Below, in pieces: positions 1-64,000 of a stretch of DNA of 64,000 bases. Where the stretch lies: contig OY282371.1 in the NCBI GenBank assembly GCA_958295715.1, forward strand, positions 1,311,183 through 1,375,182, in the 5' to 3' direction. The notes beneath the pieces are model-generated. The model saw nothing but the letters and a program-made list of their open reading frames with translations, made no database searches and was not told the origin of the DNA. This stretch comes from an uncultured Dehalococcoidia bacterium (GTDB lineage: Bacteria > Chloroflexota > Dehalococcoidia > Lucifugimonadales > GCA-2712585). Position numbers and translations under genes: made by a program. Each line of letters starts with the position of its first letter. Within the stretch, counting starts at the first letter, position 1.

Positions 1-288
1 GCCGTAGGTCTCTTGGAAGTGGTCGGCGCTGGCCGACGCGGGCCACCGCCCCAGGCCGCTGATGGACACCACCTCGTCGCTCTCGGCAACGTAGATCAGG
101 ATGGGGGCCACCCCGGCGAAGCTGGTGTAGTGGGGCTGGGTGACGTTGATGGCTATGCCGGCGGCGACGCCCGCGTCCACGGCGTTGCCCCCCTCCTCAA
201 GGATGGCGTAACCCGCCAAGGAGGCGAAGTAGTTGCCGGAGGATACAACGTGGCTCAATCCCATGGCCGGCGGTCGATAGGAACTCAT
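1..288 (-). CDS. gamma-glutamyltransferase, N-terminal part (runs off window edge)
   Basis: The 96 codons visible encode the start of a gamma-glutamyltransferase-family Ntn-hydrolase proenzyme, which cleaves or transfers gamma-glutamyl groups. The stretch GGNAVDAGVAAGIAINVTQP is the conserved N-terminal motif of the family, and the complete homologue at 51412-53079 has GGNAVDAAVAAAAALNVVEP in the same place. The ATG at 288-286 begins MSSYRPPAMG; a GGAGG lies rather far upstream, so the start is not certain. The catalytic Thr and the small subunit lie outside the window. No secretion signal is visible, as in the second copy. Confidence 0.8.
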   Translation of the reverse strand, partial: MSSYRPPAMGLSHVVSSGNYFASLAGYAILEEGGNAVDAGVAAGIAINVTQPHYTSFAGVAPILIYVAESDEVVSISGLGRWPASASADHFQETYG

Positions 289-433
289 TCCGTTGGGTGG
301 CAAGGCGCGCCTCCTACAGATGGAATAGGGTCAGAATAGATTCACAAGGGCGGCCTGTCAACAAGCCGGCGCGTTACGCTCGCGGGCCGGCCCTTTTACG
401 GACGGCCTCCCGGACACGGATAACACGGCGCGC

Positions 434-1255
434 CTACGCCTGCGGGCCGGCCTCAAGGAGGGAGATAAACGCCTCCAAGAACCGCCGCGCCTCTTCAACG
501 TCTCGCAGGGAGTGGGTGGCCATGGTCGTCCGGGGCGTGGCGCCGGTCACCAGGATACCCGCCCCCCGGCCCTTCATCTCCCGGAAGGCGTCCTCATCGG
601 TGAGGTCATCGCCTATGTAAAGGGCCAGGGCGTTGGAGGGAGCCAGGCCCAGGGACTCAAGTATCCACAGGGCCGCCTTGCCCTTGTCCCACTCCACGCG
701 CGGGCGTATATCCAGAATCATCTTGCCGCGGGTCTTGCGCAGGGTTGGGTAGCCGGCGAGAACCCTATCCACCGCCTCCTCCACCCAGGCCACCCTGTCA
801 GGGGCCACCTGGCGGTAGTGGGCCGTGGCCCCGTAGACGGTGTGCTCCACCAGGGCGCCGGCTATCCCGCTCACCTCTTGGGAGAGCTTGGCGAAAAAGC
901 CATCGATGATTTCTCGGAACTCCCCGCCCACGTCCTTTCTCAGACCCGGGCTGCCGGGGCCGGCGATGTCCAGCCCGTGGCTGCCGGCGTAGATGACGCG
1001 GTCCAGTCCCATAAACCCCTCCACGACCCTCCTGGCCCTGCCGCTTATAACCGCCACGACGCACAGGCGGGACAGGCGGTCAACGGCGTCCCGCATCGCC
1101 TCAGAGAGCACGGCCAACTCCGGCTTGGCCACGATGGGCGTTAGGGTGCCGTCGTAGTCGAGGAAGACCGCGGCCCGTTTGCCCTCAAGCCTGCGCCGGA
1201 ACTCCGGCAGCCGGTCGAGGGCCGATGGGAGGGAGGCAGACGAGCGTTGGCTCAT
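434..1255 (-). CDS. otsB: trehalose-6-phosphate phosphatase
   Basis: HAD-superfamily phosphatase that removes phosphate from trehalose 6-phosphate, the last step of the OtsAB route to the osmolyte trehalose. The 273 residues are the usual length. HAD motif I is DYDGTLTP with the catalytic Asp pair at residues 33 and 35. ISGR follows near residue 70, and GDDLTDEDAF near residue 215 is the Mg-binding motif III/IV typical of OtsB. A GAGAGG lies just before the ATG. It follows the amidohydrolase gene by 79 bases on the same strand, probably in one transcript. No otsA is in this window. Confidence 0.9.
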   Translation of the reverse strand: MSQRSSASLPSALDRLPEFRRRLEGKRAAVFLDYDGTLTPIVAKPELAVLSEAMRDAVDRLSRLCVVAVISGRARRVVEGFMGLDRVIYAGSHGLDIAGPGSPGLRKDVGGEFREIIDGFFAKLSQEVSGIAGALVEHTVYGATAHYRQVAPDRVAWVEEAVDRVLAGYPTLRKTRGKMILDIRPRVEWDKGKAALWILESLGLAPSNALALYIGDDLTDEDAFREMKGRGAGILVTGATPRTTMATHSLRDVEEARRFLEAFISLLEAGPQA

Positions 1256-1334
1256 CCTCTCAACTCCCCGGGGCCTCTAGGGAGCGGAGCCATGGAAAGG
1301 CAGGCCCCCAAGGAATCGCCGCCCGGATGGAGGG

Positions 1335-2531
1335 CTACTCCGACGCGGCGGGAGGCGTCCAACCCCAGGGGTGGAGCGGCTCGCCGGGATGAATGACCCG
1401 GCCGCTCTTGATAGTTAGGGCCGGGACCAGGGCCTGGGTCCCCACGCGACTGACGCCCTTGGCGTCGGCCAGCAGCCACCGCCCCTCCCGCAGTTCCAGA
1501 ACCGAAACGTCGGCTTCACGGCCCACGGCCAGGCTGCCCGCGCTGTCCTGAACGCCGAGAAAGGCGGCGGGGGCCGTCGTGGTCATGCGGACCACCTCTT
1601 CCAAGGAAAACCCCAGGGCCAAGAAGTAGCTCGCGTACTCCAACAGGCCACGTTCAGATAGCTTCCTCATCCCATCCCCCGCGTGAATCTCAATGTCGGT
1701 GGCGATGGTGTCGGGCTTGAGGCCCTGAGCCAGGGCCGCGTCGGCCCGCTCCCAGCCGAAGTTGAAGTCGCCGTAGGAGGTGTCGATAAACACGCCCCGT
1801 TCCTGGGCGGCGACCAGCCCCGGCAGCAGCCTATCCTTTTCATCCAAGGCCGCGCCGGTTAGCGGGCTGAAGACGTGGGTCACGGCGTCGCCGGGCTCCA
1901 GCATGGCGAGGGCCTGGGTCGTGACGTCGGAAGGGGTGGGCGTCTGGCCTCGGGGCCCGATGTCGCCGATGTGCATCATAAGCCGGACGCCGGCCTCCGT
2001 GGCCGCTCGCCTAGACGCCTCCACGTGCTTCAAACCCAGGCTCTGGACCATCCGGGGGGCGACTATCACCTTCACACCCTTGACCACGTCCGGGTTGTCC
2101 AAGGCGATCTTCACGACGCCGGCGATGTCCATGTGGGACTCCTGAGGCGGCCCGCCCACGCTGCGCTCGCGGAAAACGCTTAGGAAGGAGTAGACCTTGG
2201 TCTGGGCCTTGGTGAGAACGTAGTCGCAAAAGTCCGCGAAATCGGCCGGGCCGGGCCCGCCCGCGTCGGCCAAGGTGGTCACCCCGGAGCGAACGCCGGC
2301 CACGTCGGGATGGTTCCAGTTGCGCCCCGGGTGGTAAACGTGGGTATGGATGTCGATGAGGCCGGGGGCGACTATCTTTCCATCAAGGTCGATGACCTCA
2401 GCGGCCTCCCCTTCAGGAATGGATGGGGCTACCCGGCTAATCCTGTCTCCGGCGATGGCCACGTCCAGCCTCTCGTTAAGGCCTTGGGACGGGTCCACCA
2501 CCGTTCCTCCCTTAAGCAGCAAATCATACAT
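1335..2531 (-). CDS. metal-dependent amidohydrolase/deacetylase (dihydroorotase-like, COG3964 type)
   Basis: Amidohydrolase-superfamily enzyme of about 398 residues, beginning MYDLLLKGGTVVDPSQGLNE. It has the small beta-sandwich start, the metal-binding HTH motif in PGLIDIHTHVYHPG, later His residues in LMMHIGDIGP and DAVTHVFSP, and the Asp-containing IATDIEIHAGDG. This pattern matches predicted amidohydrolases annotated as deacetylases or dihydroorotase-like proteins; the substrate cannot be read from sequence. The ATG at 2531 is chosen because GGAGG sits about seven bases upstream; a longer in-frame extension to 2588 lacks this support and overlaps the promoter. It lies upstream of otsB and diverges from the fur-type gene. 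Confidence 0.85.
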   Translation of the reverse strand: MYDLLLKGGTVVDPSQGLNERLDVAIAGDRISRVAPSIPEGEAAEVIDLDGKIVAPGLIDIHTHVYHPGRNWNHPDVAGVRSGVTTLADAGGPGPADFADFCDYVLTKAQTKVYSFLSVFRERSVGGPPQESHMDIAGVVKIALDNPDVVKGVKVIVAPRMVQSLGLKHVEASRRAATEAGVRLMMHIGDIGPRGQTPTPSDVTTQALAMLEPGDAVTHVFSPLTGAALDEKDRLLPGLVAAQERGVFIDTSYGDFNFGWERADAALAQGLKPDTIATDIEIHAGDGMRKLSERGLLEYASYFLALGFSLEEVVRMTTTAPAAFLGVQDSAGSLAVGREADVSVLELREGRWLLADAKGVSRVGTQALVPALTIKSGRVIHPGEPLHPWGWTPPAASE

Positions 2532-2558
2532 GGCCGCGCCTCCCCTTGGGTTGAGGGC

Positions 2559-2588
2559 AGTATAGCGCCAGGGCTTCTTTGGGGACAA
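2559..2588 (-). promoter_or_regulatory. sigma70-type promoter for the amidohydrolase-otsB unit
   Basis: On the minus strand TTGTCC (2588-2583) is followed after 18 bases by TATACT (2564-2559). The predicted start of transcription would be near 2552, about 20 bases before the ATG at 2531. It faces away from the fur promoter. Confidence 0.45.
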
Positions 2589-2646
2589 GCGAAGGCGCGC
2601 AGACCCATACAGCGTCTCGCGGCCCGGATTTTGCGCGAATCCGCTA

Positions 2647-2675
2647 TTGACAACGGGAAACGGCGCTGATATTTT
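2647..2675 (+). promoter_or_regulatory. sigma70-type promoter for the Fur-family gene
   Basis: TTGACA (2647-2652) is separated by exactly 17 bases from TATTTT (2670-2675). Transcription would start near 2682. This is one of the best -35/-10 pairs in the window; the same TTGACA-17-TATTTT layout recurs at 41781. Confidence 0.55.
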
Positions 2676-2698
2676 ATCTAAGTTGCCAAGCGTTAAAA

Positions 2699-3169
2699 GT
2701 GTTTTCCAGCTACAGATTATTGATACCTAATTTCAATACGGCCCCAAGACCACCGTCGTCGGACCTCCTGGCCATCCTGGAGGACCAGGGGTATCGCTCC
2801 ACGTACCAGCGCCGGACCGTCGTCGGGATGCTTGAACGCAAGGGTGACGGTTTCACCGCCGAGGAGGTCGCCGAGGAGCTTCCCAAAGTGGGAAGGGCGA
2901 CGGTCTACCGCACCATCAAGCTGCTGCTCAAGGCCGGGATGCTGTGCAAGCTGCCCCTGCCCAACGGCGCGCACAAGTACATCATGGCCCGCGCGGAGCA
3001 CCACCACCATACCGTTTGCGTCAGATGCGGCGCCGTGGGGGAGTTCCGGAACAGCACCGTGGAGCGGGTCTTGCGGGCCATTGGCTCAGACATGCCGGGC
3101 GAAATCGTCGGGCACCGGATGGAGCTTTATCTCATCTGCCGCGACTGTTTGAACGCGCCAGCAGAGTAG
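2699..3169 (+). CDS. Fur-family metalloregulator (Zur-like by context)
   Basis: Ferric/zinc uptake regulator family: an N-terminal winged helix (RSTYQRRTVVGMLERK ... GRATVYRTIKLLLKAGML) and a C-terminal metal-binding dimerisation domain. The latter has a four-His run leading into TVCVRCG and a second CxxC in LICRDCLN, the structural Zn site. The zinc-transport operon starts 79 bases downstream on the same strand, so a zinc-responsive role (Zur) is the best guess, though Fur, Mur or PerR cannot be excluded. The start is uncertain: GTG at 2699 lies 17 bases from the predicted transcription start; a TTG at 2720 is an alternative. An inverted repeat TATTGA/TCAATA (2718-2738) overlaps the start region and could be an autoregulatory site. 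Confidence 0.85.
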   Translation: MFSSYRLLIPNFNTAPRPPSSDLLAILEDQGYRSTYQRRTVVGMLERKGDGFTAEEVAEELPKVGRATVYRTIKLLLKAGMLCKLPLPNGAHKYIMARAEHHHHTVCVRCGAVGEFRNSTVERVLRAIGSDMPGEIVGHRMELYLICRDCLNAPAE

Positions 3170-3216
3170 ATTTTCACGTGAAGACACCAGATGAAGGACT
3201 GAATTGGCTCATAAAC

Positions 3217-3229
3217 GATACAATGTATC
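3217..3229 (+). promoter_or_regulatory. perfect palindrome, candidate Zur/Fur operator before znuA
   Basis: GATAC-AAT-GTATC is a perfect inverted repeat eight bases before the AGGAGGG ribosome-binding site of the zinc-binding protein gene. It contains TACAAT, which would pass as a -10 hexamer, so a regulator bound here would block transcription. The location between a Fur-type regulator and a zinc transporter supports an operator. It does not match a Zur box I can recall exactly. Confidence 0.5.
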
Positions 3230-3248
3230 ACTTTGTAGGAGGGTTGTA

Positions 3249-4640
3249 ATGATTCTTGGAATGAACGGGTTGCTTAAAAGATGGGCGCGGGCCTTTTTGC
3301 TCGCCCTTCCGGTTGCGATTCTCATGGCTGCGACGGCCTGCGGCAGTTCCGCCGCCACGCCCACGCCTGAGCCGACGGAGAGGCCGAGGGTGACGGCGGC
3401 GGCGTCTACGCCGTTGGCGACCCCCGCCACGCCTGAACCACGGGCAACGGTCACCAGCGTTCCCACCGCCACACCTGAACCAAGGGCGCCGGTCACCAGA
3501 GCTCCCACCTCCACGCCTGAACCGACGGACAAACTGACGGTGGCGGTCACCAACGTCATACTGACCGATTTCATCCGGCAAGTGGGGGGAGACCTGGTGG
3601 ACGTGGTGACCCTTATTCCTCCCGGGGCCGACCTCCACACCTTCCAGGCCACCCCAAAGACCAGCGCCGACTTGAGCGGGGCGGGGCTTGTCATCTCCCA
3701 CGGCCTGGGCTTGGACGACTTCCTAAACCCGGTTATAGAGGGCGCGATGGCCGCCGACGCCGTCCACGTGGAGGTCGCCGAGGATTTGGAGGTGGATGTT
3801 ATAATGGGAAGCGCCGCCGCCGATGACGACGACCACGCAGACGATGACGACGACCACGCAGACGATGACGACGACCACGCCGGTGAGGACGACCACACAG
3901 ACGATGACGATGATCACGCCGGCGAGGATGATCACGCGGACGATGACGATGACCACGCCGGCGAGGATGACCACGCGGACGATGACGATGATCACGCAGA
4001 TGATGACGGCCACGAGGACGAGGACGGCCACGAGGATGAGGATGACCACACCGGCCACGATGAGGACGACGACCACGCCGGCGAGGACGACCATGATGAC
4101 CACGCAGACGAGGGCGACGGCCACGACCACAGCGAGGGAGACCCGCACCTTTGGCAAAACCCCAGGCACGCCATCCTCTACGTAGAGAGGATACGCGACG
4201 CCCTGGCGGAGGCGGACCCCCAGAACGCGCCCAGCTACCGCGCCAACGGGGAGCGTTACATAGGGGAGTTGCGAGCCTTGGACCTGGAGATTGAGCAGAC
4301 CTTGGCCGTCATCCCACCTGAGAAAAGGCGGCTGATCACCTATCACGACGCCTTCAACTACTTCGGCCAAAGATACGGCTGGGAGCTGTCCGCCATATCC
4401 GCCGACGGCCACGAGATTGTCCCCGAATCGATGGTCAGGGTCCTGAGGGAGATTAGCCAAGAGGGAATCGGCGCCATCTTCATAGAGCCCCAGTTCCCCG
4501 CGGACACGGTGAATCAGCTTGCCCAAGACGCCGGCGTCAGGGTAGGGATTATCTACTCGGACACCTTTGACGACAGGGCGGCCAGCTACGTGGAGATGAT
4601 GCGTTTCAACGCTAGAAGCATTGTTGAAAACCTACGATAG
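3249..4640 (+). CDS. znuA: zinc/manganese ABC transporter substrate-binding lipoprotein
   Basis: Cluster A-I metal-binding protein that captures Zn(II) (or Mn) outside the membrane and hands it to the permease. The ATG at 3249 has AGGAGGG five bases upstream. A signal peptide ends in a lipobox ATAC, followed by a Thr/Pro linker with three TPEP repeats, then the binding domain. Likely metal ligands are the His in GADLHTFQ, the His in GDPHLWQNP, the His in ITYHDAFNYF and the Asp in IIYSDTFD. Between the first two lies the flexible metal loop, here about 110 residues of nearly pure Asp/His/Ala, far longer than the usual His-rich loop of 20-40. It starts an operon with the ATPase and permease. 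Zinc is the likelier substrate given the loop and the regulator. Confidence 0.92.
   Translation: MILGMNGLLKRWARAFLLALPVAILMAATACGSSAATPTPEPTERPRVTAAASTPLATPATPEPRATVTSVPTATPEPRAPVTRAPTSTPEPTDKLTVAVTNVILTDFIRQVGGDLVDVVTLIPPGADLHTFQATPKTSADLSGAGLVISHGLGLDDFLNPVIEGAMAADAVHVEVAEDLEVDVIMGSAAADDDDHADDDDDHADDDDDHAGEDDHTDDDDDHAGEDDHADDDDDHAGEDDHADDDDDHADDDGHEDEDGHEDEDDHTGHDEDDDHAGEDDHDDHADEGDGHDHSEGDPHLWQNPRHAILYVERIRDALAEADPQNAPSYRANGERYIGELRALDLEIEQTLAVIPPEKRRLITYHDAFNYFGQRYGWELSAISADGHEIVPESMVRVLREISQEGIGAIFIEPQFPADTVNQLAQDAGVRVGIIYSDTFDDRAASYVEMMRFNARSIVENLR
3820..4135 (+). repeat. in-gene minisatellite coding the Asp/His metal loop
   Basis: Tandem imperfect repeats of GACGATGACGACCACGC type (15-18 bases) encode DDDDHAD/GEDDHAD units. 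All repeats keep the reading frame. Copy number is likely to vary between strains. Confidence 0.85.
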
Positions 4641-4652
4641 GAGGCGGGAACT

Positions 4653-5462
4653 ATGGCCGCTGTGACTGAGCTTACGGGGAATGCCCCGGCCCTAGACGTG
4701 CGCGACCTGTGGGCCGGGTACAACGGCCCCGCCGTCCTGAAGAACGTCTCCTTTCAGGCCCCCCGGGGGAAGATTATCGGCATCATCGGGCCCAACGGCG
4801 CCGGCAAGTCCACCCTCTTCAAGACCGTCCTCAACCTGATGAAGCCGTGGCGCGGCGACGCCCTCATCTTCGGCAAGCCCATCGGCCTACAGCGCAACCT
4901 GATTGGTTACATGCCCCAGATAGAGTTGGTTGACTGGAACTTCCCCGTGTCGGTGATGGACGTGACGCTGATGGGCCGCTATGGAAACATCGGCCTGTTC
5001 AGGAGGCCGTCTAAGGAGGACCGGGACGCGGCCCGCGAGTCGCTGGAGCGGGTGGACATGGGGGACTTGGGAGACCGCCTCATCAGGGAGCTTTCCGGGG
5101 GGCAGCGCCGCCGGACGCTGTTGGCCCGCGCCCTCACCAACCACCCCAAGCTCCTTTTGCTGGACGAGCCGATGGCCGGGCTGGACTCGGCATTGCAGCA
5201 CCAGTTCATATCCATTCTACGGTCGCTGCGAGACGCCGGCACAACCGTCGTCCTCAACACCCACGACCTCTCCTGCGTCTCCGCCGCCTGCGACCTCTCC
5301 CTGTGCCTCAATTGCAGCGTGGTGGCCTACGGCTCTCCCAAGGAGGTGCTGGTGGAGGAGGTGCTGAACCGCACCTTCGGCGCTCACCTGCTCATGGTGC
5401 ACATGGACGGGCAGGCCTACGCCTACCAGCACCACAGCCACCAAACGGGCGGGAAGGAGTAG
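4653..5462 (+). CDS. znuC: zinc/manganese ABC transporter ATP-binding protein
   Basis: ABC ATPase of 269 residues that powers the metal importer. Walker A is GPNGAGKS (about residues 47-54), the Q-loop lies in YMPQIELVDW, the signature is LSGGQ, Walker B is LLLLDEP and the H-loop His is in NTHD. The ELVDWNFPVSVMDVTLMGRYG stretch is characteristic of the Mn/Zn importer subfamily. The tail is His-rich (YQHHSHQTGG), plausibly metal-binding. It begins 12 bases after znuA and ends 3 bases before the permease, so the three genes are one operon. Confidence 0.93.
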   Translation: MAAVTELTGNAPALDVRDLWAGYNGPAVLKNVSFQAPRGKIIGIIGPNGAGKSTLFKTVLNLMKPWRGDALIFGKPIGLQRNLIGYMPQIELVDWNFPVSVMDVTLMGRYGNIGLFRRPSKEDRDAARESLERVDMGDLGDRLIRELSGGQRRRTLLARALTNHPKLLLLDEPMAGLDSALQHQFISILRSLRDAGTTVVLNTHDLSCVSAACDLSLCLNCSVVAYGSPKEVLVEEVLNRTFGAHLLMVHMDGQAYAYQHHSHQTGGKE

Positions 5463-5465
5463 CCG

Positions 5466-6308
5466 GTGCTCGACCCACTCATTGAGCCTCTGGAGTTCGC
5501 GTTCATGCAGCGCGCCCTTATCGCGGCCTGCCTGGCCGCGGTGGCCTGCGCCATGGTGGGGGCCTTTGTGGTCCTCAAGGGCCTCGCCTTCATGGGTGAC
5601 GCGGTGGCCCACTCGTCGCTGACGGGGATGGCCACGGCCTACGCCTTGGGGGGAAGCATCCTGTGGGGGGCCTTGGCGTGGGTTGTCCCCGCGTCGCTGG
5701 TGATAACCTTTGTAAGCCGCCGGGCCAACGTGATGCTCGACACCTCCATAGGCATTATCTACGCCTCCGGCTTCGCCCTGGGCGTCATCATAATCGGCCA
5801 GAGCAGTAACTACGCCGTGGACCTCTTCGGGTTCCTGTTCGGCAACGTCCTTGGGGCCTCTTGGGGCGACATTTACATCGTGGGCGGCGTCGCCGGCGTC
5901 ATAGCCATCGTGATATTCGCCTTCTACAAGGAGCTGATCTTCACGTCCTACGACTCCACCATGGCGACGGTGTCAGGGGCCCCGACCAGGCTCATTGAGT
6001 ACCTGATTCCCCTGCTGATAGGCGTCACGACGGTGGTTGCCCTACAGACGGTGGGAATAGTCCTGCTGCTGGCCCTGCTGATAACCCCGGCGGCCACGGC
6101 TAGGGTCCTGGCGAGGCGGTTCCCGGCTATGATGGCCGCCGGCGTGGGCTTCGGGCTGGTCTCGACGATAACCGGCCTTTATCTGTCCTACCACCTAAAC
6201 CTGGCCACGGGGCCGGCCATAGCCCTGGTGTCCACCGGGTTGTTCGCCCTGGCCCTGGCGTTCTCTCCCACCGGGGGATTGGGCCTGCTGCGGAAGCGCC
6301 GGGTTTAA
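5466..6308 (+). CDS. znuB: zinc/manganese ABC transporter permease
   Basis: ABC-3 family membrane permease of 280 residues with about eight hydrophobic segments. The signature VVLKGLAFMGDAVAHSSLTGMA near the N-terminus is the conserved ZnuB/MntB motif. It forms the channel for the metal delivered by the lipoprotein. Translation starts at GTG 5466, three bases after the ATPase stop, implying coupling. It ends the zinc operon; the next gene converges on it. Confidence 0.92.
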   Translation: MLDPLIEPLEFAFMQRALIAACLAAVACAMVGAFVVLKGLAFMGDAVAHSSLTGMATAYALGGSILWGALAWVVPASLVITFVSRRANVMLDTSIGIIYASGFALGVIIIGQSSNYAVDLFGFLFGNVLGASWGDIYIVGGVAGVIAIVIFAFYKELIFTSYDSTMATVSGAPTRLIEYLIPLLIGVTTVVALQTVGIVLLLALLITPAATARVLARRFPAMMAAGVGFGLVSTITGLYLSYHLNLATGPAIALVSTGLFALALAFSPTGGLGLLRKRRV

Positions 6309-6322
6309 GCGTCGCCCGCCCT

Positions 6323-7183
6323 CTAGCCTGCGGACACCCTCCGGCAATGCTCCACGACGGCGGTGGACTTGACGGGCATGTCGGTTAGGATGCGGAACCC
6401 CTGCTCCAAGCGAAGCTCCACGTCCTCCGGGCTCCTAACGCCGGTGGCGCAGGGTACGCCGTACTGCTTGCACACCCGCAGGGTCTCCATAACCACGTCC
6501 TGCACCTCGGCGGCGGTGGTGGCGTTTCCACCCAACCCCATGTCAACGGACAGGTCTCCCGCCCCCGCCATGATGGCCCCGACGCCTTTGACCTTCTTCA
6601 GGATGTCGGGAAGGTTCTCGGCCCCCTTCACGGTCTCGATTATGCCTATCAGCAGCATCTCGCCGTCGGGGTCCAGAGGCCAGAGGTCCGCCCGGTCGGT
6701 GTACTCCTCGACGGATACGCCCCAGTAGCGGACGGCCACGTCGTGAGGATGCCAGCCGCGCTCACCCTTCGGCTCCGCGTCCTGCGCGCCCCTTCTCTGG
6801 GGATACCGGCAGGCCACGACGGCGGCCTCCGCAGCCTCCACCGACTCCAAAACGGGGATGATGAGGCCGTAGACGCCCAGGTCCAGGGTGTGCTTCAAGG
6901 CCCACTGGTTCTGCTCCCGGGCGTTGGGGGTGACCCTAACGAAGGGCGTCGGGTGGGCCTGTAGGCTTCCCGCCTCCGCGATTCTCTTGCGGTTGAGGAG
7001 GGCTTGGAGGGAGAGCCGTAGGGTGGGAAAGTCCAGGCCCGTGTGCTCGTTGTCGATGAAAACGAAGTCGTAGCCGGCGTCGGTGACGAAGGCCAGGTCG
7101 TCGAGGCTGCCGTTGTTGGCCCAAGCGCCCACGGCGGGCCTGCCCTTCTCCAACTGGTCTATAACCCTGTTCAAACGTGGCAT
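6323..7183 (-). CDS. HpcH/HpaI aldolase-family protein
   Basis: Class II 2-keto-3-deoxy aldolase/citrate lyase beta-like TIM barrel of about 286 residues; family members cleave 2-keto acid aldol products using a divalent metal. Conserved features are FVFIDNEHTGLDF near the N-terminus, the metal-binding Glu in GIIETVKGAENL, and GAIMAGAGDLSVDMG with the second metal-binding Asp. An insertion (PQRRGAQDAEPKGERGWHPH) sits where the family has the active-site Arg region. The ATG at 7183 is preceded by AAGGAGG at good spacing; a longer reading to 7270 would run over the promoter. The substrate is unknown. It is transcribed alone and convergent with znuB. Confidence 0.85.
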   Translation of the reverse strand: MPRLNRVIDQLEKGRPAVGAWANNGSLDDLAFVTDAGYDFVFIDNEHTGLDFPTLRLSLQALLNRKRIAEAGSLQAHPTPFVRVTPNAREQNQWALKHTLDLGVYGLIIPVLESVEAAEAAVVACRYPQRRGAQDAEPKGERGWHPHDVAVRYWGVSVEEYTDRADLWPLDPDGEMLLIGIIETVKGAENLPDILKKVKGVGAIMAGAGDLSVDMGLGGNATTAAEVQDVVMETLRVCKQYGVPCATGVRSPEDVELRLEQGFRILTDMPVKSTAVVEHCRRVSAG

Positions 7184-7240
7184 ATGCGCGCGCCTCCTTA
7201 TAAATCCCTGTGGGACTGGTCGCCTGTATGGATGGGTCTG

Positions 7241-7270
7241 ATGATAGCCCAAGGGAGCGTCGGATTGCAA
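7241..7270 (-). promoter_or_regulatory. sigma70-type promoter for the aldolase gene
   Basis: Minus-strand TTGCAA (7270-7265), 18-base spacer, TATCAT (7246-7241). The start codon follows about 50 bases downstream. Its position supports the shorter aldolase reading frame. Confidence 0.45.
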
Positions 7271-7409
7271 AGGCTTGCTTCACTGCCGGTCTTCCTACTG
7301 GCCTTGCGGGGTAGACGGCCCTTTGCGATTTAGTTGAACGACGCTGTTTGATTCGCGATTTTTCTGTATGATAGCGCCGGGCTGAGCGCGTTATGTAAAG
7401 GAGACTGAT

Positions 7410-7928
7410 ATGGTGATACGAGACCCAAGGGACAACGTGGAGTATGACCCCATGGCCGGGCGGCGCGGCCCGACGCGTTTGTCATCCATAGAGGCCACGG
7501 CAGAGGTGGTCCAGGACCAGTTGAAGCGCGGCAAGGCGGGCCGGTGGGAGGTGATTTGCGACGAGGGGGCGAGCCTCGGCGGGTTGGACGTGGCCCCAAC
7601 GCCCCTCGAGTACTTTGCCCTGGCGGTCCTCTTCTGAGAGATGACCCAGATTGCGCGGTACGCGCAGTTCAGGAAGGTGGAGATGAAGCGGGTGAGCGGC
7701 AGCGTTAGGCTTAACCTCACGATGACCGGGGCCGTCCTGGCGGGAAACATCGAGGCCGGGGCCTCCAGCGTGGACACCAACTACCGAATTGAGAGCGACG
7801 CGGACCCGGAGGTCGTCAGGTCTATACTGAGGAGCGCGCGCGACGGGTGCTGGGCGCGTCAGATGATTGCCAAGCCCATACCCTTCAACGACAGTGTGAC
7901 CCTTAACGGGGAGGTCTTTGATTTCTAG
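7410..7928 (+). CDS. OsmC-like protein, probable selenoprotein (in-frame UGA = Sec)
   Basis: Two short frames, 7410-7637 and 7641-7928, are in the same phase and separated only by TGA GAG. Read through, they give a 172-residue protein of the OsmC/Ohr peroxiredoxin-like family. LGGLDVAPTPLEYFALAVLF-U-EMTQIARYA matches the family pattern GG..xPxPxExLLAALxxC, with the UGA (7635-7637) exactly at the first catalytic Cys. The second redox Cys is present in RSARDGCWARQM. A hairpin with a G-starting loop lies at bacterial SECIS distance after the UGA. AAAGGAG sits six bases before the ATG. I recall Sec-containing OsmC-like proteins from marine metagenome surveys. Alternatives are a disrupted gene or reinitiation at the ATG at 7641. 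No sel genes are in this window. Confidence 0.75.
7646..7673 (+). promoter_or_regulatory. bacterial SECIS-like hairpin after the UGA
   Basis: TGCGCG (7652-7657) pairs perfectly with CGCGCA (7661-7666) around the loop GTA. The helix extends through U-G, A-U and G-U pairs to 7649/7669, and after a small internal loop CC (7646-7647) pairs with GG (7672-7673). The loop begins with G and lies 20 bases after the UGA, within the known range for bacterial SECIS elements. Confidence 0.7.
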
Positions 7929-7964
7929 CCGCCGGCGGGCTGGATGCGAGAGCCGCTTCCCTAT

Positions 7965-8540
7965 CCGTCATTCCCGCTTTTTCCCTCCCGTCATTCCCGT
8001 TTTCACGGGAATCCAGGAAGCCAACATCCCAAAACCAACGCCCCGAACTCCAAGGCCGCCGGTGGGGACGCCCCTAGTGGGCATCCCTTCTCTCCCTCCT
8101 AGTCGTCGGGAAGGGGGAGCGGGGAATGGTCGCGCTGTTGCGCCGTTTCTCTTGGCGTTATGGGGGCGGAAAGATGGATTCCCGCCTACGCGGGAATGAC
8201 GGAAAAGAAAAAGCGGGAAGGGCGCGCGCGCCCACTTATGTTTTGAGGAGAGCCGGTTCTGCGTTCAGGGCTGGATTCCCGCCCTCTTTCCGTCATTCCC
8301 GTGAAAACGGGAATCCAGGAAGCCAACATCCCAAAACCAACGCCCCGAACTCCAAGGCCGCCCGTGGGGACGCCCCTAGTGGGCATCCCTTCTCTCCCTC
8401 CTAGACGCCGGGAAGGGGGAGCGGGGAATGGTCGCACTGTTGCGCCGTTTCTCTTAGCGTTATGGAGGCGGAAAGATGGATTCCCGCCCTCTTTCCGTCA
8501 TTCCCGCGTAGGCGGGAATCCATCTTTCCCAATTCTCCTC
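7965..8540. repeat. cluster of dispersed palindromes, two large similar blocks
   Basis: This non-coding stretch carries several CCGTCATTCCCG...CGGGAAT elements. A block starting at 7989 recurs at 8291 (period about 302), including a shared segment with CCAACATCCCAAAACCAACG. In the two copies the central palindrome is in opposite orientation (CCCGTTTTCACGGG versus CCCGTGAAAACGGG). No gene is visible here. Confidence 0.85.
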
Positions 8541-8661
8541 TAATGCCATCGTGCGCTTTGGGTTGGGACGGCAGGTTGGCCGGCGGGCATGAGAGCGCAC
8601 ATTGACCGTTTTGGGTTGGGGGGTGAAGGGGGCGAGAAGGGGGAGCGGGGCGGGAGTCGGA

Positions 8662-8690
8662 TTGTTGGGAAAGGGAGCCTTTGCTATAAT
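8662..8690 (+). promoter_or_regulatory. sigma70-type promoter upstream of the GNAT gene
   Basis: TTGTTG (8662-8667), 17-base spacer, perfect TATAAT (8685-8690). Transcription near 8697 would leave a leader of about 110 bases before the coding start at 8808; I recognise no riboswitch in it. Confidence 0.5.
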
Positions 8691-8807
8691 CCACGGCGGC
8701 GTCCAAGCTGGAACTTGCGGCGTGGCCTGGCAAGACGAAGCGGGGCGTGTTCGCGTCCAGAATCAGCGTGAGACGCGGCCAATTTCAAGCTATCAAGGAG
8801 CATCGCT

Positions 8808-9734
8808 TTGACCATTCGTAATTTTCGCTGGGAAGACGTTCCCGCCATCGCCGCCTTGGAGAACCGGCTGCTGGAGAGGGACGGCGGCGCGGGAACCGTC
8901 ACCGAGCAGTTTATCAAGGAGTTCCTGGGACAGCCCAACCTGACCCCGGAGGAGGAGCTTTTCCTTTACGAGGTCGATGGGGAACTGCTGGCGTCCGCCC
9001 TGGTCGTTCCCCCGGAGCCGGTCATAAGGCGAAGCGTGCTGGATATGAAGACCGTTTCCGACCGGGGAACGGCGGATATTGAGCGGGCCTTGGTCCGGCG
9101 GGCCCTCCGCAAGGCCTGGGACCTGGGGGCCTTGATGCTGCACGCGCAGGTCCCGGAGGATTCCCCGCGGTGCAGGCTCTTAGAGGAGGAGGGGTTCCGT
9201 GACGTTAGGGTCTACTGGATGATGCGCTGGAACCCGGCGGACCTGCCTCTAGCCGAGACGCCGGCGGGCTTTTCCTTCAGAAGCTACGGGAGGCCGGGCG
9301 ACGCGGAGGCCCTGACGAGCGTTCAGAACAGCTCTTTCGGGGGGAGTTGGGGGTTCGCTCCCAACACGCCGGAGGAGATCGCCTATCGCGCCGGCATGAG
9401 TTTGAACGACCACGACGGCATTATCTTTCTCAACCACGGGGATGAGGTCGCCGGCTACTGCTGGACCTTTTTGACGGGCAGCGGGGAGGACAAGCATGGG
9501 ACTATCTCCATGATAGGGACTCACCCCGATTATCGCGGTCAGGGGCTGGGGAGGCCGCTGCTGCACGCGGGCCTGCGGCTCCTGGTCGGCCAGGGGGCCA
9601 GGTGGGTGGAGCTAGAGGTGGACGACGCCAACCCCCCGGCGACCCGGCTCTACACGTCGACGGGATTCAAAAAGGTGTCGGAGCGTCACTGGTTCGAGGC
9701 CCTGCCCGGGGGGCTTTCGCCTCCTGGCGGCTGA
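8808..9734 (+). CDS. tandem GNAT acetyltransferase
   Basis: Protein of 308 residues with two GNAT folds, about residues 1-140 and 150-300. The C-terminal one has the acetyl-CoA motif GTHPDYRGQGLGRPLL and the closing NPPATRLYTSTGFKKV. The N-terminal domain lacks a clear R/QxxGxG/A loop and is probably structural. Two-domain architecture and length resemble mycothiol synthase MshD, but the substrate cannot be assigned. Translation starts at TTG 8808 with AAGGAG seven bases upstream; no ATG fits. The 3' end overlaps the convergent DUF502 gene by 49 bases. Confidence 0.8.
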   Translation: MTIRNFRWEDVPAIAALENRLLERDGGAGTVTEQFIKEFLGQPNLTPEEELFLYEVDGELLASALVVPPEPVIRRSVLDMKTVSDRGTADIERALVRRALRKAWDLGALMLHAQVPEDSPRCRLLEEEGFRDVRVYWMMRWNPADLPLAETPAGFSFRSYGRPGDAEALTSVQNSSFGGSWGFAPNTPEEIAYRAGMSLNDHDGIIFLNHGDEVAGYCWTFLTGSGEDKHGTISMIGTHPDYRGQGLGRPLLHAGLRLLVGQGARWVELEVDDANPPATRLYTSTGFKKVSERHWFEALPGGLSPPGG

Positions 9735-10378
9735 GGGCCGGCGGCTTCCTGTTCATTTAATATCTCGCCCACCCGCTTGGGCATCAACACACCCCCCGAA
9801 ATCACTATTCCCATGGCCTCGTCTACGGATAGGTTAGTGTTTATCACCTGGCTCTCCGGCAGCAGGGCGAGGAAGCCGGAGGTGGGAATCGGGGTTGTGG
9901 GGATGTACACGGCCACCATCCGGTTGCTGTCGGAGTCCCGGTAGGAGGCGGTGACGAATCCGATGGACTTTACGCCCCTTTTGGGGTAGTCGAGTATGAC
10001 GACGCGGCTATAGCGCTTCTGCCAGTCGCTGGCTCCAAGGGAATTGGCGGTGCGGAGGGCCATGTTGTATATGTTTCTGACGACGGGCACCAAATCCACC
10101 AGGCCGTGGGCGAATTTGATGACTTTTCGGCCTATGACGTAGTTTCCAACAAGACCGGCCAGGTACACGACCACAAGGAAGGTGGCAAGTCCAACGGCGG
10201 GGATGTCCCGGCCCGTGAGGTTGGAAATCAGGTTAGAGATGGGCGGGTCGATGAGGTTGAATAGGAAGCTGATGACCAGGTAGGTGAACCCGATGGGCAG
10301 CAGGATGAGCAGGCCGGCCACCATGCGCCTGCGGATGTGCTGGCCGAAGCCCCTTACGATGGAAGCCGGTCGGAGCAT
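9686..10378 (-). CDS. DUF502-family membrane protein
   Basis: About 230 residues with two N-terminal membrane segments (GLLILLPIGFTYLVISFLF and LATFLVVVYLAGLVGNYVIG) and a soluble C-terminal domain bearing the DUF502 signature VRNIYNMALRTANSL followed by VVILDYPKRGVKSIGFVT. The function of the family is unknown. The ATG at 10378 is preferred to the upstream start at 10441, which lies inside the glycosyltransferase gene; it follows that gene's stop by 10 bases. It is the last gene of the rpsF run, and its tail overlaps the convergent GNAT gene. Confidence 0.85.
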   Translation of the reverse strand: MLRPASIVRGFGQHIRRRMVAGLLILLPIGFTYLVISFLFNLIDPPISNLISNLTGRDIPAVGLATFLVVVYLAGLVGNYVIGRKVIKFAHGLVDLVPVVRNIYNMALRTANSLGASDWQKRYSRVVILDYPKRGVKSIGFVTASYRDSDSNRMVAVYIPTTPIPTSGFLALLPESQVINTNLSVDEAMGIVISGGVLMPKRVGEILNEQEAAGPQPPGGESPPGRASNQ

Positions 10379-10388
10379 GGCTAGGGGC

Positions 10389-11615
10389 CTACCTTGACGG
10401 TGACGCCGGCCTCGCCGGGGAGCAGGAGCGGTAGACCTCAAGGGCCTTGGAGGCCGTTTTGTCCCAACTCATGGAGTCGGCGGTTTCGCGCGCGGCCCGG
10501 CCCATGCTGTTTCTGAGGCCCTTGTTGAGGAAGACCATGGTGAGGGTGTCGGCGAACCGTTCGGGGCATCGCAGGGGGAGAAGGTAGCCGTTTCGCCCAT
10601 GCTTTATTAGCGCCCTCAGGCCGCCGACCCGCGAGGCGATGACGGGCGCGCCGCAGGCCATGGACTCTAAGGCGACCAGCCCAAAGCTGTCGTAGTAGGA
10701 GGGCATGACGCAGACGTCGGCGGCGGAGAAGTAGGTGGGCAGTTGGCCCCGGTTGACCCTGCCAACAAACGAGACCGTGTCCTCCAAGCCCAACTCCTTG
10801 GAGAGGGTTTCGAGGCGCTGGGTCTCCCGCTCCTGGGCGGGGTCGCCGCCGACGATGAGGACCTTCAAGGGGTAGTCGCCATCCATGAGAGAGGCGACGC
10901 GCAGGAGGAACTCCAGGCCCTTGATGGGCTCAATGCGGCCAACGTAGAGCATCACCTTTTCGCCGTTGAGGCCCAGGCGGTGGCGCGCTTCGGTCATGTC
11001 TAGGGGCTTGAATTGGGAGAGGTCCACGCCGCAGTGGATGGTTGCCAGCCGCTCCCGGGGCGCGCCGTACACCTGTATCATGGCGTCCAACTCGTAGCTG
11101 GTGGAGGCGGTGACCCGGTCGGCGGACTTCATTAGGTCGGCTTCAATGCGCGTCCTGTAGAGGGGCTCGCCCTCTCCGGCCCTGGCTTGGCGTTTCAGTT
11201 CGGCGAGGGTGTGAAAGGTGATGACGTGACGGGCGCGGTTGCTTCCCGCCAGGTATCTGCCGGCCAGCCCGGAGAGCCAGTAGTGGGAGTGAATGACGTC
11301 GTAACGGATGCCCTCATCCTGTTGGAACCGGGAGACGCGGCTGGCGAAGGGGTAAACGTGGGGATATAGCTTATCCAACGGGGCGTCCGCCGGCCCGCCG
11401 GCCAGGTGTATGACCCTCACGTTGGGGGCCAGGGCCACCACGTCGGCCTCCTGATTGGAGTGGCGGCGGGTAAAGACGTCGACCTCAACGCCGAGGTCGC
11501 CCAGACGCTGGGACAACTCCCTAACGTAGACGTTCATGCCGCCGACCTTCCCCGCGCCCGGGGCCTGGGCCGGGCAGGTGTGGAAGCTGACCATCGCCAC
11601 CCGTAAGGGGGTCAA
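10389..11615 (-). CDS. GT4 glycosyltransferase (MshA-like)
   Basis: Retaining GT-B glycosyltransferase of 408 residues. GKVGGMNVYVREL near residue 25 is the donor/acceptor loop seen in MshA and sucrose-phosphate synthase relatives. The nucleotide-sugar site is in LYVGRIEPIKGLEFLL and the catalytic E-x7-E motif in PSYYDSFGLVALESMACG. MshA couples GlcNAc to inositol phosphate, but resemblance alone does not settle the acceptor. It overlaps the upstream CelD-like gene by four bases and is followed closely by the DUF502 gene, so it is part of the long rpsF-headed run. Confidence 0.87.
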   Translation of the reverse strand: MTPLRVAMVSFHTCPAQAPGAGKVGGMNVYVRELSQRLGDLGVEVDVFTRRHSNQEADVVALAPNVRVIHLAGGPADAPLDKLYPHVYPFASRVSRFQQDEGIRYDVIHSHYWLSGLAGRYLAGSNRARHVITFHTLAELKRQARAGEGEPLYRTRIEADLMKSADRVTASTSYELDAMIQVYGAPRERLATIHCGVDLSQFKPLDMTEARHRLGLNGEKVMLYVGRIEPIKGLEFLLRVASLMDGDYPLKVLIVGGDPAQERETQRLETLSKELGLEDTVSFVGRVNRGQLPTYFSAADVCVMPSYYDSFGLVALESMACGAPVIASRVGGLRALIKHGRNGYLLPLRCPERFADTLTMVFLNKGLRNSMGRAARETADSMSWDKTASKALEVYRSCSPARPASPSR

Positions 11616-12592
11616 GTTCTTGTAACCACCATCTTGTATAACGGCCTGTCCTCGCCTCCCAGGTGGTACTTGTAAGACTCGGCCCCGCGCAGGAAGTCGT
11701 AGTAGGCTAGGCCCTCTTCTATGGCCTCTCTTAGGGTGATGGCCTTGAGCAGAAGGCCGACGCTGTAGTAGCTGAACTGGGGATCGTACCCGCTGTTGTA
11801 TAGCATACGGCTTGAGGCGTAGTCAAAGGTCAGGGCCGAGGCGACCTTCTCGCCGTCTATCTCCATGAAGTAGAGGCGCAGCATTCCCATTTCCGCCAGG
11901 GCGTCGGCCACGGAGCGGAAGAACCGCTCCCTTGGGGGGTTGAGGAAGCTGCCCTTGTCTCCCTCACTCATCTTCATAAGCTCAAAGAAGTGGCCCATGC
12001 CCCCTTCAACGTCCTCAGGACGGGTCAGGGCGTACCAGCGAAGGCCGTCGACGGAATCGAGGCGGCGCAGCTTGCGGCGGAGTTCGTGGCGGCGCTTCTT
12101 GGAAAGGGTGGCCAGGTAGTCGTCCCAGGTCGCGGGCAGGGGCTTGCCGGGGCTCACCTCTATCTGCGACACGTCCACCCGGCAGCCTGAGGCTTGGGCG
12201 AGGGCGGGCAGGTGGGTGAGGGTGGGTGAGCTTTTGGATAGGGGATAGAGATGGAGGGCCGTCCACTCCCACCCGTTCAAGCAGTCGAAAAGGGCCTCAA
12301 AGAAGGCGGGGGCCTTGTCCTTGGCGTAGAGGAAGTCGTTGTAGTCAAAGACATCCTCATCGCCTATGAGGGCTCCTACGCCGCCGGTGAACATGAGGGG
12401 AGCTATGCCCAAGAGCTGGTCGTCTTCCACCAGTTCCAGGATGCGCGGCTGCGCGGAGTCTCCCAAGGCCGCGAGCCAAGCCTGCTGCCATTGGGGGGTC
12501 TGGAAGGGGGTGTTCACGGCGCAGTGGGGAAGGAATCCGCTCCACCGGCCGGCCAGTTCGTCAAAGGAGTCGGAGCAGATGACGGAGGCCAT
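11612..12592 (-). CDS. CelD/BcsL-like GNAT-fold protein
   Basis: About 326 residues with the FemAB/CelD-type acyltransferase pattern (Acetyltransf_6). It has W-x-G-F and TPFQTPQWQQAWL near the N-terminus, KKRRHELRRKLRRL in the middle, and a C-terminal domain ending YDFLRGAESYKYHLGGEDRPLYKM, the most conserved block. Such proteins are linked to polysaccharide or cell-envelope modification. The ATG at 12592 lies one base after the folE stop, which is why it is preferred to the in-frame ATG at 12619 inside folE. Its end overlaps the glycosyltransferase start by four bases; the pair may act together. Confidence 0.8.
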   Translation of the reverse strand: MASVICSDSFDELAGRWSGFLPHCAVNTPFQTPQWQQAWLAALGDSAQPRILELVEDDQLLGIAPLMFTGGVGALIGDEDVFDYNDFLYAKDKAPAFFEALFDCLNGWEWTALHLYPLSKSSPTLTHLPALAQASGCRVDVSQIEVSPGKPLPATWDDYLATLSKKRRHELRRKLRRLDSVDGLRWYALTRPEDVEGGMGHFFELMKMSEGDKGSFLNPPRERFFRSVADALAEMGMLRLYFMEIDGEKVASALTFDYASSRMLYNSGYDPQFSYYSVGLLLKAITLREAIEEGLAYYDFLRGAESYKYHLGGEDRPLYKMVVTRT

Positions 12593-12593
12593 G

Positions 12594-13175
12594 TTATTTG
12601 CCCCGCAGGAGGGCGACAAACTCCTCGCGCCGCACTCTGGAGGGAGCGGCGTTGGCGGGGGCGAAGGTCCCGCGGACGACGGAGGTGTGGATGCGGCTCC
12701 CCGGCTTCCGGACGCCGCGCATGGTCATGCAAAGATGCTCGGCCTCAATGATTACCCCGACGCCCACGGGCTGGAGGGCGGACTCAATGGCGTCGGCCAA
12801 CTGAGCGGTCATGCGCTCCTGGACCTGGGGGCGGCGAGAAGCGAGCTCCAAGGCCCTGACCAGCTTGCTGGCCCCCGCAATCCGGCGGGCGGGCACGTAG
12901 CCCAGGTGGGCCACGCCGTGAAAGGGCAGCAGGTGGTGCTCGCAGATGGAGTGGAAGGGCACGTCTCTTAGAACCACCGTCTGCTGGCCGGGGCGCTCCT
13001 CCTTGAACACGGTGGAAATGGCCCCGGCGGGGTCGGCGCCGACGCCGGAGAAGAGTTCGCGGTAGAGGGATGCCACCCGCGCGGGGGTGTCCCGGAGGCC
13101 GCTGCGGCGGGGGTCTTCCCCCACGGCTTGGAGCAGGTCGAGAACGGCTTGGCGCACGCCGTCGTCCTGGGTCAT
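12594..13175 (-). CDS. folE: GTP cyclohydrolase I
   Basis: Converts GTP to 7,8-dihydroneopterin triphosphate, the first step of folate (tetrahydrofolate) synthesis. The 193 residues are the normal bacterial length. Zn ligands are in FHSICEHHLLPFHG (Cys and His) and the later Cys of EHLCMTMRGVRKPGS; RDTPARVA and SKLVRALELASRRPQVQE are further family signatures. It overlaps thrC by four bases (ATGA) and is followed at one base by the CelD-like gene. Folate supply fits with glyA and metH elsewhere in the window. Confidence 0.95.
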   Translation of the reverse strand: MTQDDGVRQAVLDLLQAVGEDPRRSGLRDTPARVASLYRELFSGVGADPAGAISTVFKEERPGQQTVVLRDVPFHSICEHHLLPFHGVAHLGYVPARRIAGASKLVRALELASRRPQVQERMTAQLADAIESALQPVGVGVIIEAEHLCMTMRGVRKPGSRIHTSVVRGTFAPANAAPSRVRREEFVALLRGK

Positions 13176-14251
13176 GGAGCGCGGCGTCCCTGGGCCATGG
13201 GCGCGAGAAGGGCGGCCTCAACCTCCTTGGCTTCCGCGGCTATCTCCGTAACCTCAGACTGGACGAACCGGAGGGCAAGCTCCGGGTCCTTGAGGCCGGA
13301 GCCGGTGATGACGCAAACCACGGTCAAGTCTTGGAGGTCCAGGCCCTTTCTGTGAAGCTTCAGCAGGCCGGCCACGCTGGCCGCGGAGGCGGGCTCGCAG
13401 AAGACGCCCTCGCCGGAGGCCATGAGGCGGTAGGCCTCCAGTATCTCATCATCGGTAACGGTGTCAATAAGGCCGCCGGACTCGTCCCTCGCGCTAACGG
13501 CGCCGTCCCAGGTGGCGGGGTTGCCTATGCGCAGGGCAGAGGCCAGGGTGGTGGGGTGGGGAACGGGGCGTCCCAGCACGATGGGGGCCGCGCCCTCAGC
13601 CTGAAAACCCATCATTTTGGGAAGGGTCTTGGCCCTTCCGGCGCGGCGGTACTCCTGGAATCCCCGCCAGTAGGAGGCGATGTTGCCCGCGTTTCCCACC
13701 GGTATGCAGAGAAGGTCCGGGGCCTCGCCAAGGTCGTCAACTATCTCGAAGGCGGCGGTCTTCTGACCCTCCAAGCGGTGGGGGTTTATGGAGTTGACCA
13801 GGGTCAGGGGGTGGGTTTGGGTTATAGAGCGGACGAGGGTAAGGGCCTGGTCGAAGCTGCCGTTGAGGGCCAGAATCCGGGCGCCGTGGGCCTGGGCCTG
13901 GGCCAGCTTGCCAAAGGCCACGTCGCCCTGGGGCACCAGGACGGTGGCGGGAACGCCGACCCGGGCGCCGTAGGCCGCCGCCGAGGCGCTGGTGTTGCCG
14001 GTGGAGGCGCAGATGATGCCGCGGCTTCCCGCCTCCAGGGCCTTGGCCACGGCCACCACCATCCCCCGGTCCTTGAAGGAGCCGGTGGGGTTGCAGCTTT
14101 CCAGCTTGAAATAGAGGTTGGGGCAGCCCAGTTCCCTGGCGAGTTTGGAGGAGGGAACCAGGGGCGTGTCGCCCTCGCCCAGGGTTATCATGGGCGTCTT
14201 GGGGGATATGGGCAGGAAGGGACGATGCTTCTCGAGAAGTCCGCGGCTCAT
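13172..14251 (-). CDS. thrC: threonine synthase
   Basis: PLP-dependent fold type II enzyme that turns O-phosphohomoserine into threonine. The PLP Lys is in NPTGSFKDRGM (near residue 60), CASTGNTSASAAAYGARVG is the phosphate/PLP loop, and IPVGNAGNIASYWRGF and FCEPASAASVAGLLKL are later conserved blocks. The 359 residues match the short bacterial class. It follows hom by 25 bases and overlaps folE by four, completing the aspartate-to-threonine branch; a homoserine kinase is not nearby. Confidence 0.94.
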   Translation of the reverse strand: MSRGLLEKHRPFLPISPKTPMITLGEGDTPLVPSSKLARELGCPNLYFKLESCNPTGSFKDRGMVVAVAKALEAGSRGIICASTGNTSASAAAYGARVGVPATVLVPQGDVAFGKLAQAQAHGARILALNGSFDQALTLVRSITQTHPLTLVNSINPHRLEGQKTAAFEIVDDLGEAPDLLCIPVGNAGNIASYWRGFQEYRRAGRAKTLPKMMGFQAEGAAPIVLGRPVPHPTTLASALRIGNPATWDGAVSARDESGGLIDTVTDDEILEAYRLMASGEGVFCEPASAASVAGLLKLHRKGLDLQDLTVVCVITGSGLKDPELALRFVQSEVTEIAAEAKEVEAALLAPMAQGRRAP

Positions 14252-14276
14252 TGAATTAGGGTTCCCAGGGATAGTC

Positions 14277-15584
14277 CTAGGATGGCAGTTCCTCCAAGCG
14301 AATCATGTTGCTTACCTCTTTTACCACATCCAGGCCGCCAAGCATAGCCAAGGAGCGGCGCAGGGCGGCCTCCCTGGACGGGTGGGTGGTTATGACGATT
14401 TCGGCGGTCTGCGTGACGGGGTCGGTGTCCTTTTGGATGACCGACGCGATGCTTATGTCAAGGTCGCCAAGGACCCGCGTAATCTTGGCGAGGACGCCGG
14501 CGCGGTCCGGGACGTGGAGCCGCAGGTAGTACCGGGTCGACACCTGGGACATGTCCTTGACGGCGTCGCTCCGGTCCATGGGCACGGCCTTGGGCGGCTC
14601 GGCGTTGACGAGGAGCATCCGGCCAATATCCACCAGGTCGCCCAGAACGGCGCTGGCGGTGGGGGCCGGGCCGGCGCCGAGGCCGTGAAAGACGGCGCGC
14701 CCCACCAGGTCGCCGGCCACCTCCACGGCGTTGAAGACCCCGCCCACCTTGGCGAGGATGTGGGCCTCGGGGATTAGGGCCGGGTGCACCCGCGCCTCGA
14801 GGCCGTCTTGGTCGCGCTTGGCGACGGCCAGCAGCTTTATGGCGTAGCCCAACTCCCGGGCGTAGCGGAAGTCCTGGGGCGAGAGGCGGGATATGCCCTC
14901 CCAGTAGACCTGGCGGGTGGAGATGGGTGAGTGGAAGGCGAGGGTGGCCAGGATGGCCAGCTTGTAGGCGGCGTCCAGACCCTCAACGTCGTTAGCGGGA
15001 TCGGCCTCGGCGTAGCCCCGCTCCTGGGCTAAGCGGAGGGCTTGGCCGGCGTCCATGCCGTCCTCGGCCATTCTGGTCAGGATGAAGTTGGTGGTGCCGT
15101 TGATGATGGCGTGAATGGAACGCACCCGGTTGGCCAGCAGGTCGCGGGATAGGGCGCCTATGACAGGAATAGCCCCGCCAACGGCCCCCTCAAAGCGGAG
15201 GTTGAGCCTCTTGGAGTCGGCCAGGGCCAGGAGGTCGGGGCCGTCCTTGGCCATAAGCTCCTTGTTGGCGGTGACCACGTGCTTGCCCCGCTCCAAGGCG
15301 CGCCTGACGTGCTCGCCGGCCGGGGTCTCGCCGCCCATTAGCTCCACGACGACGCGAACGTCAGGGTCGTCGAGGATCTCCTCCATTCGCAGGGTCAGCT
15401 TGTGGGGCGGGAGGGGGAAGGGGCGGGGCTTCCCCAGGTCTCGGACGAGGGCCTTCCGCAGTTCCAGGGGGGCGCCAACGCTGCGGGCCAGGGCGTCCCG
15501 GCGCCGTTCCAAGGCTTCAGCGACCCCTGAACCCACCACACCCAGTCCCAGGAGGGCGACGCCGATGGGTTGGGAGTCGCTCAA
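14277..15584 (-). CDS. hom: homoserine dehydrogenase with ACT domain
   Basis: Reduces aspartate semialdehyde to homoserine. The protein is 435 residues from the TTG at 15584, which overlaps the stop of the upstream PPIase gene in TTGA and follows AGGAAAG. The open frame extends further upstream, but that extension lies within the PPIase gene. The Rossmann motif GLGVVGSGVA is at the N-terminus. EGLDAAYKLAILATLAFH carries the catalytic region, and FEGAVGGAIPVIGALSRDL is another signature. A C-terminal ACT domain (LHVPDRAGVLAKITRVLGDL) predicts feedback inhibition, usually by threonine. Placed directly before thrC. Confidence 0.94.
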   Translation of the reverse strand: MSDSQPIGVALLGLGVVGSGVAEALERRRDALARSVGAPLELRKALVRDLGKPRPFPLPPHKLTLRMEEILDDPDVRVVVELMGGETPAGEHVRRALERGKHVVTANKELMAKDGPDLLALADSKRLNLRFEGAVGGAIPVIGALSRDLLANRVRSIHAIINGTTNFILTRMAEDGMDAGQALRLAQERGYAEADPANDVEGLDAAYKLAILATLAFHSPISTRQVYWEGISRLSPQDFRYARELGYAIKLLAVAKRDQDGLEARVHPALIPEAHILAKVGGVFNAVEVAGDLVGRAVFHGLGAGPAPTASAVLGDLVDIGRMLLVNAEPPKAVPMDRSDAVKDMSQVSTRYYLRLHVPDRAGVLAKITRVLGDLDISIASVIQKDTDPVTQTAEIVITTHPSREAALRRSLAMLGGLDVVKEVSNMIRLEELPS

Positions 15585-16762
15585 CTTTCCTGCTGGTCTC
15601 CCCTCTTTTGCTGAGCCGTTTGGCGCAGCTGCTCGGCGGCCCAGGCGTAGATCCTGCTGTCGTACTTGACCTCCACCCAACCTTGGCTGGTTCCCAGGTC
15701 GAACCGTTCTTCCAGCCACGACTGGAGGGCCATGTCCTTCAGCCTCTCGTACCAAGCCCCCTCCACCGGGCGGGTCTCCGGGCCGGCGACCACCTTCATA
15801 AAGTAGAGATAACCGCTGCTCTCCCAGGGGTCGCTAATCTCGCCAATGGCCAGGGGTTCGGTCTCATCGTCGCCAAAGAGGTGGGGGTCAAGCCTGGGGA
15901 AGGCCCCTTTCGGTATCCAACCGACGTAGCCGTTGGGCTGGGCGAATCTGAAAACGGGGCTGAACTCCTGCGCCACCGCCTCAAACTCCTCTTCCTGAAG
16001 CCGCTCGGCGATGGTGGTCAAGTCCTGCCACTTTTGGGGTTCGCCAAGGGACGGGTCGGGCCTGAGAGGGGTCCTCAGCCAGTAGACCTCAACGTGCTCC
16101 TCATCGGCGGGAATGTTGGCCCCGAGGGCGTCGCGCATCTCGTAGAAGTATAGCTGCTCCTCGGTGAGACGGCGGAAGTCGTCGCCGGATATGCGGTTGA
16201 AGTTGAGGTAGGACTCGTACCGCTCCCTAAACTCCCGCTCTCGCTGGTCTTCGGTGGCTATCTGGTCCGGGGCGACGTCGGGGGTGAATATCTGCCGGAT
16301 GGCTCCATCCAGGTCGGCACCGGTCACCTCAACGCCGTACTCGGGGCCTGCCTGCTTGAGAAGCTCCATTTGGACCATCCCAAGGGTGAAGGGGCCGGCG
16401 GTGATGTCCAGGTCGGGGTTGTAGAGGACGCGGAGTATCTCCGTTAGCCCGATGTTTGCGCCCGTGTAGCCCTGGGTGGCCTGAATCATGCGAACGCGGC
16501 TCACCAGGTCGCCCTGGCTGAATTGGGTGTCGTTTATAACGGCGGCCTTCACCCTGGGAGGCGCGTAGAACTGGGTGTACCAGAGGCCGACGGTGACGCC
16601 GGCGATGATTAGGATGATGAAGCCGCCAAAGATGAAGGCCAGCCGCCGGCGGTTGATGCCGCCGGACTGGCGGGCGAGCTTTATACGCCGGTCGGTGGGT
16701 TCCTGGTCTCTGCCGGGTCTTCCACCGGGGTTTGAGCGGCCACGTTGTCGGGAGAAGGCCAT
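15581..16762 (-). CDS. membrane-anchored parvulin-type peptidyl-prolyl isomerase (SurA/PrsA-like)
   Basis: 393 residues. A basic cytoplasmic tail (about 1-40) precedes one membrane segment (LAFIFGGFIILIIAGVTVGLWY), then a SurA_N-like helical region starting VKAAVINDTQFSQGDLVSR. A rotamase-like segment follows, including AERLQEEEFEAVAQEFSP and GYVGWIPKGAFPRLDPHLF, equivalent to GGDLGWF in parvulins. It probably helps fold exported proteins outside the membrane. AGGAG precedes the ATG. It sits where rplI usually follows rpsR, and its stop overlaps the hom start. Confidence 0.85.
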   Translation of the reverse strand: MAFSRQRGRSNPGGRPGRDQEPTDRRIKLARQSGGINRRRLAFIFGGFIILIIAGVTVGLWYTQFYAPPRVKAAVINDTQFSQGDLVSRVRMIQATQGYTGANIGLTEILRVLYNPDLDITAGPFTLGMVQMELLKQAGPEYGVEVTGADLDGAIRQIFTPDVAPDQIATEDQREREFRERYESYLNFNRISGDDFRRLTEEQLYFYEMRDALGANIPADEEHVEVYWLRTPLRPDPSLGEPQKWQDLTTIAERLQEEEFEAVAQEFSPVFRFAQPNGYVGWIPKGAFPRLDPHLFGDDETEPLAIGEISDPWESSGYLYFMKVVAGPETRPVEGAWYERLKDMALQSWLEERFDLGTSQGWVEVKYDSRIYAWAAEQLRQTAQQKRGDQQES

Positions 16763-16848
16763 TTGCGGGGCTCCTTAGCCGCCGGATCCCCTTGACGCCG
16801 GCGGTGGGAACGCGGGCGGGGGCGCGGCTCTGACGGCGGGGGAGATTT

Positions 16849-17127
16849 CTATGCCACTAGGCGGCCGTGGTTGGGGCTGAGGGGGAGGAGGGCGACTATC
16901 CTGGCCCTCTTTATGGCCCTGGACAAGGCCCTCTGGTGGCGCGCGCAGGTGCCCGTCTTGCGCCTGGGGTCTATCTTGAACCTGTCTGAGAGGTATCTCC
17001 TCAAGCGGCCCACGTCCTTGTAGTCGATGTGCTGTATCTTCTCAACGCAGAAGGCGCAGATCTTGCGCCTGGGGATGAACCGGCGGCGAGGCCGGCCGCT
17101 GAAATCTCGGCGGGGTCTGCTGGTCAT
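16849..17127 (-). CDS. rpsR: 30S ribosomal protein S18
   Basis: Small basic protein of 92 residues. [40 protein letters not shown] and the closing [20 protein letters not shown] are the S18 core. The CxxC plus a later Cys and His suggest the zinc-type variant. S18 binds S6 on the platform of the small subunit; its gene lies two genes after rpsF, in the usual order. Confidence 0.97.
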
Positions 17128-17175
17128 GTACGCTGCGTCTCCTTGCGGTGGATCTCTTTTGCTTTATGTAAAGGT

Positions 17176-17583
17176 CTAGAAGGGCACGTCATCCATGTCG
17201 ACGGCGCCCTCCGAGTCGGCGGGGTGCATGGGGCCATCGCGCTGGCCGGACTCTTGGCCCAAGAACAGGACTGAGTTGGCGATAATCTCGTTGGTGGTGC
17301 GAGGCTCGCCATCCCTGGTCTCCCATCGACGGCTCCTGAAGCGGCCTTCGACGTAAACCTGGCGGCCTTTGGTGAGATACTGGTTCACCGTCTCGGCCAG
17401 CCGGTCCCACGCGACAACGGTAAACCATTCGGTCTCCTGGCGGGTCTCGCCGTCGCCGCCGCGGTAGGAGCGGGTGGTGGCCAAGCGGAAGTCAGCCACC
17501 GGTTTTCCCGAAGTGGTGTAGCGCATGTCCGGGTCTGTGCCCAAGTTTCCAATGACCATTATCTTGTTAAGGCCCATCGCCAT
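17176..17583 (-). CDS. ssb: single-stranded DNA-binding protein
   Basis: 135 residues: an OB fold starting LNKIMVIGNLGTDPDMRYT, with TEWFTVVAWDRLAETVNQYL and KGRQVYVEGRFRSRRWETRDG, then a short linker and the acidic tip DMDDVPF that recruits replication and repair partners. The linker is short for an SSB. It lies between rpsF and rpsR, the standard bacterial arrangement, 12 bases after rpsF. Confidence 0.97.
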   Translation of the reverse strand: MAMGLNKIMVIGNLGTDPDMRYTTSGKPVADFRLATTRSYRGGDGETRQETEWFTVVAWDRLAETVNQYLTKGRQVYVEGRFRSRRWETRDGEPRTTNEIIANSVLFLGQESGQRDGPMHPADSEGAVDMDDVPF

Positions 17584-17595
17584 AGCTGCCTCCCG

Positions 17596-17994
17596 CTACC
17601 CCGCGCTTCCGGCAGGGTTGGGTTTTTGGGTCTCATCCGACTGGGTGGGTCCGGCCTCCTGGGCTTGCGGTTCCTCGGCAGGGGGCTTCTTGACGCCTAC
17701 AGTCCTTGTGACCATGTGCCTGAGGACCTGCTCGGAAAGCCTGAGGGGCCGTTGAATTTCGGGAACGGCGTTGGGTTCCAAGTCAAACCTAAAGAGGTAG
17801 TAAACACCCTCCATGTAGGTCTGGCCGGCGCTCTTGATGGAGTAGGCCAGCCGCCGGGTTCCCCACTCGTCCTCAGATGCGATGCTCCCGCCGCTGGCGG
17901 TTATCGTCTCCCTAACCTCGTTCCTGGCCTGGGCGTCCTCCTCCCGGCTGAGGGCCGGGTTGAGAACGAGCATGAGTTCATAGTCCTGTTTCAA
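17596..17994 (-). CDS. rpsF: 30S ribosomal protein S6
   Basis: 132 residues beginning MKQDYELMLVLNPALS, with GTRRLAYSIKSAGQTYMEGVYYLFRF in the core and the RHMVTRT strand near residue 95. A Pro/Glu/Gln-rich tail of about 30 residues extends beyond the fold. It heads the rpsF-ssb-rpsR run and is preceded by a structured leader. Confidence 0.96.
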   Translation of the reverse strand: MKQDYELMLVLNPALSREEDAQARNEVRETITASGGSIASEDEWGTRRLAYSIKSAGQTYMEGVYYLFRFDLEPNAVPEIQRPLRLSEQVLRHMVTRTVGVKKPPAEEPQAQEAGPTQSDETQKPNPAGSAG

Positions 17995-18015
17995 TATCCT
18001 CTCCTACGCAGTTAA

Positions 18016-18113
18016 GAGACCTTCGCGAAACCCTCCAAGGGAAGGAACAGCCTGGCAGTCGTTTCCAACTTGGATTCCCGTTAACGCCTTGATGCCGCTT
18101 ACGCAAAGGTCTC
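18016..18113 (-). promoter_or_regulatory. structured rpsF leader RNA, candidate S6:S18 autoregulatory element
   Basis: In the transcript, GAGACCTTTGCG (18113-18102) pairs with CGCGAAGGTCTC (18027-18016), a 12-base-pair closing helix with one G-U pair, enclosing about 75 bases. It lies between the promoter and rpsF, where many bacteria have a leader bound by the S6:S18 complex. I have not matched the internal consensus in detail. Confidence 0.5.
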
Positions 18114-18123
18114 ATCAAGGGAG

Positions 18124-18153
18124 ATTATAGCATCCCCAAGGCAGGGCGCTCAA
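18124..18153 (-). promoter_or_regulatory. sigma70-type promoter for the rpsF run
   Basis: Minus-strand TTGAGC (18153-18148), 18-base spacer, perfect TATAAT (18129-18124). It lies immediately after the glyA stop, and transcription near 18117 would begin just before the structured leader. Confidence 0.6.
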
Positions 18154-18158
18154 GCTGG

Positions 18159-19403
18159 TCAGCTGTCGATGCCCGGAACGGGGAACCGGGCGGCTAGGGC
18201 CTCGGCCTCCTCTTTGACGGAACCCAGGGCCTCGGCGTCGCCGGCGGCGTTTAGGGCCTTGACTATAAGCTTGCCGACGCGTTCCACGTCAGCGGGCTGG
18301 AAGCCGCGGCTGGTGATGGCCGCGGAGCCTAGTCTGAGGCCGCTGGCCACCCTGGGCGGCTCCGGGTCGTAGGGGATGGCGTTCTTGTTGGTGACTATCG
18401 ACACGCCCTCCAGTATCTTCTCCGCCTCGCTGCCCGTGACGCCGAGGGGCCGGAGGTCCACCAAGACGAGGTGGTTGTCGGTGCCGCCGGAGACGATGCG
18501 CAGCCCCTCGGCGCTCAGGGACCGGGCCAAGGCCCTGGCGTTGCCGACGACGGCCTCGGCGTAGTCGGCGAAGTCCGGACGGGCCGCCTCGGCGAAGCAG
18601 ACGGCCTTGGCCGCGATGACGTGCATGAAGGGGCCTCCCTGGGTGAAGGGGAACACGGCCCTATCCACCCTCCGGCCAAAGGCCGACTGGCAGAGGATGA
18701 GCCCGCCCCTGGGGCCGCGGAGGGTCTTTTGGGTGGTGGACGTGACCACGTGGGCGTGGGGGAAGGGCGGGGGGTAGGCGCGTCCGGCCACCAGCCCGGC
18801 GGTGTGGGCCATGTCCACCATCAGGAGGGCCCCCACACTGTCTGCGATGCGGCGGAACCTTTCGAAGTCGATGAGCCGGGGATAGGCGGTGTAGCCGGTC
18901 ACTATGAGGCGGGGCCTGTGTATGGCGGCCAGGTCTTCCACCTCCTCATAGTCGATGGTCTCGGTCTCGCGGTCGACCTGGTAGCCGACGAAGTTGTAGA
19001 GGCGGCCCGAGAAGTTGACGGGGCTCCCGTGGGTGAGGTGGCCGCCCTGGTCCAGCCGCAGGCCCATGACGGTGTCGCCGGGCCGGAGGAGGGCGAAGTA
19101 GGCGGCCATGTTGGCCTGCGCCCCACTGTGGGGCTGCACGTTGGCGTGTTCGGCGTGGAATAGCTCCTTGGCCCGCTGGATGGCGAGGGTCTCCACCTGG
19201 TCGACGTTCTCGCAGCCGCCGTAGTACCGCTTGCGGGGGTATCCCTCAGCGTACTTGTTGTTCATCAGGGTGGCCTGAGCCTGGAGCACGGCCTTGCTTG
19301 CGTAGTTCTCGGAAGCGATGAGGACTATGTTGGTCCTTTGGCGGTGGTTCTCTTGGCTGATGGCCTCGGCCACTTCGGCGTCGACCTGCTGGAGTTCCTT
19401 CAT
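18159..19403 (-). CDS. glyA: serine hydroxymethyltransferase
   Basis: PLP fold type I enzyme interconverting serine and glycine while charging tetrahydrofolate with a one-carbon unit. The 414 residues are standard. Landmarks are [66 protein letters not shown], and the PLP Lys in [14 protein letters not shown]. The residue just before that Lys is Gln, where SHMTs normally have His (TTTTHKTL). The gene has its own promoter upstream and ends just before the rpsF promoter. It links to folE and metH through folate metabolism. Confidence 0.95.
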
Positions 19404-19473
19404 ACTGCCTCTGGGGTTGGCCGCGCCCCGACGACGTGGGGCCGGGGCGCCGGCGCGCTGGTTTGGTGGCGCT

Positions 19474-19503
19474 AGTCTATGGCCTGCGCGGTTTCACTGT
19501 CAA
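19474..19503 (-). promoter_or_regulatory. sigma70-type promoter for glyA
   Basis: Minus-strand TTGACA (19503-19498), 18-base spacer, TAGACT (19479-19474). Transcription near 19467 leaves a leader of about 64 bases. The same TAGACT -10 is seen before the trpS T-box. Confidence 0.5.
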
Positions 19504-19561
19504 CGAATTTGAATGCGGCCATGTCCCTCTCCCCTTCCTGACGGCCCGCCGCCCTCCCCCC

Positions 19562-20030
19562 TCTATCCGTCATTCCCGCGCAGGCGGGAAGGGCGCGTGC
19601 GCCCGCTCTGTTTTGAAGAGCGTCGGTTCTGAGTTGGGGGCCCATACGCGTTCCCGTTCCCATCGTCATTCCCGCCCATTCCGTCATTCCCGCGCAGGCG
19701 GGAATCCATCTTCTCCCCTCTATTACGCAAGGGCAACGGCGCGAATCGCCGGCAAGGGCTGGCCCCTAAAAGCCCCGCTCTCGCCAAGGGGGAGCGGGAT
19801 GATGGCGCGGACTAGGAGCAGAGACGCCCCTGCCGGGCTGACTCCGCGATGAAAAAGGGATGGATTCCCGCCTGCGCGGGAATGACGGAAAGGGGGACGC
19901 CGGGATTCGGGGCGCGGGAATGACGGGAAACTTATAACGCACGACCAGCCCTCCGCAAAACAAAGTGGGCACGCGTGCCCTTCCCGCCTGCGCGGGAAGG
20001 ACGGAAAGGGGGCGCGGGAAAGGACGGAAT
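19562..20030. repeat. cluster of dispersed palindromes
   Basis: Intergenic region with CGTCATTCCCGCGCAGGCGG-type elements in both orientations (for example at 19568, 19684 and 19865), plus longer composite segments containing GGGCGCGTGCGCCC next to a palindrome arm. No gene was found between glyA and the ORF at 20084. Confidence 0.85.
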
Positions 20031-20083
20031 GGGACAACGGGGGCGTCGAGGATGTCGGCAACGGGAAGGGAAAGGCACGCCGG

Positions 20084-20920
20084 CTAACGGGCCGGGGGAA
20101 ACCGCTCCTCCCAGAGGCGGCCCTCTCCGGCCACGTACTGCCCCGTGCGGATGTGGGCGATTGGATACCCGGGGAGTGTCGCTATCGTCGTGCAGCGTCC
20201 GTCAAAGCTCCGGCCGCTAACTCCGAAGCGAAAGTCTAGGTTATTGAAGCCCCACTGCCGCCGGTCCTCAGCAAGGTCAGCCTCATCCACGGGGTAGACG
20301 TGCAGGAAGAACATGGCCTCAGTGTCGGCCTTAGAGCATGGCTCCTTGGCGTAGACCAGGTTGTCCCCATCTCGATAGACGTCAAAGGTGGAGCGGGCCA
20401 CCGGCTCGGTGGCGGTGAGGGACTCGTACTCGGCGCGGTGGAGCCGGTAGGGGTCTGCCGGCCCCGTGGGGCTGTCGTTGTACCTCAACAGAATCCCGTC
20501 GTCCAGAAGGGCCACCGGCTCCAGCTCAGGAAACACAAGCAGGTCGGAGACGCCGTAGTCCCGTCCCGGGCACCGGGTAGGCTCCACGCCATCGAACCAG
20601 AGCACGTAGACGTCCTTCCCGGAGCTTTCAACTTCATGGGAGAGGCGCGACACCAACTCCTCGGGACATTCGATATAGCGGTGAGTTATCGCGGGGCCGG
20701 TGTGGATGTACGCGGCGGAAGCCCTGTTGCTGAACACAAACCCTTCTATGGACTCTTCTCGCAGGTATTCAAGGGACTGGGAGTTGATCCACCTGGCGGT
20801 GGCCCACCCCCACCGGTAGCGCACTTCATCTATTTCGCGCAGATGCAGCCCAGCCTGGTACGCCAACGACAGGGAGAGAAGGGCTATGATGACGAGAGCC
20901 GCCAAACGCCCGCCTCTCAT
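20084..20920 (-). CDS. unrecognised membrane-anchored protein, probably the C-terminal part of a GT-C-type locus
   Basis: 278 residues: one N-terminal membrane segment (LAALVIIALLSLSLAYQAG), then a soluble domain of mixed composition without a motif I recognise; WWG-like aromatic patches and single Cys residues occur in ECPEELV, TRCPGRDYG and KEPCSKAD. It starts in an ATGA overlap with the upstream membrane ORF. Multi-spanning GT-C glycosyltransferases commonly end in such an extracytoplasmic domain, so the two ORFs may form one protein split by a frameshift, or two coupled partners. Confidence 0.65.
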   Translation of the reverse strand: MRGGRLAALVIIALLSLSLAYQAGLHLREIDEVRYRWGWATARWINSQSLEYLREESIEGFVFSNRASAAYIHTGPAITHRYIECPEELVSRLSHEVESSGKDVYVLWFDGVEPTRCPGRDYGVSDLLVFPELEPVALLDDGILLRYNDSPTGPADPYRLHRAEYESLTATEPVARSTFDVYRDGDNLVYAKEPCSKADTEAMFFLHVYPVDEADLAEDRRQWGFNNLDFRFGVSGRSFDGRCTTIATLPGYPIAHIRTGQYVAGEGRLWEERFPPAR

Positions 20921-22056
20921 GGGGAGGGGGGAGTAATTGGCGGTTTGTCATCGATTCTCAACGGTCCACGCCCCCGAACATAGCTCAAGACCTGATCCAA
21001 GGCCATCAGGACCAGAAACATCAACGGGATGTACTCAACTGTTAGATGCCTTCGCCCTAGCAGTCCATAGCCCCCTATCATCCCCGAAACGACAAGGGCC
21101 GCCAGGTGAACCAGCGCAAACCCACCGAATATAAGAAAGGCCCGCCAGTGAGTCCACGCCTCCTCCTTCTCACGACCCCCTATGAGCGCCAGTCCGAGGA
21201 TGACTATGACGGCCAATACCAGGAGCCCGGCGTATCCCCAGAACTCGTTGGGGGACACCCAGTCGGCTAGATAGGGGAAGGCCCTATCCAAAGTGTCCAA
21301 TACCGAATATGACGGGTGGTGATCCCTGGGTCCGGTGGGTCTGCCGTAGAGGAGGAGGTTCCGGAGCATCCACAGGCACGTGGGGACCAGGGCAATGGAC
21401 GCGTAGATGAATACCGGCTTCAGCCTCTGCGCCCAGGCCGCGGCGGGCCGGGACAGGAGCAGCAGGGCCACCACGGGGACTACCGCTATCCCCTGGTAGT
21501 GGGTCAGGAAGGCCAGGGAGCTGAAGACCGATGCCCATAGAAGGGATGGGAACCGTCCCTTGTCCATGAACTTGTCCGTCTGCACCAAGGCCAGGAGCGC
21601 GAACAGGCACAAGGTCGTTTCCGACATGGCAAGGGACGCATTCCACGTCAACGGGGCGGCGAAGGCCAGGAAGGCGCAGCCCCAGAGCAAAAGGAACCGG
21701 GACTCCAGACGCGTCTCCAGGTATTTCCCCGCAACGAAGACCGTCGCCCCGAAGATGACCGCGTTCAGAGGTCCGGCCACGGCGTGGGGGTCAAAAATCC
21801 CGAGGCCGGCCGCGGCCAGGAGCAGGGGATACAAAGGACCAAACCACTCGTAGGGGATGCCTTCAAAGGTGGTGAACCCCGCTCCATCCAACAGGCTCCG
21901 AGCCGCGGATATGTAGTACACGGAGTCGGAGTTCAAGTCCACGCCGTGGTCTGCCAGCCGCGCCATGACCAAGCCGCCGGCCAGCGCCGACAGGGCGGCC
22001 AGTTGGAGGGTGAAGGGGCTGGGGCGGAGCCGGAGGGCGGAACTAAGCGTCTTCAT
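20917..22056 (-). CDS. GT39/ArnT-like polytopic membrane glycosyltransferase
   Basis: 379 residues with about nine to ten hydrophobic segments. The first extracytoplasmic loop has the acidic pair typical of GT-C enzymes (ADHGVDLNSDSVYYISAARSL), where the catalytic Asp resides, and YEWFGPLYPLLLAA follows as in the dolichyl-/polyprenyl-phosphate-sugar mannosyltransferase superfamily. It likely transfers a sugar from a lipid carrier outside the membrane; donor and acceptor are unknown. The C-terminal Pro-rich end comes from a C-rich tract next to the ATGA overlap with the next ORF. TAAAAT at 22071-22066 could drive a nearly leaderless transcript. Confidence 0.75.
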   Translation of the reverse strand: MKTLSSALRLRPSPFTLQLAALSALAGGLVMARLADHGVDLNSDSVYYISAARSLLDGAGFTTFEGIPYEWFGPLYPLLLAAAGLGIFDPHAVAGPLNAVIFGATVFVAGKYLETRLESRFLLLWGCAFLAFAAPLTWNASLAMSETTLCLFALLALVQTDKFMDKGRFPSLLWASVFSSLAFLTHYQGIAVVPVVALLLLSRPAAAWAQRLKPVFIYASIALVPTCLWMLRNLLLYGRPTGPRDHHPSYSVLDTLDRAFPYLADWVSPNEFWGYAGLLVLAVIVILGLALIGGREKEEAWTHWRAFLIFGGFALVHLAALVVSGMIGGYGLLGRRHLTVEYIPLMFLVLMALDQVLSYVRGRGPLRIDDKPPITPPSP

Positions 22057-22111
22057 GCAGGCCGCATTTTACCATACCCCAGGGAGGGGGATGGCTACGC
22101 GGAACGAGCCA

Positions 22112-22790
22112 TCCGTCATTCCCGCCCTTTTATTCGTCATTCCCGCGCAGGCGGGAATCCATCTTCTCCCGGTTCCCTCTAACGCCAACATCCTCCTCTG
22201 ACGGCAGGTTGAGGAGGCATTCCGCGCCTTGGCGCGGTTCGCGCGGCGCAATGCCGGGAGGAGGGGATGGATTCCCGCCTGCGCGGGAATGACGGGAGCG
22301 GTGATATTGGAGTTCGGGGCGCTGGTTCCGGGTTGCGGCCTTCCTGGATTCCCGCCTGCGCGGGAATGACGGATAGGGAGGTGCCAAGGATGTCGGGAGG
22401 CGGGGGAATGAGGCGGCAGGACCAACGCTCTTCAAAACAAGGTGGGCGCACGCGCCCTTCCCGCCTGCGCGGGAATGACGGGAGGGGTGGCGCCGGGATT
22501 CGGGGCGCTGGCTCTAGGTTGCGGCCTTCCTGGATTCCCGTTTTCACGGGAATGACGGGAAGGGAGGAGGCATTCCGCACCTTGGCGCGGTTCGCGCGGC
22601 GCAATGCCGGGAGGAGGGGATGGATTCCCGCCTGCGCGGGAATGACGGAAAGAGCCGGGGCTCCATCTCCCCATCGCAGCGCCAACGCTCCGCAAAACTA
22701 AGTGGGCGCACGCGCCCTTCCCGCCTGCGCGGGAATGACGAGAGGGGGAGGGCGGGAATGACGGAAAGAGGGGCGCGGCCGGGGGTGGGC
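22112..22790. repeat. large cluster of dispersed palindromes with a duplicated block
   Basis: At least seven CATTCCCGC...GCGGGAATG elements, including the variant core CCCGTTTTCACGGG. A block beginning GAGGAGGCATTCCGC at 22211 recurs at 22564 (period about 353). The region separates the divergently transcribed glycosyltransferase and nfeD genes. No coding gene is seen. Confidence 0.87.
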
Positions 22791-22854
22791 GCGAGGGCGG
22801 GCGATTGACAGGGCCAACAGGCGGGGGCATGATTGGTTGAAGGGAGGCGTGAAG

Positions 22855-24237
22855 ATGGTGAAGCTGCGCCGCCGGAGTCTGCCAAGAGTCCTACTGCTTT
22901 TCTGCTTTGCCACGGCCTTTCTCTTGGGGCTGGCCGGGCAGGCCATGGCTCAGGGCGAGGGCGGGGAGGTCCTCGTGGCAGAGGTTGACGGCATCATCAA
23001 CCCGGTGTCTCAGCGCTACATCACGCGAGCCATAGAGCGGGGCGAGAGGGACGGCGTTGAGGCCGTCATCATTCTGCTCGACACGCCCGGCGGCCTGCTG
23101 TCGTCCACCAGAGAGGCCTTCGAAGGGCTGCTGAACGCCGAGGTTCCCACGGTGGTCTTCGTTTCGCCGCGGGGGGCGCAGGCGGCGTCGGCGGGGACCT
23201 TCATCACGGCGGCGGCCAACTTCGCGGTGATGGCGCCGGGCAGCAGCATCGGGGCGGCCACGCCGGTGGGCAGCGGCGGCGAGGAGCTGCCCGACACCAT
23301 TAAGAGCAAGGCCACCAACGCCGCCGCCGCCGACATGCGGGCCATAGCCGCCGAGCGGGGCCGCAACGCAGAGGCCTTGGAGAGTACGGTGCTGGAGGCC
23401 GAGTCCTTCTCCGCTGAGGAGGCGGTGGAGTTGCGGGTGGTGGACTTTATCGCGGAGGACGTGAATGATCTCCTCCTAAAGCTGGACGGCATGACGGCTA
23501 CCGTCGCGGGAGGGGAGCGCACGCTGGAGACCCGCGGCGCATCGACGCGGCGGTTGAACATGAGCTTGATTGACCGGTTCCTGTACATCCTGGCCGACCC
23601 CAACATCTCCTTCATCCTGCTGTCGGTGGGGGGGCTGGCCGTGGTGGTCGAGATTCTGAATCCCGGCCTCATCTTCCCCGGCCTAACGGGGGTCCTGTGC
23701 CTGACCCTCGCCTTTATGAGCCTGGGGAATCTACCCGTAAACTGGGCCGGGGCGGCCTTAATTCTGCTGGGCGTGGCCCTAATTGTGGCGGAGTTTTACG
23801 TGGCCGGCTTCGGCATTCTGGGGATTGGAGGCATTGTGAGCTTTATTATTGGAGGACTGCTGCTCTTCGCCCACTTCGGGTCGCCGTCGCCAACGGAGCC
23901 GTCGCTGGGGGTAAGCCTATGGGTGCTCATCCCCCTGGCCGCCGTGGTCGCCGCCGTGGGGCTGTGGGTCATGATGACGATAGTCCGGCAGCACAAGGTG
24001 GAGCGTGTCCTCGACATGTCTCCGGAGATAGGCTCGGAGGGCGTGGCCACGACGGACCTGGACCCCAGGGGCACCGTGCGGCTGAACACGCAGATATGGA
24101 CAGCCTATTCCAAGTATGGCAGTATTGTTCACAGCGGTGAGGCGGTGCGCGTAGTCGCAAAAGAGGGGGCGGTTTTGGCCGTGGTTCCCGCCAGGGAACC
24201 GGATAACCCGACGTCATTAACTGAGAGAGACGGCTAG
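22855..24237 (+). CDS. nfeD: NfeD-family membrane-bound serine protease (ClpP-class)
   Basis: 460 residues: a signal peptide (about 1-32), then a ClpP/crotonase-fold Ser protease domain whose nucleophile is the Ser in GAQAASAGTFITAAA, preceded by IILLDTPGGLLSSTREAF. About four to five membrane segments follow, and a C-terminal soluble OB-fold NfeD domain from about residue 395 (GSEGVATTDLDPRGTVRL). The ATG at 22855 has GGGAGG seven bases upstream; a TTG 18 bases earlier is less likely. It is paired with a slipin 14 bases downstream, the conserved NfeD-stomatin operon. Family members cleave the hydrophobic tail of the partner stomatin and are tied to membrane quality control. Confidence 0.92.
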   Translation: MVKLRRRSLPRVLLLFCFATAFLLGLAGQAMAQGEGGEVLVAEVDGIINPVSQRYITRAIERGERDGVEAVIILLDTPGGLLSSTREAFEGLLNAEVPTVVFVSPRGAQAASAGTFITAAANFAVMAPGSSIGAATPVGSGGEELPDTIKSKATNAAAADMRAIAAERGRNAEALESTVLEAESFSAEEAVELRVVDFIAEDVNDLLLKLDGMTATVAGGERTLETRGASTRRLNMSLIDRFLYILADPNISFILLSVGGLAVVVEILNPGLIFPGLTGVLCLTLAFMSLGNLPVNWAGAALILLGVALIVAEFYVAGFGILGIGGIVSFIIGGLLLFAHFGSPSPTEPSLGVSLWVLIPLAAVVAAVGLWVMMTIVRQHKVERVLDMSPEIGSEGVATTDLDPRGTVRLNTQIWTAYSKYGSIVHSGEAVRVVAKEGAVLAVVPAREPDNPTSLTERDG

Positions 24238-24251
24238 AAAGGGAGGCAGTC

Positions 24252-25112
24252 ATGCCATTTGGAATAACGGTGGTGAGGCAGTTTGAGAAGATGGTGGTGC
24301 TCCGGTGGGGACGGCTTGAGCGGGTGTCCCCTCCCGGACTCCGCTTTGTTGTGCCCTTCATGGAGGACGGTAGGAAGGTCGACTTGAGGGAGCGGGTGCA
24401 GCGGGTTCCTACCCAAAAGTACATTACCAGCGACAACGTGGTGGTGGACATGGACTTCGTCATCTACTACCGGGTCATGGAGGATAACGCGGAGCAGGCC
24501 GTGCTGAACGTGCAGAACTTCGAGGCCGCGGTGGTCAACCTGGCCCTGTCTACCCTGAGGGCGGTCATAGGCGCGACTTCGTTGGCGTCGGCCCTGGCCG
24601 AGCGGGAGAAGGTGCGCGACTCCCTTCAGGTGCGGCTGGACGAGGTTACGGGCAGATGGGGCGTTAAGGTCAGCCAGGTGGAGATTAACGAGATTGACCC
24701 GCCGCCGGGCGTGAAGAACGCCATGGAGCGGGAGAAGTCGGCGGCGGCGATAAAGACGGCGGACATCACCGAGTCTGAAGGTCAGCGCCAGGCGGCCATC
24801 AACCGGGCCGAGGGCGAGAAGCAGTCGGCCATTCTGGAGGCCGAGGGACGGCGGCAGTCGGAGATCCTGGAGGCCGAGGGCGACCAGCAGGCCGCGATTC
24901 TGCGCGCCCAGGGGTTCAGCACGGCCCTTGACCAGATATACCAGGTGGCCTCTAACGTGGACGCCAAGACCATGAGCCTACAGTACTTTGAGGTGCTGAA
25001 GGAGATGGGGTCCAGCCCGGCCACCAAGTTCGTCTTCCCCATGGAGTTCACCTCCATGCTCCAGCCCTTCCTGAACCTCGGCGGCGGCAAGAGCGCCAAG
25101 GACAACAGCTAG
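24252..25112 (+). CDS. slipin/stomatin-family SPFH protein
   Basis: 286 residues of the SPFH/band 7 family. A short hydrophobic start leads into VVLRWGRLERVSPPGLRFVVPF and DLRERVQRVPTQKYITSDNVVVDMDFVIYYRV, the slipin signature. A coiled coil of Glu/Ala-rich repeats (INRAEGEKQSAILEAEGRRQ and onward) follows, then a hydrophobic C-terminal segment (MEFTSMLQPFLNL) of the kind cleaved by NfeD proteases. It likely oligomerises into membrane microdomain scaffolds and acts with NfeD encoded just upstream. Confidence 0.92.
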   Translation: MPFGITVVRQFEKMVVLRWGRLERVSPPGLRFVVPFMEDGRKVDLRERVQRVPTQKYITSDNVVVDMDFVIYYRVMEDNAEQAVLNVQNFEAAVVNLALSTLRAVIGATSLASALAEREKVRDSLQVRLDEVTGRWGVKVSQVEINEIDPPPGVKNAMEREKSAAAIKTADITESEGQRQAAINRAEGEKQSAILEAEGRRQSEILEAEGDQQAAILRAQGFSTALDQIYQVASNVDAKTMSLQYFEVLKEMGSSPATKFVFPMEFTSMLQPFLNLGGGKSAKDNS

Positions 25113-25198
25113 GAGAAGGCTTCCTAGGGACTCCGCCCTTCCAGACCGGATGGGGCCTGTCGCAGGCCGTCGCGTTGGCGGCGGCCTGCTGTGGTTTC

Positions 25199-25930
25199 GC
25201 CTGCCCGGTGGGATCGCGCCCCTTTACAAGGGCTCAGTTAAGGGCTGGGTTTCGATGAGGCCGTACTGCCCGCCGCGGCGACGGTAGAGCACGTTGTAGG
25301 CCCCGGTGTCGCTGTTGAGGAACAGGTAGAAGTCGTGGCCGAGCAGTTCATCTGGAAGATGGCGGCGGCCTTCGGCGCCTAGCCTGCCCGGTGGGATCGC
25401 ACCCCTTTACAAGGGCTGAGTTAAGGGCTGGGTTTCGATGAGGCCGTACTGCCCGCCGCGGCGCCGGTAGAGCACGTTGTAGGCCCCGGTGTCGCTGTTG
25501 AGGAACAGGTAGAAGTCGTGGCCGAGCAGTTCCATCTGGAAGATGGCGTCGGCCTGCGGCGCCTAAGCCTGCCCGGTGGGATCGCACCCCTTTACAAGGG
25601 CTGAGTTAAGGGCTGGGTTTCGATGAGGCCGTACTGCCCGCCGCGGCGCCGGTAGAGCACGTTGTAGGCCCCGGTGTCGCTGTTGAGGAACAGGTAGAAG
25701 TCGTGGCCGAGCAGTTCCATCTGGAAGATGGCGGCGGCCTGCTGTGGTTTCGCCTGCCCGGTGGAATCGCGCCCCTTTACAAGGGCTGAGTTAAGGGCTG
25801 GGTTTCGATGAGGCCGTACTGCCCGCCGCGGCGCCGGTAGAGCACGTTGTAGGCCCCGGTGTCGCTGTTGAGGAACAGGTAGAAGTCGTGGCCGAGCAGT
25901 TCCATCTGGAAGATGGCGTCGTCTACGGAT
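25199..25930 (-). repeat. four tandem copies (about 183-185 bp) of the hpf 3' end
   Basis: The 3' end of hpf and about 20 bases after its stop are repeated three more times downstream, at about 25199-25381, 25382-25566 and 25567-25751; the fourth copy (25752-25930) is in the gene itself. Copies two and three keep an open frame of 42 codons beginning ATGGAACTG (25535-25407 and 25720-25592 on the minus strand), matching the C-terminal HPF residues MELLGHDFYLFLNSDTGAYN and onward. Copy one has a one-base deletion and is frameshifted. Confidence 0.9.
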
Positions 25931-26373
25931 GAGGGCTTTACGGAGAAGGTCTTGCGCTTGACCACGACGCCTTCAGGCTCAACGTCGTCGTCCAGCGGGT
26001 CGCCCAGAAGCAGGTCGTCAGTGGCGCGGTCCTGTAGGGTCTGGCCCCTTCTGACGGCGCGCTTGGCCCTTTCCGTGCGGTAGTACTTGCCCTTGTAGCG
26101 TCTCACCCGGCGCACCAGCACGTCGACGGCGGCGTCGATGGCCGCGTTGATGTTCTGGGCGCGCTCTTCGCTCCTCAGGGCCAAGCCCCCCGTCTCCAGG
26201 GTGAGTTGGGCCACGGCCCTCTGGTCCTGGGAGTGGGAGTCCTGAGAAATGAGCTCCACGGTAACGCTGCCGTCGGAGGTGAAGTGCCTGAGAATCCTGT
26301 CAACCTTCTTGTCGACGTACTCCCTAATGGCGGGGGTTGCCTTCAGGTTCTTAGTCCTAATGTTAATGTCCAA
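25777..26373 (-). CDS. hpf: long-form ribosome hibernation promoting factor
   Basis: 198 residues. The N-terminal S30AE domain begins MDINIRTKNLKATPAIREYV and includes ERAQNINAAIDAAVDVLVRRVRRYKGK, which sits in the mRNA/tRNA path of the 30S subunit. A linker leads to the C-terminal dimerisation domain (DDAIFQMELLGHDFYLFLNS), which pairs two ribosomes into inactive 100S particles. It lies 26 bases after meaB. The tail LIETQPLTQPL carries a small duplication (TQPL twice). The end of this gene is the source of the tandem array immediately downstream. Confidence 0.94.
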   Translation of the reverse strand: MDINIRTKNLKATPAIREYVDKKVDRILRHFTSDGSVTVELISQDSHSQDQRAVAQLTLETGGLALRSEERAQNINAAIDAAVDVLVRRVRRYKGKYYRTERAKRAVRRGQTLQDRATDDLLLGDPLDDDVEPEGVVVKRKTFSVKPSSVDDAIFQMELLGHDFYLFLNSDTGAYNVLYRRRGGQYGLIETQPLTQPL

Positions 26374-26399
26374 GGGTAAGTCCTTTCACTAGCGCTTGG

Positions 26400-27368
26400 T
26401 TATGGGATAGGCTCAAGGGCGGCCAGAGGCAGCGACGCGTCCTCCAGCATTTCAAGGGCGGCTGAGTAGGGGTCCAGGTCCGAGTCCCTGACCCGCGCCA
26501 TCAGTTGAGCCAGGCGCGGGCTGTCGTTGACGCGCTCCTTGAGCCGCCGCCCCAATTCCTCCTGCAATATCTCAAGGAGTTCCTGGGACCTTCTGCGCGC
26601 CCGCCGCTCCTCCAGCCTGGAGGACTGGGTGAGGAAGTCGCGGTGGCCAAGTATCTGTTGGAACAGCGCGTCGCAGCCCTCGCCGGTGACGGCCCGCGTG
26701 GGGAGGACGGGGGGAGTCCATGGCAAGTTGGCGCCGGACATGGATAGCGACGCCGTTATGTTGGCGGCCATGCGTTGGGAGCCGGGGCGGTCGGCCTTGT
26801 TGACGACATAGACGTCGGCTATCTCCATGAGGCCGGCCTTCAGGGTTTGGATGGCGTCGCCCGCCTCGGGCACGAGGACAACCGCCACGGTGTCCGCGAC
26901 GCCCATTATGTCAAGCTCCGTCTGGCCCACGCCAACGGTCTCGACGAGGATGACGTCCTTGCCCGCCGCGTCGAGGAGCCGGACGGCCCCCTTGATGACG
27001 CGGGGGAGTCCGCCGTGGCTTCCACGGGTGGCCATGCTGCGAATGAAGACGTTGGGGTCCAGGTAGTGCAGCTCCATTCGTATGCGGTCGCCCAGGAGGG
27101 CGCCGCCGGAGTAGGGGCTTGAGGGGTCTACGGCCAGGATCCCGACGGAGGAGCCGGCGCCCCGGAAGCTCTCGGCCAGGCGGGCTATGAGGGTGCTTTT
27201 GCCGGCCCCCGGCGGCCCGGTGACGCCGACGGTGTAGGCCCCGCCGACGTGGGGGTGAATCCGGCCCATCAGCGCGGGGGCTTGGGCGTCGCCGCGCTCA
27301 AGCAGGGATATGGCCCTGGATAGGGCGCGCTTTTCTCCATTGAGAAGTTGTTCTGCGAGTTGGAGCAT
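26400..27368 (-). CDS. meaB: methylmalonyl-CoA mutase-associated GTPase MeaB (ArgK family)
   Basis: G3E-type P-loop GTPase of about 322 residues that guards loading and repair of adenosylcobalamin in acyl-CoA mutases. Motifs are Walker A GVTGPPGAGKS, the AVDPSSPYSGGALLGDRIRM block, ATRGSHGGLPR, Walker B VILVETVGVGQTE, and the guanine motif NKAD. The ATG at 27368 matches the usual start; the TTG extension to 27419 looks spurious. No mutase gene is in the window. MetH shows that the organism uses cobalamin. Confidence 0.92.
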   Translation of the reverse strand: MLQLAEQLLNGEKRALSRAISLLERGDAQAPALMGRIHPHVGGAYTVGVTGPPGAGKSTLIARLAESFRGAGSSVGILAVDPSSPYSGGALLGDRIRMELHYLDPNVFIRSMATRGSHGGLPRVIKGAVRLLDAAGKDVILVETVGVGQTELDIMGVADTVAVVLVPEAGDAIQTLKAGLMEIADVYVVNKADRPGSQRMAANITASLSMSGANLPWTPPVLPTRAVTGEGCDALFQQILGHRDFLTQSSRLEERRARRRSQELLEILQEELGRRLKERVNDSPRLAQLMARVRDSDLDPYSAALEMLEDASLPLAALEPIP

Positions 27369-27477
27369 GGGGCCGCCGCCAAAAAGGTGTGGAGGCTCCA
27401 AAGTGTAACCTTGGGCCAAGGGAGCGTCAAGGAAGGGCGCGCGCGTCTGCCTGGCAATGCAGCGCGCCCGCCCCTTC

Positions 27478-27970
27478 CCGTCATTCCGCGCCCCCCCTTT
27501 CCGTCATTCCCGCCTCCCCCTTCCGTCATTCCCGCGCAGGCGGGAAGGGCACGCGTGCCCACTCTGTTTTGAAGAGCGTCGGTTCTGCGTTTGAGGCTTC
27601 TGCCCACCCCATCCGTCATGCCCGCGCCTTGCCTCCGCCATTCCCGCCCTCCTCTCCGTCATTCCCGCGCAGGCGGGAATCCAGGAAGGCCGCAACCCGG
27701 AACCAACATCTCGAATCCCGGCGTCACCCCTTGTGGGCACTCCGTCCTTCCCCCTTGACGAGCGGGGTGGCCTTCAATGGTCTGGCCGTAACGGGGATGG
27801 CCCTTACCGGTGATTCGCGCCGTTGCCCTTACGTAATAGAGGGGAGAAGATGGATTCCCGCCTGCGCGGGAATGAGCAGGAGGGGGACGGGGCTCCATCT
27901 CCCCAGCGCGGAACCAACGCTCCGCAAAACTAAGTGGGCGCTCGCGCCCTTCCCGCCTGCGCGGGAATGA
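27478..27970. repeat. cluster of dispersed palindromes
   Basis: Intergenic sequence between divergent meaB and the iron operon, filled with CGTCATTCCCGCGCAGGCGGG-like elements and composites with GGGCACGCGTGCCC and GGGCGCTCGCGCCC inverted repeats. No gene is visible. Confidence 0.85.
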
Positions 27971-28020
27971 CGAATAAGAAGCGCGGGAAGGGCGGTGGGG
28001 AGCCGGAGGGAGCCGCGATG

Positions 28021-28049
28021 TTGACAATTTAACGGTGTTAGTGTATATG
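28021..28049 (+). promoter_or_regulatory. sigma70-type promoter for the iron ABC operon
   Basis: TTGACA (28021-28026), 17-base spacer, TATATG (28044-28049). Transcription would begin near 28056, leaving a leader of about 88 bases. Confidence 0.6.
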
Positions 28050-28058
28050 AATTCGGAA

Positions 28059-28074
28059 ATTAGCGTTAGCTAAT
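28059..28074 (+). promoter_or_regulatory. palindromic operator at the iron operon start
   Basis: ATTAGC-GTTA-GCTAAT is a perfect inverted repeat placed about +4 to +19 from the predicted transcription start. Its TTAG/CTAA arms recall DtxR/IdeR boxes (TTAGGTTAG-CTAACCTAA) more than a classical Fur box. An iron-responsive repressor is the natural candidate. Confidence 0.5.
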
Positions 28075-28143
28075 GAATTGATGAGTGTCAGCTTGCCAAC
28101 GCGCTTCTGAGCCGGTTTTATTTCAACGAAGGTTGTAGGCGCC

Positions 28144-29223
28144 ATGAAGGACACGAAAAAGCGGGTCCCGCCACCAGTGGAAATGGGGAGAGGGGCGCGG
28201 GGGCCGGGGACGCGCTTTCGCCAAGGGAGGCTCTGGGTCCTGCTCATTGGCGCGTGCCTCCTTCTTCTGCCGGCGGCGGCCTGCGGCGGCGCGTCCTCCG
28301 AGTCGCTGACCATCTATTCGGGCAGAAGCGAGAGCCTGGTGGGGCCGGTAATCGAGCAGTTCGCGGCGGCCACCGGGATTGACGTGGAGGTCAAGTACGG
28401 CAGCACGTCCCAGATGGTGTCCACCCTAAAAGAGGAGGGGAACAACACCCCGGCGGACGTGTTTTTCGCCCAGGACCCCGGGGGGATAGGCTCGGTGGAG
28501 GATATGCTGCAAGCCGTCCCCGAGGCGATACTGTTCAAGGCGCCGGACTGGGCAAGAGACCCTGATGGGCGGTGGGTTGGGATATCCGGCCGGGCGCGGG
28601 TCGTGGTTTACAACACAGAGAATTTGGACGCGTCGGACCTTCCTTCCGACCTGTGGGGATTCACGGACCCCAAGTGGAAGGGGCGCATCGGCTGGCCGCC
28701 CACCAACGCTTCCTTCCAAACGATGGTCACCGCCATGAGGAGCATGTGGGGGGAGGAGAGGACCCGCCAATGGCTGGAGGGGATTATCGCCAATGAGCCG
28801 AACGCGTACCCAAAGAACACCCCAACGGTGGCGGCGGCGGGGGCGGGGGAGATAGACGTTGGCTTTGTGAACCACTACTATCTGTACCGGTTCATAGCCG
28901 AGGAGGGTGAAGGGTTCGCCGCTCGGAACCACCACCTCAGCGCGGGTGGGCCGGGTTCATTGGTCATGGTGGCCGGGGCGGGGGTTCTATCCACGTCGGA
29001 GAACCGGGACAACGCGGAGAGGTTCTTGGAGTTCATGCTGTCTCCCGTGGCGCAGCAGTATTTCGCCAGCCAGGCCTTTGAGTATCCCCTGGTTGAAGGG
29101 GTGCGGGTTCACCAGTTCCTAACCCCGCTGTCGGAAGTGAACCGTCCGAACATCACTATGAGGGAGTTGGCGGACTTGGAAGGAACGCAGAGGCTCCTGC
29201 GCGATACCGGCATACTGCCGTAA
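28144..29223 (+). CDS. iron(III) ABC transporter substrate-binding lipoprotein
   Basis: 359 residues of the FbpA/FutA type. A long basic N-terminal stretch precedes a signal sequence and a lipobox ending AAAC, then the binding protein starts SLTIYSGRSESLVGPVIEQF. The tandem Tyr of VNHYYLYRF is the conserved Fe(III)-binding pair of this family. DVFFAQDPGGIGSVEDM and PTNASFQTMVTAMRSMWGEE are further signatures. It is the first gene of a three-gene importer; the permease starts 215 bases downstream. Confidence 0.9.
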   Translation: MKDTKKRVPPPVEMGRGARGPGTRFRQGRLWVLLIGACLLLLPAAACGGASSESLTIYSGRSESLVGPVIEQFAAATGIDVEVKYGSTSQMVSTLKEEGNNTPADVFFAQDPGGIGSVEDMLQAVPEAILFKAPDWARDPDGRWVGISGRARVVVYNTENLDASDLPSDLWGFTDPKWKGRIGWPPTNASFQTMVTAMRSMWGEERTRQWLEGIIANEPNAYPKNTPTVAAAGAGEIDVGFVNHYYLYRFIAEEGEGFAARNHHLSAGGPGSLVMVAGAGVLSTSENRDNAERFLEFMLSPVAQQYFASQAFEYPLVEGVRVHQFLTPLSEVNRPNITMRELADLEGTQRLLRDTGILP

Positions 29224-29268
29224 GAGGGGGCATCCCCCAAGGGAGCCGTCCGGATTTGGGGAGGAAGC

Positions 29269-29316
29269 ATGAAAGGAAGCGAAAGGGCCGGTGGAGGCGC
29301 AGCTTCACGTTATTGA
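29269..29316 (+). CDS. possible 15-codon small ORF with strong ribosome-binding site
   Basis: In the gap between the iron-binding protein and permease genes, GGGGAGGAAGC precedes ATG at a good distance and opens MKGSERAGGGAASRY before TGA. Nothing else supports translation. It could be a leader peptide or chance. Confidence 0.15.
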   Translation: MKGSERAGGGAASRY

Positions 29317-29438
29317 AGAGACCGGCATTGATAACTATCCGGCGGGCCGGATTGGAGAGGAATCTGACCGGGACTGAAGCAGAGGGAGCCGTTGCGCGCC
29401 TCGGCCATCGGATTTCCGTGGCCTAGGGCCTTAATGCC

Positions 29439-31079
29439 ATGGCAGGAGTCAGCAGCCGAGACGCAGGAACGCTAGAGCCGGCCTCTCATGCCGTGACGCG
29501 GGGCCGCCGGGCGAGGCCGCCCGCGATTCTGTGGGCCCCGGCCGCGCTGGTGGGGGCGGCCATGGCCCTGCCGCTGGTCTACCTCATCATCCGTGGTCTT
29601 GGCGGCGGCGCCGAGTTCTGGGAGTTGCTGTTCCGCGTCAGGACCCTGGAGATCTTGCTGCGGTCGGCCCTGCTGGTGGGCGCGGTGACGGCGGCGTCCT
29701 TGGCCATCGCGGCGCCCCTGGCGTGGCTGACCGTGCGAACGGACCTGCCCTTCCGCCGGACCTGGGCTGTCCTCACCTCCCTGCCCCTGGTGATTCCCAG
29801 CTACATCGGGGCCTTTCTGGCCATCGCCGCCCTGGGGCCAAGGGGTATGCTCCAACAGGGGTTGGAGGGTATCTTTGGCGTGGAGCGTCTGCCGGAGATC
29901 TACGGGTTCCCGGGGGCCATGATAGTCCTGACTCTGCTGAGCTACCCCTACGTGCTGCTCCCCTGCCGCGCGGCCCTGAGCCGGATGGATCCCTCCTTGG
30001 AGGAGGCGTCCAAGAGCCTGGGTTACGGGGCGTGGCATACCTTCCGCCGGATTACCCTGCCACTGATGAGGCCGGCCATGGGGTCGGGGGCACTTCTGGT
30101 GGCCCTCTACACCCTGAGCGACTTCGGGGCCGTGTCGCTCATGCGATACGAGACCTTCACCTGGGCCATCTACCTACAGTACGAATCGGCCTTCGACAGG
30201 ACGCTGGCGGCGGGCCTCAGCCTGGCGTTGGTGGTCTTCGCGGTGGGGATTCTGTTGATGGAATACGCGACGCGAGGCCGTGGCGGGTATCATCGCAGCT
30301 CGTCGGGGTCGGCCCGTCCGCCGGCGCCCCTGCGTTTGGGGCGGTGGAAATGGCCTGCCCTGGGGTTCTGTGGCGCGGTCGTCGCCTTGGCCATGGCCCT
30401 GCCGATGGCCATCCTGGCCTACTGGGTGGCGAGGGGGGTATTGGCTGGCGAGTCGGTCCCGAATCTGTGGAGCGCCACGGCGAACTCCCTTTACGTGTCG
30501 CTGGCGGCGGCGGCGGCGGCCCTGCTGGCGGCGTTGCCGGTGGCGATTCTGGCGGCGCGGTTCCCCGGCAAGACGGCGTCGCTCCTAGAGCGGGCTTCCC
30601 ACATCGGGTTCGCCCTTCCGGGCATCGCGGTGGCCCTGGCGTTGGTGTTCTTCGGGTCCCAGTTCGCCACTGGGTTGTACCAGACCGTCGCCCTGCTGAT
30701 TTTCGCCTACGTCGTGCTCTTTTTGCCTGCGGGCGTGGGCGTTCTGCGGGCCTCGCTGTTGCAGATAAGCCCCCGGCTGGAAGAGGCGGCCAGGAGTCTG
30801 GGCCGTGGCGCGTTGGGGGCTATGGGAACCATCACCCTTCCACTGCTGAGTCCGGGGCTGCTGGCGGGGGGCGCGTTGGTGTTCCTCCTGACCATGAAGG
30901 AGCTTCCGGCCACCCTCATACTGGGGCCCATCGGCTTCAAGAGCTTGGCGACCTCTATATGGTCGACCTCGTCGGAGGCGTTCTTCGCTCAGGCGGCGTC
31001 ACACGCCCTGACGCTGATTCTGGTGTCATCGGCGCCAATGGCCTTCATTATGATGAGAGAGAGACGGTTAGAGGGATGA
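29439..31079 (+). CDS. iron(III) ABC transporter permease (fused two-domain)
   Basis: 546 residues with two homologous six-helix halves, as in FbpB/SfuB. Each half carries an EAA loop that contacts the ATPase: LEEASKSLGYGAWHTFRRITLPLM in the first and LEEAARSLGRGALGAMGTITLPLL in the second. The ATG at 29439 follows AGGG at a somewhat long distance. The stop overlaps the ATPase start (ATGA at 31076-31079). Confidence 0.92.
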   Translation: MAGVSSRDAGTLEPASHAVTRGRRARPPAILWAPAALVGAAMALPLVYLIIRGLGGGAEFWELLFRVRTLEILLRSALLVGAVTAASLAIAAPLAWLTVRTDLPFRRTWAVLTSLPLVIPSYIGAFLAIAALGPRGMLQQGLEGIFGVERLPEIYGFPGAMIVLTLLSYPYVLLPCRAALSRMDPSLEEASKSLGYGAWHTFRRITLPLMRPAMGSGALLVALYTLSDFGAVSLMRYETFTWAIYLQYESAFDRTLAAGLSLALVVFAVGILLMEYATRGRGGYHRSSSGSARPPAPLRLGRWKWPALGFCGAVVALAMALPMAILAYWVARGVLAGESVPNLWSATANSLYVSLAAAAAALLAALPVAILAARFPGKTASLLERASHIGFALPGIAVALALVFFGSQFATGLYQTVALLIFAYVVLFLPAGVGVLRASLLQISPRLEEAARSLGRGALGAMGTITLPLLSPGLLAGGALVFLLTMKELPATLILGPIGFKSLATSIWSTSSEAFFAQAASHALTLILVSSAPMAFIMMRERRLEG

Positions 31080-32179
31080 GTCAGCCGGCTTTGAGATGCG
31101 TTGGTCTTACCAAGACCTTCAACGGGACCCCGGCGGTGTCGGACCTGTCCCTGGAGGTGGAGGAAGGGGAGGTGCTGGCGCTGCTGGGCCCCAGCGGGTG
31201 CGGCAAGACCACCGCCCTGCGAATGATAGCCGGCTTTGAGGTCCCCGACTCAGGCGAAGTGGAGGTTGGCGGGCGGCCCATGGCCGGCCCCGGGGTCTTC
31301 GTCCCCCCGGATAAGCGGCGCATAGGGATGGTCTTTCAGGACTACGCCCTGTTCCCCCATCTCTCGGTGGAGGAGAACGTGGCCTACGGCGTGGCAGTGG
31401 GCAACCGGTTGTTCGATAGGACCGGTCGCCGCCGGAGGCGGCTACGGCGGGCCTCACGGGTGAGCGTGACCCTGTCGCTGGTGGAGTTGTCCCACCTGCG
31501 CTCCCGGATGCCCCACGAGCTTTCCGGCGGCGAGCAGCAGCGGGTGGCCCTGGCCAGGGCTTTGGCGTCGCAGCCGCATATCCTGCTGCTGGACGAGCCA
31601 TTTTCCAACCTCGACGCCAAGCTGCGGCAGCAGGTGCGGGAGGAGCTTAGGGAGATTTTGGGGCTGAGCGGGGTTACGACGCTGTTCGTGACTCACTACC
31701 AGGAGGAGGCCCTCTACATTGGCGACCGGGTGGCGGCCCTGAACCGGGGGCGTTTGGAGCAGGTGGACGCGCCGGAGGTGGTGTACCGGTTTCCAGCCAC
31801 CACCTTTGTGGCTGATTTCGTGGGCGTGGCCGATTTTCTGACGGCCGACTTCAGGGATGGCGAGATCCATACGGAGGTGGGCCGGTGGCCCCAGGCCGCG
31901 CCGCCGGGAGACCCATCGGACCTGAAGGCCCTGGCCCGTCCCGACGACGTGACCTTTGAGCCGGCGGAGGAGGGGCAGGGCCGGGTGGTGGCGCGGATGT
32001 ACCAGGGCGCCTACTCCCTGTATCGAATAATCCTGGATTCCGGCGAGATGGTCCACTGCTCAAAGCCCGGCCTTGAGACCCACCCCGTGGGAATGCAGGT
32101 CCGGGTGCGGCTGAAGCGGGGACGGAGGCTGGTCTGCTACCAGCAGGGGCGGGCGATTACGGGGCCGGGGGCAGCCTAG
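31076..32179 (+). CDS. iron(III) ABC transporter ATP-binding protein
   Basis: 367 residues beginning MSQPALRCVGLTKTFNGTPA. Walker A is GPSGCGKTT, the Q-loop is VFQDYALFPH, the signature is LSGGEQQRVALARAL, Walker B is ILLLDEPFSNLD and the H-loop is in FVTHYQEEAL. A C-terminal TOBE-like regulatory region (ARPDDVTFEPAEEGQGRVVARMYQG) fits the FbpC class. The frame stays open far upstream, across the permease gene in another phase, but the real start is the ATG in the ATGA overlap. Between Q-loop and signature is an Arg-rich insert (TGRRRRRLRRASR). Confidence 0.93.
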   Translation: MSQPALRCVGLTKTFNGTPAVSDLSLEVEEGEVLALLGPSGCGKTTALRMIAGFEVPDSGEVEVGGRPMAGPGVFVPPDKRRIGMVFQDYALFPHLSVEENVAYGVAVGNRLFDRTGRRRRRLRRASRVSVTLSLVELSHLRSRMPHELSGGEQQRVALARALASQPHILLLDEPFSNLDAKLRQQVREELREILGLSGVTTLFVTHYQEEALYIGDRVAALNRGRLEQVDAPEVVYRFPATTFVADFVGVADFLTADFRDGEIHTEVGRWPQAAPPGDPSDLKALARPDDVTFEPAEEGQGRVVARMYQGAYSLYRIILDSGEMVHCSKPGLETHPVGMQVRVRLKRGRRLVCYQQGRAITGPGAA

Positions 32180-32199
32180 CGGAGCCGCGCTCCCCCCCT

Positions 32200-32715
32200 T
32201 CCGTCATTCCCGCTCTCCCCCCTTCCGTCATTCCCGCGCAGGCGGGAAGGGCGCGCGCGCCCACTTATGTTTTGAAGACGGTTGCCCGCCCTCTTATTCC
32301 GTCATTCCCGTGAAAACGGGAATCCAGGAAGCCCACAACCCAGGACCAACGCTCTTCAAAGCTAAAACGGGAGCGCGCGCCGATGTCCGGTTGCCCCGGC
32401 GCAAAGGAGAGGATGGGATGGATTCCCGCGTAGGCGGGAAGGGCGCGCGCGCCCACTTATGTTTTGAAGACGGTTGCCCGCCCTCTTATTCCGTCATTCC
32501 CGTGAAAACGGGAATCCAGGAAGCCCACAACCCAGGACCAACGCTCTTCAAAGCTAAAACGGGAGCGCGCGCCGATGTCCGGTTGCCCCGGCGCAAAGGA
32601 GGGGATGGGATGGATTCCCGCCTACGCGGGAATGACGAATAGGGATTGGGTGCGGCTTTGCTTCCCGCCATTCCCGCTCCCCCTTCCGTCATTCCCGCGC
32701 AGGCGGGAATCCATC
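32200..32715. repeat. cluster of dispersed palindromes with a 192-bp tandem duplication
   Basis: A block from about 32241 repeats almost exactly at 32433. Each copy contains GGGCGCGCGCGCCC, a CCCGTGAAAACGGG palindrome and a CCGATGTCCGGTTGCCCCGG segment. The cluster separates the convergent iron operon and metH. No gene is visible. Confidence 0.87.
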
Positions 32716-32727
32716 CCGTTGGCGGGG

Positions 32728-35700
32728 TTAGGGGAAGCGGGGGTTGGACGCCAAGAATTCCGACTCCAGGCGCTCAACGTCCTCACTGCTGAGGTTGAAG
32801 TACCTGGCCTTGGGGTGGTGGAAGACCAGGGCGCTCACCGAGCCTTCCGGGTCCATCATGTAGCCGTCGGTTAGGGAGACGCCGAGGTTTTTTTCGGGTT
32901 CCAGGAGCCGCCAGAGTTGGGCCTGGTCCTCCAGCCTCGGACAGGCCGGGTAGCCGAAGGAGAACCGCCTGCCTTTGTAGTTCGCCTTGAAGAGGTCCTG
33001 ATAGGTGACGTCTGCCGGATCCGGGAAGCCCCACATGGCCCGCAGCTTCTGGTGAAGGAGTTCCGCGAAGGCCTCGGCGCCCTCTAGGGCCAGCGCCTGA
33101 AGGATGTGGGAGGCCAGGTAGTCGCCTTCTTCCTGCCACCGGGCGGCCAGGGCGCGCACCCCGGGGCCGACGGTGGTCACAAAGGCGCCGAGGTAGTCGG
33201 GGACGCCGGCGTCTCTGGGCAGGAGGTAGTCGGCAAGGCATAGGCCGTCGCCGGAGGACTGGCGTCCGAAGCGGAACCTCTCAATAACGGTCTCCCCGTT
33301 GGGGGAGAGAATCAGGACGTCGTCGCCCTGGGAGGCGGCGCGGAAGAACTTATACACGGCGTTGGCGTTGATATCGCGGCGTTGCAGCGTCAGGTCCTCG
33401 ACGCGCCGGACCTTGTCGCGCAGGTCGAGGGCCTTGGCGTCGCCGGACTTCAGGGCCTCGGTGAATCTGCCGCGGAAGCCCAGGTGTCGCGTGTAGAGCA
33501 TCACCGGGTTCACGTATTGGAATATCTCGGCCAAGTCATAGTCGCTGACAAGGTGGGTCTTCAGGTCCGGTGGAGCCGGGGCCTTCTCAACGGGAACAAC
33601 GGATGAGGCCGGCCTAGCAGAAGGCGACGCAGGGATTCGATTCCCTTGCCTAGACGCCTCCCGCGCCTGGAGGGAGCCGGTCTCCTCATTCAGGGCGGCT
33701 TGCAGCTTGTCGCGCTGGACGGGGTCGGAGAGGCGGTTGGCCAGGTCCAAGCCCGTCATGGCGTCCCGCGCGTAAGCGACAAGCCCGTCGTAGGCCGGGG
33801 CGATGCGAAGGCGGCTGAACCGGTTGGTGAGGGCGGCCCCGCCAACCAAAATGGGGCAGTCTATCCCCGCGACGCGCAGGTCTTTGGCGGTTTCCACCAT
33901 CATCTGAGCGGACTTAACCAGGAGGCCGGAGAGGCCAATCATGTCCGGCGAGTGGTCGCGGCAGGCCTGAATGATGTCCTGGGGCGGCGCCTTGATTCCC
34001 AGGTTGATGACCCGGTAGCCGTTGTTGGATAGGATGATGTCCACCATGTTCTTGCCGATATCGTGGACGTCTCCCTTAACGGTGGCCAGGACTATCGTGC
34101 CGCGGGTCACGGCGTCGCTCCTGCTCATGTGGGGTTCCAGGTGCGACACGGCGGCCTTCATCACCTCCGCCGAGCCGAGAACCTCCGCGACGATGAGTTG
34201 GTTCAGGCCAAAGAGCCTTCCCACCTCGTCCATGCCCGCCATGAGAGGGCCGTTGATTATGTCAAGAGGCGGGCGGGAGGCGAGGGCCTCGTTCAGGTCG
34301 TCAATCAGGCCCTCCTTTGAACCCTCGATAACGCAGGAGGCGAGGCGGTCGTCCAAGGACATGTTGGCGCGATGAGAGACGGATTTTTCCACCCGCCGCT
34401 CCCTGAACCTGGCGACAAAGGGGGAGATGGGGTCGGCGCCGCGCCACCAGATGAGGTTTTCGGCCAGGAGACGCTCCTCCTCCGGGATAGAGGCGTAGCG
34501 CACCAGCCGCTGGGTGTTGACGATGGCCATGTCTAGGCCGGCGGCCACGCAGTGGTAGAGCATGACGGAGTTCAGGACCTCGCGGCCCGCGGGGGGCAGG
34601 CCGAAGGAGACGTTGGATATGCCAAGGATGGTCTTGGAGCGGGGGAACCGCTCCTTAATGAGGCGCACCCCCTCCACGGTCTCCGCCCCGGCCCCGGCGT
34701 AGTTGGGGTCGCCGGCCCCGATGGGGAAGACGAGGGGGTCGAAGATGACGTCCTCCGGGCTGATGCCGTATTTTCCAGTGAGAAGCTTGAGGGAACGGCC
34801 GGCGATTTCCAGCTTGCGCTCCCTGGTTATGGCCTGGGCCTGCTGCGGGTGGTCGTCGATGCAGCCGACGACGAGGGCGGCCCCGAAGCGGCGGGCCAGG
34901 GCGGCGACGGCGCCGAACCGCTCCTCGCCATCCTCCAAGTTGATGGAGTTGATGACGCTCTTGCCCGGGGTGCGTTTCAGGGCTTGGTGGAGCACGGCGG
35001 TGTCGGTGGAGTCCAACATTATGGGGACCTTCACCTTGCGGACAAGGCCGTCGAGAAAGGCCGCCATGTCCGCCATTTCGTCCCTGTCCGGGTCCTGGAG
35101 GCATACGTCTATGACGTGAGCGCCGCCGCGGACCTGCTGGCGTCCGATTTCGGTGGCCTCTTCGAACTTGGACTGGGCTATGAGGCGCTTGAATTTCCTG
35201 CTGCCAAGGACGTTGGCGCGCTCTCCCACCAGGGCTGGGCGGGTGTCCTCGTCAATAGTCAGGGTTTCCAGGCCGGACAGAGTGGAGCCACGCCGTTGCG
35301 GGGCCTTGCGAGGAACGGCCTCGGCCGCTATTCGGACGAGGGGCCGCAGGTGCTCCGGTGTGGAGCCGCAGCATCCCCCCATAACGTTGACCCAACCCTC
35401 TTGAACAAAGGAGCCGAGGGTCCGGGCCATCATCTCCGGGGTCTCGTTGTAGTTGCCATCCTCGTCGGGGAGGCCGGCGTTGGGTATCACCGACACGGGA
35501 AAGGCGGAGACGCCGGCGAGGGCGCGGAGATGGTCCCGCATGAACTCCGGCCCGGTGGAGCAGTTCATGCCCACCCATAGGAGGTCGCGATGGGCCAGGG
35601 AGGTGTAAAAGGCTTCAACGTCCTGTCCTCCCAAAGTCGTCCCCATGGGCTCTATGGTGCACTGGACGGCAACGGGAACGTCTGCGTTGATGTCCTGGGC

Positions 35701-36261
35701 CAAGCGGTCGATGCCGGCGAGGGCGGCCTTCACGTTGAGGGTGTCTTGGGAGGTCTCAACCAGCAGGAGGTCGGCGCCGCCTTCCATAAGCCCCTGGGCC
35801 TGAACGTAGTAGCCCTGCTCAAGCTCGTCCCAGGTCACGCCTCCGGTGACGGAGATTGAGCGGGTGGTGGGACCCATGGAGCCGGCCACGAGCCGGGGAT
35901 GGTCTTCCGTGGAGAACTCGTCGGCGACCTGCCGGGCGTTGCGGGCCGCGGCGCGGCTTATCTCTCTGGCCTGGTGGGCTAGCCCGTACTCGCCGAGGAC
36001 CAGGGGTGAACTGCCAAAGGAGTTGGTTATGATGATGTCGACGCCTATCTCAAGGTAGGAGCGGTGGATGGCCTTCACGACGCCGGGGCGGGTGAGGTTT
36101 AGATGCTCGTTGCAGCCCTCTAACTCGGGGCCGCCAAAGTCCTCGGCGGTGAGGTTAAGGGCCTGTATCCTGGTGCCGTTGGCGTTGCCGGCCACCAGGA
36201 CGCGTTGTCGCAGGAGCGCGGCCAGGGATTCCTTTGTGCTGTTTGGGCGCATGTCGTCCAC
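32728..36261 (-). CDS. metH: cobalamin-dependent methionine synthase
   Basis: Transfers methyl from methyltetrahydrofolate to homocysteine through methylcobalamin. The 1177 residues contain all four modules. The homocysteine domain has Zn Cys residues in GMNCSTGPEF and MGGCCGSTPEH. The pterin domain begins near residue 340 (ALVGERANVLGSRKF). The cobalamin cap and Rossmann domains contain DVHDIGKNMVD with the axial His, and SGLLVKSAQMMVETA. The C-terminal SAM-dependent activation domain has YPACPRLEDQAQLW. Oddly, the DGAMGT motif that opens the homocysteine domain reads GNANGT. The start is GTG at 36261 or ATG at 36252. No SAM riboswitch is seen upstream. Confidence 0.94.
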   Translation of the reverse strand: MDDMRPNSTKESLAALLRQRVLVAGNANGTRIQALNLTAEDFGGPELEGCNEHLNLTRPGVVKAIHRSYLEIGVDIIITNSFGSSPLVLGEYGLAHQAREISRAAARNARQVADEFSTEDHPRLVAGSMGPTTRSISVTGGVTWDELEQGYYVQAQGLMEGGADLLLVETSQDTLNVKAALAGIDRLAQDINADVPVAVQCTIEPMGTTLGGQDVEAFYTSLAHRDLLWVGMNCSTGPEFMRDHLRALAGVSAFPVSVIPNAGLPDEDGNYNETPEMMARTLGSFVQEGWVNVMGGCCGSTPEHLRPLVRIAAEAVPRKAPQRRGSTLSGLETLTIDEDTRPALVGERANVLGSRKFKRLIAQSKFEEATEIGRQQVRGGAHVIDVCLQDPDRDEMADMAAFLDGLVRKVKVPIMLDSTDTAVLHQALKRTPGKSVINSINLEDGEERFGAVAALARRFGAALVVGCIDDHPQQAQAITRERKLEIAGRSLKLLTGKYGISPEDVIFDPLVFPIGAGDPNYAGAGAETVEGVRLIKERFPRSKTILGISNVSFGLPPAGREVLNSVMLYHCVAAGLDMAIVNTQRLVRYASIPEEERLLAENLIWWRGADPISPFVARFRERRVEKSVSHRANMSLDDRLASCVIEGSKEGLIDDLNEALASRPPLDIINGPLMAGMDEVGRLFGLNQLIVAEVLGSAEVMKAAVSHLEPHMSRSDAVTRGTIVLATVKGDVHDIGKNMVDIILSNNGYRVINLGIKAPPQDIIQACRDHSPDMIGLSGLLVKSAQMMVETAKDLRVAGIDCPILVGGAALTNRFSRLRIAPAYDGLVAYARDAMTGLDLANRLSDPVQRDKLQAALNEETGSLQAREASRQGNRIPASPSARPASSVVPVEKAPAPPDLKTHLVSDYDLAEIFQYVNPVMLYTRHLGFRGRFTEALKSGDAKALDLRDKVRRVEDLTLQRRDINANAVYKFFRAASQGDDVLILSPNGETVIERFRFGRQSSGDGLCLADYLLPRDAGVPDYLGAFVTTVGPGVRALAARWQEEGDYLASHILQALALEGAEAFAELLHQKLRAMWGFPDPADVTYQDLFKANYKGRRFSFGYPACPRLEDQAQLWRLLEPEKNLGVSLTDGYMMDPEGSVSALVFHHPKARYFNLSSEDVERLESEFLASNPRFP

Positions 36262-36275
36262 TTTTTAGGATTCTG

Positions 36276-36284
36276 ATTGTAACA
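36276..36284 (-). promoter_or_regulatory. extended -10 promoter element before metH
   Basis: The minus strand reads TGTTACAAT, an extended -10 (TGn plus TACAAT) without a recognisable -35. Transcription near 36269 would make a leader of only 8-17 bases. Confidence 0.4.
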
Positions 36285-36431
36285 CAGGTGGAAGGGGGCC
36301 GGCCTCAGGCGGGCCTCTCATCATGCCCACCAAAGACCCCGCCGCAAAAACGGGGGGGAGTTAACACCCCTTGGCGAGTGTGCAATAATGGAGGCATAGG
36401 GAATCCCGTCGCGTGAGGTTTCGGAGCGTTT

Positions 36432-36983
36432 ATGGCGAACAGTTTCTGGTTGGTAATCAAGAGTCCTGAGAACTACAGAATCGCGAAGGAGCGGAATTTT
36501 GACATGGTGGGTCTTATTGCCCACCACCGCCGCAAGGTGCAGAGGATGGCCCCCGGCGACCGGGCGCTGCTTTACATTGCCAAGGAGCGATGTTGGGGCG
36601 CTTCGGCCACGGTGACCACCGCCATGGTGGAGGACCACTCCCCAATTTGGCGGGTTGAGGGGGGCAGCGACTTCCCCTACCGGGTGGGAATCAAGCCCAA
36701 CATAGTCCTAGACCCGTCACAGCACATTGACGCCTACCAGTTGGCCCCAAGGATGGACTTCACCCGGCGTTGGACGCCGGAACTGTGGTATCTGGCCTTC
36801 CAGGGGAGCCTGCACCTCATCTCCAAGTTCGACTTTACCATGGTGGAGGAGGAGATGAGAAAGCAGAAGCGGGGCCGCGGGCCAAGGGCGCGATCCTTCA
36901 AGGTCGCAGGGAACGGGGCCGCGTCACGCTGCAAGCTGGAGGCGCGGGGAGACCACGAGCGCGGCAGCCTGGTCCGCCCCTAG
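36432..36983 (+). CDS. EVE-domain (PUA-like) protein
   Basis: 183 residues. The first 140 form an EVE domain: SFWLVIKSPENYRIAKERNFDMVG at the start, MAPGDRALLYIAKERCWGASATV in the middle and TPELWYLAFQGSLHLISKFDF at the end. EVE/PUA-like folds bind modified bases in RNA or DNA. A basic, low-complexity tail of about 40 residues follows (RKQKRGRGPRARSFK), plausibly nucleic-acid binding. It diverges from metH and converges on ppdK, with only six bases between stops. No restriction-modification partner is adjacent. Confidence 0.85.
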   Translation: MANSFWLVIKSPENYRIAKERNFDMVGLIAHHRRKVQRMAPGDRALLYIAKERCWGASATVTTAMVEDHSPIWRVEGGSDFPYRVGIKPNIVLDPSQHIDAYQLAPRMDFTRRWTPELWYLAFQGSLHLISKFDFTMVEEEMRKQKRGRGPRARSFKVAGNGAASRCKLEARGDHERGSLVRP

Positions 36984-36989
36984 CCCGGG

Positions 36990-39746
36990 CTAGGGGTTTC
37001 GCAGCGCCGCTTGCGCGGCGGCTAGGCGCGCCACCGGCACCCGGAAGGGCGAGGAGCTTACGTAGTCGAGGCCGACACGGTGGCAGAAGTCGATGCTGTC
37101 CGGGTCGCCGCCGTGCTCGCCGCAGATGCCCACCTCCAGGCCCGGCTTGGCCTGACGCCCCCTTTCGGAGCCGAGGCGTATCAGTTCGCCAACCCCGTCC
37201 GGGTCAATGGTGACGAAGGGGTCTATGGGCAGAATGCCATCCTCAATGTAGGAGCGTAGGAACTTGCCCTCGGCGTCGTCCCGGCTGTAGCCGTAGGTGG
37301 TCTGGGTGAGGTCGTTGGTGCCGAAGCTGAAGAAGTCCGACTCGGCGGCCACCTCGCCGGCGGTCAAGGCGGCCCGGGGCACCTCAATCATCGTTCCAAA
37401 GAGATAGGGGACTTCAACGCCGCGCCTCTTCTGCACCTCACCGGCGACGCTGGTGAGACGCTTCCTAAGCAGGCTCATCTCGTTGACGTGAGAGGTCAAA
37501 GGTATCATTATCTCCGGCTTAACGGAGCGGCCCGCGGCGATGAGGTCGCAGCAGGCGGACATGATGGCCTCCACCTGCATCCGGTAGACGGAGGGGAAGG
37601 TGATGCCCAGGCGACAGCCGCGATGCCCCAGCATCGGGTTGGCCTCCCGGGACTTCTCCAGCAGGTCGAGGACCGACTCCTTCTCGGCGAGGGCGGGGGA
37701 GTCGGGGTTGTTGGCGCGCAGGTCCGCTATTTCGCCGACCAGCTGCTCGTAGCTGGGGAGGAACTCGTGGAGGGGGGCGTCCAGCAGCCGTATGATGACG
37801 GGGCGGTCGCCCATGACGCCGAGTATCTTCCTGAAGTCCTCCTCCTGAAGGGCCTCCAGGCTGTTGAGGGCCCTGAGATAGGAGTTGACGGCCGGCGGCA
37901 GGTCTTCCGGCAGGACGTCGCCGATGGAGGCGAGGTCGCGGCCGGGAACCTCCTTCTCCCACCGCTCAACCTCGGCGGCGTTGAGGAGGACCTGCTGGAC
38001 GGTGGCGACGCGCTCCGGCCCCAGGAACATGTGCTCGGTGCGACATAGGCCGATGCCCTCGGCGCCGAGGTTGAGGGCGCGCTGGGCGTCGGACTCCGTG
38101 TCGGCGTTGGCCATCACGCCCAGGCTCCGCTGCTCGTCGGCCCAGGACAGGAGGCGTAGGGCCTCATCCAGTTCGTCCAGGTCGGGGCTCACGGTGGGGA
38201 TGCGGCCCAGAAAGACGTCCCCGGTGGAGCCGTCGATGCTAATCTCGTCTCCTTTGCGGACCACCTGGCCCCGGGACTGGAAGGAGGTGAGGTCGCGGCT
38301 GAAGGTGATCTCCTCAGCGCCAACAATGCAGGCCTTCCCAAGGCCGCGGGTCACCACGGCGGCGTGGCTGGTGGTCCCGCCCCGGCTGGTGAGGATGCCC
38401 GCCGCCTGGAGGATGCCGTTGATGTCGTCCGGGTTGGTCTCGGGGCGCACGAGGATCACGCTTTCACCCGCCCTGCCCGCGTCGGCGGCCTCGTTGGCGT
38501 TGAAGTAGACGACGCCCGACGCGGCGCCGGGGGAGGCCGCGGCCCCGTTTGCGATGAGGGAGCCACGGGCTACGGCGTCGTCCTGAGCCTCGTGGTCGAA
38601 GCGCGGGACCAGCAGCCGGGCAAGCTCCTCCGGCTCCACCCTCATAATGGCCTCTCCCTTGGTTATCAGCCCCTCCTCGGCCATGTCAACGGCCGTCCGC
38701 ACGGCGGCGTGGGCGGTCCTCTGGGCGTTTCGGGTCTGAAGGAGGTACAGGCGTCCCTGCTCAATGGTGAACTCAACGTCCTGAACGTCCTTATAGTGGG
38801 TCTCCAACTGCTCAGCGAGGCCGGTGAGCCGGCGGTATATCTGCGGGTGAGTGGAGGCCATGAGGGAGACGTGCTCCGGCGTCCGCACGCCCGCCACCAC
38901 GTCCTCGCCCTGGGCGTTGACCAGGTATTCGCCGTAAATCTGCCTCTCCCCGTTGGCGGGGTTGCGGGTGAAAAGAACGCCGGTGCCGCTGTCTTCGCCG
39001 GTGTTGCCGAAGACCATGGCCATTATGTTAACGGCGGTGCCCAGGTCGTGGGGGATGCCGCGGAAGTTGCGGTACTCGGTGGCCCTGGGGTTGTGCCAGC
39101 TTTCGAAGACGGCGATGACGGCCAAGCGCAGCTGCTCCCACGGGTCGGAAGGCGTTTCACGGCCGGCGCCCTGTAGGATGGCGGCCTTGAAGTCGGCTAT
39201 CAAGGCGGTCAGGTGGTCGGCGGATAGCTCGTGGTCCAACCGGACGCCGGCCTCCTTCTTGCGTTCCTCCAGTATCTCCTCAAAGATGGAGGAGGAGACG
39301 TCCATGGCGACGTCGGCGAATATCTGAAGGAAGCGGCGGTAGGCGTCTAAGGCGGCCCGGCGGTTGTTCATCTGCCGGGCGAGTCCCTCAACGGCCTCGT
39401 CGTTGACGCCGAGGTTCAGGATGGTGTCCATCATGCCGGGCATGGAGAACCGGGCGCCGGAGCGCACGGAGACGAGGAGGGGGTTGGAAGGGTCGCCGAG
39501 GCTGCGTCCCACGTTGTCGCCGAGTTCCCGCACGTGGGCCTGGATGTCTTCCCAAAGGCCGTCGGGCATCCTCTTGCCTATCCTGTAGTATTCGAGGGAG
39601 ACGTCGGTGGTGATGACGAAACCCGGAGGGACGGGTAGGCCGAGCGCCACCATTTCGGAGAGGTTGGCCCCCTTGCCGCCCAAGAGGTTGCGCATTTGGG
39701 CGTTGCCCTCGCTGAAACGGTAGATCTGCTTTTTGGCGGTGTTCAT
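36990..39746 (-). CDS. ppdK: pyruvate, phosphate dikinase
   Basis: Interconverts pyruvate, ATP and phosphate with PEP, AMP and pyrophosphate. The 918 residues include the N-terminal ATP-grasp (LLGGKGANLSEMVALGLPVPPGF; SVRSGARFSMPGMMDTILNLG) and the central swivelling phospho-His domain with the catalytic His in GGTTSHAAVVTRGLGKACIV. The C-terminal TIM barrel binds pyruvate (GLCRTEHMFLGPER; MLGHRGCRLG; GTNDLTQTTYGYSRDDA). It allows gluconeogenic PEP formation and fits with the TCA genes at 57-62 kb. AGGAG lies 11 bases before the ATG. Confidence 0.96.
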   Translation of the reverse strand: MNTAKKQIYRFSEGNAQMRNLLGGKGANLSEMVALGLPVPPGFVITTDVSLEYYRIGKRMPDGLWEDIQAHVRELGDNVGRSLGDPSNPLLVSVRSGARFSMPGMMDTILNLGVNDEAVEGLARQMNNRRAALDAYRRFLQIFADVAMDVSSSIFEEILEERKKEAGVRLDHELSADHLTALIADFKAAILQGAGRETPSDPWEQLRLAVIAVFESWHNPRATEYRNFRGIPHDLGTAVNIMAMVFGNTGEDSGTGVLFTRNPANGERQIYGEYLVNAQGEDVVAGVRTPEHVSLMASTHPQIYRRLTGLAEQLETHYKDVQDVEFTIEQGRLYLLQTRNAQRTAHAAVRTAVDMAEEGLITKGEAIMRVEPEELARLLVPRFDHEAQDDAVARGSLIANGAAASPGAASGVVYFNANEAADAGRAGESVILVRPETNPDDINGILQAAGILTSRGGTTSHAAVVTRGLGKACIVGAEEITFSRDLTSFQSRGQVVRKGDEISIDGSTGDVFLGRIPTVSPDLDELDEALRLLSWADEQRSLGVMANADTESDAQRALNLGAEGIGLCRTEHMFLGPERVATVQQVLLNAAEVERWEKEVPGRDLASIGDVLPEDLPPAVNSYLRALNSLEALQEEDFRKILGVMGDRPVIIRLLDAPLHEFLPSYEQLVGEIADLRANNPDSPALAEKESVLDLLEKSREANPMLGHRGCRLGITFPSVYRMQVEAIMSACCDLIAAGRSVKPEIMIPLTSHVNEMSLLRKRLTSVAGEVQKRRGVEVPYLFGTMIEVPRAALTAGEVAAESDFFSFGTNDLTQTTYGYSRDDAEGKFLRSYIEDGILPIDPFVTIDPDGVGELIRLGSERGRQAKPGLEVGICGEHGGDPDSIDFCHRVGLDYVSSSPFRVPVARLAAAQAALRNP

Positions 39747-39857
39747 CTGCTGGCTCGCTCCTACAATATGTTAAGTAGGTAGAATTGTATACCAAAGAGA
39801 GCGCCCTTCGCTACGCTGGAGGGGTGAGTCTGCGTCGATGCGCGCTTTCGCGTCCCC

Positions 39858-40127
39858 TTTCCGTCATCCCCGTCCCCCTTTCCGTCATTCCCGCGAAGGC
39901 GGGAAGGGCGCGTGCGCCCACTTCTGTTTTGAAGAGCGCTGATTCTGCATTGGCGGCTCTTGGCGGCGCCTCCTCTCCTATCCGCCATTCCCGCCTCCCC
40001 CCTTTCCGTCATTCCCGCGCAGGCGGGAAGGGCGCGTGCGCCCACGTAAGTTTCGAAGAGGGCTGGTCCTGCGTTGGAGGCTTCTGGCCCCACTATCCGC
40101 ATTCCCGCCGCCACCCCCTCCGTCATT
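39858..40127. repeat. dispersed palindromes, left of the IS110 insertion
   Basis: Several CCGTCATTCCCGCG-type elements, the last of which is cut after CCGTCATT at 40127 by the insertion sequence. The other half of that palindrome resumes at 41320. Confidence 0.87.
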
Positions 40128-40129
40128 TG

Positions 40130-40135
40130 TATGTT
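40130..40135 (+). promoter_or_regulatory. -10 half of the IS110 circular-junction promoter
   Basis: TATGTT two bases inside the left end. It becomes a promoter only when the excised circle joins it to TTGACT near the right end (41299-41304), giving a 17-base spacer. Transcription would then start about seven bases downstream, at the foot of the bridge RNA 5' hairpin. Confidence 0.55.
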
Positions 40136-40141
40136 GAAAAA

Positions 40142-40330
40142 GTCTTGTAGGGAGGCCAATCTACAAGACGGGCGCGGGGGGCGCGTCGGCCGTCATTGGG
40201 CGAGCGGCCCCCTGGGGTTCCGCTGCGCCGTGCGGGAGTAAGACACCCCCCGCGCCATCGTCAAGCCGCTCCGAAGGGATACACGGGCGTAGAGGCCCGC
40301 ATTTGCAAGTGCGGAGGGCGACGACAGTAT
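40142..40330 (+). ncRNA. candidate bridge RNA of the IS110 element
   Basis: Three structural units are readable. A 5' hairpin: GTCTTGTAG (40142-40150) pairs perfectly with CTACAAGAC (40161-40169). A target-binding loop is closed by an 11-bp perfect stem, 40171-40181 with 40246-40256. It holds CCGTCATT (40190-40197), identical to the left target flank, and GCGGGAG (40232-40238), complementary to the core and right flank. A donor-binding loop is closed by TCGTC/GACGA, GCC/GGC and CTCCG/CGGAG (40258-40273 with 40312-40324). It holds AGGGATAC (40275-40282), identical to the right end, and TGCAAGTG (40304-40311), pairing with TACTTGTA across the circular junction with two wobbles. The order matches IS110-group bridge RNAs. 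The 3' end is approximate. Confidence 0.8.
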
Positions 40331-40348
40331 AGCAGAGGAGGCCGGGAG

Positions 40349-41290
40349 ATGAGAGGGGCGGCGGGAATAGACGTGAGCAAGAGGGAATTGGCGGTGTCGG
40401 TGTGCGAGGGGGCGGTGAAGGGATTCGCCAACACCCCGGATGGGGTGGAGGAACTGCTGGAATGGCTCAGGATCCAGGAATGCCCCCGGGCGGTGTGCGA
40501 GGCCACCGGTGGATACGAGCGCGGGGTGGTGAAAGGGCTGAGGAAGGGTGGTGTGGAGGTGGAAGTGGCCCACCCCAACCGGGTGCGGGCCTTGGCGCGA
40601 GCCTTGGGGAAGGAGGCCAAGACCGACGGACTCGACGCCAAGGTGTTGAGCCGGTATGGGATGGCCTTCGAGTTGACCGGCGCCGGCGGGCTGGATGAGG
40701 AGACTGAGGCCTTGAAAGAGCTGATGGTCCGCCGCCGGCAGTTGGTGGAACAGAGGGTGCAGGAACGGAACCGGCTGGAGAAGGGGCTGAACGAGAGGAT
40801 GAAGAGGTCGGTGAGGCGGCACATTGGGTGGCTGGAGGAGGAGATAGCTGAACTGGACCGGGAGCGGGGCAGGATGCTTTCGAGCCACGCCGGTCTGGGG
40901 GAGCGGGCGGCCCTGTATCAGAGCGTGCGTGGGGTGGGAGAACTGACGGCCTGCGTGCTGATAGCCCACCTGCCGGAGTTGGGAGTGATAAGTGGGCGGG
41001 CCCTGACCTCCCTGGTGGGGCTGGCCCCCTGGTCCCGGGACAGTGGGCGGCAGCATGGGCGGCGGAGCATCCGTGGGGGGCGTTGGTGGGTGCGTCGGGC
41101 CCTGTACATGGCCGCGCTGTCGGGGATCCGGTGGGAGGGGGAACTAAAGAGGTTCTACGAGCGTCTGAAGCGAGGGGGGAAGCCGGGCAAGGTGGCCATA
41201 GTGGCGGCCATGCGCAAGCTGCTGCTGCAACTCAACGCCGTGGCCCGCCGTGGCGCCCCCTGGACGGAACAGCGCCCCTCAACCGTCTAA
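40349..41290 (+). CDS. IS110-family transposase (DEDD recombinase)
   Basis: 313 residues. The N-terminal RuvC-like DEDD domain has GIDVSKRELAVSV (first Asp), AVCEATGGYERGVV (Glu) and KTDGLDAKVLSRYG (two Asp). A coiled-coil region around residues 120-180 follows. The C-terminal transposase_20 domain includes VRGVGELTACVLIAHLPELG and LVGLAPWSRDSGRQHGRRSI with the catalytic Ser region. The ATG at 40349 follows GGAGGCCGGGAG. The gene appears intact. Together with the bridge RNA upstream it would recombine donor and target DNA. Confidence 0.93.
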   Translation: MRGAAGIDVSKRELAVSVCEGAVKGFANTPDGVEELLEWLRIQECPRAVCEATGGYERGVVKGLRKGGVEVEVAHPNRVRALARALGKEAKTDGLDAKVLSRYGMAFELTGAGGLDEETEALKELMVRRRQLVEQRVQERNRLEKGLNERMKRSVRRHIGWLEEEIAELDRERGRMLSSHAGLGERAALYQSVRGVGELTACVLIAHLPELGVISGRALTSLVGLAPWSRDSGRQHGRRSIRGGRWWVRRALYMAALSGIRWEGELKRFYERLKRGGKPGKVAIVAAMRKLLLQLNAVARRGAPWTEQRPSTV

Positions 41291-41298
41291 CCCCCCCC

Positions 41299-41304
41299 TT
41301 GACT
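41299..41304 (+). promoter_or_regulatory. -35 half of the IS110 circular-junction promoter
   Basis: TTGACT lies 15 bases before the right boundary (including the CT core). With the two bases TG at the left end, the spacer to TATGTT is exactly 17 in the circle. Confidence 0.55.
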
Positions 41305-41319
41305 TCTAACAGGGATACT

Positions 41320-41690
41320 CCCGCGCAGGCGGGAATCCATCTTCTCCCTTCTACTACACCACGGCAATGGCGCGAATCACGGTGGCCATCCCTTCTCTCC
41401 CCCTTCCCGCTATCCCCCCGTTCGCCATTCTGCGCCCCTTCCTATCCGCCATCCCCTCCCCCATTCCGTCATTCCCGCGAAGGCGGGAATCCATCCTTCT
41501 TACCGCCGTTGTGACAGGGCCACGAGGCAACGACGCGCCAAGGGTGGGCAGCGCCGACTAAGGGAGTCCCCACGGGATGACGCCGCAGTTCGGGGGCGTT
41601 GGCCTGGGATGTAGCCTTCCTGGATTCCCGCCTGCGCGGGAATGACGGAGGGGAGAGGGCGGGAATGACGGAAAAGGGGGACGGGAATGG
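41320..41690. repeat. dispersed palindromes, right of the IS110 insertion
   Basis: It begins with the second half of the interrupted palindrome (CCCGCGCAGGCGGGAATCC), followed by further copies near 41468 and 41625. No gene lies between the transposase and the promoter at 41781. Confidence 0.87.
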
Positions 41691-41780
41691 CGGGAGGAGG
41701 CGTTGGGGGTGACGGGAGAGGGGCGGCGGCCCGGCCATAACGGACCCGGCCCTTGCGGTCGGCAGCAATGCCGGGCCGCT

Positions 41781-41809
41781 TTGACATAGCCACGGGCGTT
41801 TGTTATTTT
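41781..41809 (+). promoter_or_regulatory. sigma70-type promoter with extended -10 for the TPP decarboxylase genes
   Basis: TTGACA (41781-41786), 17-base spacer, TATTTT (41804-41809) preceded by TGT, an extended -10. Transcription would begin near 41816, about 33 bases before the coding start. Confidence 0.6.
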
Positions 41810-41848
41810 GAGGCTGGTTCATCAAGCAGTACGGACTGAGGCGCTGAT

Positions 41849-42355
41849 TTGACTTGGGCTGAGACCCTGCTGGCCGCCCTGAAGCGGGCCGACATATCGC
41901 TGATAGCCTATGTCCCCGACATAAGCATCTATCAGGCCACCAAGCTAATGGAGGACGACCCCTACTTTCACGTGGTGGCGGCCACCCGCGAGGAGGAGGC
42001 CATTGGCGTGGCGGTGGGGGCCTACGCCGTGGGGCGCAGGTCGGCGGTGTTCATGCAGTCGAGCGGCCTCGGCAACTGCATCAACGCCATCGCCAGCCTG
42101 TGCCTGCCCTGCCGCACGCCCATTCCCTTCTTCGTAAACCTGCGCGGCGAGTTGGGGGAGTTCAACATCGCGCAGGTGGCCATGGGCAGGGCCTCCAAAC
42201 CGATTCTCGACGTTCTGGGGTTGCCGCACTACACCCTCACGACCGTCGACGGTCTGGACACGATCCTCAACGGCGCCCTGGACCTGTGCTACGCGAGCCG
42301 GCAGCCGGTGGCCCTCTGCATGACGCCCCTGCTGCACCGGGGTTCCCTTGCATAG
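41849..42355 (+). CDS. TPP-dependent decarboxylase, alpha subunit (sulfopyruvate/phosphonopyruvate decarboxylase-like)
   Basis: 168 residues forming the N-terminal (Pyr) domain of a thiamine pyrophosphate enzyme, as in ComD and phosphonopyruvate decarboxylase. The catalytic Glu that activates TPP is in ATREEEAIGVAVGAYAVG, and SSGLGNCINAIASLCLPCRTPIPFFVNLRG is the hallmark of this subfamily. The start is TTG at 41849. The beta subunit overlaps by eight bases, so the two are coupled. The substrate may be a 3-sulfo-, 3-phosphono- or related 2-oxo acid. Confidence 0.85.
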   Translation: MTWAETLLAALKRADISLIAYVPDISIYQATKLMEDDPYFHVVAATREEEAIGVAVGAYAVGRRSAVFMQSSGLGNCINAIASLCLPCRTPIPFFVNLRGELGEFNIAQVAMGRASKPILDVLGLPHYTLTTVDGLDTILNGALDLCYASRQPVALCMTPLLHRGSLA

Positions 42356-42953
42356 GCTCGAGGCCACCAAGGTGGTCTTGGAGAATGTGGGAAATAGGCC
42401 CATTGTCAGCAACCTGGGACCCACCACCGATGAGCTATGGCATTCCGGCCACCGGGACCGCAACTTCTACACTTGGGGATCCATGGGGCTGTGCTCATCC
42501 ATTGCCTTGGGGATGGCCTTGTCCACCGAGGAGCAGGTGATTTCGCTGGACGGCGACGGCTCTCTGCTGATGAACCTGGGCGCCATCGCCACGGTGGGCC
42601 GTGAGAAGCCCAAGAACCTGATTGTCATCGTGTGGGACAACGAGGAGTGGGGCCAAACGGGTCACCAATCTTCCCACACCGCCATGGGCACGGACTTGGA
42701 GCGGGTGGCCCAGGGCTGCGGGATTTCTAGGACTGCCACGGTGAGCAGCGAGGAGCAGTTGGAGACCGCGTTGAGGGAGGCCCTGGCCAGCCCGGGGCCG
42801 TGGTTCATAGTGGCCAAGATTGAGGAGACGGACCATCTCCCCTACGCGCCCATTGAGCCTGAAATGACGCTGTACCGGTTCCGCGCAACCTTCCCCCGGG
42901 CGTCCAGCAATCCCCTCACCGAGCCGTGGCTTCAGAAGCCTGAGTCCTCTTAG
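42348..42953 (+). CDS. TPP-dependent decarboxylase, beta subunit
   Basis: 201 residues forming the C-terminal (PP) domain. The TPP/Mg motif is LDGDGSLLMNLGAIATVG, running to IVWDNEEWGQTGHQ, the GDG-x25-N type motif. MGLCSSIALGMAL precedes it. Translation starts at TTG 42348 inside the end of the alpha gene. The split into two subunits is as in archaeal ComDE; many bacterial relatives are single chains. Together they decarboxylate a 2-oxo acid to an aldehyde. Confidence 0.85.
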   Translation: MHRLEATKVVLENVGNRPIVSNLGPTTDELWHSGHRDRNFYTWGSMGLCSSIALGMALSTEEQVISLDGDGSLLMNLGAIATVGREKPKNLIVIVWDNEEWGQTGHQSSHTAMGTDLERVAQGCGISRTATVSSEEQLETALREALASPGPWFIVAKIEETDHLPYAPIEPEMTLYRFRATFPRASSNPLTEPWLQKPESS

Positions 42954-43021
42954 AAGGAGGCTTTACAAGAGCTTCTGGCGGGTCCTGTGCGCCGCGTCCG
43001 TTTGGGGCGAGGTTCAGGAGG

Positions 43022-43240
43022 GATGGATTCCCGCCTGCGCGGGAATGACGGATAAGAGGGCGGCGGGATGGCGGGATGGCGGGAAGCCGGAGCTTCCAAC
43101 GCAGAACCAACCCTCCCCAAAACAAAAGTGGGCGCACGCGCCCTTCCCGCCTGCGCGGGAATGACGGATAAGAGGGCGGCGGGCATGACGAGCGTGCCGT
43201 GTCCGGCCCGCCGTGTCCCTTTGGGGCGCGGTTCAAGAGG
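43022..43240. repeat. cluster of dispersed palindromes
   Basis: Two GATTCCCGCCTGCGCGGGAA-type elements, at about 43026 and 43147, flank a composite with GGGCGCACGCGCCC. A related Pro-rich GC segment (GGACGGCGTCC-like) is partly duplicated near 42980 and 43195. No gene is seen. Confidence 0.8.
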
Positions 43241-43322
43241 GATGACGGAAATGGGCGCTCCCACCGAAGCATCATCGCATATATAAGGACTGCGAGCGGC
43301 CTGAATGCCGGCCAGGGTTCAA

Positions 43323-43351
43323 TTGCAACGCAGCCAGTGATACAGTAGAAT
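43323..43351 (+). promoter_or_regulatory. sigma70-type promoter for the amidohydrolase gene
   Basis: TTGCAA (43323-43328), 17-base spacer, TAGAAT (43346-43351). Transcription near 43358 gives a 40-base leader and places the in-frame upstream start at 43356 outside the transcript. Confidence 0.5.
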
Positions 43352-43397
43352 TTGGGTGGAGATATCCCGCCGAAAAGCTTTGAACGGAGAGTGCGTT

Positions 43398-44519
43398 ATG
43401 TCTAGCAAGCTGATCATCTCTTCAGACTCCCACGTGGTCGAACCCCCGAACCTGTGGAAGGAGCGGATGGAGGGGAGGCACGGGGACAGGATCCCGCATC
43501 TGGTGAAGGGGGACCCCTACGACCAGTGGTACTGCGACAACCAGGGCGTTGGGGTGCTGGGGGGCATTTCCCAGGCGGGGAAACGGTATTCCAACCCCCA
43601 GGACATCACCCTAGAGGGGAGTTTCGCCGACGTGCCGCCCGGCGGCTACGACCCCCACGCCCACGTGGAGGACCTGGACGTTGACGGCGTTTACGCCGAC
43701 GTCTTGTACCCGTCTATAGGCTTGAACCTGTACGCCCTTCACGACCCGGCCTTTCTGCGGGAGGTCTTCGCGGCCTACAACGACTGGCTGGCGGAGTTCT
43801 GCGGCGCCTATCCCAACCGGCTGAAGGGGATAGCGATGATTTTGATGGACGACGACTTGGAGGCGGGCATAGCGGAGTTGAAGCGCTCGGCGGAACTTGG
43901 GCTGTGCGGGGCCATGATTCCCGTGTATCCCAGGGCCGCCGAGACCTACGACCACCCCATGTACGAGCCTTTTTGGGCCGCCGCCCACGACCTAGACATC
44001 CCGTTGAGCCTTCACACCGGCACCAACCGCCCCGGCTCAACGATTATGCGGACGGAAGGGGAGATTACGCAGACCGGCGTAGACCGGAGCAACACCGACT
44101 ACTGGGTCCGCATGTCTATGGGGCACATCATCTTTTCGGGGGTGCTGGAGCGGTATCCCAACCTGAAGATAGTTAACGTTGAGCACGACCTGGCCTGGAT
44201 TCCCTACTACATGCAGCGAATGGACGTCACCTACATTGAGCGTCCTACCCAGGCGATCCACCGGTTTAAGGAGGGAATGCTGCCCAGCGATTACATGCGC
44301 CGGAACATTTACCACAGCTTTCAGGACGACGGGTTGGGCATACGGGACCGGGAGATTATCGGGGTGGACAAGCTGATATGGGCATCAGATTACCCTCACG
44401 CGGAGTCCACCTTCCCCAAGTCGCAAGAGGTGTTGGCGAAGATACTGAAGGACGTGTCGGATGAGGAGCGGGAGATGATCTCCTCCACCAACTGCGCCAA
44501 GCTCTATAAGCTCAACTAG
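43398..44519 (+). CDS. amidohydrolase 2-family protein (ACMSD/OHCU-like)
   Basis: 373 residues of the PF04909-type TIM-barrel hydrolase/decarboxylase family. The N-terminal metal motif is LIISSDSHVVEPPNLW (DxH form), the middle metal His is in IPLSLHTGTNRPG, and IWASDYPHAESTFP near the end carries the catalytic Asp. Members decarboxylate or hydrolyse aromatic and cyclic acids; the substrate is unknown. The ATG at 43398 follows GGAGAG at normal spacing. It is transcribed alone from its own promoter. Confidence 0.87.
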   Translation: MSSKLIISSDSHVVEPPNLWKERMEGRHGDRIPHLVKGDPYDQWYCDNQGVGVLGGISQAGKRYSNPQDITLEGSFADVPPGGYDPHAHVEDLDVDGVYADVLYPSIGLNLYALHDPAFLREVFAAYNDWLAEFCGAYPNRLKGIAMILMDDDLEAGIAELKRSAELGLCGAMIPVYPRAAETYDHPMYEPFWAAAHDLDIPLSLHTGTNRPGSTIMRTEGEITQTGVDRSNTDYWVRMSMGHIIFSGVLERYPNLKIVNVEHDLAWIPYYMQRMDVTYIERPTQAIHRFKEGMLPSDYMRRNIYHSFQDDGLGIRDREIIGVDKLIWASDYPHAESTFPKSQEVLAKILKDVSDEEREMISSTNCAKLYKLN

Positions 44520-44530
44520 GCGGGAACGGC

Positions 44531-44625
44531 CGGCTCTGACCGCGCGTTAGTCCCCGCGGTAGCAGTGGACAGCCATGTCGGGAGAGGTCGGCTCTGACCG
44601 GGCGTTAATCCCTCTCGGCGTCAAC
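44531..44625 (-). repeat. short duplication of the 3' end of the M20 gene
   Basis: CGGCTCTGACCG followed by CGCGTTAGTCCC (44531) resembles CGGCTCTGACCG followed by GGCGTTAATCCC (44589), period 58. The second copy covers the stop codon of the gene at 44605. Confidence 0.5.
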
Positions 44626-45849
44626 GGCCAGCAGGCTTCTCAACAAGACCCGCGCGCCGTTGGCGCAGTCCTCCGGCCTCGTGTACTCGTCCGGGGAGTG
44701 GCTGACGCCGCCAACGCTGGGAACGAATATCATGCCGGCGTCAGTAATCTCAGCCATGGACTGGGCGTCATGGCCGGCGCCACTAGGCACGGCGGCCACC
44801 TCCAACCCCAACCCCTCAGCCGCCGCTCGGATGACGCGCCGCAGCCCCGGGTTCATGGGCGTCGGCCTCGTCACCCCATGCTCCAACACCTCCACCTCAA
44901 CGCCCCTGTCCGACGCCAGCCCCCGGCACACCTCCCGCAGGCGGCGCTGGGCCTCCGCTATCCTGTCCAACTCCACGTCCCGAAAGTCCACGGTCAGATC
45001 CACGACGCCTGGGATAACGTTTTCAGCGTTGGGACTCACCCTGGCGATTCCAACCGTCCCAACGCGGCAGATCTCCTCCTGCGACGCAATGGCGTTCACC
45101 GCCTGGACGACGTGGGAGGCCGCAAGGAGGGCGTCGCGGCGGTTGGGCATGGGCGTTGTGCCCGCGTGGTTGGCCGACCCCTTGACGCAGACGGACAGGG
45201 CCGCGCGCCCGGTGATGGCGGTGACCTCGCCGATGGCCACGCCGCCGCCGTGGAGGACCGGCCCCTGCTCTATGTGAAGCTCGAGGTAGGCGGAAAACTC
45301 GCCCCGCTCCCGCCTCGCCTCGTGAATGCGGCCGGCGTCGCCGCCCACGTCGCGCAGACGTTGGCCTAAGGATACGCCCTCCACGTCCACGGCGGTCAGG
45401 TCGCCGCTTCTCAGGGCGCCGGCCATGGCGCTGCTGCCGAAGAGCCACGTATGAAAGCTGGTGCCCTCTTCGTTGGTAAAATTCAAGACTTCAATGGGAT
45501 GCCGGGTGGCGACGGAACGGTCCTTCAGGTTCTGAAGGCACTCAATGGCCGCCATCACCCCCAAGGCGCCATCGTACTTGCCGCCGTTGGGCACCGTGTC
45601 GGCATGGGAACCAATGCCGATGGCGGGAAGGCCGGGAACGCTGCCCTCCACGCGCCCGATGACGTTGCCGGCGGTGTCGGTCCTAACGGTGAGACCCGCC
45701 TCACGCATCAGCCCGGCCACGTACGCCCTGCCCTCCACGTCGGCGGGAGTGAAGGCCATGCGCCGCATCCCGGTGGGGGTCTCGCCTATCCTGCCCAGCC
45801 GCTCCAGCCGGTCCGCCAAGCGATCGGGGTTTATGTCAACTTGAGTCAT
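44605..45849 (-). CDS. Zn-dependent amidase of the allantoate amidohydrolase/N-carbamoyl-L-amino-acid hydrolase family
   Basis: 414 residues, M20 family. Metal ligands are intact: IGIGSHADTVPNGGKYDGALGV (His and Asp), LNFTNEEGTSF (Glu pair), ELHIEQGPVL (His) and SGAGHDAQSMAEI; the latter and GSANHAGTTPMPNRRDAL are diagnostic of the carbamoylase/allantoate group. It hydrolyses N-carbamoyl or ureido groups, releasing ammonia. The ATG at 45849 follows AGGAGG; the open frame further upstream is not translated protein. It points to use of purine or pyrimidine breakdown products. Confidence 0.9.
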   Translation of the reverse strand: MTQVDINPDRLADRLERLGRIGETPTGMRRMAFTPADVEGRAYVAGLMREAGLTVRTDTAGNVIGRVEGSVPGLPAIGIGSHADTVPNGGKYDGALGVMAAIECLQNLKDRSVATRHPIEVLNFTNEEGTSFHTWLFGSSAMAGALRSGDLTAVDVEGVSLGQRLRDVGGDAGRIHEARRERGEFSAYLELHIEQGPVLHGGGVAIGEVTAITGRAALSVCVKGSANHAGTTPMPNRRDALLAASHVVQAVNAIASQEEICRVGTVGIARVSPNAENVIPGVVDLTVDFRDVELDRIAEAQRRLREVCRGLASDRGVEVEVLEHGVTRPTPMNPGLRRVIRAAAEGLGLEVAAVPSGAGHDAQSMAEITDAGMIFVPSVGGVSHSPDEYTRPEDCANGARVLLRSLLAVDAERD

Positions 45850-46017
45850 GTCTCCTCCTGAGCCGGCTTGGAGGCCCTCCAAGCCTGGTTCGCCCTCACT
45901 CCCCCTGCGCAAAGGGGGGATTTGCGTAATCGCCAAAGGGGGTCTTGCACCGCCTATACTAACACAGCGGTCTGCCTGATAGAGACCGTGGGTAGGCTCT
46001 CCCGTCATTCGCGCCCT

Positions 46018-46450
46018 CCCCCTGTCCTTCATTCGCGTGAAGACGGGAATCCATCCTTCCCGGCTCTGTTACCGCGCCAAGACACCATGAGACCTCCTCT
46101 CCAGTCGCCAAGGGGAAAGGATGTGCCGCCACACACAACCCCTACGGAGGAGGCGGGAGTTTGCAGCGTTGGTCCTGGGTTGTGGTCTTCCTGGATTCCC
46201 GTTTTCACGGGAATGACGGAAAAGGGCGGAAGGGGGAGCGGGAGCTGGCCGCCGTGATTCGCGCCGTTGTCCGGGCGTAGTAGAGGGGAGAAGATGGATT
46301 CCCGCCTGCGCGGGAATGACGGAAAGGGGCGGAAGGGGGAGCGGGAGCTGGCCGCCGTGATTCGCGCCGTTGTCCGGGCGTAGTAGAGGGGAGAAGATGG
46401 ATTCCCGCCTGCGCGGGAATGACGGACAGGAGGGGCGGGAATGACGGAGG
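46018..46450. repeat. cluster of dispersed palindromes with a 103-bp tandem duplication
   Basis: A segment with GGAGCGGGAGCTGGCCGCC and a GATTCCCGCCTGCGCGGGAA palindrome at about 46227 repeats at 46330. Upstream at 46195 is the CCCGTTTTCACGGG variant. No gene lies between the M20 gene start and the aldo/keto reductase. Confidence 0.85.
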
Positions 46451-46540
46451 AAGATGAGATGGGGAATGGCGGCGGGGAGAGGGGAAATGGCGGCGGGAGG
46501 TGGAGAGCAGACGGGCGTCTAGAGGGCCGCGCGGCCGCTC

Positions 46541-47371
46541 TTAGGCCAGGGTGTACCGCCCCGGGCGGAGGCACCGGCGCGCTTCCTCCAATATGTAGTC
46601 GCGCGTCTCCGGCGGTATGGTCACCGAGCCGGCCGCGGCGTTCTCCACAATCCGCTCAGGCCGCCGGGTGGCCGGAATTAGCGTGGTCACACGGGCGTCG
46701 GCCAGGAGCCACGCCATCAGGGCCTGCCCCCAGGTCTCGATGCCGAACTCCGCCAGCGGGGCCAAGTCCGGCTCCCGCTCCAAGTTGCGGATCAGCAGCC
46801 CGTTGCCCACCGGACGCATCACGATAACCCCGATGCCCATTTCGCCGGCGAGGGGCAGTATCTCCTCCTCAACCTCACGCTCCATTACGTTATAGGATAT
46901 CTGGATGGAGTCTATGCGGCCCGAGCGCATGATTTCCGCCATTTCGGGAAGGGCGGCCGGCGAGTAGTGGGTGAGGCCGATAACGCCTATCCGCCCGTCG
47001 GCCTTCATCTCCTCTAGGACCGGCAGATGGGTCCGCCAGTCCACCAGGTTGTGAATCTGCATAACCTCAATGTAATCGGTCTTCAGCAGTTCGAAGGAGC
47101 GGGCCATCTGCTTCTCTCCCGTCTCTTTGCCGGAACACCACACCTTGGTGGCCAGCTGGAACTTGTCCCGCATCCCCTCCATAGCGACGCCGATGACCTG
47201 CTCCGACCTGCGATACATGGGCGAAGTGTCTACAAAGTTGCTTCCCTGCGCGACGCAGTTCTCCAGAATTTGGCGCCTGACCCCGATTTCATCCATGGAC
47301 ACGTCAAAGCTGCCGGCCGACCCCATGCCTATAACCGGCGTCTCCAGGCCCTTAATCATGCGAGTCTGCAT
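46541..47371 (-). CDS. aldo/keto reductase
   Basis: 276 residues, NAD(P)H-dependent oxidoreductase TIM barrel. The catalytic tetrad is recognisable: Asp and Tyr in NFVDTSPMYRRSEQVIG, Lys in QLATKVWCSG and His in EVMQIHNLVDW. The C-terminal cofactor site is in TTLIPATRRPERIVENAAAG. It follows the ATC-hydrolase-like gene by three bases, so the two are likely co-transcribed. Substrate unknown. Confidence 0.9.
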   Translation of the reverse strand: MQTRMIKGLETPVIGMGSAGSFDVSMDEIGVRRQILENCVAQGSNFVDTSPMYRRSEQVIGVAMEGMRDKFQLATKVWCSGKETGEKQMARSFELLKTDYIEVMQIHNLVDWRTHLPVLEEMKADGRIGVIGLTHYSPAALPEMAEIMRSGRIDSIQISYNVMEREVEEEILPLAGEMGIGVIVMRPVGNGLLIRNLEREPDLAPLAEFGIETWGQALMAWLLADARVTTLIPATRRPERIVENAAAGSVTIPPETRDYILEEARRCLRPGRYTLA

Positions 47372-47374
47372 GGG

Positions 47375-47911
47375 CTACCCTCCTTCTGATACAGGGGCTG
47401 ATGCAGGGGCTGATGCGGTGGACGGCGCCCCGGCGCCATCGCCGGCGACGCTGTAGCGGAAGTCGCAATGGCCGGCCCCCTCCATTATGGTCTGGGTGCG
47501 GGTCAGGGTGAGGCCGGGGTTGAAGCCCTTGGACAAGGCCCCGTCGCGGCCGCACGATAGGATGTATCCCAGGTCCTCCGCTCCAATCTCGCGGTACATC
47601 TCGGCGTAGCGGCACCGGGTCACGTTGAAGGACACCCGCTCGCTGGACTCCTCCAGCGTCTCGATCTCCAAGGCCCCGCCACGGGTCCACGGATCCTTGC
47701 CCTTGGAGAAGGAGGAGAGGTCGTCGCCGCCCAGCCGCTTGGACAGGTTCTTCCCCTGTTCCTCGGCTATCCCGACGATAACCCGCCGCGCGATGGCGTG
47801 GGCCTTCTCCCTGCCTATCTCCTTCTCAAAGGCCCGTATCATCGGGGTAAGGACCAGGGCTTCTATCCTGCGGCGGTCCAACACGCTCATGTTGTCAATA
47901 TCCATAGTCAT
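47375..47911 (-). CDS. L-2-amino-thiazoline-4-carboxylate hydrolase-like protein
   Basis: 178 residues. The core TRCRYAEMYREIGAEDLGYILSC, then GFNPGLTLTRTQTIMEGAGHCDFRYS, is the signature of the ATC_hydrolase family (PF14196), named for cleavage of aminothiazoline carboxylate to cysteine. The conserved Cys residues of RCRYAEMY, LSCGRD and GHCDFRY are all present. Many homologues occur outside known ATC pathways, so the substrate is open. A low-complexity Ala/Pro/Ser tail ends the protein. It sits directly before the aldo/keto reductase gene. Confidence 0.8.
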   Translation of the reverse strand: MTMDIDNMSVLDRRRIEALVLTPMIRAFEKEIGREKAHAIARRVIVGIAEEQGKNLSKRLGGDDLSSFSKGKDPWTRGGALEIETLEESSERVSFNVTRCRYAEMYREIGAEDLGYILSCGRDGALSKGFNPGLTLTRTQTIMEGAGHCDFRYSVAGDGAGAPSTASAPASAPVSEGG

Positions 47912-47956
47912 ACAGCGCTACCCTCACTTTCACATAGGCCTAGAGGAGGCAGGAAC

Positions 47957-49069
47957 CTAGGCGCCGGCCCTCGAGCCGGGCGTCTCCACCGCCAAGCTCT
48001 GAATGGCGTTGTTAGCGTACCCGCGAAAGTTCCAGGGGGACTCCCTCTCTTGCCGCGCTCCCGTGGAATCGGTGGCGCGAGACATGAAGATGAAGTGCCC
48101 CGGCTCCTTGGCCGTCCAGGGGAACTCCCACCGCCGCCAGCAGTTGACGTCGGCTTCACCCTTAAGCTCCGCGTCTCCCCAAGTCTCGCCCGCGTCGTCG
48201 CTCACCTCCACCCTGGTGACCTCCCCGTTCCCCGACCAAGCGAAACCCCTAATGACAATAGGCCCCGGCGGGATAATCTCTCCGTGGCGCGGCGTGGTGA
48301 TGTTGGACTTCACCTTAATCGTGGTCACCGGCTCCCGGCGGGCGATATCCTTCTCCGGCCCCTCATTTATGAAGACGTAGCGGCGGTTCTGGAAGAAGCC
48401 GTCGTAGGGCCTGTCAAGAACCTGAATGCGCTTGAGCCACTTCACCGACGCCATGCCGTACCACCTGGGCGCGACCAGCCGCAGGGGGAAGCCGTGGTCG
48501 GGGGTCAACGGCGCGCCGTTCATCTCGTAGGCCAGCAGGTTGTCGGGACTAAGGGCCGCGTTTAAGGGAAGACTGCGAACGTAGGGCAGGTCCTCAAAAA
48601 CCTCTCCCTCCTCCTCCTCTTCACCCACGTCGGAGCCATGGAAGGCCACCTCCACGGCGCCATCCTTCACGCCCGCCGCGTCAAGGATGGCCAACAGGGG
48701 AACGCCCCTCCACTTGGCGGCGCTGACGGCCCCGTGGCTGAAGGATATCCCCTCAGCCGGCGGCCGCATGTGGGAGCGGCTGTTCCCCGCGCACTCCAAG
48801 GTTACGACCGACTCCCTGCTATTCATGGCCATAATTCGCTCAAAGTCAAGCTCAAGGGGAACGCTCACCTCGCCATCCACCCGCAGACGCCAATCGTTTA
48901 TGTCAACCTCTGGGACATCCGCAAAGTGGTTCCTAACGAAGAACCTATCCACCGGCGTAATGAACGAGTCAAGGGCCGCCAGCCTAGACTCCCGCACAAT
49001 GGGGGCCTCGGATATCCGCACAAGGTGAGGCTGGCCGGCCGCGGTGGATTCCATCTCGACCTCAGACAT
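47957..49069 (-). CDS. sulfite oxidase-family molybdopterin oxidoreductase
   Basis: 370 residues: a Moco-binding domain with the Mo-ligating Cys in VVTLECAGNSRSHM, preceded by FFVRNHFADVPEVDINDWRLRVDG and followed by PLTPDHGFPLRLVAPRWYGMASVKWL. A C-terminal Mo-co dimerisation domain (IRGFAWSGNGEVTRVEVSDDAG, then WRRWEFPWTA) follows. No haem domain and no Tat signal are visible, so it is probably cytoplasmic or uses another partner. An acidic Glu run (EEEEEGEVFEDLP) is inserted in the Moco domain. It may oxidise sulfite, which would suit the nearby sulfopyruvate-type decarboxylase; that link is inference. Confidence 0.9.
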   Translation of the reverse strand: MSEVEMESTAAGQPHLVRISEAPIVRESRLAALDSFITPVDRFFVRNHFADVPEVDINDWRLRVDGEVSVPLELDFERIMAMNSRESVVTLECAGNSRSHMRPPAEGISFSHGAVSAAKWRGVPLLAILDAAGVKDGAVEVAFHGSDVGEEEEEGEVFEDLPYVRSLPLNAALSPDNLLAYEMNGAPLTPDHGFPLRLVAPRWYGMASVKWLKRIQVLDRPYDGFFQNRRYVFINEGPEKDIARREPVTTIKVKSNITTPRHGEIIPPGPIVIRGFAWSGNGEVTRVEVSDDAGETWGDAELKGEADVNCWRRWEFPWTAKEPGHFIFMSRATDSTGARQERESPWNFRGYANNAIQSLAVETPGSRAGA

Positions 49070-49128
49070 CGGAATTCAGACCGGAACCGGACTGTCGAGA
49101 GGCGCGCTGGCTCATTGTTGAAACCGGC

Positions 49129-49494
49129 CTACTCCGCTATCACCGTGGAGCTTCCCGCCGCCGTGAGGGTGATGTGGGAAAAGGCCGAGTCCTCCGTGGC
49201 GCCGTGCCAGTGCTTCTCACCCGCCGGCACGTGTATAACGGCGCCCTCCGTAACCACCCGCTCACCCTCCTGATTGGCCACAATGCCTGTGCCGTGGGTC
49301 ACCAGGAGTATCTGGTCGCTGGTGTGGGTGTGGAACTTGTTCTTGGCCCCGGCGGCAAAGTTGACCACGCTGAAGTTGAAGAACCCGCTCGTTTTCTCCG
49401 TCACCAGGTCCTGCCGCGACACGGCCCCTCCGAAGAATATGGGGCTGTCGGTAGAGTCCTCTTTGGGGACCTCTGCAATCTTGATTACCTTCAC
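49129..49494 (-). CDS. cupin-domain protein
   Basis: 121 residues, a single cupin beta-barrel. Metal-binding motif 1 is KFHTHTSDQILLVTHGTG and motif 2 is GAVIHVPAGEKHWHGATEDS. The start is GTG at 49494, with GGAGGAAGC immediately upstream; the open frame beyond it lacks support. Lone cupins of this length are often small-molecule dioxygenases, isomerases or sensors; the role is not determinable here. Confidence 0.85.
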   Translation of the reverse strand: MKVIKIAEVPKEDSTDSPIFFGGAVSRQDLVTEKTSGFFNFSVVNFAAGAKNKFHTHTSDQILLVTHGTGIVANQEGERVVTEGAVIHVPAGEKHWHGATEDSAFSHITLTAAGSSTVIAE

Positions 49495-49661
49495 GCTTCC
49501 TCCTCGCCTTACGCTGTCGGTGGCCCGGCCGGTCGCCCCCGCGGAGGCCGCGGCTTTACGGCGACGCCAAGCCCGCTCATTGTAGCAGGAAGGACGGGCA
49601 TAGCCAAATGCCTTTGCCCCCGCCGTTGCTTGGCCGCAGGCTTCCTGGATTCCCGCCCTCT

Positions 49662-50190
49662 TATCCGTCATTCTCGCCCCTTCCTTTCCGTCATTCCCGC
49701 GAAGGCGGGAAGGGCGCGTGCGCCCACTTAAGTCTTGAAGAGCGTTGGTTTTGGGATGGGGGCTTCCTGGGGTCCGGCACCCTCTTATCCGTCATTCCCG
49801 CGCAGGCGGGAATCCATCTTTCTTACCGCCGCTGCGCCAGTCCAACCACACCCCAGCACGCGCTCAAGTTCGTTCGTAAGCGCTAGTCTTGTTACGGCCA
49901 GACCGGCTTCAGGTCTCCATCCGTCATTAGAGGGAGAGGCGGGTGTGTCTCTAGGACATGGGGCGTTGGTTCTGTGTGCGGCGTTCCTGGAATCCCGCCT
50001 GCGCGGGAATGACGGAAAGGCGGGGGCCTTGGAGTTCGGGGCGCTGGCTTGCGGATGAAATGGCAGCGCCAACGCTCTTCAAGACAAAGCGGGCGCACGC
50101 GCCCTTCCCGCCTGCGCGGGAATGACGGAAAAAGGGTGGCGGGAATGACGGGAGGGGGGAACGGGCGCGGATAGGAGGCGTGGGAATGAC
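49662..50190. repeat. cluster of dispersed palindromes
   Basis: Elements at about 49690, 49790, 49990 and 50110 with CATTCCCGCG...CGCGGGAATG cores, plus composites with GGGCGCGTGCGCCC. The last element reaches the acetamidase promoter. No gene is visible. Confidence 0.85.
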
Positions 50191-50214
50191 GGGAGGGGGC
50201 GGCGGCGCTATACT
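50186..50214 (+). promoter_or_regulatory. promoter with a repeat-derived -35, before the acetamidase gene
   Basis: ATGACG (50186-50191), the conserved edge of a dispersed palindrome, lies 17 bases before TATACT (50209-50214). Four of six -35 positions match TTGACA. Confidence 0.4.
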
Positions 50215-50263
50215 AGCCCCTGCATCCATACCGCGCGCCAAGGGCCGCGCGCCAAGGGGCCAG

Positions 50264-51373
50264 ATGAAAAGCATCCAGATTAACCGCGCCAAAATGCTGA
50301 AGGACGAGCCGCACACCGGACACAACCGGTGGCATCCCGACATACCGCCGGCCCTGGAGGCGGAGCCGGGCGAGGAGGTGGTCCTCGAGACCCGTGACGC
50401 CTGCGACGGCCAGATTCGCTTTGGCGACTCCGTAGAGGCCGTTTCCAACATCGCCCGCGGCGTGGTCCACCCGCTCACAGGCCCGGTCTACGTGAAGGGC
50501 GCGGAGCCCGGCGACCTGTTGGAGATCGAGTGCCTGGACGTAGCCCCGGAACCCGTTGGCTGGACCCGCATCAGCCCCGGCCTCGGCTTCCTGCGAGACC
50601 TCTTTCACGACCCATACTTGGTCCACTGGTCCATCGAGGACTCCTGGGCCACCACCGACTCCCTGCCCAAGGTCCGCATCCCGGCCGGCTGCTTCATGGG
50701 CACAGCGGGGGTGGCTCCGTCCCACGACCAACTGGCGCAGTGGACCCGCCGCGAGGCCGACCTGCTGGCCAAGGGCAGCCCCGTCTTCCCGCCGGACCCC
50801 ACGGACGCGGTGCCCGCCTCCGGCCCCGCCGCCCTCCACGGACTCCGCACGCTGCCGCCGAGGGAGAACTGCGGCAACGCCGACGCCAAGGAGCTCACCA
50901 AAGGCTCCCGGCTGTTCCTGCCCGTAGCGGTGGATGGCGGCCTCTACTCCACCGGCGACGCCCACTTCGCCCAGGGGGACGGGGAATGCTGCGTCACGGC
51001 CATCGAAATGGCGGCCACAGCGTCCCTCCGGTTTCGCGTGCACAAGGGCGAGGCGGCCAGGCGCGACATCCGGTGGCCCCGCTTCTCCCACCCGGGCTAT
51101 TTCATGCCGCCCCAGTGGGCCGTTCCCAAGAGGTTCATCGCCACCATGGGAATGCCCGTCACAGACGACGGGGTTAACGAGGGCGAGAACCTGACCCTGG
51201 CGGCGCGAAACGCCCTCATCAACATGATAGACCTGCTTCAAGAGCGGGGTTGGACCAGGGAGCAGGCCTACGTTATTTGCAGCGTCGCCGTAGACTTCAA
51301 GATAAGCAACGTGGTTGACGTTCCCAACTTCGTGGTGTCGGCCTTCTTGCCGGAGGACATCTTTGAGGACTGA
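50264..51373 (+). CDS. acetamidase/formamidase-family amidohydrolase
   Basis: 369 residues of the FmdA/AmdA family, which hydrolyses short aliphatic amides to ammonia and acids. HPLTGPVYVKGAEPGDLLEIECL is the conserved N-terminal block, LPPRENCGNADAKELTKGSRLFLPV the central block, and GLYSTGDAHFAQGDGECCVTAIEM carries the likely metal/catalytic region. The ATG at 50264 (MKSIQINRAK) is preferred; the frame is open further upstream. It is followed 38 bases later by a gamma-glutamyltransferase on the same strand. Confidence 0.88.
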   Translation: MKSIQINRAKMLKDEPHTGHNRWHPDIPPALEAEPGEEVVLETRDACDGQIRFGDSVEAVSNIARGVVHPLTGPVYVKGAEPGDLLEIECLDVAPEPVGWTRISPGLGFLRDLFHDPYLVHWSIEDSWATTDSLPKVRIPAGCFMGTAGVAPSHDQLAQWTRREADLLAKGSPVFPPDPTDAVPASGPAALHGLRTLPPRENCGNADAKELTKGSRLFLPVAVDGGLYSTGDAHFAQGDGECCVTAIEMAATASLRFRVHKGEAARRDIRWPRFSHPGYFMPPQWAVPKRFIATMGMPVTDDGVNEGENLTLAARNALINMIDLLQERGWTREQAYVICSVAVDFKISNVVDVPNFVVSAFLPEDIFED

Positions 51374-51411
51374 GGCCGTCCCGCAAGCCTATAACTAGCT
51401 GAGAGGTTCAC

Positions 51412-53079
51412 ATGCAGACCAGAAACGCCATGCCTGAAGGGGGCGGCTCCCTAACGGCCCACAGACCGGTTATCCACGGCAGACGCGGGATGGTGGCCTG
51501 CGCCCACTACGAGGCATCGCTTGCGGGACTCCGCATGTTCATGCAGGGGGGGAACGCCGTTGACGCCGCCGTGGCCGCCGCCGCCGCCCTCAACGTGGTC
51601 GAGCCGTTCATGTCGGGGCTGGGAGGAATCGGGTTCCTGCTCATAAGCCGCGACCACGGCCGGGAGCGCCGGGTCCTCAACTTCTCCGGCGTGGTGCCGC
51701 AAAAGGGCGTTCCGGAGGCCTTCACCCCGGAGAACCACAGCGTTGGCGTCCGCTGCCCCCTGGTCCCGGGCAACCCCCACGGCTGGTTGACCATGCTTGA
51801 GACCTACGGGACCTTGGACAGGGCCACCGTGTTGGCCCCGGCCATAGAGCTTGCCGAAACGGGGGTCCCCATATCGAAATCCGACAGCCGCTATTACGAG
51901 GTGAACGAGGGGAGGCTTGGCCAGTTTCCCACGTCGAAGGCGGCCTACCTGCCCGGCGGACACGCCCCGCGGCCGGGCGAAATCCTGAAGCAGCCCGACC
52001 TGGCCGGCAGCTTCCGCATCCTGGCTGAAGAGGGGCTGGACGGCTTCTACCGTGGGGCCATCGCCAAGGAGATAGACCGGTTTATGAAGGAATCCGACGG
52101 CCTGATTACCGCCGAGGACCTGGATTCCTACCGTCCCGACTGGGAAACCCCCTTGAGCATCGACTACAAGGGTTACGAAATCGTGACCACCGGGCCCAAC
52201 TCCAACGCCTTTCAGGTCCTGGAGACCCTGAACATTCTGGAGGAGTTCGACCTTGCCAGCCTGGGCCATAACACCGCCGACTACGTTCACCTGGTGTCCG
52301 AGGCCATCAAGATAGCCGTGCCCGACCGCATCAAGCACGGCGGCGACCCCAAGAGCTACGACGTGCCCACGGCGGGCCTGCTGGATAAGGGATACGCCGC
52401 CGAGCGGAGGCGCCATATCGACCACGCCAGGGCCTCGGTGGTCATTGGGGAGCGGTACACCGAAAACCCGCCCTCCGACGCCATCACCGCCGGGAACCCC
52501 AGCGTCTACACCAGCGGCGAGACGACCCACTTCTCCGCCGCCGACTCCAACGGGACCGTCGCCAGCATCACGCAAACCCTGGGGGCCGGGTTCGGATGCG
52601 GCGTCGTGGCGGGCGCGACGGGCTTCCTTCTCAACAACAACATCGACCTCATGGACATCACCGGCGGCTCCGACAGCAAACTGCTGGTCCAGCCCGGCAA
52701 GCGTCCGGGCAGCAACATGGCTCCCATTCAGGTCTTCAAGGATGGGCGGTTCATCCTGTCAATCGGCACGCCGGGCAGCTACGGCATCCCCCAGACCACG
52801 ACGCAGATGATACTGAACGTCCTTGAGTTCGGCATGAACGTGCAGGAGGCCATTGAGGCCCCCCGGTTCAGGGTTATGACCGGCAGCGCCATTAACATGG
52901 AGAGCCGCATCTCCCAGGCCGTGCGGGACGAACTCGCCAGCCGGGGCCACGACGTTGGGCTGCTGGGAGAGTGGGGAATGGAGGTCGGCGGGGGGCACGC
53001 CATAGCCGCCGACCCCGAAACGGGCGTCCTGATGGGCGGGGCCGACCCCCGGCGGGACGGCTACGCCCTGGGCCTGTAG
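51412..53079 (+). CDS. ggt: gamma-glutamyltransferase-family proenzyme
   Basis: 555 residues, Ntn-hydrolase that self-cleaves. GGNAVDAAVAAAAALNVVEP opens the large subunit. The new N-terminal nucleophile is the second Thr of SGETTHFSAADSNG, with the oxyanion and substrate loops in NNNIDLMDI and PGKRPGSNMAP. GGGHAIAADP near the end is the small-subunit signature. No signal peptide is visible, suggesting a cytoplasmic GGT-like amidase or acylase. GAGAGG precedes the ATG. It lies between acetamidase and RidA/M20 genes, a nitrogen-scavenging setting. Confidence 0.9.
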   Translation: MQTRNAMPEGGGSLTAHRPVIHGRRGMVACAHYEASLAGLRMFMQGGNAVDAAVAAAAALNVVEPFMSGLGGIGFLLISRDHGRERRVLNFSGVVPQKGVPEAFTPENHSVGVRCPLVPGNPHGWLTMLETYGTLDRATVLAPAIELAETGVPISKSDSRYYEVNEGRLGQFPTSKAAYLPGGHAPRPGEILKQPDLAGSFRILAEEGLDGFYRGAIAKEIDRFMKESDGLITAEDLDSYRPDWETPLSIDYKGYEIVTTGPNSNAFQVLETLNILEEFDLASLGHNTADYVHLVSEAIKIAVPDRIKHGGDPKSYDVPTAGLLDKGYAAERRRHIDHARASVVIGERYTENPPSDAITAGNPSVYTSGETTHFSAADSNGTVASITQTLGAGFGCGVVAGATGFLLNNNIDLMDITGGSDSKLLVQPGKRPGSNMAPIQVFKDGRFILSIGTPGSYGIPQTTTQMILNVLEFGMNVQEAIEAPRFRVMTGSAINMESRISQAVRDELASRGHDVGLLGEWGMEVGGGHAIAADPETGVLMGGADPRRDGYALGL

Positions 53080-53080
53080 C

Positions 53081-53545
53081 CTAGCCCGACACCTCAGCTA
53101 TCATCTCTATCTCCACGGCCACGCCGCCGGGAAGGGTCGCCAGGCCCACCGCGGAGCGGGCGTGCCGCCCCTTGTCGCCGTAGACCTCCACGAGAAGGTC
53201 GGAGCAGCCGTTGATAACGGCGGGCGGCTGGGTGAAGTCCGGGTCCGAGTTCACCATTCCCAGCAGCTTGACCACGTGGCTAAGCTTGTCCAGGTCCCCA
53301 ATCTCCGCCTTCAGGTTGGCCAGCAGGTTCAGGGCGCAGATGCGGGCCGCCTCGTAACCCTCCTCAACGGTCAGGTCCCGTCCGAGCTTCCCCGCGAAGG
53401 GGGTCCCGTCGGGGCGTCGGGGCGTCACCCCGGAGAGGAACACCAGGTTCCCCACGCGCACCGCGGGTATGTAGTTGCCGCCCGGCGGCGGGGGCGTTGG
53501 TAGGGTGAGACCCATTTGCTTCAGCTTATCCTCGACCTGTGACAA
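53081..53545 (-). CDS. RidA/YjgF-family enamine/imine deaminase
   Basis: 154 residues. The core RidA trimer fold includes GNLVFLSGVTPRRPDG and the active-site Arg in GRHARSAVGLATLPGGVAVEIEMIAEV. This longer subfamily is usually annotated as a RidA-like, endoribonuclease L-PSP-like protein. It removes reactive enamines made by PLP enzymes. The TTG start at 53545 follows AGGAGG by eight bases. It is 36 bases downstream of the M20 gene and converges on ggt with one base between the stops. Confidence 0.88.
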   Translation of the reverse strand: MSQVEDKLKQMGLTLPTPPPPGGNYIPAVRVGNLVFLSGVTPRRPDGTPFAGKLGRDLTVEEGYEAARICALNLLANLKAEIGDLDKLSHVVKLLGMVNSDPDFTQPPAVINGCSDLLVEVYGDKGRHARSAVGLATLPGGVAVEIEMIAEVSG

Positions 53546-53581
53546 AACGCATCCTCCTAATGGCAGTTTGGTTCTCCGGGG

Positions 53582-54844
53582 TCAGCTTGCGGGCAGGCGG
53601 CACACGTCGAGGGCCGTTAAGGCCAGCACCCGCGCCACCTGCTCCATGTCGTCGATTATCGAGTACTCGTCGGGGGCCGTCGCCGACTCAATCCCCCCGG
53701 CGGGGCCGTGAAGAAGGCACGGGACCCCGGCGCGGTACAGCTTGGAGGTGTCGTCGGCGCTGTAGGACCAGGGCAGCACGGAGCCAACCCCCCGCGGCTC
53801 CCTGCCCGTCACCGTCCGGTACTGGCGGAGCACGCTGTCAAGGATGTACTCGTCTTTGGGGAGGTCGAAGGGTTCCACTATCATGGTGAAGGCCCGGTAC
53901 TTGGCCGGCGGCGGCATCTCAATTTCGTATTGGAACTCCGGGTCCTCCGCTTTAATGGCGTCCAGAACCGCCTCAACGTCCTCCCTCACCATCGCGGCGG
54001 TGGCGCCGGGGGGGAAGCGAACGTCCACGACCACCGAGCAGAAGTCCGCGTTATACGTGGCCTCCGAGCGGTTGTGGTCGCGGCCTATCCCGCCGATGAT
54101 GGTGCCAACGTTGATGCGAGGGAGTCCCGGCAGGTCCGGCCTGGGCGTGTGCCTGAACTTGATGCCCTTCAAGGCGGGAATGACCTTGCACATCTTCTCA
54201 ATGGCGTCTATGGACTGCTCGGCCAGGTTCATGTGCCGCGCCCGGCCGATGGTGTGAATGGCCATCTCAGCCGAGCCGGCGTGCACAGTAACGATGTTGT
54301 CAGCGCCGAAGGGCTCGGGCACGACCGCCATGTCGGCCAGAGGGCCGTTCTCGCACAGGTGGCTCGTTCCCACGCCGCCCTGCAACTCACCGGCCACACA
54401 GGCCAGAATAAGGTCGCCCTTCAACTCAACGCCGCTCAGCCTCACCGCCTCGGCGGCCTCAATCATGGCCGCGACGCCGCCCTTCATGTTGCGGATGCCC
54501 GCGCCGTATAGCCGGTTTCCGCTCACCGTTGGCGTCCAGGGGTCGCGGGTCCAGTTCTGGGCCACCGGGTTGATGTCGACGTGGCCGTTCAGCATCAGCG
54601 ACTTCCCGCCGCCGGCCCCCCTCAATATGGCGATGGTCTGGAACCGGCCCGGCTCCACCTCCTGGAGCTCCACCTCGTAGCCGCGCTCCTCAAAGAAGCC
54701 TGCCAGGAAGCGGGCCGCCGCCGTCTCTTCGCCCTTGAAGCTGGGAATCCTGATGAGGTCTCCGGCCACGGCGAGCATCCTGTCGCGGTTCACCGCCTCC
54801 AGGACCATCGCCGACCCGGGCGAGGCGGCCCCGCCCTTAGCCAT
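53582..54844 (-). CDS. M20-family (ArgE/DapE-like) protein lacking most metal ligands
   Basis: 420 residues with the full M20 layout: LMLNGHVDINP, RLYGAGIRNMKGGVAAMIEAAEA, ACVAGELQGGVGT, VVPEPFGADN, a dimerisation domain with RARHMN, and a C-terminal catalytic half. Compared with ArgE/DapE, the bridging Asp of the DMKGG motif is Asn, the ligand Glu of DEE is Leu (GELQGG), and the final ligand His is Thr (SATAPDE). The first His, the general-base Glu and the EP Glu remain. It may bind one metal, use another chemistry, or act as a binding protein. Encoded just upstream of the RidA gene. Confidence 0.85.
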   Translation of the reverse strand: MAKGGAASPGSAMVLEAVNRDRMLAVAGDLIRIPSFKGEETAAARFLAGFFEERGYEVELQEVEPGRFQTIAILRGAGGGKSLMLNGHVDINPVAQNWTRDPWTPTVSGNRLYGAGIRNMKGGVAAMIEAAEAVRLSGVELKGDLILACVAGELQGGVGTSHLCENGPLADMAVVPEPFGADNIVTVHAGSAEMAIHTIGRARHMNLAEQSIDAIEKMCKVIPALKGIKFRHTPRPDLPGLPRINVGTIIGGIGRDHNRSEATYNADFCSVVVDVRFPPGATAAMVREDVEAVLDAIKAEDPEFQYEIEMPPPAKYRAFTMIVEPFDLPKDEYILDSVLRQYRTVTGREPRGVGSVLPWSYSADDTSKLYRAGVPCLLHGPAGGIESATAPDEYSIIDDMEQVARVLALTALDVCRLPAS

Positions 54845-55017
54845 GGCCAGGAACTCTTGAACTGCTTATGCTCATGGATGTCTTCACCGCCTCAGTCTGC
54901 CCTATCGAGGCTTGCGGGTCAAGGGCGGGATAAATGCGCGCCGCGTATTGCCGCGCGCCAAGCGTTGCCCTGGTCAACGCCATTGCCCGCCTCTCCCTCC
55001 CGGCCATTCCCGCCCTC

Positions 55018-55230
55018 CCCATCCGTCATTCCCGTGAAAACGGGAATCCAGGAAGGCCCCACCTCGGAACGGCCAATGTGTCGCTGTCATGCCCCCGGCC
55101 CAAACCCGATGTTCTGTCAAAAGAGGACGCTGGCGGGAATCCAGGAACCCAAAACAGAGAACCAACGCTCTTCAAAACTAAGTGGGCACCCGTGCCCTTC
55201 CCGCCTGCGCGGGAATGACGGAAAGGAGAA
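55018..55230. repeat. cluster of dispersed palindromes
   Basis: The CCCGTGAAAACGGG variant at about 55029 and the CCCGCCTGCGCGGG form at about 55200, with a composite containing GGGCACCCGTGCCC. The rest of 54845-55444 is GC-rich sequence without a convincing gene. Confidence 0.82.
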
Positions 55231-55444
55231 GGGGGAATGGCGGGATGGGGGTGGCGGGATGGCGGGAGGGCCGGGAACGGGAATCCATCCCCGCGCCAAA
55301 CGCAGCCCTGGCCAACGCCATTGCCCCCGTCGCCGCAAACGCCTACACTTCCCCGCGTGGCCCCGAACCCAGCCCCCGCCAGGCCGCGGGAGACGGCCTC
55401 AGTCAACCAGAACCCCGCGGCAAGCGCAAGAAAAGGGACAGAAG

Positions 55445-56566
55445 ATGAAAATCGAGACCCTAGCCGTCCACAGCGGACGCGCCATAGACCCCTCCACCGG
55501 CGCCGTGACTCCACCCCTCCACATGTCCACCACCTACCAGCGCGCCGCCGACGGCTCCTATCCAAAGGAGTACATCTACGCCCGCTCCGGCAACCCCACC
55601 CGTAGCCTCTTGGAGGGATGCCTCGCGGACCTTGAGGGGGGAACGGCCGCCGCCGCCTTCTCCTCAGGGATGGCCGCCATCATGACCGTATTTCAGACCC
55701 TCGCCCCCGGGGATCACGTCATCGCGCCCCAGGACATCTACCACGGCACCGCGCGGCTCCTCCGGCAGGTCCTCGCCCGGTGGCGCCTATCCACCACCTT
55801 TGTGGACATGACCGACCTCGACGCCCTGCGCCGCGCCGTGACCCCTTCAACCAAGCTGGTCTTCATCGAGACACCCTCCAACCCCCTGCTGAAGATAACC
55901 GACGTGGCCGCCGCGGCGGAGTTGGCCCGGCTCCACGGCGCCTCCTCCATCTGCGACAACACCTGGGCCAGCCCCGTTCTCCAACGCCCCTTGGACCTGG
56001 GCGTCGACCTGGTGGTCCACTCCACCACCAAGTACCTGAGCGGCCACGGCGACGTGACGGGGGGAGTTCTCGTGGCCGCCCACGAAAGCGACCTCTTTAG
56101 CTCCATCAGGCAGGTGCAGCAGGACGGGGGAGCCGTCCCGTCGCCCTTCGACTGCTGGCTCCTACTCCGCAGCATCCGGACGCTGCCCCACCGGATGCGC
56201 GCCCACAGCGAGAACGCCGCCAAGGTGGCCCGGTTCCTTGACGGCCATCCCAAGGTCGCCCAGGTCTTCTACCCCGGGTTGCCCGACCACCGCGGCCACG
56301 ACGTCGCGGCCAAGCAGATGTCCATGTTCGGCGGGATGCTCTCCTTTCGAGTCCGGGGCGGCAGCGACACGGCCTTCGGGGTAGCCGCCAGGACTGAGCT
56401 TTTCACGAGGGCCACCAGCCTGGGCAGCTACGAAAGCCTGATAGAGCATCGCGCCTCCATTGAAGGCCCCGAGACCAGAACCCCCCACGACCTCCTCCGC
56501 GTCTCCGTTGGACTGGAGCACCCCGACGACCTGATAGCCGACCTCGCGCAGGCCCTAGACCGGTAA
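55445..56566 (+). CDS. trans-sulfuration PLP enzyme (cystathionine gamma-synthase/lyase type)
   Basis: 373 residues of the Cys/Met metabolism PLP family. YARSGNPTRSLLEGCLADLEGG and AFSSGMAAIMTVF are early signatures, ETPSNPLLKITDVAAAAELA carries cofactor contacts, and the PLP Lys is in VHSTTKYLSGHGDVTGG. Late blocks are SLGSYESLIEHRAS and LLRVSVGLEHPDDLIADLAQAL. Gamma-synthase, gamma-lyase and O-acetylhomoserine enzymes cannot be told apart with certainty; residue length and the late block suit cystathionine synthase or lyase. The frame is open for about 860 bases upstream, but the ATG at 55445 fits the family start. It could feed homocysteine to metH. Confidence 0.9.
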   Translation: MKIETLAVHSGRAIDPSTGAVTPPLHMSTTYQRAADGSYPKEYIYARSGNPTRSLLEGCLADLEGGTAAAAFSSGMAAIMTVFQTLAPGDHVIAPQDIYHGTARLLRQVLARWRLSTTFVDMTDLDALRRAVTPSTKLVFIETPSNPLLKITDVAAAAELARLHGASSICDNTWASPVLQRPLDLGVDLVVHSTTKYLSGHGDVTGGVLVAAHESDLFSSIRQVQQDGGAVPSPFDCWLLLRSIRTLPHRMRAHSENAAKVARFLDGHPKVAQVFYPGLPDHRGHDVAAKQMSMFGGMLSFRVRGGSDTAFGVAARTELFTRATSLGSYESLIEHRASIEGPETRTPHDLLRVSVGLEHPDDLIADLAQALDR

Positions 56567-56679
56567 GTTCCCTCCGTTCTTTCCTTCCCCCCAGTGCCGC
56601 GCCCATCTCATTGAGCGCATACCCTTACGGAAGGGGGCGCGCGCCGTGGCGTCGGTTCCCCCGGCGCAACGGAGGGGAT

Positions 56680-56855
56680 GGATTCCCGCCTGCGCGGGAA
56701 TGACGAATAAGAGGGCGGGAATGACGGAAAGGGAAAGGGCGGGCATGGCGGGAGAAAGGGCGGCGGGCGGGAAGCCACGCTCCCAACACAGAACCAACGC
56801 TCCGCAAAACTAAATTGGGCGCACGCGCCCTTCCCGCCTGCGCGGGAATGACGGG
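56680..56855. repeat. cluster of dispersed palindromes
   Basis: GATTCCCGCCTGCGCGGGAA at about 56683 and CTTCCCGCCTGCGCGGGAAT at about 56829, with an intervening GGGCGCACGCGCCC composite. It lies between the PLP enzyme and the aconitase promoter. Confidence 0.83.
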
Positions 56856-56924
56856 AAGGGGGGCTGGGATGCCGGAGAACCGGACCGGAATGAAGGCAAT
56901 GTGAACGGGTTCAGACCCTAGGTG

Positions 56925-56953
56925 TTTTCAGTGAGGGGGGTGGATGCTATTAT
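56925..56953 (+). promoter_or_regulatory. sigma70-type promoter for aconitase
   Basis: TTTTCA (56925-56930), 17-base spacer, TATTAT (56948-56953). Transcription near 56960 puts the start codon at 56997 about 37 bases downstream and excludes the upstream in-frame start at 56922. Confidence 0.45.
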
Positions 56954-56996
56954 GGGTTGTTGGATGGGCGGTAAATTCAAAAGAAGCGGAGCTTGC

Positions 56997-59270
56997 ATGA
57001 ACACAGTTGAATCAACACCGGAATTCGTGGCCAGTGTCTATAAGAGTATGGAGGCGAAGCTGGGGGTCGTGCGGGAACGGGTGGGCAAGCCGCTAACGCT
57101 GTCGGACAAGATACTGCTATCGCACCTAGACGACCCGGCGGCCGGCGACCTGGTCTCCGGCGAAAGTTATCTTGACATCAGGCCGGACCGGGTGGCCCAT
57201 CAGGACGTGACGGGGCAGATGGCCATATTGCAGTTCATGCAGTCGGGATCCGATAGGGTGGCTACGCCGACGACCATCCACTGCGACCACCTAATCAAGG
57301 CCCAGGAGGGCAGCAGGCTCGACACGGCCAAGGCCCTTTTGGAGAACAACGAGGTGTACCAGTTCCTCCAGTCGGCGTCAGCCAAGTACGGCATGGGGTT
57401 CTGGAGACCCGGCGCCGGCATAATTCACCAGGTGATATTGGAGAACTACGCCTTTCCCGGAGGGCTCATGATTGGGACGGACTCCCACACGCCCAACGCC
57501 AGCGGCTTGGGGATGCTGGCCATCGGCGTGGGGGGCGCGGCGGGGGCCGACGTGATGGCCGGGCTGCCCTGGGAGGTGAAGTACCCTGAGCGCGTCGGGG
57601 TGCGTCTGACGGGCAAGCTGAGGGGCTGGACGGCCCCCAAGGACGTGATTTTGTATCTGGCGGGGCTGCTGAGCGTTTCGGGCGGCACCAACAGCGTTAT
57701 CGAGTACTTCGGCCCGGGCGCCCGGAGCATTAGCTGCACGGGCAAGGCGACCATCACCAACATGGGCGCCGAGTTGGGGGCCACCGGGTCTATTTTCCCC
57801 TTCGACGAGCACATGGACCTGTACTTGAGGGCCACGGGCAGGGCGGGACTGGCGGAGCTCGCGGAGAGGAACATGCGGCTGCTGGAGGCTGACCCGGAGG
57901 CGGAGGAGGACCCTGAGTCCTACTATCACCGGGTGGTGGAGATAGATCTTTCAACCCTTGAGCCTCACGTGGTGGGGCCTCACACTCCCGACAGGGCCCG
58001 CCCGATATCCAAGCTGGCGGAGGAGGTGAGGCGCGAGGGGTTTGTGGACAAGATCGCGGTGGCCTTAATCGGAAGCTGCACCAACTCGTCCTACGAGGAC
58101 ATGAGCCGCGCCGCCGACGTTGCGAATCAGGCGGCGGCCCGGGGCGCGCAGGCGGCGGTGAGGCTTCTGGTGACGCCCGGGTCGGAGCAGATTAGGGCGA
58201 CCATCGCCAGGGACGGGCAGATGAGTTCGCTTCAGAGCATCCGCGCCACGGTGCTGGCCAACGCCTGCGGGCCGTGCATCGGCCAGTGGCGGCGGTCGGC
58301 GATAAGGCAGCGGGAGGCGAACACGATAGTCAGTTCCTACAACCGCAACTTTCCTCGTCGGAACGACGGCCACGCCACCACGATGAACTTCATAGCAAGC
58401 CCGGAGATAGTGGTCGCGATGAGTCTCGCCGGGAGCCTGTCCTTCAACCCCCTCAGCGACACGCTGACGGCCGCCGACGGCTCGCCGTACCGGTTGGAGG
58501 CCCCCAAGCCGGCCCCGCCGACCCCTAGCCGGGGTTTCGATAAGGGCGCCGACATGTACGTGCCGCCCAGCGACAGCGGCGCGGACATCAACATAGTCAT
58601 CAATGAGGACAGCCAGCGTCTACAAATCCTCGAACCCTTCGAGCCGTGGGACGGGCAGGACTTTGTGGAGTTGCCCATTGTGCTGAAGGCCAAGGGCAAG
58701 TGCACCACCGACCAGATATCGCCGGCGGGGCCGTGGCTCCAGTTCAGGGGGCATCTGGATAACCTGAGCGACAACATGTTTTTGGGCGCGATTAACGCTC
58801 ACACGGGCGACGTGGGGCTGGGCTTCAATGAGATAACGGGTGAGAAGAAGCAGGCCTTCCCCAAGATTGCGCGGCATTACAAGGAGCATGGGCTTAGGTG
58901 GGTGGTTATAGGCGACGAGAATTACGGGGAGGGAAGCAGCCGTGAGCACGCGGCCCTTTCGCCCAGACACTTGGGAGCCGCGGCCATTATCGCCCGCAGC
59001 TTCGCCAGGATTCACGAGTCTAACTTGAAGCGCCAGGGGGTTCTGGCCCTAACCTTTATAGACCCTGCCGACTACGACAAGGCCCTTGAAGGCGATATGG
59101 TGAGTCTGAAGGGTCTGAAGGACTTGGCGCCGGGAAGGCCCGTCGAGTGCGTTTTCCATCACCCGGACGGAAGCCAGGAGACGGTGAGCCTGGAGCACAG
59201 CTTTAATGAGGCGCAGATAGATTGGTTCAGGGCCGGGTCTGCGCTGAACCTGGTGCGTCAGGGGAGGTAG
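56997..59270 (+). CDS. acnA: aconitate hydratase (mitochondrial/bacterial AcnA-type)
   Basis: 757 residues, [4Fe-4S] dehydratase converting citrate to isocitrate. The three cluster Cys are in ALIGSCTNSSYEDM and ANACGPCIGQW. Substrate residues include TTIHCDHLI, MIGTDSHTPNASGLGMLAIGVGG and, in the swivelling C-terminal domain, GDENYGEGSSREHAALSPRHLG. Length and the missing 100-residue insert fit the mitochondrial-like class rather than AcnB. The ATG at 56997 gives MNTVESTPEF. With fumC and ppdK it supports an oxidative TCA cycle. Confidence 0.95.
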   Translation: MNTVESTPEFVASVYKSMEAKLGVVRERVGKPLTLSDKILLSHLDDPAAGDLVSGESYLDIRPDRVAHQDVTGQMAILQFMQSGSDRVATPTTIHCDHLIKAQEGSRLDTAKALLENNEVYQFLQSASAKYGMGFWRPGAGIIHQVILENYAFPGGLMIGTDSHTPNASGLGMLAIGVGGAAGADVMAGLPWEVKYPERVGVRLTGKLRGWTAPKDVILYLAGLLSVSGGTNSVIEYFGPGARSISCTGKATITNMGAELGATGSIFPFDEHMDLYLRATGRAGLAELAERNMRLLEADPEAEEDPESYYHRVVEIDLSTLEPHVVGPHTPDRARPISKLAEEVRREGFVDKIAVALIGSCTNSSYEDMSRAADVANQAAARGAQAAVRLLVTPGSEQIRATIARDGQMSSLQSIRATVLANACGPCIGQWRRSAIRQREANTIVSSYNRNFPRRNDGHATTMNFIASPEIVVAMSLAGSLSFNPLSDTLTAADGSPYRLEAPKPAPPTPSRGFDKGADMYVPPSDSGADINIVINEDSQRLQILEPFEPWDGQDFVELPIVLKAKGKCTTDQISPAGPWLQFRGHLDNLSDNMFLGAINAHTGDVGLGFNEITGEKKQAFPKIARHYKEHGLRWVVIGDENYGEGSSREHAALSPRHLGAAAIIARSFARIHESNLKRQGVLALTFIDPADYDKALEGDMVSLKGLKDLAPGRPVECVFHHPDGSQETVSLEHSFNEAQIDWFRAGSALNLVRQGR

Positions 59271-59364
59271 GGCGGGGAGGGGCGACGCGCGCCCACAGGG
59301 ACGCCTCTGTATATAATAGGATAGTCGCGCCAAAGCTCCACGCGTTGGTCCGTAGACCGGCTCC

Positions 59365-59392
59365 TGGATTCCCGCGCAGGCGGGAATGACGG
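59365..59392. repeat. single dispersed palindrome
   Basis: GGATTCCCGCGCAGGCGGGAA followed by TGACGG, between aconitase and the sortase gene. A TATAAT at 59312-59317 lies upstream without a clear -35. Confidence 0.85.
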
Positions 59393-59441
59393 AAAAAGGG
59401 GCGGGAACGGCGGGATGGGGCGGTAGGCGGCAAGGGCTCAG

Positions 59442-60419
59442 ATGGGTATCATGGGAGGGGGCGAGGTTGCGAGCATAGAACTAATGGAACCGGAAAAGCC
59501 TGAACATACGATGCCCATAAGAAGGAAGAAGAATCGTTTTCTGTCCTTCTTCGGCCTGGGTCTCATCGCGTTGGGGCTGACGCTCCTGGCGGCGGGCGGG
59601 GCCTACTACGTCTATACCTGGCAGGCCCGCTCCAACCTGGACTCGCTAAACGTGACCGCCAAGGCTCCTGAACAGGATGCTTGGGTCGCTGAGGAGACCG
59701 GGCTGCAATCGGTTAGAGATGCCCAAGGCCAGGAGCCGGCCAGAAGGGACGACGCGGTTCCCACGGCCACGGCGACTCCCATTGACGACGCGCCGGAGGA
59801 GGATGAAGACGCCGGGTTGTCGGCTGAAGCCATTGCGTCCCAGTCGCTTTTTCCTGGGGAGGGGCTGCAACCCGTCTTCTGGCTTGACCCCTGGGCGGCA
59901 GAAGCCGCCTACGCCCTGGCGAATCCGCTGCTGGAGGAGTTCGAGGCCATAGACGCCGCCGCGCGGAACTCGCTTCCGCCCCCGGTAAGCATTTCCATTC
60001 CCGCCATAGGCTTGGATTCCGAGGTGCGCGGGCTTGCCATCCTGGACCTTGGGGACAACAGGGAGTACGAAACGCCGAAGAACGTTGTGGGACACATTCC
60101 GGAGACCGCGAGCGTGGGCGAAAACGGGACGGCGTGGTTCTTTGGGCATCTCGAAAGCCCCATATCCGGAGAGGGGAACGTGTTCGCCAAACTGCCCAAA
60201 ATCGCGGACCTGCTTCGTGAGGGGCCGGTGTACGCCACGGTGGATAACGGGGATAAGACCTTCCTGTACAGGCTCACGGCCTCACGGGTAGTCCATCAGG
60301 ATGAGTTGCGGATTCACGAGTTGGGCGGCCCCGCCATTAGCCTCGTGACCTGCGTCCCCAGGTTCGAGTACGACTATCGTCTCATGGTCACAGGCGCGCT
60401 GGAGGGCGTTAAGGGGTAG
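59442..60419 (+). CDS. sortase-family cysteine transpeptidase, membrane-anchored
   Basis: 325 residues: an N-terminal basic patch and one membrane helix (LGLIALGLTLLAAGGAYYVYTW), a long acidic linker (about 65-165), then the sortase barrel beginning VSISIPAIGLDSEVRGLAI. The catalytic triad is readable: His in GTAWFFGHLESP, Cys in SLVTCVPRFEYDYRLMV and Arg in the same block. Class D/E-like sortases have this layout. No LPxTG-type substrate or pilin gene is in the window, so the partner is unknown. The exact start is uncertain (several ATGs from 59442 to 59511). Confidence 0.85.
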   Translation: MGIMGGGEVASIELMEPEKPEHTMPIRRKKNRFLSFFGLGLIALGLTLLAAGGAYYVYTWQARSNLDSLNVTAKAPEQDAWVAEETGLQSVRDAQGQEPARRDDAVPTATATPIDDAPEEDEDAGLSAEAIASQSLFPGEGLQPVFWLDPWAAEAAYALANPLLEEFEAIDAAARNSLPPPVSISIPAIGLDSEVRGLAILDLGDNREYETPKNVVGHIPETASVGENGTAWFFGHLESPISGEGNVFAKLPKIADLLREGPVYATVDNGDKTFLYRLTASRVVHQDELRIHELGGPAISLVTCVPRFEYDYRLMVTGALEGVKG

Positions 60420-60454
60420 CTCCGTCGCGGCGTCCCAAAGGGAAACGCCCCGGC

Positions 60455-60483
60455 TTGGCGAGACCTTCCCAAGCCGCTATCCT
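60455..60483 (+). promoter_or_regulatory. weak sigma70-type promoter for fumC
   Basis: TTGGCG (60455-60460), 17-base spacer, TATCCT (60478-60483); AGGAGC precedes the ATG at 60514. Confidence 0.3.
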
Positions 60484-60513
60484 TGAACCGCATACTTTAG
60501 ATTAGGAGCAATT

Positions 60514-61935
60514 ATGTCAAGCAGTGACGGCAAGATGAGAATAGAGCGAGACTCCATGGGGCCGATGGAGGTGCCGGCGGAGGCCTACTACGGGGCATCG
60601 ACCATGCGGGCGGCGCTGAACTTTCCCATCAGCCGGCTGCGGTTCTCCCGCGGCTTCATCCGGGCGCTGTCCCTCATCAAGGGGAAGGCGGCAGAGGTAA
60701 ACGTGGAGTTGGGACTGCTGGATGAGACCATAGGCCGCGCCATATCCGACGCCGCTAAGGAGGCGGCGGAGGGCAGGTTTGACGACCAGTTTGTCATCGA
60801 CATATTCCAGACGGGGTCCGGGACGTCGACGAACATGAACGCCAACGAGGTGATAGCGAACCGCGCCACGGAGTTGATGGACGGAGGAACAGAGGCGGGG
60901 CGAGTCCACCCCAACGACCACGTGAACATTTGCCAGTCGTCCAACGACGTCATCCCGACGGCCATCCACTTGGCCGCCCTCATGCAGATACGGGGGGAAC
61001 TTGTCCCGGCCCTGGGCGGTCTCAGGGAAGCCCTGGAGGAGAAGAGCCGCGAGTTTTGGCCCCTCATCAAGACGGGAAGAACGCACCTCCAGGACGCCAC
61101 GCCCATTCGCCTGGGGCAGGAGTTCCGGGGCTACGCGGGGCAGGTGGAGCGGGGCCTCCACCGGGTGAAGCACGCTCAGGAGGAGTTGGCGGAGGTGGCC
61201 CTCGGCGGCACGGCGGTCGGGACGGGCATCAACGCGCACCCGGAGTTTGCCGGCAGGGTGTGCAGGGCGCTAAGGGCCGACACGGGGGTGGACGTGCGAG
61301 AGAGTGAGAACCACTTTCAGGCCCAAAGCAGTCTCGACGCCGTGGTGGAGGCCAGCGGGTCCCTGCGCACGGTGGCAGTGAGCCTGGGCAAGATAGCCAA
61401 CGACATTCGCTGGCTTGGCTCGGGGCCGCGAGCCGGGCTGGGGGAGTTGGCCCTGCCGGAAGTGCAGCCGGGTAGCTCCATCATGCCGGGCAAGGTGAAC
61501 CCCGTTATCGCGGAGTCGGTGATCCAGGCTTCGGCGCAGGTGATAGGCAACGACTTGGCCATCGTCCAGGCGGGGCAGGGCGGCTACTTCGAGTTGAACA
61601 TGATGATGCCGGTGGCCGCCCATAACCTCCTAGAGTCGATAGGGCTGCTGGCCGCGTCGTCGGAGAACTTTTCCAGCCAGTGCGTGCGGGGGCTGAAGGC
61701 CACACAGACGGGGCCGCGGATGGTGGAGCGGGGGTTGATGCTGGGAACGGCCTTGGCCCCGGCCCTTGGCTACGACCGGGCGGCGAAGATAGCCAAGGAG
61801 GCGTCGGAGTCGGGGGCAAGCATAAGGGAGACGGCCCTGAGGATGACGGAGTTGTCCGGCGAGGAGTTGGACGTTCTGTTGGACCCCACGAAGATGACGG
61901 AACCCGGTCTGGGCGGCGGCCCGGCGGGTGGATAG
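60514..61935 (+). CDS. fumC: class II fumarate hydratase
   Basis: 473 residues, iron-independent tetrameric lyase adding water to fumarate. DSMGPMEVPAEAYYGASTMRA, TGSGTSTNMNANEVIANRA, HPNDHVNICQSSNDVIPTAIH and the flexible catalytic loop GSSIMPGKVNPVIAESV are FumC hallmarks; the AspA relatives differ in the NMNANEV region. The gene has its own weak promoter and is followed 18 bases later by a mini-gene of unknown role. Confidence 0.94.
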   Translation: MSSSDGKMRIERDSMGPMEVPAEAYYGASTMRAALNFPISRLRFSRGFIRALSLIKGKAAEVNVELGLLDETIGRAISDAAKEAAEGRFDDQFVIDIFQTGSGTSTNMNANEVIANRATELMDGGTEAGRVHPNDHVNICQSSNDVIPTAIHLAALMQIRGELVPALGGLREALEEKSREFWPLIKTGRTHLQDATPIRLGQEFRGYAGQVERGLHRVKHAQEELAEVALGGTAVGTGINAHPEFAGRVCRALRADTGVDVRESENHFQAQSSLDAVVEASGSLRTVAVSLGKIANDIRWLGSGPRAGLGELALPEVQPGSSIMPGKVNPVIAESVIQASAQVIGNDLAIVQAGQGGYFELNMMMPVAAHNLLESIGLLAASSENFSSQCVRGLKATQTGPRMVERGLMLGTALAPALGYDRAAKIAKEASESGASIRETALRMTELSGEELDVLLDPTKMTEPGLGGGPAGG

Positions 61936-61953
61936 GGAAACGAGAGGTCGCTT

Positions 61954-62151
61954 TTGCCTGAGGACATGGCCACCAAAGCGGACATGGCATCCTCACGGGA
62001 CGAGATGTCCAGGGGAAAGGCTGAGTTAAGGGACGAGATGGCTGCGCTGCGAGCCCAGATGGCCGGAATGGAGTCGCGCCTGTCCCGGCTGATTATCGTC
62101 TCGTCGGCGGTGATAATCGCGGCTGGGGTGGCCGCCGTCCGGTTCCTTTAG
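61954..62151 (+). CDS. coiled-coil/transmembrane mini-protein, copy 1
   Basis: 65 residues: MPEDMATKADMASSRDEMSR, a helical Glu/Arg/Met-rich segment, then ESRLSRLIIVSSAVIIAAGVAAVRFL with one C-terminal membrane helix. It lacks the MTTTEERLTRVETTLEH start of its two neighbours. Translation would start at TTG 61954 or ATG 61966. It is a paralogue of the two ORFs downstream. Function unknown; the layout (short coiled coil plus C-terminal helix) recalls phage XhlA-like and Borrelia Bdr-like proteins without clear identity. Confidence 0.6.
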   Translation: MPEDMATKADMASSRDEMSRGKAELRDEMAALRAQMAGMESRLSRLIIVSSAVIIAAGVAAVRFL

Positions 62152-62457
62152 CGGAGGGTCGCATACGCGCTCAACGAACGCAGGGAAGTGGCATAGAACG
62201 CGAACCTCTGCTATCATACCCTTATGACCACCACTGAAGAACGTCTGACGCGTGTGGAAACCACCCTTGAGCACGTGGCCACCAAAGCGGACATAGCCCG
62301 AATGGAGTTGCGCCTGTTCCGGCTGATTATCGCCTCGTCCGGGGTGATAATCGCGGCTTCGGTGGCCGCCATCCGGTTCCTTTAGCAAAGGGTCGCATAC
62401 GCGCTCAATGAGCGCAGGGAACTGGCATAGAACCCGAGCCTCTGGTATCATACCCCT
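62152..62457 (+). repeat. duplicated promoter/leader region of the mini-genes
   Basis: The 72 bases before copy 2 (62152-62223) and before copy 3 (62386-62457) are nearly identical. Both contain GGGTCGCATACGCGCTCAA, a GGCATAGAAC segment and a TATCAT -10-like hexamer followed by ACCC and the ATG. So each mini-gene carries its own upstream region as part of the tandem duplication. Confidence 0.75.
62224..62385 (+). CDS. coiled-coil/transmembrane mini-protein, copy 2 (shortest)
   Basis: 53 residues: MTTTEERLTRVETTLEHVAT, then KADIARMELRLFRLIIASSG, then VIIAASVAAIRFL. It is identical at the N-terminus to copy 3 but lacks its 36-residue repeat insert, and shares the membrane helix. The first half is a heptad-like coiled coil. 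The conserved codon usage and identical flanks support a real gene despite its size. Confidence 0.6.
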   Translation: MTTTEERLTRVETTLEHVATKADIARMELRLFRLIIASSGVIIAASVAAIRFL

Positions 62458-62727
62458 ATGACCACCACTGAAGAACGTCTGACGCGTGTGGAAACCACCC
62501 TTGAGCATGTGGCCACCAAAGCGGACATAGCCACGTTGCAGGGTGAAATAGCCAGGGAAATAGCCGCGCTGCGGGGTGAAATGACTGGCGAGATGGCTGC
62601 GTTGCGAGGTGAGATGGCTACGCTGCGAGGCGACATGGCCAGAATGGAGTTGCGCGTGTTCCGGCTGGCTATCGCCTCGTCCGGGGTGATCATCGCGGCT
62701 ATGGTGGCCGCCATCCGGTTCCTTTAG
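62458..62727 (+). CDS. coiled-coil/transmembrane mini-protein, copy 3 (longest)
   Basis: 89 residues. After the shared start (MTTTEERLTRVETTLEHVAT and KADIA) comes a repeated block with REIAALRGEM, GEMAALRGEM and ATLRGDMA, giving 36 extra residues, and then the shared RMELRVFRLAIASSGVIIAA helix end. The repeats are visible in DNA as CTGCGGGGTGAAATG/TTGCGAGGTGAGATG units. The family seems to grow or shrink in units of the coiled coil while the N-terminus and membrane helix stay fixed. Confidence 0.65.
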   Translation: MTTTEERLTRVETTLEHVATKADIATLQGEIAREIAALRGEMTGEMAALRGEMATLRGDMARMELRVFRLAIASSGVIIAAMVAAIRFL

Positions 62728-62756
62728 CAGAGGGTCTCCCCCTGGTCTGACAGAGC

Positions 62757-62785
62757 TTGACAGCGGGGGAGGGCGAGCCTAGACT
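62757..62785 (+). promoter_or_regulatory. sigma70-type promoter for the trpS T-box transcript
   Basis: TTGACA (62757-62762), 17-base spacer, TAGACT (62780-62785). Transcription would start near 62792, just before stem I of the T-box. Confidence 0.6.
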
Positions 62786-62791
62786 GGAATT

Positions 62792-63063
62792 CCAATTGAA
62801 TATGCAGGGTTGGACAGGGGAGTAGTAGCCCTCCAGCAGGGCCCAGAGAGCCGGGGAAGGTGGAAGCCGGCGCCCAGGGCAGAGGAGCGAATGGACCCCG
62901 GCGGGTTCCGTACACGCGCAGGCGGCGGGAACCCTCCAATCACCGGTTGGCCCCGTTATAGGCCGCGGCCCCGGCTGTCCGGGGCTGGCAAGAGTCCCGA
63001 CGCGTCGGGAAATTAGGGTGGCACCGCGGAGTTAAGCCCCGTCCCTTGAGACGGGGTTTTTGT
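62792..63063 (+). promoter_or_regulatory. T-box riboswitch, tryptophan-specific
   Basis: The 14-base T-box AGGGTGGCACCGCG is at 63015-63028. Upstream, stem I carries AGTAGTAG (62820-62827), GAGAGCC and GGTGGAAGCC conserved stretches. The specifier loop GAATGGACC holds UGG (62892-62894), the Trp codon. The bulge UGGC in the T-box would pair with a GCCA acceptor end, matching a tRNA with discriminator G, as tRNA-Trp usually has. Uncharged tRNA-Trp would stabilise the antiterminator and allow trpS expression. Confidence 0.93.
63037..63061 (+). terminator. intrinsic terminator of the T-box
   Basis: CCCCGTC (63037-63043), loop CCTTGA, GACGGGG (63050-63056), then five T. It is the regulated terminator of the T-box; its 5' arm competes with the antiterminator. 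Confidence 0.9.
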
Positions 63064-63179
63064 TATGTGGCGAGAGGAAGGGAGCGCGCGGTCTTGCTTA
63101 GAGGAGCGGGGGCGGCCACAAGAGGCTCCCCCACAAGGACTAACGGCGGGTGGATGGTTGGGGGTGAAGGGGGGATGGA

Positions 63180-63202
63180 GTCCCGTTTTCACGGGGATGA
63201 CG
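63180..63202. repeat. dispersed palindrome inside the trpS leader
   Basis: GTCCCGTTTTCACGGGGATG followed by ACGG, the Type-B core. It lies between the T-box terminator and trpS, in about 290 bases with no gene. Confidence 0.75.
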
Positions 63203-63353
63203 GAGAGCGGGGCGGGAACGACGGTCAGAGAGACGAGAGTGATAAAGGGGAACGGGTCATCGCGAGGAGAGGGCCGTACAGGGAAGGAAAAAACTCCAAG
63301 GAGCGCGGTTGGGCCGGTCACTCCAAGGGTAGTTGGTAACGGAGGCGGATAGC

Positions 63354-64000
63354 ATGGCAGGCGACGAACGGAAGAGGGCCAAGCGGCGGGTCTTCAGCGG
63401 CATTCAGCCGTCGGGCGACGTGCAGCTGGGGAACTACCTAGGCGCCATAAAGGGCTGGGTGGAGCGTCAGGACGCCAAGGAGAACTACTTCTGCATTGTT
63501 GACCTCCACGCCATCACGACGCCGCAAAAGCCGGAGGAGTTGCGACGTCAGACGCGCTCTCTGGCGGCCATGCTCTTCGCCGCCGGGCTGGACCCGGAGA
63601 AGTGCACGGTTTTCATCCAAAGCCACGTGACGGCCCACGCGGAGGGGTGCTGGGCCCTGAACTGCGTCACCCCCGTGGGCTGGCTGGAGCGGATGACCCA
63701 GTACAAGGACAAGATTTCGAGGCAGGAGAGCGTCGCAACGGGGCTGCTGGACTATCCCGTGCTGATGGCGGCGGACATCCTGCTCTATGACGCCGACGAG
63801 GTCCCGGTGGGCGACGACCAGAGGCAGCACGTGGAGTTGACCCGTGACATTGCCCAGCGGTTCAACCATCTATACGGCGACACCTTCAAGGTCCCGGAGG
63901 CGGTGATACCGGAGGCGGGGGCGCGAGTCATGGGGCTGGACGACCCCACGGTGAAGATGTCCAAGAGCTACGCCCACATACGAGGCCACGCCGTCAATCT
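63354..64000 (+). CDS. trpS: tryptophanyl-tRNA synthetase (3' end outside window)
   Basis: The 215 codons visible are the catalytic Rossmann domain of a class Ic synthetase charging tRNA-Trp. [20 protein letters not shown] contains the HIGH-equivalent, [15 protein letters not shown] and [34 protein letters not shown] are TrpRS signatures, and KMSKS is near the window end (VKMSKSYAH). GGAGG lies eight bases before the ATG. The Trp-specific T-box upstream agrees with this assignment. Confidence 0.96.

Follow-up and report, generated by a model that had tools for sequence, protein, structure and literature searches.

The IS110-group insertion sequence IS621 of E. coli carries in its left end a bridge RNA built of a 5′ stem-loop, a target loop and a donor loop, and encodes a DEDD plus serine recombinase (PMC11208160, PMC11208158). 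Target choice by IS621 has been shown by experiment to be RNA-programmed (PMC11208160), the top strand is cut just after the core dinucleotide (PMC11208158), and a promoter formed at the circle junction is used (PMC11208160, PMC11208158). Bridge RNAs have been predicted in 85.7% of IS110-group elements (PMC11208160). Insertion into abundant extragenic palindromes (REP) is a long-known trait of certain IS110 elements, and ISPa11, ISPpu9, ISPpu10 and ISRm19 are specific for such repeats (PMC1525189). The IS1111 group belongs to the same transposase superfamily and likewise chooses its target through an RNA, the seekRNA, which lies in a long right end, and its elements possess subterminal inverted repeats of 7–17 bp (PMC11187229).

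Within the window, a 64,000-nucleotide stretch of an uncultured Dehalococcoidia genome, positions 40142–40330, in the long left end of an IS110-group insertion sequence, almost certainly encode its bridge RNA. This reading draws directly on the observed anatomy of the RNA, its guide matches, the covariation of guides with flanks, the conservation of structure and four insertions in one repeat. The element resembles IS621 in the three-part RNA of the left end, in the order and polarity of the left and right target guides (LTG, RTG) and left and right donor guides (LDG, RDG), in its handshake guides, in an RDG with two flipped bases and a G·T pair, in a junction promoter (here predicted from sequence), in the type of recombinase and in a target that is a repetitive extragenic palindrome. 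It differs from IS621 in combining a target core TT with a donor core CT, where IS621 has CT in both, in an RTG of 7 nt rather than 4, and in its other guides, ends and target repeat, while the protein match to IS621 is at profile level only. With the REP-targeting elements it shares specific insertion into an abundant extragenic palindrome; hosts and repeats differ. It is well supported as a clear new example of the established bridge-RNA system and not as a new kind of system; since bridge RNAs are predicted in most IS110-group elements and palindrome-targeting members are long known, the find is not a surprising one. For the host, probably a SAR202-type member of the Chloroflexota, a literature search returned no paper that names SAR202 alongside both IS110 and insertion sequences.

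The insertion sequence spans 40128–41319 on the forward strand, as do its flanks, RNA parts, promoter hexamers and gene described below, beginning with TGTATG and finishing with AGGGATACT, the ends having been set by comparison of four genomic copies. Its recombinase (40349–41290, 313 aa) has the make-up of the IS110 family, an N-terminal DEDD (RuvC-like) domain (PF01548, E 1.8e-24) followed by a C-terminal Transposase_20 domain (PF02371, E 4.3e-15), both above cut-off, and the catalytic residues D8, E51, D93, D96 and S232 are invariant across 13 sequences. Compared with relatives of solved structure, ISCro4 (PDB 9t56, E 2.6e-37) is the closest by sequence, the likeness being one of recombinase sequence, followed by IS621 (E 8.4e-35); protein identity to the IS110s compared is about 40% or less. 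The layout is that of the IS110 group: the left end, in which the RNA lies, is long (221 bp precede the start codon), the right end is short (29 bp including the core, after the stop codon), and a core dinucleotide is present at both junctions. Membership of the IS1111/seekRNA group was rejected, as that group would have its RNA at the right, in a long end. No relatives of the element were found among viral contigs.

The RNA comprises a 5′ stem-loop of 10 bp (40142–40169, minimum free energy fold), a target loop (40171–40256) and a donor loop (40258–40324), in a region with a GC content of 73%. The sequence-only reading had described precisely this fold, and it is indeed recovered, the target loop being closed by 11 perfect pairs (40171–40181 with 40246–40256) and the donor loop by 13 pairs (5+3+5) with bulges. 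Across 11 members of the close family, compensatory changes affect 18 of 46 pairs, against 10.8 in shuffles (0/500 as high) and 6–10 in slid controls, and 91% of cells are paired, compared with 84% in shuffles. Covariation had been expected of both closing stems; it is strong in the target-loop stem (5/10 pairs), as in the 5′ hairpin (8/10), and modest only in the donor-loop stem (2/11), because the latter is nearly invariant. A covariance search, proposed earlier as a check, singles out the region: a model built from nine relatives, with the window element left out, gives one match in the 64 kb, at 40170–40323, covering both loops (104 bits, E 1.8e-18, the E-values of this model being rough). 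Over the whole genome its matches are the four copies only, and it reaches 9 of 22 distant IS110 loci. Rfam yielded no family at gathering score in the window, nor at E 1 in 40100–40360.

All four guides match DNA that is defined independently of the RNA fold by the element's ends and flanks. The LTG (CCGTCATT, 40190–40197) is identical at 8/8 positions to 40120–40127, the RTG (GCGGGAG, 40232–40238) complements CT-CCCGC at 41318–41324, and the LDG (AGGGATAC, 40275–40282) is identical at 8/8 positions to the right end at 41311–41318. The RDG had been placed at 40304–40311 (TGCAAGTG) and paired with the circle-junction sequence TACTTGTA; pairing with that junction holds, and the guide is better read as CAU(uu)GCAAG at 40300–40309, meeting CT-TGTATG with two bases flipped out and one G·T pair, an arrangement with precedent in IS621 (PMC11208158) and kept in most of the close family. 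Positions 40310–40311 (UG) then become the handshake guide of the donor loop, complementing target bases 6–7 (CA, 40124–40125), and its counterpart in the target loop (UA, 40239–40240) complements donor bases 6–7 (TA, 41316–41317), both assigned from sequence and the IS621 geometry (PMC11208158). With the ends fixed from the copy comparison, the ordered LTG-RTG-LDG-RDG match scores 29.8 of 31, and none of 20,000 dinucleotide shuffles reaches it (mean 15.2, maximum 24.6); a decoder free to choose the element ends recovered the identical four-guide solution. Taken singly, the guides are equalled by 32 (LTG), 69 (LDG), 319 (RDG) and 2,210 (RTG) of the 20,000 shuffles: the LTG, LDG and RDG are each significant by themselves, the RTG is not, and the weight is carried by the combination. 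The four matches reported from the sequence are thereby borne out at their positions, and the assertion that donor and target can be decoded from this one locus was right in substance. In two of the four copies (L003 and L004) LTG position 8, which faces the second core base, has changed from T to A with the target unaltered, which suggests that the pair at this position may be dispensable.

The target is a dispersed intergenic repeat of the host. The left flank, CCGTCA plus the left-junction core TT (40120–40127), is part of this repeat and common to the four copies except for the first bases in one, while the right flank (CCCGCGCAGGCGGGAATCCA, 41320–41339) is the second half of the interrupted repeat, as judged from copy comparison and repeat count. 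All four copies lie in it, preceded by CGTCA-TT and followed by CT-CCCGCG(A/C)AGGCGGGAATCC. The REP-like pattern CGTCATTCCCGCGNAGGCGGGAAT has 495 uninterrupted occurrences in the 2.4-Mb genome, divided about half and half between the strands, against none for the reversed-pattern control, and within the window it is found at 39865–40135 and 41318–41710. In 4/4 copies the core is TT at the left junction, derived from the target, and CT at the right junction, derived from the donor; its second T is invariant, as in IS621, and only the first base differs between the junctions. The RTG consequently meets an uninserted target through one G·T pair. These mixed-core insertions fit the strand-exchange polarity of the IS621 structures. 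A clean empty site was sought in two genomes of the same genus and none was recovered, the downstream gene being present without the element and upstream synteny being broken.

By analogy with IS621, the element would excise as a circle, with the junction sequence AGGGATACTTGTATG. Joining of right to left end would build a sigma-70-like promoter, TTGACT-17-TATGTT, from a −35-like hexamer in the right end (41299–41304), whose TTGA occurs at the matching offset in 40 of 70 relatives, and a −10-like hexamer in the left end (40130–40135), which come to lie 17 bp apart; transcription of the RNA is predicted to start near 40142. The bridge RNA would then bind the DEDD/serine recombinase, its target loop reading CCGTCA-TT-CCCGC, with both strands used, and its donor loop reading AGGGATA-CT-TGTATG at the circle junction. 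By cutting the top strands immediately 3′ of the core and swapping them, the recombinase would place the element in CCGTCATTCCCGCG(N)AGGCGGGAAT, a repeat of which this genome has about 500 copies. We infer that the RNA is transcribed and bound by the protein, that cleavage takes place and that the element is still active. Alternatively, the RNA may be a genuine bridge RNA of an element that is now inactive, with old copies that are no longer mobile. The genome contains four copies, of which the other three are 97% identical in DNA to that of the window; this divergence of 3–4%, together with the occupation of only 4 of about 500 sites, speaks for inactivity, but a stop-free open reading frame, the ends, the guides and the junction promoter are retained in 4/4 copies; loss of mobility is possible but less likely than not.

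If the guides specify the target, relatives in other targets are expected to carry other guides, and this expectation was confirmed in the close family, in relatives at 52–60% amino-acid identity from the same order as the host. Guides were read off fixed alignment columns and flanks were permuted, with one relative (L152), whose left flank fits its LTG poorly, left out. Agreement between LTG and own left flank averages 7.35 of 8 positions, compared with 4.75 for permuted flanks (0/100,000 permutations), and that between RTG and own right flank 6.79 of 7, compared with 4.34 (12/5,040), the elements being treated in both cases as independent, which they are not quite. The 12 permutations are exactly those which swap identical targets, that is the permutation minimum, and a shift by one column in either direction abolishes the signal. 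Individual members illustrate this: L165 has the RTG CTCGCAG with a right flank CT-GCGAG (matching site TGTCATT-GCGAG), L150 the LTG GGGACACT with a flank GGGACA-CT, and L069 and L161 the RTG CGAACAG with a right flank CT-GTTCG, the site matching the L069 guides being TGGCAACT-GTTCG. In 70 more distant IS110s the match to the own flank also exceeds that to permuted flanks (z 7.3 left, z 10.4 right; 0/20,000 each); for this set ends were fixed by donor motifs only, blind decoding with a free left end having given many wrong ends.

The same series bears on whether the recombinase protein itself picks the target, the likeness of RNA and target being a by-product of common descent or of earlier insertions. 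Two relatives from other genera, L162 and L164 (56–58% identity), use the target repeat of the window element and share its guides, retaining protein similarity and target alike as this explanation would have it; L069, L150, L161 and L165, however, differ in target at similar identity and track their RNA guides base by base, which, with the IS621 experiments (PMC11208160), makes protein-chosen targeting highly improbable. Accidental target-guide matches, in a left end that merely holds pieces of an abundant repeat and whose fold is that of ordinary GC-rich noncoding DNA, draw on the 495 repeat copies, the 73% GC and the frequency of the RTG in shuffles, but are rejected as next to impossible: in relatives whose targets are not repeats, the same alignment columns hold other guides, which fit the flanks of those relatives; the LDG and RDG fit the ends of the element rather than the repeat; the pairs covary more than in shuffles and slid controls; and the held-out model finds the region. 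The element shows one locus to be enough for reading the IS110 bridge-RNA code, here in a lineage that has received little study, and shows the code to predict the landing site. In the close family the targets have changed and the donor ends have stayed constant, which makes it a natural reprogramming series.

Two members of this series are inserted into the bridge-RNA genes of other elements. L069 (element at about 432–1650) and L161 (about 1280–2480), from different genomes, each interrupt another IS110 element within its donor-loop DNA, splitting GAACAGTTGCC of that element's left donor guide. Beside each of them, and oppositely oriented, lies the transposase gene of the interrupted element, whose product has 69% and 82% identity, respectively, to an IS110 protein, and the LTG and RTG of L069 and L161 specify the donor-guide site they occupy. 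Two loci of the L069 genome carry near-identical sites without an interruption. When 250 genomes were searched for the exact junction, the single additional match (L189) read as unrelated coding sequence, and the insertions into donor guides therefore rest on two cases. The subfamily has probably been reprogrammed repeatedly with its donor ends kept, the window branch towards the 500-copy repeat (target core TT, donor core CT) and the sister branch of L069 and L161 towards the left-donor-guide motif of other IS110s, disabling their guide RNA. If general, the latter would amount to RNA-guided hyperparasitism between transposons.

Some further loci were observed beside these series. The left flank of L152 (AAGTAACT) matches its LTG (TGACAACT) poorly, and its bridge RNA is nearly identical to that of L151; L152 may have inserted off target, or the end of its contig may be misassembled. 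Two bridge-RNA-like loci (L158 and L160, on contigs C3 and C62 of genome G433) match their own left flanks with the LTG at 6/8 and 7/8 positions and have no transposase gene obviously downstream, and are possibly truncated elements.
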